This document shows positions 1-33,507 of a DNA stretch of 33,507 nucleotides, piece after piece. The position numbers and the translations under genes are program-made. The stretch is from NCBI GenBank assembly GCA_903901975.1, contig CAIUTB010000148.1, positions 1 through 33,507 of the forward strand. Direction: 5' to 3'. Below the pieces are notes generated by a model. The model saw only the letters and a list, made by a program, of their open reading frames with translations, ran no database searches and was not told the DNA's origin. This DNA comes from an uncultured Bacteroidales bacterium. Lineage in GTDB: Bacteria > Bacteroidota > Bacteroidia > Bacteroidales > Paludibacteraceae. How positions within the stretch are numbered: the first letter of the stretch is position 1; each line of letters opens with the position of its first letter.

Positions 1-12
1 ATTAACTGTCAA

Positions 13-14
<2 letters not shown>
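1..14. repeat. Heptad tract overlapping the eno stop codon
   Basis: Two 7-nt units ending in ACT (ATTAACT, GTCAACT) occupy positions 1-14, and the eno stop codon at 13-15 overlaps the second. In eno sense they read AGTNNNN moving away from the gene. The tract probably continues before the window. It is the same repeat type seen at 6927, 7323, 13879, 16496, 19082, 28123 and 32017. Confidence 0.6.
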
Positions 15-1829
<1,815 letters not shown>

Positions 1830-3161
1830 ATGAATATTTCAATCGTAGGAACTGGATATGTAGGGCTTGTATCCGGAGCATGTCTGGCTGAAACCGGTGC
1901 AATTGTAAATTGTATCGATACAAATCAGAGTAAAATTGACTCCCTGAATAATGGCCTAATGCCAATTTATGAACCAGGGCTTGAGGATCTTGTGAAACGT
2001 AATGTGCTGAAAGAAAGATTGTTTTTCAAAACAAAATTATCCGAAGTGGTGAATGATAGCGACGCTATTTTTATTGCTGTAGGAACACCACCCGATGAAG
2101 ATGGAAGTGCCGACCTTAAATATGTATTGGCAGTGGCACGCGAAATTGGTTCAAATTTAAATAGTTACACAGTTGTTGTTACCAAAAGTACTGTTCCGGT
2201 GGGTACGGCTACTAAAGTACAGGCTGCTATTCAGGAGGAACTTGACCGAAGAGGGGTAACAGTTGAATTCGATGTGGCTTCAAATCCCGAATTTTTGAAA
2301 GAAGGCAATGCGGTTGAAGATTTTCTGAAACCTGATCGAATTGTGATTGGAGTAGAATCTGAAACTGCCGAAAAAGTGCTTAAAAGACTTTATAAACCTT
2401 TTGTTTTGAACAACCATCCAATTATCGTTATGGACATTACTTCATCCGAAATGACTAAATATGTTGCCAATGCAATGCTTGCCACCAAAATTAGTTTTAT
2501 CAATGAAGTCGCAAATTTATGCGAAATTGTAGGTGCTGACATAAACCTGGTTAGAAAAGGAATTGGCTCTGATACGCGTATTGGTTATAAATTCCTATAT
2601 CCGGGAGTTGGGTATGGTGGGTCTTGTTTTCCAAAAGATGTTCAGGCATTAATAAAAACGGCTAAAAGCTACAACTATTCGCTGAATATTTTGCAAGCAG
2701 TTGAAGATGCGAATGATTATCAGAAAACAGTTTTGTTCGAAAAAATAAATACACATTTCGAAGGAAAACTAAAAGGAAAAACCATTGCCATATGGGGGCT
2801 TTCCTTTAAACCTGAAACAGATGATATGCGCGAAGCTCCCTCATTGGTTTTGATCAGGAGTTTGTTAGCTCAAGGCGTTATAGTGAAAGCTTACGACCCC
2901 ATAGCAATGCACGAGACTGAACGCATAATGGGTGATAAAATTATTTATTGCAAAGATATGTATGAAGCTCTGATTGGAGTCGATGCCTTAGCCGTTGTAA
3001 CTGAATGGAGCGAGTTTAGGCTTCCAAATTTTATGGTAATGGAAAAGCTAATGAATCAGAAAGTCTTGTTCGATGGTCGAAACATATTTGATATTGAGCA
3101 ATTGATGGATTTCAAGTTTCAGTATTACAGTATTGGTAAAAAACCAATGAACTTTAATTAA
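1830..3161 (+). CDS. ugd: UDP-glucose 6-dehydrogenase
   Basis: The enzyme oxidises UDP-glucose to UDP-glucuronate with two NAD+, supplying precursors for surface polysaccharides. The protein (443 aa) starts with the Rossmann motif GTGYVGLVSGACLAETG, has the central segment ending in GYGGSCFPKD with the catalytic Cys266, and a C-terminal UDP-binding domain starting near KTIAIWGLSFKPETDDMREAP. Length and order are normal for the family. The next gene, uxs, lies 122 nt downstream on the same strand and consumes its product, so the two form a pathway pair. It could instead be a close relative acting on another UDP-sugar (for example UDP-HexNAc dehydrogenase), but the motif set and the uxs neighbour favour UDP-glucose. 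Confidence 0.93.
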   Translation: MNISIVGTGYVGLVSGACLAETGAIVNCIDTNQSKIDSLNNGLMPIYEPGLEDLVKRNVLKERLFFKTKLSEVVNDSDAIFIAVGTPPDEDGSADLKYVLAVAREIGSNLNSYTVVVTKSTVPVGTATKVQAAIQEELDRRGVTVEFDVASNPEFLKEGNAVEDFLKPDRIVIGVESETAEKVLKRLYKPFVLNNHPIIVMDITSSEMTKYVANAMLATKISFINEVANLCEIVGADINLVRKGIGSDTRIGYKFLYPGVGYGGSCFPKDVQALIKTAKSYNYSLNILQAVEDANDYQKTVLFEKINTHFEGKLKGKTIAIWGLSFKPETDDMREAPSLVLIRSLLAQGVIVKAYDPIAMHETERIMGDKIIYCKDMYEALIGVDALAVVTEWSEFRLPNFMVMEKLMNQKVLFDGRNIFDIEQLMDFKFQYYSIGKKPMNFN

Positions 3162-3283
3162 ATCACTGTTGTTCGGAAAAAGAAATATTGAATTTCAAAT
3201 GTGCTTTATTAAAGCATATCTAACTAAATTGTATAATTTTTCTTTTGCCATACCCAATTTTTTAAATTTTAGAATAGAATATT

Positions 3284-4225
3284 ATGAGCAGAATTTTAAT
3301 CACCGGAGGAGCGGGCTTTATTGGTTCTCACTTGTGCGACAGACTTTTAAGTGAAGGAAACGAAGTGATTTGTCTGGATAATTTCTTTACCGGCAGGCGT
3401 AAAAATATTGAACACAACCTTTCAAATGGTTATTTTGAATTTGTTCGACATGATGTTACAACACCTTATATGGCTGAAGTTGATGAAATTTATAATTTGG
3501 CTTGTCCTGCCTCTCCAATCCATTACCAGTACAATCCCATTAAAACGGTGAAAACATCGGTTATGGGTGCAATCAATATGCTCGGTTTAGCAAAACGTGT
3601 AAAAGCCAAAATATTACAAGCTTCCACCAGCGAAGTCTACGGAGATCCTAGCGTGCATCCACAACCTGAGGAATACTGGGGAAATGTAAATCCTATCGGT
3701 ATCCGTTCGTGCTACGATGAAGGAAAACGATGTGCCGAGACCTTGTTTATGGATTATCATCGGCAAAATGGGGTGAAAATTAAAATTATCCGAATTTTCA
3801 ATACCTATGGTCCTCGTATGAATCCGAATGATGGTCGGGTAGTTTCAAACTTTATTGTTCAGGCTTTACGTGGAGAAGATATAACTATTTTTGGAAGTGG
3901 TGAGCAAACACGTAGTTTTCAGTATGTTGACGATTTGCTCGAAGGAATGATACGGATGATGAAAACTGATGATTCGGTCATTGGACCTGTAAATATCGGA
4001 AATCCAAATGAATTTACCATGTTGGAATTAGCCACCAAAGTAATTGAACTAACCGGTTCGAAATCAAAACTGATATTCCAACCTTTACCTTCGGACGATC
4101 CAAGGCAACGACAACCGAATATTAGCAAAGCCAAAGAATTGCTTGATAATTGGAATCCAACTATTCAGCTTCAGGAAGGTTTAATTAAAACCATTCAATA
4201 CTTTAAGGATGAGTTAAGTATCTGA
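3284..4225 (+). CDS. uxs: UDP-glucuronate decarboxylase (UDP-xylose synthase)
   Basis: This short-chain dehydrogenase/reductase-type enzyme converts UDP-glucuronate to UDP-xylose (EC 4.1.1.35) using a bound NAD+. The 313-aa protein opens with the Rossmann motif GGAGFIGSH at residues 8-16. It carries the STSEVYGDP active-site segment near 114-122 and the YxxxK pair in [11 protein letters not shown] (Tyr144, Lys148). The [11 protein letters not shown] and [11 protein letters not shown] segments are typical of the UXS branch rather than of dTDP-glucose dehydratases. It follows ugd, whose product is its substrate, and is closed by a very strong hairpin at 4241-4293. The start at 3284 places the glycine motif at the usual distance from the N terminus. 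Confidence 0.93.
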
Positions 4226-4240
4226 AATTAATAGTTTGAT

Positions 4241-4293
4241 ATCTTTTTACTAAAAAATGCCCTGACAATCAGGGCATTTTTTAGTAAAAAGAT
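4241..4293. terminator. Bidirectional terminator with a perfect 25-bp stem
   Basis: Positions 4241-4265 are exactly complementary to 4269-4293, with a 3-nt loop (CAA). The GC core GCCCTGA/TCAGGGC is flanked by A/T runs on both sides, giving U-tracts in either direction. It sits between the convergent uxs and permease genes and can end both transcripts. Confidence 0.92.
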
Positions 4294-4331
4294 AAAATTT
4301 CAAAACAGTGGCTTTATAATTATTTTTGATC

Positions 4332-5573
4332 TTATTCGTAGCGAATAATGTTTGCAGGAGTAATCTTGGTGATAAGATAGGATGGACCAATCATAATCAG
4401 GATGGAAGCTAACAGAGTACCTGCATTCAACAGGAAAATATAGAGCCAGTTGAAAGAGATAGGCACAGTAGCCACATAATAGGCTTCGGGGTCGAGTGGA
4501 ATAATGCCGGAAAAATACTGGAATGCACAAAGCGAAAGTCCGATAACATTGCCCCAAAACATACCTTTAGCAATTAGGAAAAAGGAATGAAAAAGAAATA
4601 TTTTACGTACTGACCAGTTAGTTGCTCCAATCGATTTCAGAATACCAATCATGTTGGTACGTTCAAGAATCAAAATAAGCAGCCCTGAAATCATATTAAA
4701 ACCTGCCACTGAAAGCATCAAAATGAGAATTACCCACACATTCATATCCAGTAAATCGAGCCAGCTGAAAATCTGAGGATTAAGTTGTTTAATGGTTTGT
4801 GTGCTATAGGTTTTCCCTTCTTTGTTAAATTTATTGGCAGTGGCCGAATAAACTGCATCGCCCACTTCATCAATACGGTCAAAATCAGTAATCAGCACTT
4901 CCAATCCACTGAACGAGTCCTTATCCCAGTTGTTGAGTGCTTGCACCTGACGCATATCGGCAAGGATAAATAACTTGTCATACTCAATAAAGTTGGTGGA
5001 ATAAATACCCACAATTTTGAATTTTCGCGCCCGAACCTGATCCTGAATAAAATAGGTGAAGAAACTGTCACCCAGTTTCAGACCGAGTAAATTAGCCAAA
5101 TATTTGGAAATGACAACCTGATTACTTGAAACAGTATTTTTGAGATCAATAATCGTTCCCTGCAGCAGATTGGACTTGAAAAAGTTCCAGTCGAACCCGA
5201 CATCAATTCCTTTCAGCACAATTCCCTGAAACTCCGAATTTGTTTTGATTATTCCCGGTTTGGTAGCAAATCGCTGAAGGTGTTTAACCCCATTGATAGA
5301 AGTAATTGAGCTTATCAAAGCCTTGTCAGCTTTGATAGGATTCATTTCGTAGGTATTGTTATTATCAAAATTTGTAACCTGAATATGTCCTCCAAAGCCA
5401 ATCGTTTTGTTGCGGATTTCCTGTTTAAACCCAATCACGACTGCCACCGAAATTAGCATAACCGCAAGTCCCAGCGCAATACCGATAGTGGCAATACGAA
5501 CGGCAGGACGAGATATATTTCTCTTGCCCTGCTGAAAATGGATGCGTTTAGCTATGAATAATTCAGGGTTCAT
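4332..5573 (-). CDS. LolC/LolE-type ABC transporter permease (FtsX/MacB fold)
   Basis: The 413-aa inner-membrane protein has the classic layout of lipoprotein-releasing permeases. One transmembrane helix lies near residues 25-48 (VRIATIGIALGLAVMLISVA), followed by a large periplasmic domain of about 220 residues, then an FtsX-type C-terminal domain with three further helices (near 275-300, 325-350 and 380-400). By family knowledge it would pair with a LolD-like ATPase to move lipoproteins out of the inner membrane; no ATPase gene is in this window, so the partner is unknown. It lies downstream of the aminotransferase gene on the same strand, with a 140-bp inverted-repeat element in between. 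The edge of that element supplies a GGGAGG purine run about 8 nt before the ATG. Confidence 0.85.
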   Translation of the reverse strand: MNPELFIAKRIHFQQGKRNISRPAVRIATIGIALGLAVMLISVAVVIGFKQEIRNKTIGFGGHIQVTNFDNNNTYEMNPIKADKALISSITSINGVKHLQRFATKPGIIKTNSEFQGIVLKGIDVGFDWNFFKSNLLQGTIIDLKNTVSSNQVVISKYLANLLGLKLGDSFFTYFIQDQVRARKFKIVGIYSTNFIEYDKLFILADMRQVQALNNWDKDSFSGLEVLITDFDRIDEVGDAVYSATANKFNKEGKTYSTQTIKQLNPQIFSWLDLLDMNVWVILILMLSVAGFNMISGLLILILERTNMIGILKSIGATNWSVRKIFLFHSFFLIAKGMFWGNVIGLSLCAFQYFSGIIPLDPEAYYVATVPISFNWLYIFLLNAGTLLASILIMIGPSYLITKITPANIIRYE

Positions 5574-5579
5574 GATTTC

Positions 5580-5719
5580 GACCTCCCTCTAACTCCCTCC
5601 AAAGGAGGGAGAACAGAGTTCTAAATTAGCTATTCTGACTTGGAAAAATTAATAAAAAATACGATTTGAAGCGTTTGAATTACCCGTTTTTCCCCTCCTT
5701 GGAAAGGTTAGGGGAGGTC
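5580..5719. mobile_element. 140-bp MITE-like element with inverted C-run/G-run ends
   Basis: The left end begins GACCTCCCTCTAACTCCC at 5580 and the right end read inward begins GACCTCCCCTAACC from 5719, so the termini are imperfect inverted repeats of about 33 bp. The left terminus itself folds (CTCCCTCC, AAA, GGAGGGAG). The interior of about 70 bp is AT-rich and has no ORF. The outer edges supply the TGA stop of the upstream aminotransferase gene and a purine run ahead of the permease ATG. The ends follow the same C-run, AAC, C-run, AAG, G-run plan as the element inside purL. I see no clear target-site duplication. Confidence 0.7.
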
Positions 5720-6917
5720 AGATAGTTCTTCCCGGATATGCCTGCAATGCTTTTGCAAGAACAATCAATGCATGTTTTAAGTCTTCTTTGTCGAGCACAT
5801 AGGCAATGCGAACTTCATCTTTTCCCAAGCCATCGATAGTGTAAAAACCGGAAGCAGGAGCCATCATAATGGTGTAGCCTTCGTACTCAAAGTCGGATAG
5901 TAACCAGGAACAGAAAATGTCGGCATCATCGACCGGCAGTCGTGCCACAGTATAAAAAGCACCCATTGGAATTGGCGAATATACTCCGGGAATGCGGTTT
6001 AATCCATCGATAAGGAATTTTCGACGTTCCACATACTCGTTGTACATTTCAAGCATATATTCAGGTGGTGTATTCATGGCAGCTTCTGCTGCTATTTGTC
6101 CAAGTAAAGGTGGACTTAAACGGGCCTGACAGAATTTTATCACGTTCTTACGGACTTCTTTATTTTTGGTTACAATAGCACCAATTCGAACACCTGTCAT
6201 GCTGTAACGCTTTGAAACAGAATCAATCAATACCACATTTTCTTCAATTCCATCCAAATGGAATGCCGAAATATAGGGCGCACCAGTGTAACAGAATTCG
6301 CGATACACTTCATCCGAAAAAAGATACAAATCGTATTTTTTTACTAAATCGCGTATTTTATTCATTTCGGCACGGGTGTACAGATATCCGGTCGGATTAT
6401 TCGGATTACAAATCAGAATTCCTTTCGTTTTGGGTGTAATTAGTTCCTCAAATTTATCAACATGTGGTAACGCAAAACCTTCTTCGATAGTCGAAACCAC
6501 AGGTTTAACAACAGCTCCCGCTGCAATAGCAAAGGCCGTATAGTTGGCATAAGCCGGTTCTGGAACAATAATCTCGTCACCCGGATCAAGGCAGCTCATA
6601 AAGGCGAAATTCACTGCCTCCGAACCTCCGGTTGTGATAATGATATCATCTTCGGTAACATCAATATTGAAAGTATGATAATAAGCAGCCAATTTGGTTC
6701 TGAGGCTTTTAATACCATCGCTGGGACTATATTCAAGCACCGTGCGGTCAATGTTTCGAATGGCATCCAACGCCACTTGTGGTGTCTTTAAATCGGGCTG
6801 ACCGATATTCAGGTGATACACTTTGATTCCGCGCGCTTTGGCTTTGTCGGAAAGTGGAACCAGTTTTCGAATGGGCGATTCGGGCATTGCCTGCCCCCGT
6901 AGCGATGTGTGTGGCAT
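5718..6917 (-). CDS. PLP-dependent aminotransferase, aspartate aminotransferase family (fold type I)
   Basis: This is a cytoplasmic class I/II aminotransferase, most likely acting on aspartate or a related amino acid. In the 399-aa protein I see the N-terminal NIGQPDLKTP and YSPSDGIKSLR segments, TTGGSEAVNF (phosphate-binding region), CNPNNPTGYLY, SDEVYREF and the PLP-lysine segment SVSKRYSMTG with Lys236. I place the start at 6917 (protein MPHTSLRGQAMPESPIRKLV). The frame runs up to 7124, but the extra 69 residues translate the promoter and the heptad repeat and look unlike a protein. A candidate -7 box lies at 6984-6991 and a heptad tract fills the leader. The TGA stop is formed by the edge of the downstream inverted-repeat element. 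The exact substrate cannot be read from sequence. Confidence 0.88.
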   Translation of the reverse strand: MPHTSLRGQAMPESPIRKLVPLSDKAKARGIKVYHLNIGQPDLKTPQVALDAIRNIDRTVLEYSPSDGIKSLRTKLAAYYHTFNIDVTEDDIIITTGGSEAVNFAFMSCLDPGDEIIVPEPAYANYTAFAIAAGAVVKPVVSTIEEGFALPHVDKFEELITPKTKGILICNPNNPTGYLYTRAEMNKIRDLVKKYDLYLFSDEVYREFCYTGAPYISAFHLDGIEENVVLIDSVSKRYSMTGVRIGAIVTKNKEVRKNVIKFCQARLSPPLLGQIAAEAAMNTPPEYMLEMYNEYVERRKFLIDGLNRIPGVYSPIPMGAFYTVARLPVDDADIFCSWLLSDFEYEGYTIMMAPASGFYTIDGLGKDEVRIAYVLDKEDLKHALIVLAKALQAYPGRTI

Positions 6918-6926
6918 AATTTTATT

Positions 6927-6961
6927 AGTTGACAGTTGATAGTTGGAAGTTGATAGTGTCC
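6927..6961. repeat. Heptad tract in the leader of the aminotransferase gene
   Basis: Five consecutive 7-nt units beginning AGT on the + strand (first two AGTTGAC and AGTTGAT) occupy 6927-6961. In the sense of the leftward gene they read NNNNACT and end 9 nt before its ATG. The tract lies between the candidate -7 box and the start codon, so it would be transcribed as part of the 5' leader. Confidence 0.8.
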
Positions 6962-6983
6962 AATAATCAACCTTTTTACTCTG

Positions 6984-6991
6984 CAAAAGTA
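6984..6991 (-). promoter_or_regulatory. Candidate -7 box of the aminotransferase gene
   Basis: On the - strand this reads TACTTTTG, matching the Bacteroidota TAnnTTTG box, with a T-run (not TTTG) about 20 nt upstream. A transcript starting near 6977 would include the heptad tract and exclude the upstream part of the open frame, which supports the ATG at 6917. Confidence 0.5.
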
Positions 6992-7126
6992 GATATTTTT
7001 GCCCGATTAAAAAAATCCGTGAAACAAGCTCTTCTTCTATTGTTTGTTGACCAAAAAATACTTTTATTTTCAACATATTTTTCGTTACTTTGTTATTCAT
7101 TTCAGAACCCCCAAAATATTGCAATT

Positions 7127-7318
7127 ATGAACAAAAAACTAAAACGTTCGAACAATCAGATTGTAGGTGGCGTTTGTGCCGGTATAGCCAATTATTTTGG
7201 CTGGGATTATACCATTGTACGTGCTGCTTATGCATTACTGAGTATCTTTTCCGGTGCATTTCCGGGTTTAACCCTTTACATCATTCTGTGGATTGTTATG
7301 CCACTTGGTGAGGAATAA
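7127..7318 (+). CDS. Small PspC-domain membrane protein
   Basis: This 63-aa protein is essentially a single PspC domain. It has a basic N terminus (MNKKLKRS), the motif NNQIVGGVCAGIANYFGWD, then VRAAYALLSI and a hydrophobic segment near residues 40-58 ending IILWIVMPLGEE. PspC-domain proteins are inner-membrane proteins linked to envelope stress responses, but the role of such stand-alone versions in Bacteroidota is not established. The frame is open from 6929, but residues before MNKK translate the divergent promoter region, so I use the ATG at 7127. uvrB follows 95 nt downstream on the same strand, with a heptad palindrome in between. Confidence 0.85.
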   Translation: MNKKLKRSNNQIVGGVCAGIANYFGWDYTIVRAAYALLSIFSGAFPGLTLYIILWIVMPLGEE

Positions 7319-7322
7319 ATTA

Positions 7323-7414
7323 AGTCGGCAGTGGGCAGTAAGCAGTTTTTAGTCTGTAGTTTGTATCTACCCACTATACACTGTCAACTGACCACTACTA
7401 ACTGCCCACTATTT
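7323..7414. repeat. Two-armed heptad palindrome between the pspC-like gene and uvrB
   Basis: Six 7-nt units starting AGT (7323-7364) are followed by an 8-nt centre (7365-7372) and six 7-nt units starting ACT (7373-7414). The outer parts pair exactly (AGTGGGCAGT at 7330-7339 with ACTGCCCACT at 7401-7410), and the AGT/ACT register lets the rest pair imperfectly. The element starts 5 nt after the PspC stop and ends on the first base of the uvrB TTG start codon, so it fills nearly the whole intergenic space. Confidence 0.85.
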
Positions 7415-9411
7415 TGTTTAAACTTATCTCTCCATATCATCCTACCGGCGATCAGCCTGAGGCTATCAAACAACTAATTGATGGTTTGAATGCAGGTGCA
7501 AATTATCAGACTTTGTTGGGTGTAACCGGTTCGGGGAAAACTTTTTCTATTGCCAATGTGATAGAACAAGTGCAACGCCCGACATTGGTTTTAAGTCATA
7601 ATAAAACACTGGCTGCTCAGCTCTACAGCGAATTCAAAGGCTTTTTCCCGGAGAACGCCGTTGAGTATTTTGTTTCATACTACGATTATTACCAGCCCGA
7701 AGCGTATTTGCCTGTAAAAGACATTTACATTGAAAAAGATTTATCCATTAATCAGGAAATTGAGAAACTACGATTGGCAACCACTTCTTCCTTATTGTCG
7801 GGTAGGAGAGACGTGTTAGTCGTTTCATCGGTTTCCTGTCTTTATGGAATTGGTAATCCGGAAGATTTTACAAGCAATGTTATTGAAATTCAACGGGGTC
7901 AGAAAATTGTGCGAAACGATTTTCTGCGAAATTTGGTTGATTGTTTATACACCCGAAACGAAATAGAACTGAATCGGGGTAATTTTCGTGTGAAGGGTGA
8001 TACGGTAGATATTTTCCTGGCGTATTCCGACTTTGTGCTTCGTGTGGTGTTTTGGGGCAATGAAATTGAAGAAATCTTCACTGTCGAACCATTGAACTTC
8101 AACGTAATCGGTTCATTTGATGCCTATAAAATTTATCCTGCCAGTATTTTTGTAACAACTAAAGAACGCATAGCACAAGCTATTAATCATATCGAAGTGG
8201 ATTTGGCTCGTCAGGTTGATTATTTCCGTTCTATTGATAAGCATTACGAGGCTAAACGTATTTACGAACGGGTGAAATATGATTTGGAAATGATTAAAGA
8301 ACTTGGCTATTGCTCCGGAATTGAAAATTATTCCCGTTATTTCGATGGTCGTGTTGCCGGTAGTCGCCCATTCTGTTTGCTCGATTATTTCCCGAAAGAT
8401 TTTTTGATGGTGATTGATGAAAGTCACGTGACACTTTCGCAGATTCATGCCATGTTTGGTGGCGATGCTGCCCGAAAATTAAATTTGGTAGAATATGGCT
8501 TCCGCCTGCCATCTGCCAAAGATAATCGCCCGTTGAAGTTTGAAGAATTTGAGGAAATTGCTCCACAAACCATTTATGTGAGTGCCACACCGGCCGATTA
8601 TGAGTTGAACAAATGCGAAGGCATTGTGGTGGATCAGTTGATTCGCCCAACCGGATTACTCGATCCCATAATTGATGTTCGTCCAAGCCTGAATCAGATT
8701 GACGATTTATTGGAAGAAATTACACAGCGGACTGAAAAGAACGAACGCACTTTGATAACCACCCTTACCAAACGTATGGCAGAGGAACTGACCGATTATC
8801 TGGCTAAAATGAATGTACGTTGTAATTATATTCACTCCGATGTGGATACGCTGGATCGGGTTCAAATTCTGGAAGACTTACGTCGGGGTATTTATGACGT
8901 GCTGATTGGTGTAAACCTGCTGCGGGAGGGATTGGACTTACCGGAAGTTTCGCTGGTGGCAATATTGGATGCCGATAAAGAAGGTTTTTTGCGTTCGCAC
9001 CGATCACTTACACAAACGGCAGGACGTGCTGCACGAAACCTGAATGGTCGAGTGATTATGTATGCCGATAAAATTACTGCCAGCATGGCTAAAACCATTT
9101 CGGAAACCAATCGCCGACGTGAAAAACAATTGGCATACAATGAATTACACGGTATTACACCAACGGCTATTTATAAAGGTGAGCGAAACTCTTTTGCTAA
9201 TATTGATCCGAATGCCTATATCGAACCGGATACTTCACAAGCTATTGCTGCCGATCCGGTTGTTCAATATATGAGTAAACCGGCCCTTGAAAAAGCCATT
9301 GCCAAAACCAAAAAAGCTATGCAGGATGCTGCCAAAAAGTTGGAATTTCTGGAAGCAGCTCAACTTCGCGACGAACTGATTAAACTCGAAGATTTGTTGA
9401 AGACCAAGTAA
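7414..9411 (+). CDS. uvrB: Excinuclease ABC subunit B
   Basis: UvrB is the damage-verifying helicase-like subunit of nucleotide excision repair; it is loaded by UvrA and recruits UvrC. The 665-aa protein shows the Walker A motif GVTGSGKT (residues 36-43), the beta-hairpin region YYDYYQPEAYLP, the DEAD-type VIDESHVT, helicase motif VI in TQTAGRAARN and the C-terminal UVR coiled coil (KKLEFLEAAQLRDELIKLED). Translation appears to start at a TTG (7414), giving FKLISPYHPTGDQPEAI after the initiator, which matches the family N terminus. No ATG or GTG lies in frame between the preceding gene and this point. The six bases before the TTG, and its first base, form the last heptad of the adjacent repeat, so no Shine-Dalgarno site is present. 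Confidence 0.95.
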   Translation: MFKLISPYHPTGDQPEAIKQLIDGLNAGANYQTLLGVTGSGKTFSIANVIEQVQRPTLVLSHNKTLAAQLYSEFKGFFPENAVEYFVSYYDYYQPEAYLPVKDIYIEKDLSINQEIEKLRLATTSSLLSGRRDVLVVSSVSCLYGIGNPEDFTSNVIEIQRGQKIVRNDFLRNLVDCLYTRNEIELNRGNFRVKGDTVDIFLAYSDFVLRVVFWGNEIEEIFTVEPLNFNVIGSFDAYKIYPASIFVTTKERIAQAINHIEVDLARQVDYFRSIDKHYEAKRIYERVKYDLEMIKELGYCSGIENYSRYFDGRVAGSRPFCLLDYFPKDFLMVIDESHVTLSQIHAMFGGDAARKLNLVEYGFRLPSAKDNRPLKFEEFEEIAPQTIYVSATPADYELNKCEGIVVDQLIRPTGLLDPIIDVRPSLNQIDDLLEEITQRTEKNERTLITTLTKRMAEELTDYLAKMNVRCNYIHSDVDTLDRVQILEDLRRGIYDVLIGVNLLREGLDLPEVSLVAILDADKEGFLRSHRSLTQTAGRAARNLNGRVIMYADKITASMAKTISETNRRREKQLAYNELHGITPTAIYKGERNSFANIDPNAYIEPDTSQAIAADPVVQYMSKPALEKAIAKTKKAMQDAAKKLEFLEAAQLRDELIKLEDLLKTK

Positions 9412-9467
9412 AGTTTCCCGGGTTTTGGCTTTTTTTGGAGTAATTCACAGGAATAATGAAAATTTCC

Positions 9468-10307
9468 TTAATCAATTAACAGAGATTTTTGAAGTATTTC
9501 TTCCATTTCAGTCTGAATCTTAATTGTTTCTTGTCTGGCAGCTTGTGCAAAATCTTTTTCTGAAGATGCATAAATTATTTGACGAGAAGAGTTTACAAGC
9601 AATCCACACTTACTGTTTAATCCATATTTAGCTACTTCCTGCAAACTTCCACCTTGCGCACCAACACCCGGAACAAGCAGAAAATGCTCAGGAATAATCG
9701 TGCGGATATCAGTCAGCATTTCGGCCTTAGTAGCCCCCACCACATACATCATGTTTTCGTCAGTTCCCCAGTTAAGCGAAGTTTTCAGCACCTTTTCAAA
9801 TAATCGTTCTCCTGTTTCAGCATCTTTCATAAACTGAAAATCGTAAGCACCTTTGTTCGATGTCAAAGCCAGCAGGGTAACCCATTTGCCTTCGTAAGTG
9901 AGGAAGGGTGTAACGGAATCTTCACCCATGTAAGGTGCAACGGTTACCGAGTCGAATTCCATATTTCCAAAGAATGTTCGGGCATACATAGCCGATGTGT
10001 TTCCTATATCGCCACGCTTGGCATCAGCAATGATAAATTGATCGGGATAGTTTTCACGAATATAATCGACAGTACGTTCCAGCACTTCCCAGCCTTCGAG
10101 GCCAAGACTTTCGTAAAAAGCAAGATTTGGTTTGTAGGCCACACAAAGATCTGCTGTTGCGTCTATTATGGCTTTATTAAACTCAAAAATAGCATCGTCC
10201 GATTCATCATATAGAATTTCCGGAATTTTTGTTGCATCCGTGTCTAATCCAACGCACAGAAATGATTTCTTGCGCTGTATGTTTTCAAATAATTCTTGTT
10301 TGGTCAT
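9468..10307 (-). CDS. pyrF: Orotidine 5'-phosphate decarboxylase, type 2
   Basis: The enzyme makes UMP from OMP, the last step of de novo pyrimidine synthesis. The 279-aa protein has the active-site signature [10 protein letters not shown] (Asp95, Lys97, Asp100), the early FLCVGLDTD motif, [10 protein letters not shown] and the late [10 protein letters not shown] phosphate loop. Its length and sequence fit the longer type 2 family rather than the E. coli type. Its ATG overlaps the TGA of the upstream lipoprotein gene (ATGA, 10304-10307), which indicates translational coupling. It is the last gene of the leftward series prfA, barrel protein, lipoprotein, pyrF. It converges on uvrB with a 56-nt gap in which I see no strong terminator. 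Confidence 0.95.
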
Positions 10308-12010
10308 TTTGCTAAATTAATTGTTTGTATACTCCATTGGTTTGCGTTATACGATTTTCCTAAATTCATAATTGCAAATAATTTAGTACCTGTTTTATTA
10401 CTAAAAAGAAAATATGGCACAGTTTTGTAAAATGCGTTTATTCCATTAACGGTGGTCAGGTAATCGGTGCTATAAATCAGCACACGTTTTTGTTTATAAT
10501 TCGTGTCATCATATTCAACAATATCGGAATAGTCTGTTTTTGTATAATCCGGTCTGGTTGCCCAAATGCTTTTAGTGTTTTGACAAAGATCAATCCAACC
10601 CAGATTATAAGAATATGAATTGATACCATCGGTTAGTTTTCCATATGACGTAATACTTGTTCCAGTGCTATTGTCAGGAGTTTGAATAATGCTGCTGTTG
10701 GTACCAAAAAGAATAATCCCATTTTCTGAAGGCCATAATCTTGCTCCAAAGCTATCATGCCAATACGATATTTTAGTAGGTATATCATTGATTGAAAAAA
10801 GTGCCACGCCATTTGGACTTGTATATGGTCGGGTGCCAATAAGATAGGGTTTTCCTTTTAATTTTATTATGTTAGAACCTGTATAAATATCGTGGTTTTG
10901 AGCAGTGAAAACATTTCCATCACTCATATTAAAATAGCGAAATGCAGCATCCGAAGTAGTACTAAATTCACTTATATTTCTAACTATTAAATAACAGTAA
11001 TTATTTTCACCATAAACAATATCACCTACGTTTATATTCACATTGTAAGATTTTTCGATAGATAGCGAATTAATAATAATTTTATCAACATATCCATTTG
11101 AACCCACAAAAAGCTGTTGAGCATCTTCGGATAGACTGATACAATTAGGTGCATGGTTTAAATCAATTTGTTGTTTGGCACCATTATCTGTTGAAATAAT
11201 TAATACTCTATCGGGCGATTTTGTAGCAATCAACAATTTATTTTCTGACTTAATATACTCACAATCAGCAACTGTTCCTTCTATCGGCTGCAGTTCATCA
11301 GGGTTTATAAGCGGTCGCATTTTCACTGTTATATTCAAAAACAATTGGTTTGGATCATTCGTTTGGACTACAATATTACCTTCGTATAAACCACCCGGTT
11401 TTCCGGTTCGATTACAAGTTATTTTAATTTGTTTTTTTTCATAAAACGATAAGCCTCCACTTTTATCGCTGTCGTTGATACTTATCCAATCGGGTTGTTC
11501 TATGATTTTGTATATAAGTTTAGTCATCCAAACAGTAGCAATTTCAACCGAATCGAGTGTTCCAGTAGTTCCAAAATCGATAAGGATTTTGTTGATTTTA
11601 AGTTCTGCACCACCTGTGAAAAAGTAGTTTACAGGTATAATAACATAGCCGAAATCTTCAACTTCCACAACAATTTCACCTAATTTTGTAGGGTCAAAAG
11701 AAGGATCAGTATAACGATTCGTACAACTGAAATTAAGAGTAAGGACATTGTTCTGTAGGTTTCCTTTTAAACTGCTGAATTTTATGTTATCCGGATATTT
11801 TCTGATTCGATAAGGAGCTGTTTCACCGGCATTTTTCACCGTCATAGTATATGATCCCATGGTTTGATTGAAATACAGAGTCAGTGAATCGCTTGATACA
11901 AGTGTATTCTTAAAAATTAAACTAAAATTAGAATTCAAGAAGTCATTGTTGCAGCCATAGAAACCCACAACAAGTAAAATGCACAGAACTATTTCAGATA
12001 ATTTTCTCAT
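10304..12010 (-). CDS. Lipoprotein of unknown function with predicted beta-propeller repeats
   Basis: I do not recognise a named family. The 568-aa product begins with a lipoprotein signal peptide ([20 protein letters not shown], lipobox Cys20), so it should be anchored to a membrane. Residues about 30-230 look like two or three immunoglobulin-like or BACON-like beta domains (for example [10 protein letters not shown] follows a typical strand end, [20 protein letters not shown]). From about 240 onward there are repeats with strand-turn patterns such as [20 protein letters not shown] and [20 protein letters not shown], like a WD40/YVTN-type propeller. It overlaps pyrF by 4 nt and follows the barrel-protein gene by 5 nt, so the three are surely co-transcribed. 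A surface or periplasmic binding role is inference. Confidence 0.75.
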
Positions 12011-12015
12011 ACATA

Positions 12016-12735
12016 CTATTTTTTATGTGAAAATATATATGAAATTGAGGCTGATAAACCAACACTACTATTGTTGATGCTATTATACTTATCTAAAGTC
12101 TTAGACTCCTTGTTCAAGCCGTCAAATATTTCAATGTTAGAAACAGTGGAGTACAAAAGGCTGGCTTTTAAACCAAACGAAAGGTTTTTAGTTAAACAAT
12201 AATGTAAGCCTGCATCCATTGATGTACCAAAACTCTCACCTGTTAGTAGTATATTGGTTTCAGCCATCGTAGTTTCGCTTCGATACGAGACATAACCTAC
12301 CGAATATTGTACGAAAAATTTCAACGGATTTTCAGGTGAGGAATTAGTTACAAACATGATAGTTGGTCCAATAAAATTTACAAAATCTTTTTCGGCCATA
12401 TCACCTACAATATTATGAATTCCATCGTCCGAATTGAATATAAAATCTTGTCCTTGAGCAGAATAGCTGTATAAATTATATTTCAATCCATATCCAATAT
12501 TATTTTGTGGAAAATATAATATATCGAATTGAGAATTGAATTCATTATGTAATTTGTCAATATATTTCGTCAAATTAACAAAATTTTCATTTGATGGATT
12601 TACAGCTGATTGTACAGTAAGATAACTGGCACCGACTGAAAAATTAAATTGAAGTTTAGGCAAAATATCATTAGCAGCATCAAGAGTTGAAATTGAAGCA
12701 CAGAGTAAAAACAGTAAAATAATTTTTGCTTTCAC
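12016..12735 (-). CDS. Predicted outer-membrane beta-barrel protein
   Basis: The 239-aa product starts with a Sec signal peptide (MKAKIILLFLLCASISTLDAAND). It continues with alternating amphipathic strands such as LQFNFSVGASYLTVQSA, IGYGLKYNLYSYSA, KFFVQYSVGYVSYRSET and LSFGLKASLLYSTVS, and ends in SSVGLSASISYIFSHKK, with a penultimate aromatic-rich strand. This is the pattern of small OMP_b-brl barrels common in Bacteroidota. It sits 12 nt after prfA and 5 nt before the lipoprotein gene, suggesting the barrel and the lipoprotein work together at the outer membrane. No specific ligand can be inferred. Confidence 0.75.
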   Translation of the reverse strand: MKAKIILLFLLCASISTLDAANDILPKLQFNFSVGASYLTVQSAVNPSNENFVNLTKYIDKLHNEFNSQFDILYFPQNNIGYGLKYNLYSYSAQGQDFIFNSDDGIHNIVGDMAEKDFVNFIGPTIMFVTNSSPENPLKFFVQYSVGYVSYRSETTMAETNILLTGESFGTSMDAGLHYCLTKNLSFGLKASLLYSTVSNIEIFDGLNKESKTLDKYNSINNSSVGLSASISYIFSHKK

Positions 12736-12747
12736 AATCCTATTTTT

Positions 12748-13833
12748 TTAGAGTTCACTTTCCTTCAAGCGTTCAGAGTTTTCAGCCACTATCAGGTTGT
12801 CAATCACACTCTGAATATCACCATTCATAAAAGCAGAAAGGTTATAAATAGTGAAATTGATTCGGTGGTCCGTGATGCGTCCCTGCGGATAATTATAAGT
12901 GCGGATTTTGGCTGATCGGTCACCGGTTGATACCATGGTTTTACGCTTTGAACCAATTTCGTCAAGGTATTTTTGATGTTCGATGGCATACAAACGCGAA
13001 CGAAGTTCATTCATAGCTTTCGCTTTGTTCTTATGCTGTGATTTCTCATCCTGACATTGAACGGTTGTGCCTGTTGGAATATGCACCAGGCGAATGGCCG
13101 AATACGTAGTATTTACTGACTGTCCACCGGCACCTGACGAACAAAAGGTATCAACCCGTACATCCGATTCTTTTAATTCATAATCAAATTCTTCCATTTC
13201 GGGTAAAACAGCCACTGTTGCTGCTGAAGTATGAACGCGTCCCTGTGTTTCAGTTTGTGGCACACGTTGAACTCGATGTACACCCGATTCATATTTCATA
13301 GTTCCATACACGTTTTCACCCGAAAGAGTAAAGATAATTTCTTTGTAACCACCCGAAGTCCCTTCGCTGATATTGGTAATTTCCATTTTCCAGCTTTTAG
13401 TTTCGCAGTATTTTGTGTACATTTTAAACAAATCACCGGCAAAAATAGCTGCTTCATCTCCCCCTGTTCCACCACGAATTTCGACAATGGCATTCTTATT
13501 ATCTTCCGGATCGGCAGGAATCAGCAATAGTTTAATGTTTTCCTCCATTTCAGGAATCCTGGGCTCTATTTCATCCACTTCCGCTTTGGCCATTTCGCGC
13601 ATTTCGGGATCAGTTTCACTGTCGAGCAATTCTTTGGCTTCAGCCAGATGTCCCAATGCCAGTTCATATTCATTTTTTGCAGAAAGAATTTTTTCTAAGT
13701 CGTGATACTCCTTGTTCAGTTTCACATAGCGTTTCTGATCCGAAATAACAGACGGGTCGGTAATCAAGGTCGAAATTTCTTCAAATTTATGTTGTAGTCC
13801 TTCAAGTTTTTCTAATAGTGATTTTTCAGCCAT
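12748..13833 (-). CDS. prfA: Peptide chain release factor 1
   Basis: RF1 recognises UAA and UAG in the ribosomal A site and triggers peptide release. The 361-aa protein has the GGQ motif at residues 236-238 (in [10 protein letters not shown]). An N-terminal helical domain (about 1-110) precedes it. The [13 protein letters not shown] and [21 protein letters not shown] segments are family hallmarks, and the C terminus has [21 protein letters not shown]. Length is normal. It heads a tight leftward series with the barrel, lipoprotein and pyrF genes. I recall prfA and pyrF as close neighbours in other Bacteroidales, so the two exported-protein genes here look like an addition between them. It lies 72 nt after a secreted-protein gene whose stop codon merges into a repeat tract. 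Confidence 0.96.
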
Positions 13834-13878
13834 TGTGTATGTTGAGGTGCTTATTTGTTTATTTGCTTAGGATTTAGT

Positions 13879-13920
13879 TGCTGCTTACTACTTTCTGCTT
13901 ACTGCTTAACGCTTGCCGCT
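13879..13920. repeat. Heptad tract forming the 3' end of the 13906 gene
   Basis: Six 7-nt units ending in GCT or ACT on the + strand occupy 13879-13920. In gene sense they read AGCNNNN or AGTNNNN. The tract encodes the last four residues of the leftward gene (Ser-Gly-Lys-Arg) and its TAA stop (13906-13908), and continues into the prfA leader. There the spacing changes to 8-nt units (two near-identical copies within about 13853-13870). Confidence 0.75.
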
Positions 13921-14559
13921 GTTTTTTTCTCTCCGTTCCGCTTCGTCTTTCAGATTATGAATAAAGCGTTTCAGTCGCCATTCCATAATGATTTTAAAGC
14001 GATTTTGGGTAATAAAGATATTAAAAAACCACCCAAATTTGACATGTGTTTCCAGCACAAACCAGTTGCCTTTAGTTTTGGTCGGAATAATTGAAAAAGA
14101 ATTATTCATGTTCCGAATGAAACCATTCGAACTGAGTAGATTCAGATAAACTGTGTTTCTTCCGGTGCTGTTGGGCCTGCCGGTCAGTTTGCAGTCGACA
14201 TAAATATTCGGAATAGTTATCACGCCGGGAACAACCACATCGCCAATTCCACGCAAAACACTGGTTTCTTTATTGAATGAGGTAGTTTTGAAATAAAACA
14301 TCATCAATTCATTTTTTTCTTTTCTCAGATTCATTCCTTTCAGTGCCCAGGGAAAAAGTCCATCCAAATTGTAACGCATCTGATAGTCATAGTCTTTCGA
14401 AACTGCATTACAAATCGTATCAGAAGCATTCACCCAAACCTGACTATAGGTAGTGAATCCACCATCTTTGTAAGTTGTTGATATAGAATCAACAGGTGAG
14501 GCACTTAATGCGCTCATTACCGAAAGGAATACTATTATTAATACCGTGCTTTTATACAT
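13906..14559 (-). CDS. Secreted protein of unknown function, paralogue A
   Basis: I cannot assign a family. The 217-aa product has a signal peptide (MYKSTVLIIVFLSVMSALSA) and a single soluble domain. It is clearly paralogous to the next gene upstream. Shared landmarks are DSISTTYKDG near the mature N terminus, WALKG, GDVVVPGVIT and the C-terminal block FGWFFNIFIT followed by EWRLKRF. Such a domain could be a lipid- or ligand-binding fold (SRPBCC-like), but that is only a guess from its length and strand pattern. The gene is 20 nt after its paralogue and 72 nt before prfA. Its last codons and stop lie inside a heptad repeat, which suggests the C terminus has been altered by repeat insertion. 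Confidence 0.75.
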   Translation of the reverse strand: MYKSTVLIIVFLSVMSALSASPVDSISTTYKDGGFTTYSQVWVNASDTICNAVSKDYDYQMRYNLDGLFPWALKGMNLRKEKNELMMFYFKTTSFNKETSVLRGIGDVVVPGVITIPNIYVDCKLTGRPNSTGRNTVYLNLLSSNGFIRNMNNSFSIIPTKTKGNWFVLETHVKFGWFFNIFITQNRFKIIMEWRLKRFIHNLKDEAERREKNSGKR

Positions 14560-14579
14560 TTTTTTTCGTTTCCGATTTA

Positions 14580-15251
14580 TTATTTTCTTGTGTTTAGTAA
14601 AGCCGGTTTTGCCAGTTCAATGCTTTGCCTTCTCAGGCATTCATTCCGGATATTTTCGGTAAATTTCTTAATTCTCCATTCAACAATACTTTTATATCGC
14701 TTTTTGGTAATAAATATATTGAAGAACCAACCAAATTGAATCTTAACATTAGTAACCAGTAATTGTTCATTATTCGATTGCGGTAAAACCGTTATTGTTC
14801 CCAATGCATTTTTCATCAACATACTGGAATACATGATATTGGCAGTAACTCTGCTATCTCCCTTTGTGTACCTGGTTTTCATAACTCTTGCATCAACCTT
14901 AATACCACTGAATGTAATAATGCCCGGTACAACTATATCAAAAACCCCATGAGTAACGGTGGTTTTGTCGTCGTTTGTCGACGATTTAAAAACAATAATC
15001 AGTTCATTGTTTTTATTCTGAAGTCCCAAATCCTTCAATGCCCAGTTAAACAGATTAATGGGCGAATTATGAAAATCACTCACCAGATAATCGCTTACTT
15101 CATTTGTGATTTTCATTGGTACTTTTACACTCATCTGATACTGTGTTACAAACTCACCATCGGCATATACAGTAGATATGCTGTCGGGATTCAATGCAAA
15201 AGCCCTGCTAAGAATTAAAAGGAAAACTATGCTCAGTAGTATTTTTCTCAT
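14580..15251 (-). CDS. Secreted protein of unknown function, paralogue B
   Basis: This 223-aa product is a tandem paralogue of the next gene. I start it at 15251 (MRKILLSIVFLLILSRAFA, a good signal peptide). The frame runs to 15317, but a candidate -7 box at 15306-15313 would lie inside that extension. It shares DSISTVYADG, WALKDLGL, FDIVVPGIIT, FGWFFNIFIT and EWRIKKF with its neighbour. Identity is moderate overall and high in the C-terminal block, so that block is probably the functional core. It is the first gene of a possible six-gene leftward transcript ending in pyrF. Function is unknown. Confidence 0.75.
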   Translation of the reverse strand: MRKILLSIVFLLILSRAFALNPDSISTVYADGEFVTQYQMSVKVPMKITNEVSDYLVSDFHNSPINLFNWALKDLGLQNKNNELIIVFKSSTNDDKTTVTHGVFDIVVPGIITFSGIKVDARVMKTRYTKGDSRVTANIMYSSMLMKNALGTITVLPQSNNEQLLVTNVKIQFGWFFNIFITKKRYKSIVEWRIKKFTENIRNECLRRQSIELAKPALLNTRK

Positions 15252-15305
15252 TTTTGTTTTTTCACTAACCAGATAATGATCAGTTAATTTCGACCTAAAG
15301 CGCCA

Positions 15306-15336
15306 CAAAATTAGCATTTATTTGGCGCACTTGAAA
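15306..15336 (-). promoter_or_regulatory. Candidate promoter of the secreted paralogue pair
   Basis: On the - strand TAATTTTG (15306-15313) matches TAnnTTTG. A TTTC, one base from the TTTG box, lies 19 nt further upstream (15333-15336). A start near 15300 gives a leader of about 50 nt and supports the ATG at 15251. Confidence 0.5.
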
Positions 15337-15443
15337 ATTATAACTGTTATTATCTGGAAAGTTTAGGGTAATACTCAGATAATATGAAGATTATAACTAG
15401 CTTTCAAATTACTTTTGACTTTCATGGTTGAAATTTTACAGTA

Positions 15444-15478
15444 AACCGGCTGAATCTCTATATGAAATTCAGCCGGTT
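15444..15478 (-). terminator. Terminator-like hairpin after the cytidylate-kinase-like gene
   Basis: A perfect 12-bp stem (15444-15455 with 15467-15478, core AACCGGCTGAAT) has an 11-nt loop. It lies just beyond the stop of the gene ending at 15534. The T-rich tail on the - strand is short (TTTAC), so termination efficiency is uncertain. Confidence 0.7.
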
Positions 15479-15533
15479 GTATTATCTAGCACCAACAAGG
15501 TTTTTTATATCATTTGTTTTGAGGAATCAATAA

Positions 15534-16166
15534 TCATGGATGAAGTTTGATATACTCCAGAATAAGTTCAACGGCTTGTTCCAACGTAATTTTAGCTGTA
15601 TCAATCGATAGGTCGTAATTTGTAGCATTCATCCATTCTTTATGGGTAAATGTCTTACAAAATGCAGCTCTGTCTTTGTCTGATTTTTCAACCATTCTTG
15701 TGGCCTCATCGGTTGGTACATTATATAATTTCTGAATACGATTTATTCTGAAATCCTTTTCTGCATGTAAGAAGATGCTGATGTGATTCGGTTCGTCACG
15801 CAGAATATAATGCCCGCAACGCCCTAAAATAACAGCAGCTTGTTCCTGAACGATTTTTTTAATTATCTCTGCTTCTGTATCGAATAATTCCTGATCGGTA
15901 TACTCCAGAGCCGGAGATACAGAAGGCACGGTAATAAGATCGGATTGGGGAGACGATTTCAGAAATGATTGCCAGAATGAAAGCAATTTTTCTTCGCGCG
16001 ATTCAAGGTTTTCTTCATAGCTTGAAAGTAGATTGGCCGCATCACGAAGGATGTCACGGTCTGCAAAAAAGATATTCAGCTTATTGGCTAGCTGTTGTCC
16101 AACAAAAGCACCACCGGTTCCTAATTGACGGCTGATGGTAATAGCAAATGGTTTTGATGTTGTCAT
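15534..16166 (-). CDS. Cytidylate-kinase-like family protein (AAA_33/Cytidylate_kin2 type)
   Basis: The 210-aa protein starts MTTSKPFAITISRQLGTGG, a P-loop variant typical of the cytidylate kinase-like family (PF13189). It continues with LNIFFADRDILRDAA, a central acidic segment (EENLESREEK) and VILGRCGHYILRD, plus HAEKDFRINRIQ, resembling the LID region. These proteins are presumed nucleoside or nucleotide kinases, but their substrate is not established; it is not the canonical Cmk. The gene is monocistronic, flanked by hairpins on both sides. A strong Shine-Dalgarno sequence (GAGGAGG at 16174-16180, 7 nt before the ATG) is unusual in this AT-rich, SD-poor window and fixes the start. Confidence 0.82.
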   Translation of the reverse strand: MTTSKPFAITISRQLGTGGAFVGQQLANKLNIFFADRDILRDAANLLSSYEENLESREEKLLSFWQSFLKSSPQSDLITVPSVSPALEYTDQELFDTEAEIIKKIVQEQAAVILGRCGHYILRDEPNHISIFLHAEKDFRINRIQKLYNVPTDEATRMVEKSDKDRAAFCKTFTHKEWMNATNYDLSIDTAKITLEQAVELILEYIKLHP

Positions 16167-16173
16167 GGTTATA

Positions 16174-16180
16174 CCTCCTC
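16174..16180 (-). promoter_or_regulatory. Strong Shine-Dalgarno site
   Basis: The - strand reads GAGGAGG, 7 nt before the ATG at 16166. It is the clearest ribosome binding site in the window and the only near-perfect one not contributed by a repeat element. Confidence 0.75.
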
Positions 16181-16430
16181 TAATTAAGTGATTTAATCAT
16201 ATTTAAGTTCTAATATAACAATTGTTGAATAGTATTTGTTGACTTATTGCATAAAATAAAGTACTTGCTCTATTAAAAAATCGAGCTCACAATTTGCCTG
16301 AATTGAGTAGCTCTTGTTTATGATTTCAAGAAGTCATGAGTAATTATAAATAACTAGCAGAGTTATTTTGATATTTTTTGTGTCGTATACGTGAATGTCA
16401 GAGTCGTTCAATTATTCCCCAGCATGACAA

Positions 16431-16475
16431 AATAATAGTGGAAGTACAACTAAAAGTCGTACCCCCACTATTATT
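16431..16475 (-). terminator. Terminator of the transglutaminase-like gene
   Basis: AATAATAGTGG (16431-16441) pairs with 16465-16475, and an inner GTAC/GTAC pair extends the stem across small bulges. On the - strand it is followed by TTTTG. It lies about 60 nt beyond the stop of the gene ending at 16535. Confidence 0.65.
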
Positions 16476-16495
16476 ATTTACTGCATACAGTCAAT

Positions 16496-16516
16496 GACAA
16501 CTGTAGACTGTTAACT
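16496..16516. repeat. Short heptad tract after the transglutaminase-like gene
   Basis: Three exact 7-nt units ending in ACT (GACAACT, GTAGACT, then one more), preceded by degenerate units back to about 16476. In gene sense they read AGTNNNN after the stop at 16535. This copy lies 18 nt past the stop codon rather than overlapping it. Confidence 0.55.
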
Positions 16517-16534
16517 TTTAATGATAAATCGGGT

Positions 16535-18127
16535 CTAATTTCTCACAACCTGCATTTTAGTGATTACTCTTATCGGATAATTATCTCTTGCTGATTGTAT
16601 CATATTACTGTTTGGAACTAGTTTCAACCCTCTGCTGATTATTTTTTCAACCATTGCTTTGTTTTTTTTATGAGCATAATAAGCGGCATATTCGTAGTAA
16701 GTATTTTCGAGGGTATATTTCATGTCTGGTTTTTTAAATGGTAATTTGAAGTTGGTTTCAAATAAACTGAGATACTTTTCACCTTCAATTATATTTTTAT
16801 TAATGAAAGCTCTTTTTGCAATTTTCAGGTATAACAGATTTTTATGTTCGCTGATAATTGAGGAAAGTTCTTCGTTATTTAGCTCCTTATCATATGAATT
16901 AAGACTGTCAAGATACGAAACACTTATATCAGTACTCTGAAGATCATTTTGAAGACAGGCTTCAAACAGTGATATGGCATCTTTCTGATTTGGTTTGAAT
17001 TTCAACGCCTGACGTGCGAAATAGGCTGAACCGGTTAAATCATACTTTTTGCTGTATGCCCGGGTCATATAATAATTAAACCCTATTTCTTCCAGAATGC
17101 TTTGGTTTGAAATTTGTGATTTAAGCCGCTGATAATAGGATTCAATATTTTTTGAGCGGTCGGTGTATTGTAGATTTTTGGCCAACATAACATCAAATAT
17201 TCTTGAAATCTGATTTGTATTGGAAGGGTCAAGTTTTGCATATTGAGTTAATAAATCAACATCTTCCATTTTGTTGAATTCGCATTTGTTTAGTTTATAG
17301 GCCAAAGCAGAGTAAAATAAAGTTTTCACCTGTTGGTCAGGATAAAAATAATAGGCCTTTTGAGCTAAATCATATGCTTTGTCAATGTCCTGATCAACCG
17401 CTTTTGTCAGAGCCATATTGTAGTATTGAAATCCTGGAAGATTGCTCACTTTTACTTCAGTTAATTCATTAAATCTAGTGGCGAAAATTTCTTCAATGGA
17501 TTTACTTTTATAATCGTCCTCACTGATTAGCTTCGATTTACGTAAATTAGTAACATATTGTTCCTTAAAATCACCATTGAAAATGCTATTTTCAAAGGCG
17601 GGGTTTGTTGTTTCTATTACGATTGAATTGTTACCGGGATTGGCTATCAAATAGATATGACTTTTAGAAGCCATAACTTTATAAGGTATTTTAAGTTGGT
17701 CAAAAACCAAGGAAAACAGGAGGGAAGCGCTTACACAATTATAAGTCCCTTCCTTGAAAATGAATGGAAAATATTCATTCTCATTGTATTTCTTCAGGAA
17801 CTTATTGTGTACCGTTGAGTATAGCATTCTGATTTTCCGTTCCGGGTTTTTTGTTTCAATTTTTTGTTTGTATAATTCTGCAATTGCTTTGTTGTAGATG
17901 AATCGATAACCACTTGCAATTTCCGTTGTCATGTTTTCATCAATTGCCAGGAATAAATTGAAGGTGTCTTTTTTATTCTGAATATAGCTCTTTAAAGCTT
18001 GCTGTTCAAACTCCGAATGAAACTTAATACCTGAAAACGATACCAGCGAATCTGTTTTATTTTGTGAAAATAAATGTACTGGGAGTGCTAAAATCACAGT
18101 AATTACAACGATAATAAGTTTTTTCAT
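16535..18127 (-). CDS. Secreted transglutaminase-like protein with TPR-type repeats
   Basis: The 530-aa product has a signal peptide (MKKLIIVVITVILALPVHLFSQ). An N-terminal domain of about 80-220 carries the pattern of a transglutaminase-like cysteine-protease core: EGTYNCVSASLLFSLVFDQL with Cys131, SKSHIYLIA with His157, and VIETTNPAFEN supplying an acidic or Asn third position. The cysteine sits at the start of a helix, as in SirB1/Transglut_core2 proteins. The remaining 300 residues are helical and TPR-like (for example KAYDLAQKAYYFYPDQQ, GSAYFARQALKFKPNQKDA). Peptidase activity or a peptidoglycan or protein cross-link role is inference. The gene is isolated, with its own terminator and a weak upstream -7 box at 18158-18165. 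Confidence 0.65.
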   Translation of the reverse strand: MKKLIIVVITVILALPVHLFSQNKTDSLVSFSGIKFHSEFEQQALKSYIQNKKDTFNLFLAIDENMTTEIASGYRFIYNKAIAELYKQKIETKNPERKIRMLYSTVHNKFLKKYNENEYFPFIFKEGTYNCVSASLLFSLVFDQLKIPYKVMASKSHIYLIANPGNNSIVIETTNPAFENSIFNGDFKEQYVTNLRKSKLISEDDYKSKSIEEIFATRFNELTEVKVSNLPGFQYYNMALTKAVDQDIDKAYDLAQKAYYFYPDQQVKTLFYSALAYKLNKCEFNKMEDVDLLTQYAKLDPSNTNQISRIFDVMLAKNLQYTDRSKNIESYYQRLKSQISNQSILEEIGFNYYMTRAYSKKYDLTGSAYFARQALKFKPNQKDAISLFEACLQNDLQSTDISVSYLDSLNSYDKELNNEELSSIISEHKNLLYLKIAKRAFINKNIIEGEKYLSLFETNFKLPFKKPDMKYTLENTYYEYAAYYAHKKNKAMVEKIISRGLKLVPNSNMIQSARDNYPIRVITKMQVVRN

Positions 18128-18157
18128 TTAAATCCTTTTTTTTGAATTTTGTGAATG

Positions 18158-18165
18158 CAAATATA
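18158..18165 (-). promoter_or_regulatory. Candidate -7 box of the transglutaminase-like gene
   Basis: The - strand reads TATATTTG (TAnnTTTG type), 30 nt before the ATG at 18127. No clear TTTG box lies at the expected distance upstream. Confidence 0.35.
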
Positions 18166-18276
18166 AAGATATTTTTACAGTTAAATATTTAAAAGCAGAA
18201 GAATTTTAAAACTTAATTTTTCCTCTTTTACAATTTGATTTTAGATCGCTTAGATACAAAGTTTTCAATTCATTAC

Positions 18277-18307
18277 AAAAAAAATCGCACCTTCAGCAAT
18301 GAAGATA
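18277..18307 (-). terminator. Terminator of the DUF4395 gene
   Basis: On the - strand an 8-bp stem (18300-18307 with 18288-18295, some G-U pairs) closes a GC-containing tetraloop. A spacer of three bases and a run of eight T (18277-18284) follow. It lies about 35 nt beyond the stop at 18341. Confidence 0.55.
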
Positions 18308-18340
18308 GGATTATTTTGTTCGGAAAAATGAGTGAATTAA

Positions 18341-18967
18341 TCAGAATAAATTTACCGGTGCTTGATTGAAATTAGCTTTACACAACATAAAAGCAGCAAC
18401 AGCTAAGGCCACAAAGGCAATCACGATAAGTATCTGTGTCCATGATACGCGTTGGATGGCTTGTTTGTCTTTGCGTTCGCACACTTCACCCGGGCAGTGT
18501 TGGGCTTTTTCTTTATAGAACAAATTGTAAAACAAGCAGCCCAGACAAATACCAAAGACTGATTCAAAAAACAGGAAAATCTGGCAAATAAGGCAGATAA
18601 TTCCGGTTACAGGGCTTTTTGTATTCATGAATACCAACAATACCAGCATAGTCACTGCCAATACCAGACCAATTATCCATGCAAACTTTTTTTGTGCAGC
18701 TCCTACGTATTCAGGTGTTTGTTTACTGACTATCATCCTCCCGATAATGAGAGTCGGTGCGTATTTGGGGCTGATAAAAACCCTGACTATAAACTCAGCC
18801 AGAAAAATAAGTACAAAATACTTTATCATTAAAAAATCGCCGGTATAAATTACCCGCTGAATAGCCATAAATACAAATAAAAAGAGTATTCCGGCTGATG
18901 CTCTGATTTCGCGCTCGTTTAATACCGGTATATTATAACCCGGAACTGTTTCTCCAAATTGTTTCAT
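18341..18967 (-). CDS. DUF4395-family integral membrane protein
   Basis: The 208-aa protein has about four hydrophobic segments (near residues 25-45, 50-65, 95-140 as a pair, and 180-200). It carries the family-typical motif ESVFGICLGCLFYNL with two cysteines, and a cytosolic or exposed CPGEVC pair in the tail. DUF4395 proteins are often found near thioredoxin-like or sulfur-handling genes, but no such neighbour is seen here. The cysteine pairs suggest a redox or metal role (inference). It is monocistronic, with a candidate -7 box at 18996-19003 and a terminator at 18277-18307. Confidence 0.78.
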   Translation of the reverse strand: MKQFGETVPGYNIPVLNEREIRASAGILFLFVFMAIQRVIYTGDFLMIKYFVLIFLAEFIVRVFISPKYAPTLIIGRMIVSKQTPEYVGAAQKKFAWIIGLVLAVTMLVLLVFMNTKSPVTGIICLICQIFLFFESVFGICLGCLFYNLFYKEKAQHCPGEVCERKDKQAIQRVSWTQILIVIAFVALAVAAFMLCKANFNQAPVNLF

Positions 18968-18995
18968 GTTTTACTTTTAATTAAATTGTTGAATG

Positions 18996-19003
18996 CAAAT
19001 GTA
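18996..19003 (-). promoter_or_regulatory. Candidate -7 box of the DUF4395 gene
   Basis: The - strand reads TACATTTG, a TAnnTTTG match 28 nt before the ATG at 18967. The upstream element is not clear. Confidence 0.4.
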
Positions 19004-19032
19004 ACAATAATTTTAGACTTTTGTTTTAGTAC

Positions 19033-19064
19033 AAAAAAAATTCCGCCTTCAATTGAAAGCGGGA
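19033..19064 (-). terminator. Terminator of purL
   Basis: On the - strand CCGCTTTC pairs with GAAGGCGG (one G-U) around an AATT loop (within 19041-19064), followed by eight T (19033-19040). It is a canonical intrinsic terminator 44 nt beyond the purL stop. Confidence 0.8.
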
Positions 19065-19081
19065 TTCTATCTTAATTCACA

Positions 19082-19116
19082 GTCTGCTGCCTACTACCTA
19101 CTATAAACTATTTACT
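19082..19116. repeat. Heptad tract overlapping the purL stop codon
   Basis: Five 7-nt units ending in ACT or GCT on the + strand (last two ATAAACT and ATTTACT) span 19082-19116. In purL sense they read AGTNNNN. They encode the final Ser-Lys residues and the TAG stop (19108-19110). Confidence 0.75.
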
Positions 19117-22100
19117 GTGTTTTTCCACCCATTCTCTCGCATTGACAAAAGCTTCCACCCACGGAGTAATTTGGTCGCTGTTTTTGCGGTCGGCAGGATA
19201 GTGTGCCCATTGCCATGGGAATACCGCACGTTCAGGGTGTGGCATCATTGCCAGGTGCCGACCATCCGTTGAGCAAATACCGGCTACTGCATAGTCCGAA
19301 CCATTCGGATTGGCCGGATAGCTTGCGTACGAGTATTTTGCAATGATATTGTATTCGCATTCCGGATTTGGAAGATAAAACTTTCCTTCACCATGAGCTA
19401 CCCATACACCCAGTTTGCTATTCGAAAGCGAGCCCAGCATGACCGAATTGTTTTCCGGAATAGTTAAGCCCACGAACCCTGATTCAAACTTATGTGAATC
19501 ATTGTGCAACATGCGTGGTTTTATGTCGTGCTCAGGATTTACCAGACCCAACTCAATCATCAATTGGCAACCGTTACAAATACCTAAGCTCAAGGTATCC
19601 TTGCGTTTGTAGAAGTTATCCAATGCAAGTTTGGCTTTTTCGTTGAATAAGAATCCACCGGCCCAACCTTTAGCTGAACCCAATACGTCGGAATTAGAGA
19701 ATCCACCGCAGAATACAATCATGTTTACATCTTCCAGTGTTTCGCGGCCTGTTGCAAGGTCGGTCATGTGAACGTCTTTTACGTCGAAACCGGCAAGATA
19801 CAGTGCGTAAGCCATTTCACGATCACCATTGGTTCCTTTTTCCCTGATAATAGCAGCTTTTATGCCACTTGGCGTACGGTCTTGTGAAATATTGAATTGA
19901 GAAAATTTACCGTTGAAACTGTCGGTAAATGCAAATTCCAGGGGTTGATTTTTATAGTTATTGAAACGAGCCGAAGCACATATTTCGCCACTTTGTTTGC
20001 GGTCGAGCAAGTAAGATGAGCGGAACCAGATATCGCGTAATTCGTTGATGGAGAATGAATATGAAGCTGATTTCTTGCTTATTTCCAAACGGCGTTCAGC
20101 AATTGGAGTTGCAATGCGGGCAAAACCGACACCATTATCGGTAAGGATTTTTTCAACCGCTTTACGATCTTTTACCTGAATTAATACACCCGGATTTTCA
20201 GCAAACAGAATATTTACCAATGATGTTTCAGCAATTCCTTCTAAGTTTACACTTAAACCACCGTTAGCATTGGCAAAACACATTTCGAGCAATGCGGTAA
20301 TTAGTCCACCTTCCGAAATGTCGTGTCCTGCCAGAATCAAACCTTTATTGATTAATTCCTGAATGCTGTCGAATGCCGCTTTGAAGTATTCTGCATCTTG
20401 TACGGTTGGAACTTCTTCGCCCAGTTTGTTCAGCGTTTGTCCCAATACCGAGCCACCTAATTTATGTTTGTCGAACGAGAAATCAATATAATAAATAGCT
20501 GTTTTTGGATCGTTTACCAAAACTTGACCTACAGTTTTTTTTACGTCAGAAACTTCAGCTCCGGCGGATATAATCACCGTTCCGGGCGAGAATACTTTTT
20601 CGTCACCGTATTTTTGAGTCATCGAAAGTGAGTCTTTTCCGGTAGGAATGTTGATGCCCAATGAGCAACAGAAGTCGCTACAAGCTTCAACGGCTTTGTA
20701 CAGTCGGGCATCTTCACCCGGATTGTTACAAGGCCACATCCAGTTGGCACTTAACGAAACGCTATCCAAACCGTCGGTCAATTGTGCCCAAATAATGTTG
20801 GTTAATGCTTCGGCAACTGCCAAAATCGAACCTGCTTCAGGGTTAACCATGGCTGCCAACGGTGCATGACCGATAGAAGTTGCTATACCTACGTTTCCAC
20901 GGTAATCCAGTGCTACAACGCCAAGGTCATTCAAAGGCAATTGAATTTCACCGGTACATTGCTGGCGAGCAATTTTACCGGTAATAGAGCGGTCAACTTT
21001 GTTTGTCAACCAATCTTTACAAGCAACAGACTCTACCTGCAATACGTTTTGAATGTATTCTTGTAATTTATCTTCGCTTATTTCAATTGGAGCATAATTT
21101 TCTTCGATTGTGCTGTCGGTCATGATGGTGCGTGGCGATTTTCCAATCAAATATTCCAGTGGGAGATCGATGGGAGAGGCCCCCCAACCCCCTGAAGGGG
21201 GAGTTTGTTTGGCCAGCTCAGTTTTTATTGAATTTAGAACGTTGTCAATATCACCAATTACTTCTTCATTTATAAATCGGATTACTTTGAAGCCATATTC
21301 CTGAAATAGTTGAGTGCGTAGTTTATCGTATTCTTTAACTTCAGGTTCATTATGGTACTTACCATCAACTTCAATTACCAAACTTTTTTGCAAACATACA
21401 AAATCGGCAATACAATCACCAATAATATGTTCTCTTCTGAATTTGTAACCGTCAAGATTCTTACCCTTTAGCTGTTCCCAGAGAAATTCTTCTGCCTGAG
21501 TAGGATTATTTTTGTGTTTGACAGCTAATTCTTTTAAACGTGCGTACATTGAAGGATATGCCGTTTGCATATTCGCTTTTTGTTCCCTCTTTAGGGGGCT
21601 AGGGGGCATCCCAAAAGTAAGTCTCATATCGCCGGTAGTTTCACCCACCACATACATGGGTGCGCGTTCGCGTTCAGCAATGCGGCGTACGCCTTCAATA
21701 GCAGATTCCGGAAGCACAAATCCCATACGCTCCTGACTTTCATTGCCGACAATTTCTTTGGCACTCAAGGTTGGATCGCCAATAGGAAGCGATGACAAAT
21801 TAATTTTACCACCGGTTGATTCCACTAATTCCGACAAACAATTCAAGTGTCCGCCTGCACCGTGGTCGTGAATAGAAACGATTGGATTTATATCTGCTTC
21901 AGCCAGCGTACGAATCACATTAGAAACACGTTTTTGCATTTCAGGATTGGCACGTTGTACGGCGTTTAGTTCAATCGCGTTATTGTATTCACCTGTTTGA
22001 ACAGACGATACAGCGGCACCACCCATACCAATACGGTAGTTGTCACCACCCATTACCACTACTTTTTCACCGGCTGCCACTTCGCCTTTCAGAGCATCAC

Positions 22101-23229
22101 GCATGGTTCCGAAACCAACACCACCGGCCAACATAATTACTTTGTCGTAACCGAATTTTTTGTTATTTTCCTCGTGCTCAAAAGTCAATAGAGAACCACA
22201 GATAAGTGGTTGACCGAATTTATTTCCGAAGTCCGAAGCTCCGTTTGAAGCTTTGATAAGTATTTGTTCAGGTGTTTGGTACAACCATTTACGTGGATTA
22301 ATCGTATTTTCCCAGCTGCGCGAATTGTCATTACGAGCGTATGAAGTCATATAAACAGCAGTTCCGGCAATCGGCAAACTCGCTTTTCCTCCGCCAAGGC
22401 GGTCGCGGATTTCACCACCAGCACCGGTAGCAGCACCGTTGAAAGGCTCAACGGTTGTTGGGAAGTTATGTGTTTCGGCTTTCAATGAAATTACCGATTC
22501 AATTTCTTTCGTTTGGAAAAAATCCGGTTTGTCGCCACTTGCCGGAGCAAATTGTTCAATTTTAGGACCGGCGTTGAAAGCCACATTGTCCTTGTAAGCC
22601 GAAACCAGTTTGTTTGGATTTTCTTCCGATGTTTTGCGAATCATTTTGAACAAAGTCAGTTCTTTTTCTTCGCCATCAATAATAAATTGTCCGTTGAAAA
22701 TTTTGTGACGACAGTGTTCCGAGTTTACCTGCGAGAATCCGAAAACTTCACTGTCAGTCAGTTTTCGACCCACTTTTTCGCTGATTCCGTTCAGATAATC
22801 CACTTCGTCAGGGCTTAAGGCCAACCCTTCCTGTGCACTGTAAGCTGCAATGTCATCAATCTCCAGAATTGGTTCCGGTAGTTTGTTTACCGTGAAAATT
22901 TCCTGATTCAAACCGGTGTAAATGCGCTGAAGCATAGGGTCGTATTCCAAACCGCCTTTGACAGAAGGTGTACTTGGAACGAGACTATACTCTTCTATAC
23001 GAATAATGCCAGAAATTCCCATGTTTTGGGTGATTTCAACAGCATTCGTACTCCAGGGGCTAATCATTTCGCGACGCGGACCGACGTAATTTCCTTCGAC
23101 ATGAGAGGATTCAAGTAACATTGCTTCGCTAAAAAGCCATTCTAACTTATGAACATCAGCCACTTTGAGGGGCTCGGCAGACTGAACAGCGTAAACATGT
23201 TGGGCAGGGGTTCGGAAAAATAAAATCAT
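19108..23229 (-). CDS. purL: Phosphoribosylformylglycinamidine synthase with an inserted DUF559 nuclease domain
   Basis: This is the single-chain (PurS-PurL-PurQ fused) FGAM synthase of purine synthesis, which uses glutamine and ATP to convert FGAR to FGAM. Landmarks are the FGAM linker and first AIRS half (SEHCRHKIFNG, ETHNFPTTVEPF), the second AIRS half (GKDSLSM) and the C-terminal glutaminase with nucleophile Cys1218 (GICNGCQLM), His1331 and Glu1333 (MMPHPERA). The protein is 1373 aa, about 140 longer than usual. The excess is residues 541-685, an in-frame DUF559 domain bounded by inverted repeats, between DMRLTFG and PIDLPLEYL. Those two segments are adjacent apart from a short loop in normal PurL. 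No stop or frameshift occurs, so the enzyme is probably functional with the insert in an interdomain loop (inference). It is monocistronic with its own promoter, leader hairpin and terminator. Confidence 0.95.
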   Translation of the reverse strand: MILFFRTPAQHVYAVQSAEPLKVADVHKLEWLFSEAMLLESSHVEGNYVGPRREMISPWSTNAVEITQNMGISGIIRIEEYSLVPSTPSVKGGLEYDPMLQRIYTGLNQEIFTVNKLPEPILEIDDIAAYSAQEGLALSPDEVDYLNGISEKVGRKLTDSEVFGFSQVNSEHCRHKIFNGQFIIDGEEKELTLFKMIRKTSEENPNKLVSAYKDNVAFNAGPKIEQFAPASGDKPDFFQTKEIESVISLKAETHNFPTTVEPFNGAATGAGGEIRDRLGGGKASLPIAGTAVYMTSYARNDNSRSWENTINPRKWLYQTPEQILIKASNGASDFGNKFGQPLICGSLLTFEHEENNKKFGYDKVIMLAGGVGFGTMRDALKGEVAAGEKVVVMGGDNYRIGMGGAAVSSVQTGEYNNAIELNAVQRANPEMQKRVSNVIRTLAEADINPIVSIHDHGAGGHLNCLSELVESTGGKINLSSLPIGDPTLSAKEIVGNESQERMGFVLPESAIEGVRRIAERERAPMYVVGETTGDMRLTFGMPPSPLKREQKANMQTAYPSMYARLKELAVKHKNNPTQAEEFLWEQLKGKNLDGYKFRREHIIGDCIADFVCLQKSLVIEVDGKYHNEPEVKEYDKLRTQLFQEYGFKVIRFINEEVIGDIDNVLNSIKTELAKQTPPSGGWGASPIDLPLEYLIGKSPRTIMTDSTIEENYAPIEISEDKLQEYIQNVLQVESVACKDWLTNKVDRSITGKIARQQCTGEIQLPLNDLGVVALDYRGNVGIATSIGHAPLAAMVNPEAGSILAVAEALTNIIWAQLTDGLDSVSLSANWMWPCNNPGEDARLYKAVEACSDFCCSLGINIPTGKDSLSMTQKYGDEKVFSPGTVIISAGAEVSDVKKTVGQVLVNDPKTAIYYIDFSFDKHKLGGSVLGQTLNKLGEEVPTVQDAEYFKAAFDSIQELINKGLILAGHDISEGGLITALLEMCFANANGGLSVNLEGIAETSLVNILFAENPGVLIQVKDRKAVEKILTDNGVGFARIATPIAERRLEISKKSASYSFSINELRDIWFRSSYLLDRKQSGEICASARFNNYKNQPLEFAFTDSFNGKFSQFNISQDRTPSGIKAAIIREKGTNGDREMAYALYLAGFDVKDVHMTDLATGRETLEDVNMIVFCGGFSNSDVLGSAKGWAGGFLFNEKAKLALDNFYKRKDTLSLGICNGCQLMIELGLVNPEHDIKPRMLHNDSHKFESGFVGLTIPENNSVMLGSLSNSKLGVWVAHGEGKFYLPNPECEYNIIAKYSYASYPANPNGSDYAVAGICSTDGRHLAMMPHPERAVFPWQWAHYPADRKNSDQITPWVEAFVNAREWVEKHSK
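21176..21203. repeat. Terminal inverted repeat, purL element (gene-3' side)
   Basis: This end reads inward as C-run, AA, CCCCCT, GA, AGGGGG. The CCCCCT/AGGGGG part folds on itself. About 22 of 28 positions match the other terminus in inverted orientation. Confidence 0.8.
21582..21610. repeat. Terminal inverted repeat, purL element (gene-5' side)
   Basis: Read inward on the - strand this is GATG, C-run, TAG, CCCCCT, AAAGAGGGAAC. It has the same design as the opposite terminus and as the ends of the 5580-5719 element. Confidence 0.8.
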
Positions 23230-23268
23230 AATTTATTTTTGAGCTAGGGAATTTCTGTAAAATATATA

Positions 23269-23311
23269 AAGTGCAGATTTATTGAACTTTAGGCCTCAAT
23301 GAACTGCACTT
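23269..23311 (-). promoter_or_regulatory. Hairpin in the purL leader
   Basis: AAGTGCAG (23269-23276) pairs with CTGCACTT (23304-23311). An inner ATTGA/TCAAT pair extends the stem around a 10-nt loop. It would begin a few bases after the predicted transcription start. It may stabilise the mRNA or act in attenuation (a U-rich stretch follows). It does not match the purine riboswitch layout. Confidence 0.5.
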
Positions 23312-23323
23312 GCTATTTGAACG

Positions 23324-23354
23324 CAAAGATAGACAAATTAAATTGCCCGCGAAA
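23324..23354 (-). promoter_or_regulatory. Promoter of purL
   Basis: The - strand has TATCTTTG at 23324-23331 (exact TAnnTTTG) and TTTC at 23351-23354, a 19-nt spacer. This is a good Bacteroidota sigma-A promoter, about 95 nt before the ATG. Confidence 0.6.
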
Positions 23355-23469
23355 GACATAAGTTGCTAAAATACTTTATAATTGTTGCTAAATTATCTGT
23401 AAGAATAAACAATGCTCCGGAGTTGTTGTTTTAGTTCAGATTATCAGAATGTAAACAGAAATTATCATC

Positions 23470-24504
23470 ATGTTAGAAAATCGGATTGACAAAAGAATAC
23501 TTAAAAAACGATTAATGAATGAGACCATTAAACGTAAAACACTCTCGTTCTATAAATACTTCAATCTCGAAAACCCTCAGGAGTTCAGAAATAATTTATA
23601 TCAAAACTTAGTTGCATTAGGCTGTTTTGGAAGAATTTATATAGCTCAGGAAGGCATTAATGCACAAATGAACGTACCAGAACATAATGTAGATAAGTTT
23701 ATGGAGTATTTGTATTCCATTCCCGAATTAAACAATGTGCCTATCAAATGGGCAATTGAGGATGATGGCAAATCATTTTACAAACTTACCATCAAAGTGC
23801 GCCCGAAAATTGTTGCCGACGGACTTGAAAATAATACCTACGATTTCTCGAAAGTTGGGAAACACCTCAGTGCGCTTGAATTTCACGAAGCTATAGATAA
23901 ACCGGGAACTATCGTTGTAGATATGCGTAACCACTACGAAAGCGAAATCGGACATTTTAAAAATGCTTTTTGTCCGGATGTGGATACTTTCCGTGAAGAA
24001 ATCCAACTAGTTCTTGAAAAGTATAAAGACGATAAGGATAAGGAGTTTTTGTTGTATTGTACGGGTGGAATTCGTTGCGAGAAAGCCAGTTCGTTCCTTA
24101 TTCATAATGGTTTTGAAAATGTGTCGCAACTGTATGGCGGCATTATTGAATACGCTCAACAAATCAAGAAAATGGAAGTTGAATCTAAGTTCTATGGTAA
24201 AAACTTTGTATTCGATGAACGATTGGGTGAATCGGTTGATGGACAAGTAATTTCTCATTGCCATCAATGTGGAAAATCAGCCGATACACACACCAATTGT
24301 GCCAATGCCGATTGTCATTTACTGTTTATTCAATGTGCTGAATGTGCCGAGAAATACGAAGATTGCTGTACGGAAGAGTGTCAGACTATTTTTCATCTTC
24401 CAAAAGAGGAGCAAGTCAAAGTCCGTACTATTCATGCTCAAAAATATGCCGATAGTAAGATTTATAAAAGCCGACTTCGTCCAATGCTAAAAGCAGATAT
24501 TTAG
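23470..24504 (+). CDS. trhO: Rhodanese-domain tRNA uridine hydroxylase (TrhO/YceA family)
   Basis: TrhO proteins hydroxylate U34 of certain tRNAs to 5-hydroxyuridine in an oxygen-dependent way. The 344-aa protein has the N-terminal acylphosphatase-like segment (GRIYIAQEGINAQMNVPEHN) and a central rhodanese domain with the catalytic loop LLYCTGGIRCEKAS (Cys197). The C-terminal cysteine-rich module (CHQCGKSADTHTNC through CCTEEC) probably binds zinc. All are family features, and the length matches E. coli YceA. The start at 23470 leaves a longer basic N terminus than needed; the ATG at 23515 (MNETIKRK) is an alternative. The TAG stop lies in a GATATTT repeat element that separates it from the next gene, also a tRNA-modifying enzyme, so the two form a functional pair. 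Confidence 0.88.
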   Translation: MLENRIDKRILKKRLMNETIKRKTLSFYKYFNLENPQEFRNNLYQNLVALGCFGRIYIAQEGINAQMNVPEHNVDKFMEYLYSIPELNNVPIKWAIEDDGKSFYKLTIKVRPKIVADGLENNTYDFSKVGKHLSALEFHEAIDKPGTIVVDMRNHYESEIGHFKNAFCPDVDTFREEIQLVLEKYKDDKDKEFLLYCTGGIRCEKASSFLIHNGFENVSQLYGGIIEYAQQIKKMEVESKFYGKNFVFDERLGESVDGQVISHCHQCGKSADTHTNCANADCHLLFIQCAECAEKYEDCCTEECQTIFHLPKEEQVKVRTIHAQKYADSKIYKSRLRPMLKADI

Positions 24505-24557
24505 CCTTCGGCTGATATTTACTCACTTTGTTCGTGATATTTGTTTCGCGGATATGA
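24496..24557. repeat. GATATTT-spaced mini-hairpin cluster at the trhO 3' end
   Basis: Copies of GATATTT at 24496, 24514 and 24536, and a related GATATGA at 24551, separate short palindromes: AGCCTTCGGCT at 24503-24513, then TCAC/GTGA around a 7-nt loop. The trhO stop codon (24502-24504) lies inside the first unit. This is a second compact repeat type, distinct from the heptads. Confidence 0.6.
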
Positions 24558-24595
24558 ATTGAAATTGTAAATCGAAAATGAATAAATTGTAAATA

Positions 24596-25579
24596 ATGTC
24601 AAATTTTTGGAAGCAAATTTCCCGTCCCATTATTGCTTTGGCACCCATGGAAGATGTAACTGATACGGTTTTCCGTGAGCTAATACGTTCAGTGTCCGAC
24701 CCCGAAGTATTGAATGTGTTGTTCACAGAATTTACTTCCACGGATGGACTTTGCAACGAAATTGGTCGTAAAAACGTAAGCAGTCGATTGGTGGTGAGCG
24801 ATTCGGAACGGGAATGGCTGACCATAACAAATACTCGATTGGTGGCTCAGATTTGGGGTTCTGATCCTGATAAATTTCGGAAAAGCGCTCAATTAATTTC
24901 CGAAATGGGACAATTTGATGGGATTGACATAAACATGGGTTGCCCGGTAAAGAAGGTTGTAAAAAATAAAAGTTGTTCAGCATTAATTAATTATCCGGAA
25001 TTGGCGCGTGAAATAATTGTGGCTACAAAGGAAGGTACAAAACTGCCCGTAAGCGTGAAAACCCGACTTGGATTCAATGAAGTAATTACCGAAAAATGGA
25101 TTGGCAATTTGCTTGATGAAAGTCCTGCCGCCATCACCATTCATGGCCGAACCCAGAAAATGCAATCGCAAGGTGAAGCTATGTGGGACGAGATTGGCAA
25201 GGCAGTGCAATTGAAAAAAGAACGAAAATCAGAAACACTTATTCTTGGAAATGGTGATGTGGATAGTTACGCTGTAGCTCTGCAGCATATTGCTGATTTT
25301 GGCGTGGATGGCGTAATGGTTGGTACGGGAGTTTTCAAAAATCCGTGGATGTTCAATAAATCCTTGTCGGAAATTTCCATGAAAATGCGTATAGACTTAT
25401 TGACAAAGCACATAAAACTATATGATTTGACTTGGGGAAAAACGCAAAACTACAATGTGTTGAAACGATTTTTTAAAATTTACCTCAACGGTTTTCAAGG
25501 TGCAGCGCATTGGCGTGATCAATTAATGCATACTAAAAGCTGTGACGAAGCATTGGAAGTTATTTACAGAATATCATAA
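24596..25579 (+). CDS. tRNA-dihydrouridine synthase (Dus family)
   Basis: This FMN enzyme reduces specific uridines of tRNA to dihydrouridine. The 327-aa protein shows the family's APMEDVTD start motif, GIDINMGCPVKKV with the catalytic Cys116, VSVKTRLGF, ITIHGRTQKMQSQG and LGNGDVDS, followed by DGVMVGTGVFKNPW for the FMN phosphate. The C-terminal helical domain (about 265-327) recognises tRNA. Which of DusA, B or C it corresponds to cannot be decided by eye. It follows trhO by 91 nt on the same strand. A 22-bp-stem terminator begins at its stop codon and separates it from the convergent ppa. Confidence 0.92.
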   Translation: MSNFWKQISRPIIALAPMEDVTDTVFRELIRSVSDPEVLNVLFTEFTSTDGLCNEIGRKNVSSRLVVSDSEREWLTITNTRLVAQIWGSDPDKFRKSAQLISEMGQFDGIDINMGCPVKKVVKNKSCSALINYPELAREIIVATKEGTKLPVSVKTRLGFNEVITEKWIGNLLDESPAAITIHGRTQKMQSQGEAMWDEIGKAVQLKKERKSETLILGNGDVDSYAVALQHIADFGVDGVMVGTGVFKNPWMFNKSLSEISMKMRIDLLTKHIKLYDLTWGKTQNYNVLKRFFKIYLNGFQGAAHWRDQLMHTKSCDEALEVIYRIS

Positions 25580-25627
25580 AAACAGGAATCCCCTTAAATT
25601 GATGTAATTTAAGGGGATTCCTGTTTT
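25579..25627. terminator. Bidirectional terminator with a perfect 22-bp stem
   Basis: Positions 25579-25600 pair exactly with 25606-25627 around a 5-nt loop (GATGT). The outer AAAA/TTTT edges give U-tracts both ways. It serves the convergent dihydrouridine synthase and ppa genes and overlaps the last base of the first gene's stop codon. Confidence 0.92.
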
Positions 25628-25638
25628 CAGTTGAATGA

Positions 25639-26205
25639 TTATTTTCCGTAAAACCACTTATGGAGTTCTCCAAAATGTTTTTGATACATTTTGTAACTCT
25701 CGTCCAGAATGGTCAACGCTGTTGCCTTGTCAAAGAATTTTTCCACTACTACTGTTTTGTTTTCTAATTTTTTGTAGTCTTCAAAAAAACTCATGGTTTC
25801 GGTAATCATATGCGGAGGAAGTTCCGAAATATCGTTATAATGATTCACACTTGGGTCACCGGCAGCCACTGCAATAATTTTATCATCAGCTTCGCCATTA
25901 TCCAGCATTCGCATTACGCCAATCACTTTTGCTTCCACGATACAAAGCGGCACAAAATCAATCTGTGACAAAATCAGAATATCAAGCGGGTCATGGTCTT
26001 CACAAAAACTTTGGGGAATAAATCCATAATTATGTGGATAATAAACGGAAGAATAAAGCACCCGATCGAGTCGAAGCAAACCACTTTCTTTGTCCAGCTC
26101 GTATTTCGCATGTGTTCCTTTTGGAATTTCGATAATCCCTTTTACAACGTCGGGAGAATCAGTATGAGGGGAAACCTGATGCCAGGGGTTAAAATTATTT
26201 CGCAT
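25639..26205 (-). CDS. ppa: Inorganic pyrophosphatase (family I)
   Basis: The cytoplasmic enzyme hydrolyses pyrophosphate and so pulls biosynthetic reactions forward. The 188-aa protein has [29 protein letters not shown] and the family I signature with three metal-binding aspartates (Asp70, Asp72, Asp75 in [11 protein letters not shown]). It ends with a DVVDW-like region rendered as LHKWFYGK. A His replaces the usual Gly in the DGDPLD motif, a common variant. The gene converges on the dihydrouridine synthase gene across a strong terminator. The start at 26205 has a candidate -7 box about 35 nt upstream. Confidence 0.94.
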
Positions 26206-26239
26206 ATGTTTCTGTTTTTTTAATTGTTTATTTAGTGAA

Positions 26240-26247
26240 CAAATGTA
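26240..26247 (-). promoter_or_regulatory. Candidate -7 box of ppa
   Basis: The - strand reads TACATTTG (TAnnTTTG), 34 nt before the ATG. The upstream box is weak (TTTC 24 nt away). Confidence 0.4.
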
Positions 26248-26311
26248 GGAAAATTAAACTTATTTTATTCTGAAAGTTTGATAAATATACTTCGAATACT
26301 GCTATTTAGAA

Positions 26312-27484
26312 TTAAATTTCAAGTAATGTTTCCAGATAATGTTTTTCTATACCGTACAATTTTTTAATGACGGCTATATTATTTACTATCTGTTCTTTGT
26401 CAGTCTTTTTGTTCGATGTTTTTCGTCCGACAATCATTACATTTTTAGGAGTATGTTCCAATGAAATAAATTCAAAAACATTGGTTTTGTAGCCATGAGC
26501 TTCCAGAATCATTGCCCGAATGGTATCTGTAATGATTTCGGCCTGACGTTCTTTCAAAATGCCAAACCGGGTTATATTGATCAGTTCATTGCTTACGTTC
26601 ATTGCTTTGCGAATCTGTTTGTGGCAGCAGGGAGCGCACACAATCAGCTCTGCATCTGATTTTATTCCACGATAAATGGCATCGTCAGTAGCCGTGTCGC
26701 AGGCATGAAGAGCAATCAACAGGTTTATTTTTTGTAACTCAGCTTTTTCAATTGTTCCTTTTACAAAGCTCAGACTGTCAAATCCGGCCTTTTGGGCAAT
26801 AGAATTGCAAGTGTTTACCAAATCTTCCCGAAACTCCACACCAGTGGTTTTTACATTCAGCTTGAGTTTATTTGTCAGGTAATCGTGCAAAGCAAAAGTC
26901 AGATAGCCTTTGCCTGAACCCATATCCACCACATGTAGGTTTTCAATTGCTGACAGTTCACTCAGATTTGGTGCCAGCAGTTCAATATACTGATTGATTT
27001 GCTTGTACTTATCGCTCATTTCGCGTCTGATTTCCCAATTCACATTGCTTATTCCCAGTTCTCGGAGGTAAATGTTTTCATGCGGATTAATCAATCGTTC
27101 TTTTGATTTATCGTGTGCAAAAGTAACCGTAGTTTGCAGGGTTGATGCCGTTGTTTTCAGTTTAGCTTTGCCATTTGGCAAAATATTAAGGCTAATATTT
27201 TCATTTGTGGAAAATAATTCAGCATTCAAAAAGTCATTTTCTAATGCGATTGTCACCATACCGATTCCTTCAGTAATTTCATAGTTTTTGGTGATATCTT
27301 TAGTGTTGTGACGATACACAAAATTCAAACAATATCCTTTCTTAAGCTCAACGGCTGTTACAATCAGTTTTTTTAAGTCTGAAGACTGATCTCTTTTTCC
27401 TCCCAGCGTGAGTTTAATCAATTCTTTATTTTCGATAAAGAGTTGAAGTTTATCAACGAATTTGAGGATTTGAGGATTTGTCAT
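26312..27484 (-). CDS. Class I SAM-dependent methyltransferase (Methyltransf_32-like)
   Basis: The 390-aa protein has an N-terminal beta-rich region of about 130 residues, then a Rossmann methyltransferase core. Motif I is HVVDMGSGKGYLTFALHDYL, followed by an acidic post-I residue in TTGVEFREDLV. A characteristic segment HACDTATDDAIYRGIKSDA precedes VCAPCCHKQIR. The HACD/CCHK pair is typical of the Methyltransf_32 (PF13679) group, which includes TRM13- and GSTCD-like proteins, so an RNA substrate is plausible but unproven. The gene is separated from the upstream bcp by a terminator hairpin, with a candidate -7 box at 27502-27509. Confidence 0.8.
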   Translation of the reverse strand: MTNPQILKFVDKLQLFIENKELIKLTLGGKRDQSSDLKKLIVTAVELKKGYCLNFVYRHNTKDITKNYEITEGIGMVTIALENDFLNAELFSTNENISLNILPNGKAKLKTTASTLQTTVTFAHDKSKERLINPHENIYLRELGISNVNWEIRREMSDKYKQINQYIELLAPNLSELSAIENLHVVDMGSGKGYLTFALHDYLTNKLKLNVKTTGVEFREDLVNTCNSIAQKAGFDSLSFVKGTIEKAELQKINLLIALHACDTATDDAIYRGIKSDAELIVCAPCCHKQIRKAMNVSNELINITRFGILKERQAEIITDTIRAMILEAHGYKTNVFEFISLEHTPKNVMIVGRKTSNKKTDKEQIVNNIAVIKKLYGIEKHYLETLLEI

Positions 27485-27501
27485 TTCTGTTTTTTTGAAT
27501 G

Positions 27502-27533
27502 CAAAAGTACAAATAAAGAAAGAGTCTTACAAT
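27502..27533 (-). promoter_or_regulatory. Candidate promoter of the methyltransferase gene
   Basis: The - strand has TACTTTTG at 27502-27509 and ATTG (one change from TTTG) at 27530-27533, a 20-nt spacer. The distal box overlaps the bcp terminator hairpin. Confidence 0.45.
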
Positions 27534-27547
27534 TAGGGTAAGACTCT
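27521..27547 (-). terminator. Terminator of bcp
   Basis: A perfect 10-bp stem (AGAGTCTTAC at 27521-27530 with 27538-27547) closes a 7-nt loop. On the - strand it is followed by TTCTTTATTT. It lies 22 nt beyond the bcp stop. Confidence 0.75.
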
Positions 27548-27569
27548 ATTTCAGTTCAAACGGTTTAAA

Positions 27570-28022
27570 TCAGAGAATTTGAGCTGCATGCTCTTTTGTA
27601 TTTACTTCTTTGGGCAACAAAATACGGCTAATAATACCGGTTTCGTCAAGAATAAAAGTGGTACGGAACATACCCATATACGAGCGACCATACATAGATT
27701 TTTCGCCCCAGGTACCGAATATCTCAGATAGTTTTTTGTCTGTGTCGGCAATCAGATTAAAAGGCAGATTCTGTTTTGCAATGAATTTTTGGTGCGATGA
27801 AGCACTGTCTGCACTTACCCCGATCACTTCATAACCAGCTTTCTGTAAATCGCTGTAGTTGTCGCGCAAACTGCAAGCTTGAGCCGTGCAACCCGGTGTG
27901 CTGTCTTTTGGGTAAAAATACAAAACCACTTTTTTCCCTGCAAAATCGGCTAATTTAATTTCTTTTCCATCCTGATTAACTCCCAATACTGCCGGAGCTT
28001 TATCGCCTATTTGTAATGCCAT
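27570..28022 (-). CDS. bcp: Thiol peroxidase of the BCP/PrxQ peroxiredoxin family
   Basis: This thioredoxin-dependent enzyme reduces hydrogen peroxide and organic hydroperoxides. The 150-aa protein has the peroxidatic Cys45 and resolving Cys50 in DSTPGCTAQACSLRD (five residues apart, as in two-Cys BCP proteins), preceded by KKVVLYFYPK. Later landmarks are VIGVSADSASSHQKF, FNLIADTD and RTTFILDETG. Length is normal. A pair of exact 16-nt direct repeats lies just upstream of the start codon. It is monocistronic, with its own terminator. Confidence 0.95.
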   Translation of the reverse strand: MALQIGDKAPAVLGVNQDGKEIKLADFAGKKVVLYFYPKDSTPGCTAQACSLRDNYSDLQKAGYEVIGVSADSASSHQKFIAKQNLPFNLIADTDKKLSEIFGTWGEKSMYGRSYMGMFRTTFILDETGIISRILLPKEVNTKEHAAQIL

Positions 28023-28031
28023 TATAAATAT

Positions 28032-28063
28032 TGTTTAGTTGTTGATTTGTTTAGTTGTTGATT
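28032..28063. repeat. Two exact tandem 16-nt repeats in the bcp leader
   Basis: TGTTTAGTTGTTGATT occurs at 28032-28047 and again at 28048-28063. Each copy splits into two related 8-nt units. In bcp sense they read as AACA/ACT-type units before the ATG (28022), resembling the heptad tracts but with an 8-nt period. Confidence 0.8.
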
Positions 28064-28122
28064 ACTTACTAAAACACAAAATCATCAAAAGAGTTTATTT
28101 TAAATTGAAATTTTCTTAAAGT

Positions 28123-28143
28123 ACCGACTACAAACTATCAACT
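28123..28143. repeat. Heptad tract overlapping the stop of the radical-SAM gene
   Basis: Three 7-nt units ending in ACT (ACCGACT, ACAAACT, then one more) run to 28143. In gene sense they read AGTNNNN, and they contain the TGA stop at 28138-28140. Confidence 0.65.
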
Positions 28144-29091
28144 AAAAAGTCGTCCCTGCCAGGTGTTCCTTTCTTCCAGGCGCTTTTCAATTTTGGCTGT
28201 AAACTCAAAGTTCTTCAACCCCCAGTTAGGTGCTATCAAGAGTTCTTTTGGCGATTGAGAAACAAATCGTTCGATGGCAATTTCAGGATTTATTCGTTCC
28301 AAAAAATCAATAGCTAAGTCGATGTATTCTTGTGCTGTGTAGAGATTAAACCATTCCGGATGTTCTGCATATTGTTTAGCCATAACTGTTTTCCTTACCA
28401 ACTGTAATTGATGCAGTTTCAAAGCTGTAAGTGGCAGTTGAGAAATTCTGTCAGCATGTTGTAGTATTAGTTCACGATTTTCGTTTGGTAAACCCAGAAT
28501 CAGATGTGCACCGGTACGCAGACCAAGGGCAGCAGTAGCTTTAATGGCTTCTACAGCCGAAGCATAATCATGCCCACGATTAATGAATTGAAGCGTTTTG
28601 TCGCTGGTTGATTCAATACCATACTCAATCATTACATAAACGCTTTTTGACAGTTCAGCAAAATAATCGAGCAATTTCTGATTTATACAGTCGGGGCGTG
28701 TTCCTACCACAATTCCTTTTACCTGCGGGTGGGAGAGAGCTTCCTCGTAAATGGCTTTCAGGTTTTCAAGCGTATCGTATGTATTGGTGTACGATTGAAA
28801 ATAAGCCAGATAATACTGTGTCTGATATTTGTGATGGAAAAAAGCAATGCCTTCTTTTACCTGTTGGCTGACACTTTTTACAGGAAGGCTGTATTGAGGA
28901 CTGAAAGACTGATTATTACAATAGGTACAACCGCCCCGGCCTTTACTTCCATCACGGTTTGGGCATGTAAATCCGGCATTGATGGAGATTTTTTGAATGC
29001 GCTCAGAGAATTCAGTTCTCAGAACCTGATTGTAATTGAGATACCGCGGTGGTTTTTGATCGGTTGAGAGATTTGCTTTATTTTCAGTCAT
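28138..29091 (-). CDS. TIGR01212-family radical SAM protein (YhcC-like)
   Basis: The 317-aa protein has the family's three cluster cysteines (Cys43, Cys55, Cys58) in FTCPNRDGSKGRGGCTYC. They are spaced wider than the classic CxxxCxxC, which defines the TIGR01212 group that includes E. coli YhcC. Further landmarks are VGTRPDCINQKLLDYF, IEYGIESTSDKTLQFINRGH and THLILGLPNE rendered here as GAHLILGLPNE. The reaction is unknown; by resemblance to other radical-SAM tRNA enzymes it may act on RNA (inference). It lies 12 nt after the OmpA/VWA gene and is likely co-transcribed. Its TGA stop lies inside a heptad tract. Confidence 0.88.
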   Translation of the reverse strand: MTENKANLSTDQKPPRYLNYNQVLRTEFSERIQKISINAGFTCPNRDGSKGRGGCTYCNNQSFSPQYSLPVKSVSQQVKEGIAFFHHKYQTQYYLAYFQSYTNTYDTLENLKAIYEEALSHPQVKGIVVGTRPDCINQKLLDYFAELSKSVYVMIEYGIESTSDKTLQFINRGHDYASAVEAIKATAALGLRTGAHLILGLPNENRELILQHADRISQLPLTALKLHQLQLVRKTVMAKQYAEHPEWFNLYTAQEYIDLAIDFLERINPEIAIERFVSQSPKELLIAPNWGLKNFEFTAKIEKRLEERNTWQGRLFS

Positions 29092-29103
29092 TTAATTCGT
29101 TAG

Positions 29104-31854
29104 CTATTTAATAATTCGCAACTCTACCCGGCGGTTTTTGGCTCGTCCACTTTCGGTTTTGTTGCTGGCACAGGGTTTTGTTTTGCCATAGCCGATGCTG
29201 ATTAATTGGTCGGCGGAGCAACCTTTTGTAATCAGATATTCCTTTACTGCATTTGCGCGTTTTTCGGATAAAACCTGATTTGTTTCCGCTGAACTAATAT
29301 TGTCGGTATGTCCGCTGAGTTCTACTTTTATCTTTTTTGAGATAATAAAGCGAGCCAGACGATCGAGTTCAGAATAGGAATAAGATAATAAATCCCATTT
29401 TGCAAAATCGAAAAAGATATTGTTCACCTTGATGGCGTTTCCACTTTCAACCAGTTGTTTCAACGATATCATATCCAGATTTTCTTTCGCATGGGTTGTT
29501 TTCGTTGAACTGCGTAAATCAATGTTTTGAGAAACTGACAAGTATGAGTCTTTTTCGGCATAATAACCGTAGATTTTTCCGGTTGGCAGAGCAATAAAAT
29601 AACTTCCATCAATCGGGTCGCTGGTAGCAACTCCCATGTTTTTGCCGGTTTGCAAGTCGTCCCATTTTACTTCAGCAGCAATCGGTTTATTGTCTTTGGC
29701 TACTAATTTTCCCGAAATAGTTGATACATAGTCGGGGCGCAGATTCCGGGGTAAATTAATCCAGTAAATATCCTTATCTCCTGTCAGACTGAAGTTTAGA
29801 ATGTCATTATTTGCCGCTTCAAAAGCACTTCCCAAATCGTCGTACAGCTTCGTTGAATAGAATTTCCCATTCGTAAAAGATGCAATTTTCTGCAAATCGG
29901 AATAAGCTTCACTATTGTCAGAAAAATCGTATAAAATGGTTTGTGTTTTATAAAGCATTCCTGCTTTTTTTACCCGTAAAAGCATCGAATCCAATCCTGT
30001 ACAGCCATTTGCATCGCCATCGGATAAGAGAACGATTACTTTGTTTTTAGAATTTGGGTCTGCATTACGGTTTATAAACTTGCAGGCATAATCATATGCT
30101 TCAAAAGTAGGTGTACCACCACCGGTTTTAATTTTTTCCACAAATTCCATAACGGGGTTAAAATCACGCGAAAAGCCACAGGAATCGGTTATAGGCGATT
30201 TACATTCATTGGCAAAAGTGAGAATGGCAATTTCGGAATTGTTTTGAATCGCCGATTGGCTAACCATTTTGGTGGCTTCTTTTAATGCTCTGAGTTTAGA
30301 ACCTGACATGCTGCTTGATACGTCCAACAACAACAATATGCTTGAATCGTAATTGCTTCTTCGTTCGTACGAAAAATAAGCTTTATCGCCTGATGTCGTG
30401 ATTTTATATCCAACGTCAGATAGTTCGGTATTAATTTCTTTTCCCAGGTTTACCGGTTCGCTCCAGCATGTCCAACATGAATCAGCTAAGCGTGTTGATT
30501 TGAAAACATCCAATTTACCCATTCCACCATGACCGTCGGAACTGAAATACAAGGTTTTCATATCTGCATGAAGAAAGGGTGTGCGTTCGCAATAAGGCGT
30601 ATTGATAATCGGTCCAAGGTTAATCGGATCGCCCCAACGGTTATCAGGTGTTTTCAATGAAATATAGATATCGGAAGGGTACAATTCGTCGCCGTGATAT
30701 TTCTGGAGTGAATTAAAATGGTTATAACCACCGGCACGGGTAGACGAAAACAACAATCCTTTTCCATCACTTGTCAACATGCCATCCAGCTGCCAACCAT
30801 CGCCGTTTATGGGTTTGGGAAATTCAAATGCTTTTGACCATCCTGTACTCGTTTTTTGAGAATAAAACAATTTACCCGATTTGAAAAGCATGATTGTATT
30901 TCCATCCGACGAAATACTAACCGGAGCTTCGTTCGATAGTTTCGATGATAATTCAGGAACAATTTTAGCTTTACCCCAACCTTCACTTCCTTTTTTGGAG
31001 ACAAAAATATCTTCACCACCAATATTATCTTTACGCCTGATACCACAGAAATACAGGAGTTCTTCATTTCCCGTTATGACCGGAGAATATTCACCGGCAT
31101 CTTCCGTATTTAGTCCTTTCCCAACCGAATTTATTTTTACATAGTTATTCCATTTTTCAGTCAACAGATAAACTAAATCATTTATTTTCTTATTATTGCT
31201 GCCAAAGTAATGAGCATACGATTTTACTTTTTTAACAGACTGAGCCCAGTTTCGTGCTGAAATGTCGTTTGATATCAAACGTTGAAGTGCCACAAATGCT
31301 TTTTCACGCGGTGCTGCCTGTCGGATATATTCATCGTATTTTGAGAATTTCCATTCGGTGTAAGGCAAGTGAAGCATGAGACGGTTTCCGAGTCTGGCAA
31401 TATCAAAATCTTTCGTTTTTATCTTGATAGGAATCTCATTTCCAAAGGTTTTGTAAAAATCATCCAGGGATTGGGTTTCACCGTCGCTGGTATAAATATC
31501 GTAATAAAGCCGGAATACTTTGGAGCGTTTTTGTCCTTTGAAGTTGTCGATGCAAAATCGTAGTAATTTCAAATCTTCTTTGCGTGAAGCTATTGCAAAC
31601 AGGCTGTCTTCGGCTGCTCCAATGCTGTTGCATTCAGGATAATTTTTCAGAAAATTCTGATAGGCTATTGTAGTATTTGTTTTGAGGGTGGTTTTGAAGG
31701 CCTGATTGCATTGCTGGTTGTATGCCTGCCGTTCTTCATCCGATTGTTGAACTTGCTGAGCAGCCGGATTGTCGTTTTGCCCCGAAATAAAAGCCGTAGA
31801 CAAACGAACAAAAAGGAAAATGAGGTATATATGTTTGGGGAATCTGAATTGCAT
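29104..31854 (-). CDS. Secreted or outer-membrane protein: PD40 propeller, VWA and OmpA domains
   Basis: The 916-aa product is a multidomain envelope protein. A signal peptide (MQFRFPKHIYLIFLFVRLSTAF) is followed by a helical region to about 240. PD40/WD40-like repeats (about 250-490; for example APVSISSDGNTIMLF and RTPFLHADMKTLYFSSDGHG) come next. Then there is a VWA domain with an intact MIDAS DVSSSMSG (Asp511) and LLSDGDANGC. A small linker domain precedes a C-terminal OmpA peptidoglycan-binding domain (about 810-916; FDFAKWDL and SGHTDNISSAETNQVLSEKR). The frame begins with a TTG at 31881, but a -7 box at 31879-31886 overlaps it, so I prefer the ATG at 31854. By architecture it links peptidoglycan to other surface proteins; whether it belongs to gliding or secretion machinery is unknown. 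Confidence 0.9.
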   Translation of the reverse strand: MQFRFPKHIYLIFLFVRLSTAFISGQNDNPAAQQVQQSDEERQAYNQQCNQAFKTTLKTNTTIAYQNFLKNYPECNSIGAAEDSLFAIASRKEDLKLLRFCIDNFKGQKRSKVFRLYYDIYTSDGETQSLDDFYKTFGNEIPIKIKTKDFDIARLGNRLMLHLPYTEWKFSKYDEYIRQAAPREKAFVALQRLISNDISARNWAQSVKKVKSYAHYFGSNNKKINDLVYLLTEKWNNYVKINSVGKGLNTEDAGEYSPVITGNEELLYFCGIRRKDNIGGEDIFVSKKGSEGWGKAKIVPELSSKLSNEAPVSISSDGNTIMLFKSGKLFYSQKTSTGWSKAFEFPKPINGDGWQLDGMLTSDGKGLLFSSTRAGGYNHFNSLQKYHGDELYPSDIYISLKTPDNRWGDPINLGPIINTPYCERTPFLHADMKTLYFSSDGHGGMGKLDVFKSTRLADSCWTCWSEPVNLGKEINTELSDVGYKITTSGDKAYFSYERRSNYDSSILLLLDVSSSMSGSKLRALKEATKMVSQSAIQNNSEIAILTFANECKSPITDSCGFSRDFNPVMEFVEKIKTGGGTPTFEAYDYACKFINRNADPNSKNKVIVLLSDGDANGCTGLDSMLLRVKKAGMLYKTQTILYDFSDNSEAYSDLQKIASFTNGKFYSTKLYDDLGSAFEAANNDILNFSLTGDKDIYWINLPRNLRPDYVSTISGKLVAKDNKPIAAEVKWDDLQTGKNMGVATSDPIDGSYFIALPTGKIYGYYAEKDSYLSVSQNIDLRSSTKTTHAKENLDMISLKQLVESGNAIKVNNIFFDFAKWDLLSYSYSELDRLARFIISKKIKVELSGHTDNISSAETNQVLSEKRANAVKEYLITKGCSADQLISIGYGKTKPCASNKTESGRAKNRRVELRIIK

Positions 31855-31878
31855 TTGAAACAAAAAAACGAATGACTG

Positions 31879-31886
31879 CAAATATA
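31879..31886 (-). promoter_or_regulatory. Candidate -7 box of the OmpA/VWA gene
   Basis: The - strand reads TATATTTG (TAnnTTTG), 25 nt before the ATG at 31854. No clean TTTG box lies upstream. Confidence 0.4.
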
Positions 31887-31960
31887 CTTTTATTTATTAA
31901 TAAAATCGGGCTTGGAGCTGAAAAATAAGGAAAATTTAGAAATAAATGCTAAGCAAATTA

Positions 31961-31992
31961 TTTGGTCTATTAATCGTTTTCTTTTACTTTTG
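31961..31992 (+). promoter_or_regulatory. Strong consensus promoter of the PHP phosphatase gene
   Basis: TTTG at 31961-31964 and TACTTTTG at 31985-31992, with a 20-nt spacer, match both Bacteroidota sigma-A boxes exactly. Transcription would start near 31999, 45 nt before the ATG. It is the best promoter in the window. Confidence 0.7.
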
Positions 31993-32013
31993 TAGTTCTT
32001 CATATTCCTGCTA

Positions 32014-32041
32014 AGTATAAACTATAAATTATCAACTAAAT
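32014..32041. repeat. Heptad tract in the leader of the PHP phosphatase gene
   Basis: Degenerate 7-nt units (AGTATAA, ACTATAA, then two more) run from 32014 to 32041 and end 2 nt before the ATG. In gene sense most units read NNNNACT. It falls between the predicted transcription start and the start codon. Confidence 0.55.
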
Positions 32042-32043
32042 TC

Positions 32044-32883
32044 ATGTATTGGTCTAATTATCATAGTCATTGTGTTTTTTGTGATGGACGCAGCAGCATG
32101 GAAGAATTCGTTCATTTTGCTATTGCCAAAGGTCTGAAAAAGTATGGTTTTTCATCCCATGCACCACTGCCATTCAATACATTCTGGAACATGAAGTTAG
32201 ATGATTTTGCTGAATATCAATCTGAATTTAAGAGACTTAAAGAGAAATACAAATCTGAAATTGAGCTATATATTGGATTAGAAGTAGATTATATCCACAA
32301 TTTTATTGAGATACATAACGATTTATATTCCAGCAATACTATGGATTACCTGATTGGTTCCATTCATTACATGGATCAACTACCAAGTGGGGATTTCTGG
32401 ACAATTGATGGCAATTTTCGTGATTTCTTTGCAGGTCTTAAACTGCTGTTTGATAGTGAAATTCGTCCGGCAGTAGAGCGTTTTTATGAAATCAGCCAAT
32501 GCATGATTGAAAAGGGAGGATTTGATATAGTCGGACATTTTGATAAAATTGCTATGAATGCATCTAACTGTGTCGATTTCGACAATTCTGCTTCCTGGTA
32601 TAAAAACAGGGTGGGAGAGTTGCTTCAACTGATTAAGGATAAAGGACTTATTCTCGAAGTAAACACTAAATCGCTGGTTGAAAAAGGCTTGTGCTTCCCC
32701 GATTTTAAGTTCTTTCCGTTGATAAATGATCTTCAGATTCCAATTGTAGTTAATTCTGATTGTCACTATCCGACCAACATGCTCGATGGATTCGAACCGG
32801 CTTTCAAAGCCCTGAAAACTGCCGGATTTAAAACTACGCGACAATTGATAGAAGGTTCGTGGCAGGCGGTTGAGATAATCTAA
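32044..32883 (+). CDS. Histidinol-phosphatase, PHP family
   Basis: This metal-dependent PHP-type phosphatase probably converts histidinol phosphate to histidinol in histidine synthesis. The 279-aa protein has the N-terminal metal motif NYHSHCVFCDGRSS (HxH) and FSSHAPLPF. It also has GLEVDYIHNF, LIGSIHYMD, FDIVGHFDKIAMNAS and the C-terminal VVNSDCHYPTNML. Together these give the histidine and aspartate ligands of the trinuclear metal site. No other his gene is nearby, so a different phosphoester substrate is possible. It has a strong promoter and a heptad-tract leader, and shares a terminator hairpin region with the convergent small gene. Confidence 0.85.
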   Translation: MYWSNYHSHCVFCDGRSSMEEFVHFAIAKGLKKYGFSSHAPLPFNTFWNMKLDDFAEYQSEFKRLKEKYKSEIELYIGLEVDYIHNFIEIHNDLYSSNTMDYLIGSIHYMDQLPSGDFWTIDGNFRDFFAGLKLLFDSEIRPAVERFYEISQCMIEKGGFDIVGHFDKIAMNASNCVDFDNSASWYKNRVGELLQLIKDKGLILEVNTKSLVEKGLCFPDFKFFPLINDLQIPIVVNSDCHYPTNMLDGFEPAFKALKTAGFKTTRQLIEGSWQAVEII

Positions 32884-32907
32884 AATGAATTTATTTATAA
32901 ATAAAAA

Positions 32908-32938
32908 AAAGCCTTGATTTGCTATAAATCAAGGCTTT
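32908..32938. terminator. Terminator between the PHP gene and the Cys-rich gene
   Basis: A perfect 13-bp stem (AAAGCCTTGATTT at 32908-32920 with 32926-32938) closes a 5-nt loop (GCTAT). On the - strand it is followed by a long T-run, so it is strongest for the leftward Cys-rich gene. On the + strand the tail is short. Confidence 0.85.
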
Positions 32939-32954
32939 AGTTAATCGTGAAAAA

Positions 32955-33215
32955 TTATTTTTTTTCAGCTGCTTTTTTAGTTTCAGCTTTTTTGTCACAA
33001 GCTTTACCTGTTTCTTTACAGCATTTTTCGCCTGCTTTTTTGTCTTTGCAACAAGCATCTTTTTTCTCATCTTTAGAACAAGCTTTACCGTCTTTTTTGT
33101 CACATTTCACTTCAGTTTTTGCTTTTTCAGCTTTTACTGTTGATTGTGTTTGAGCAAATGCAGATACAGATAAAAATATCGCAACAAGCGATAAAATGGC
33201 AATTCTTTTTTTCAT
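32955..33215 (-). CDS. Small exported Lys/Cys-rich protein of unknown function
   Basis: I do not recognise a family. The 86-aa product has a signal peptide (MKKRIAILSLVAIFLSVSAFAQ). The mature part of about 64 residues is nearly all Lys, Ala, Glu, Asp and Cys, with seven cysteines in the pattern CDK, ACSK, ACCKDK, KCCKET, ACDK. The regular spacing and charge suggest metal binding or an extended, unfolded periplasmic protein (inference). It has its own candidate -7 box (33281-33288) and a strong terminator. The reading frame is real: it has a clean signal peptide, and the low-complexity part is not a repeat shadow. Confidence 0.75.
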   Translation of the reverse strand: MKKRIAILSLVAIFLSVSAFAQTQSTVKAEKAKTEVKCDKKDGKACSKDEKKDACCKDKKAGEKCCKETGKACDKKAETKKAAEKK

Positions 33216-33280
33216 TTTTGATAATCTTTAAAATTGTTAGTAATAAATTGTAATATATTTACTGTCAGTCACATATGATC

Positions 33281-33288
33281 CAAAAATA
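33281..33288 (-). promoter_or_regulatory. Candidate -7 box of the Cys-rich gene
   Basis: The - strand reads TATTTTTG (TAnnTTTG), about 65 nt before the ATG. A TTTC lies 17 nt upstream. Confidence 0.4.
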
Positions 33289-33377
33289 TTCCCTGATATT
33301 TTTGTGAAAAATAGTGACCTTAGGGTAAATCACAAAAAAATAATTTCATTGAATAAATGATTTATTTTCACTAGTGT

Positions 33378-33398
33378 CCGGTTGTTGAACCGGTTTTT
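33378..33398 (+). terminator. Short GC hairpin with T-tail
   Basis: CCGGTT (33378-33383) pairs with AACCGG (33388-33393) around GTTG and is followed by TTTTT. It has terminator form on the + strand and lies within the possible insertion-sequence end. Confidence 0.55.
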
Positions 33399-33495
33399 GC
33401 TCTGAAACTCTTTATTATTAGTAGTTTCAGCGGTTTTTAAAATTTTTCGATTTGAATTTTTTCTTGACCTTTGCCCAAAATCAAAATTTTGGAAT

Positions 33496-33507
33496 ATGAA
33501 TCAAGGA
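33496..33507 (+). CDS. First four codons of a gene cut by the window edge
   Basis: ATG at 33496 opens a frame Met-Asn-Gln-Gly that runs off the window. I recall IS4-family DUF4372 transposases starting with Met-Asn-x-Gly-Lys, and the upstream sequence resembles an IS end, so a transposase is possible. Four residues are far too few to be sure. Confidence 0.3.

Follow-up and report, generated by a model that had tools for sequence, protein, structure and literature searches.

In the genome of an uncultured Bacteroidales bacterium, the essential gene purL is interrupted in frame by a DUF559 nuclease bounded by translated palindromic ends, and this insert is probably a homing-type element, of the EDxHD/Vsr-like kind, which persists in essential proteins as a loop domain that is not spliced out. 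The window, that is the whole stretch of DNA analysed, comprises 33,507 nucleotides; the features of the locus are collected in Table 1. An interruption of purL had been proposed in an earlier note made from the sequence alone, and the reading frame is indeed open over its whole length, with the PurL domains recognised by Pfam on either side of the insert and a DUF559 match (PF04480) of E 6e-30 and 103.8 bits, against a curated cut-off of 20.6, between them. A search of the window genome (G000) returned a single purL match at E <= 1e-20.

Table 1. Features of the interrupted purL gene, in positions of the window
Feature	Position	Strand	Remarks
purL (phosphoribosylformylglycinamidine synthase), host ORF	19108..23229	-	1373 aa, without internal stop
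In-frame insert	21175..21612	-	438 nt, 146 codons, from RLTF to PIDL
DUF559 / EDxHD Vsr-like nuclease domain (predicted)	21214..21537	-	aa 565-672; Pfam, AF2, Foldseek
RLTF 12-nt flank	21613..21624	-	common to the 8 filled purL genes; absent from the empty ones compared
PIDL, first conserved host codons downstream of the insert	21163..21174	-	junction alignment
5' palindromic end, gene orientation (GATGCCCCCTAGCCCCCTAAAGAGGGA)	21584..21610	-	translated as part of PurL
3' palindromic end, gene orientation, inverted copy (TCCCCCTTCAGGGGGTTGGGGGGCCTC)	21176..21202	-	translated

Alignment with empty relatives places the insert between two conserved flanks: filled genes read DMRLTF-[insert]-PIDL, while empty ones mostly read DM(K/N/D/Q/R)FVF-EQADGEK-PIDL, with small variations. 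The short loop expected for normal PurL was thus recovered as the seven residues EQADGEK (21 nt), whose place is taken by the insert, and from this comparison of junctions the unit between the flanks is therefore 438 nt long. The location given in the earlier note holds, whereas the start does not: its first residues are Gly-Met-Pro, not Met-Pro, and the adjoining upstream 12 nt, encoding RLTF, appear to go along with it. In all eight PurL inserts the length is a multiple of three and no stop codon occurs; about 38 residues of the insert fall outside the nuclease domain. When the insert was modelled in its PurL context by AlphaFold, from a three-row alignment, the pLDDT was only 28.6 and the model was discarded, so that the claim of a loop rests on the alignment. 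The insert is expected to remain in PurL, host enzyme and nuclease forming one polypeptide.

The nuclease insert modelled separately with AF2 (pLDDT 82.4) is, as far as the model goes, a nuclease of Vsr-like fold, as had been supposed: Foldseek retrieved 3hrl and 3r3p at E < 0.001 and Vsr itself (1cw0) at E 0.05 with a probability of 0.99, the TM-scores on target length being 0.85 for 3hrl and 0.80 for I-Bth0305I, and 0.53 on query length because the model includes the linkers. The nearest solved relatives by sequence are the same 3hrl (2e-29) and the homing endonuclease I-Bth0305I, 3r3p (7e-7). Among 123 in-gene copies, each of the active-site columns E, D, E, D, H, D is conserved in 121-123; in particular, the columns E (121), D (122), H (122) and D (122), which we take to be the EDxHD active-site residues, are nearly invariant, and I-Bth0305I lacks some of them in the profile match. 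That the nuclease has a conserved ATG start of its own was considered and rejected: Met is missing from the 40 residues surrounding the start of the domain in 77 of 142 in-gene rows, duplicates included and ATG starts only being counted.

The filled state is scattered among related purL genes. Of 79 matches in 100 related genomes, eight are filled; the tree of the purL flanks was built on 30 of these loci (L107, which has N at the junction, being scored as empty), and the state of the other 49 was judged by ORF length and by the lack of a DUF559 hit on the contig, some of these ORFs being shortened by contig ends. On this tree the filled state takes eight changes for eight rows, at least seven of them forced by well supported branches; the empty PurL of G011 is the close sister of the filled one of G002, and the AU test rejects a single clade of filled hosts (p 4e-63). 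An old PurL domain was rejected on these grounds, and the earlier view that the insert is mobile, and not a domain inherited throughout the order, was borne out.

A short stretch of flanking DNA apparently accompanies the insert: over the 12 nt encoding RLTF, identity is 0.87 between filled genes, 0.46 between filled and empty and 0.75 between empty ones (26 genes, L097, L102, L103 and L107 being omitted as distant or containing N), and beyond these 12 nt the same genes display no comparable difference between filled and empty. Alternatively, RLTF could be an old variant in linkage with the insert. The synonymous divergence of the insert is lower than that of the host in 28 of 28 PurL pairs, which are not independent and whose host dS (NG86) is near saturation; nucleotide identity is higher in the insert in 20 pairs, equal in four and lower in four, while in protein sequence all 28 pairs differ more in the insert than in the host, the dN/dS of the insert ranging from 0.12 to 0.35. 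The divergences of insert and host are correlated (0.62 for nucleotides, 0.68 for amino acids), and part of the history may therefore be vertical or limited to clades.

PurL is one host among many. The suggestion that DUF559 domains would be found inside unrelated housekeeping proteins was confirmed by numerous in-frame cases: at least a dozen unrelated enzymes carry the nuclease, the hosts in Bacteroidota including IleS, LeuS, ValS, MetRS, MetH, UvrA, RecG, MiaB and others. The sole IleS found in G000 holds two DUF559 nucleases and, at a third place, one lone palindrome, and the single IleS of Flavivirga rizhaonensis is likewise interrupted. Inserts without nuclease share sites with full copies; indeed, IleS site 1 is full in three of 32 genes, occupied by an end only in seven and empty in 22, and the UvrA site bears a lone end in G000 and the full element in G006. 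Just downstream of IleS site 1, AGT/AGC-AATGTC is present in the three full genes, a flank of about 9 nt, in a comparison which comprises these three full genes only and in which the element's own end accounts for about 3 of the 12 nt. DUF559 hits lie in ORFs longer than 500 aa in 47 of 122 cases; 40 loci were picked for such ORFs, the weaker hits G089, G094, G054 and G023:C159 being left out. Among the best 80 named loci, cultured strains included, 72 are within ORFs of 260 aa or more, which is not a share of all DUF559 genes since these 80 are the loci closest to a PurL/IleS-type query. Host names in the trees are labels assigned from junction motifs, checked by profile for part of the loci and for none of those labelled HsdR; several NCBIfam host matches fall below the curated cut-off, in some cases through a match split by the insert or a truncated locus. 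A search with a short LeuS junction peptide gave mixed weak matches.

The nucleases group largely by insertion site. In a tree of 60 domains, those of PurL (8/8; support 100/98), of IleS site 2 (4/4; 100/99), of ValS (4/4, from two genera; 97/89) and of IleS site 1 (3/3; 88/92) each form one clade, and the three in-gene copies of G000 sit in three different site clades and not together. Site labels change 12 times over this tree, against 37.9 when shuffled, and 34 times, against 112, over 162 domains from the whole phylum; identical domains, like stretches shorter than about 80-85 residues, were omitted from both, and the free copies in the smaller tree are those fetched as loci. Site fidelity is not strict, as judged on 111 columns with many weak forks: LeuS takes four changes for eight rows and MetH three for ten in the 60-domain tree, and in the larger one the MetH linker takes eight for 24, IleS site 2 six for 14, LeuS four for 16, MetRS three for five and adenine deaminase (AdeC) three for three. 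Read together, these sequence trees demonstrate lateral spread across hosts, and this spread tends to be site-specific, as in inteins, rather than random, as in palindromic elements, a point on which the result goes further than the earlier note or departs from it.

The terminal inverted repeats of C-run/G-run type reported previously were found where described, as two translated arms of 27 nt, 81% complementary. In the window the pattern CCCCTAR-N(0-2)-CCCC matches only the 5' arm, in two overlapping positions (mean of 100 shuffles 0), the 3' arm being a variant (CCCCCCAACCCCC) which the pattern misses. As had been anticipated, such ends recur around other DUF559 genes: an automatic detector, which omitted copies less than 200 nt from a locus end or with N, found them flanking 84 of 120 in-gene copies and 18 of 34 free ones on both sides, and in none of 770 shuffled flank pairs. 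With a looser pattern, 69 ends of A/B type were counted in G000, the reversed-pattern control giving 35; the reversed control of the strict pattern is uninformative, because CCCCCTAAATCCCCC reads identically backwards. All 14 pairs of ends less than 250 bp apart in G000 are convergent, as in the nuclease element, and their MITE-like interiors have no common core by eye. The palindromes are also present in G003, G011, G035 and G039, genomes in which no DUF559 hit reached E <= 1e-8, and the ends therefore have some life of their own. Type-A ends are commoner in genomes with type-A nuclease elements (7 versus 41 genomes, p 1e-4, uncorrected for kinship), and their number per genome correlates weakly with that of all DUF559 hits (Spearman 0.32, p 0.03). 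Judged by these matches, the ends belong to a larger REP/MITE-like family of palindromes, also found without nuclease. The PurL of G034 contains an end-only insert at a second place.

Such observations invite the reading that the element is a palindrome-bounded transposon, whose C/G-run ends are true REP/MITE-like mobile ends, whose nuclease is the transposition enzyme and whose site preference reflects loop tolerance only. The abundance and convergence of the ends in G000, the end-only inserts within IleS, UvrA and the G034 PurL, and the association with type-A elements all speak for it; we nevertheless regard it as unlikely, given that in-gene copies cluster by site, that no target duplication was seen by eye in the purL junctions or in the MITE flanks, and that ends occur in genomes devoid of DUF559 hits. 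It is partly compatible with homing, and the probabilities of the two overlap. RAYT systems are known movers of REP palindromes, and G000 has seven Y1_Tnp matches; a resident RAYT/Y1 transposase system might then own the palindromes (REPs), the DUF559 gene hitch-hiking between them, and in L349, about 1.1 kb from the gene, another C/G-run hairpin (CCCCAAGCCCCTAAAGGGG type) does occur as a convergent pair. This is very improbable, since A/B-type ends are found at none of the seven Y1 loci of G000 (1.5 kb on each side, less in L344) and the short palindromes beside L343-L345 are, by eye, other sequences.

Purifying selection on the domain and its conserved active site would also suit an accessory domain domesticated by PurL and other enzymes for a host function, but the eight changes on the purL tree, the empty sister of a filled gene and the presence of the same nuclease in so many unrelated enzymes leave this little credence. 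Equally little can be given to an intein or intron, by which the insert would be removed from protein or RNA. The target logic is the same as that of inteins, and a Thermosynechococcus paper names a DUF559 gene where it treats inteins; however, the frame stays open in every PurL insert, the splice residues are absent when the purL junctions are read by eye, as the earlier note had remarked, the Pfam scan of PurL contains no intein domain, and the residues outside the nuclease are, to our knowledge, too few for a known intein fold. Rfam gave no match of any kind in the window at gathering scores, and so no ribozyme core of a group I or II intron. An artefact of assembly or binning, conceivable for a 170-contig assembly of MAG type, is practically negligible, as the element recurs in many independent genomes, among them single-contig ones (in LeuS of G202 and MetH of G335) and named cultured strains.

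For the homing-type element we infer cleavage, homing, the absence of processing and a nuclease driving its own spread, in the following manner. Once filled and empty DNA have come together following transfer between cells, the nuclease would cut the empty allele near the loop, and repair of the break would copy the filled allele with about 9-12 nt of flank, this short shared flank being observed in the genes. The filled cell would survive because the loop tolerates the domain, as is indicated indirectly by the filled PurL and IleS being the only ones found in the genome. Some copies would later shed the nuclease, leaving one or two palindromic ends in frame as putative remnants, and rare jumps to new loops, perhaps aided by the palindromic ends, whose sequence matches a genome-wide, high-copy family of MITE-like repeats, may found new site lineages. 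Homing by homologous repair with a shared flank of 9-12 nt, in genes about 80% identical, is unusual.

Nuclease genes joined to a protein gene without splicing are also found in fungal rps3 with LAGLIDADG nucleases, which are organellar and involve fusion with duplication of a host end. The EDxHD homing endonucleases, such as I-Bth0305I, resemble the present element in nuclease sequence, fold and lateral, site-clustered spread; those described in PMC3943268 are phage-type enzymes with extra DNA-binding regions, whereas here a bare domain of about 110 aa is fused in frame within housekeeping proteins and no intron was found. Inteins with homing endonucleases also enter essential enzymes in frame at conserved sites, have a patchy, site-clustered phylogeny and include copies without nuclease, but the DUF559 insert has neither splicing domain nor splicing residues and should stay in the mature enzyme. 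The WHO elements of yeasts likewise home into a housekeeping gene without protein splicing; WHO is an intein-related protein and replaces the 3' end of FBA1 (PMC7282813), whereas the present element takes the place of an internal loop, in frame, and encodes a Vsr-like nuclease. In mode of life, the Rickettsia palindromic elements, of about 150 bp, are comparable as palindromic DNA translated within unrelated genes and tolerated by the protein; the word nuclease is absent from the review that describes them (PMC10969869), whereas here a nuclease lies between the ends. REP/BIME and MITE palindromes are similarly small inverted units of high copy number, mostly outside genes (PMC10969869, PMC3733652); the present ends differ in their C-run/G-run sequence, in not lying at the Y1 genes of G000 (A/B type) and in their association with DUF559.

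No description of an unspliced in-frame DUF559 element was found in the literature searched. On the usual view, mobile nucleases persist in essential genes with the help of introns, inteins, intergenic sites or re-supply of the damaged part; the DUF559 family seems to exist in the open, forming a loop domain in aminoacyl-tRNA synthetases, PurL, MetH, UvrA and other proteins of Bacteroidota, which suggests that many housekeeping proteins of this phylum contain an embedded nuclease and offers a testable system for how selfish DNA turns into protein sequence, as well as a candidate engine for coding palindromes. A bolder proposal, which we advance tentatively and consider somewhat doubtful, is that of a new kind of mobile element, the ends of whose cassette would serve both as DNA mobility signals and as translated Pro/Gly linkers and would therefore allow entry in frame into the loops of essential enzymes; there the element would persist as a permanent domain, spread from one species to another by homing into the same loop, and give off coding palindromes that lack the nuclease. 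If so, it would be the missing autonomous partner of the protein-coding palindromes of Rickettsia type and would point to one way in which inteins or domain insertions could evolve. At one further locus (L207), a convergent pair of ends spanning 739 bp encloses an unrelated ORF of 197 aa, with no Pfam family over the cut-off, and the ends can therefore bound other DNA.

The purL gene of the window is read in one frame in which, according to a Pfam scan, PurL domains flank a DUF559 domain at residues 565-672; the inverted repeat bounding the insert measures 27 nt and lies exactly where the earlier note had placed it. Among 100 sampled genomes, that of the window (G000) included, 79 purL matches were found in 78 genomes; eight of the 79 bear the nuclease, in ORFs of 1373-1446 aa, the remaining ORFs being mostly of ~1230-1290 aa, with some shorter ones at contig ends. 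When the junctions were read in 30 loci, the empty one was mostly VGETTGDM(K/N/D/Q/R)FVFEQADGEK-PIDL and the filled one VGETTGDMRLTF-[435-447 nt]-PIDL; the insert occupies the place of a seven-residue loop. The PurL of genome G034 has a second palindrome, lone and nuclease-less, in frame just after SLSMTQ.

Coordinates of features in the window and in fetched loci of other contigs
Feature	Sequence	Position	Strand	Description
purL	window	19108-23229	minus	one uninterrupted frame, 1373 codons
ileS	locus L006 (G000, contig C52)	3088-7398		1436-aa ORF, sole IleS match in G000
end in uvrA	locus L181 (G000, contig C52)	around 1501		lone in-frame end
palindrome pair	locus L171	1500-1621		MITE-like
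pair of ends	locus L207	1520-2260		convergent, 739 bp apart

The insert is not confined to PurL. At E <= 1e-8, DUF559 was matched 122 times in 53 of the 100 genomes (G000 included), and 47 matches lie in ORFs over 500 aa: three in G000, 40 in loci fetched because of that length, and four weaker ones that were left out. The nuclease was found again within a long ORF in the 40 fetched loci, in most of which the flanking peptides are of host-enzyme type; the hosts, identified by profile for examples and by junction motif for the remainder, are PurL, IleS (two sites), ValS, LeuS, MetH, UvrA, a Type ISP restriction enzyme and a DNA methylase. IleS site 1 and the ValS and LeuS sites directly precede motifs of the WTTTPWTL, TTRPETI and TTRPDTI types, and we take these insertion points to be homologous entries of the editing domain. 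The DUF559 element is phylum-wide: at E <= 1e-20 it was matched in 159 of 395 sampled genomes of the phylum, many of the listed matches lying in ORFs >1000 aa, and its hosts in single-contig genomes include LeuS (G202) and MetH (G335), labelled by motif. The earlier note had proposed a search for DUF559 within unrelated housekeeping proteins; of 80 named loci, 72 have the nuclease in an ORF of >=260 aa, the other eight being free; by BLAST to exemplars, the 72 hosts comprise MetH (23), IleS (12), LeuS (7), PurL, UvrA and ValS (2 each) and 24 others. Ten of these others were scanned with NCBIfam, part of the matches falling under the curated cut-off, and were labelled CinA, RecG, methionyl-tRNA synthetase, urocanate hydratase, IcmF, CCA tRNA nucleotidyltransferase, adenine deaminase, UDP-sugar reductase and, twice, MiaB. 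Among the 80 are cultured strains, for instance Flavivirga, Psychroflexus, Winogradskyella, Tenacibaculum and Flavobacterium species. No IleS match other than the interrupted one was found in Flavivirga rizhaonensis RZ03; Psychroflexus planctonicus has, besides its interrupted IleS, one match, 27% identical, in an 886-aa ORF that is probably ValS. At the level of sequence, comparison establishes the insert, its ends and the interruption of the sole IleS of a cultured strain.

As to its movement, in a flank-only tree of 30 purL sequences the eight filled rows require eight changes, at least seven of them forced by well supported branches and in total no fewer than with shuffled labels; a single grouping of the filled hosts is rejected (p 4e-63). 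The nucleases themselves form clades by site, namely PurL (100/98), IleS 2 (100/99), ValS (97/89, two genera) and IleS 1 (88/92), with 12 changes of site label among 60 domains vs 37.9 when shuffled, and 34 vs 112 among 162 domains phylum-wide; in the set of 60, those of LeuS (4 changes in 8 rows) and MetH (3 in 10) are not single clades. In the phylum-wide set, the MetH linker, IleS 2, LeuS, MetRS and adenine deaminase sites were each colonised repeatedly. The dS of the PurL insert is below that of its host in 28/28 pairs, which are not independent (0.42 vs 1.31 for G000-G017); by raw nucleotide identity the insert is more similar than the host in 20 of the 28, ties with it in 4 and is less similar in 4, and its protein sequence has diverged further than the host's in all 28. 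Lateral spread to one site (PurL), together with clustering by site, is demonstrated by these sequence comparisons. The three in-gene nucleases of G000 belong to three separate site clades; its IleS carries three in-frame inserts, two complete DUF559 elements and one lone palindromic end (KSPKGDLGG), and its fourth strong DUF559 gene (contig C2) is free-standing, with C/G-run ends of a different type.

The 12 nt directly upstream of the PurL insert, compared in 26 of the 30 loci, score 0.87 between filled genes, 0.46 between filled and empty and 0.75 between empty ones, a comparable signal being absent from these loci beyond 12 nt upstream and downstream. At IleS site 1 the shared flank is on the downstream side, opposite to that of PurL: the 12 nt that precede the invariant-type motif YFLAW, conserved among these genes, score 0.83 (full-full, 3 pairs), 0.39 (full-empty) and 0.51 (empty-empty), and as ~3 of them are the element's own end, the shared flank amounts to ~9 nt. 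Among 32 genes, this site holds the full nuclease element in 3, ends only (one or two palindromes and a short linker) in 7, and nothing in 22. A homing cycle predicts full, end-only and empty states at one site, and the observed pattern is as predicted. The UvrA of G006 (L014/L043) likewise has a full element at the site where that of G000 has a lone end. Comparison places end-only inserts at shared sites, and decay of full elements would be their source.

The nuclease is evidently kept working: the PurL inserts have dN/dS of 0.12-0.35, a comparison that reveals selection, and of 123 in-gene copies, 121 to 123 retain the residue at each of the six active-site columns; at the second acidic position of the E-x-D motif, the PurL nuclease of G034 has Tyr and G043 has Asn, the latter as in I-Bth0305I. 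The modelled insert (pLDDT 82) matches 3hrl and the homing endonuclease I-Bth0305I at E <0.001, and Vsr more weakly; a sequence-profile search returned the same top two. No conserved Met was found before the domain (Met in 65 of 142 domain rows), so that nuclease and host protein are probably translated together as one chain, from which the insert would not be processed out. The nuclease would cut the empty allele, and repair would then copy the insert into it. In the literature covered, the closest known cases are WHO elements, Rickettsia palindromic elements, EDxHD enzymes and a DUF559 gene that appears in the intein section of a Thermosynechococcus paper. Among the open-access papers searched for DUF559, no title or abstract start describes such an element, most subscription papers and bioRxiv lying outside this scope; nor does any among the listed matches (title, abstract start) on in-frame palindromes or unspliced homing.

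Five restriction-modification genes carry DUF559 elements (L055, Type ISP, and L057, DNA methylase, by Pfam; L067 by kinship; L246 and L251, HsdR-like, by motif), and in these genes it might also have been recruited as a component of restriction. An insert-bearing urocanate hydratase (L300) lies on a contig titled Candidatus Saccharibacteria, through either lateral transfer beyond the phylum or a binning error.

Each end of the element forms a hairpin that bears a C-run on its outer side, CCCCCTAAATCCCCCnnnGGGGGACTTT for IleS and UvrA and CCCCCTAACCCCCTnAAGGGGGAAC for PurL, the ValS, LeuS and MetH ends being C/T-rich versions. Such ends, for which the earlier note proposed a search, recur around other DUF559 genes: automatic detection gave both for 84 of 120 copies within genes, for 18 of 34 free ones and for 0 of 770 shuffled pairs. 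In the frame used they translate as Pro/Gly-rich linkers, and they may serve in reaching new sites. G000 has 69 ends of types A and B; of 68 distinct ones, 42 lie in no frame >200 aa, 18 border such a frame and eight lie inside one (five in IleS, one in UvrA, two near the start of an Fe-S protein ORF). The L171 palindrome pair is read in frame, close to the beginning of an ORF resembling an Fe-S protein. Fourteen G000 pairs are <250 bp apart, all convergent and of 91-146 bp, resembling elements without nuclease. The L207 pair surrounds a 197-aa ORF, upstream of a glyA-like ORF; the enclosed ORF matched no Pfam family above its cut-off and is possibly other cargo. Type A ends occur in 38 of the 100 genomes, 33 of the 38 within the genus of G000, and also in some genomes without a DUF559 match; they are more numerous in genomes that harbour a type-A nuclease element (7 vs 41 genus genomes, p 1e-4, kinship not corrected). 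At the seven Y1 (RAYT-like) transposase matches of G000 (L343-L349), A/B ends were found in none, and one has a different C/G-run pair 1.1 kb away; other short palindromes, for instance GCCACTTCGTGGC, flank some of these loci.
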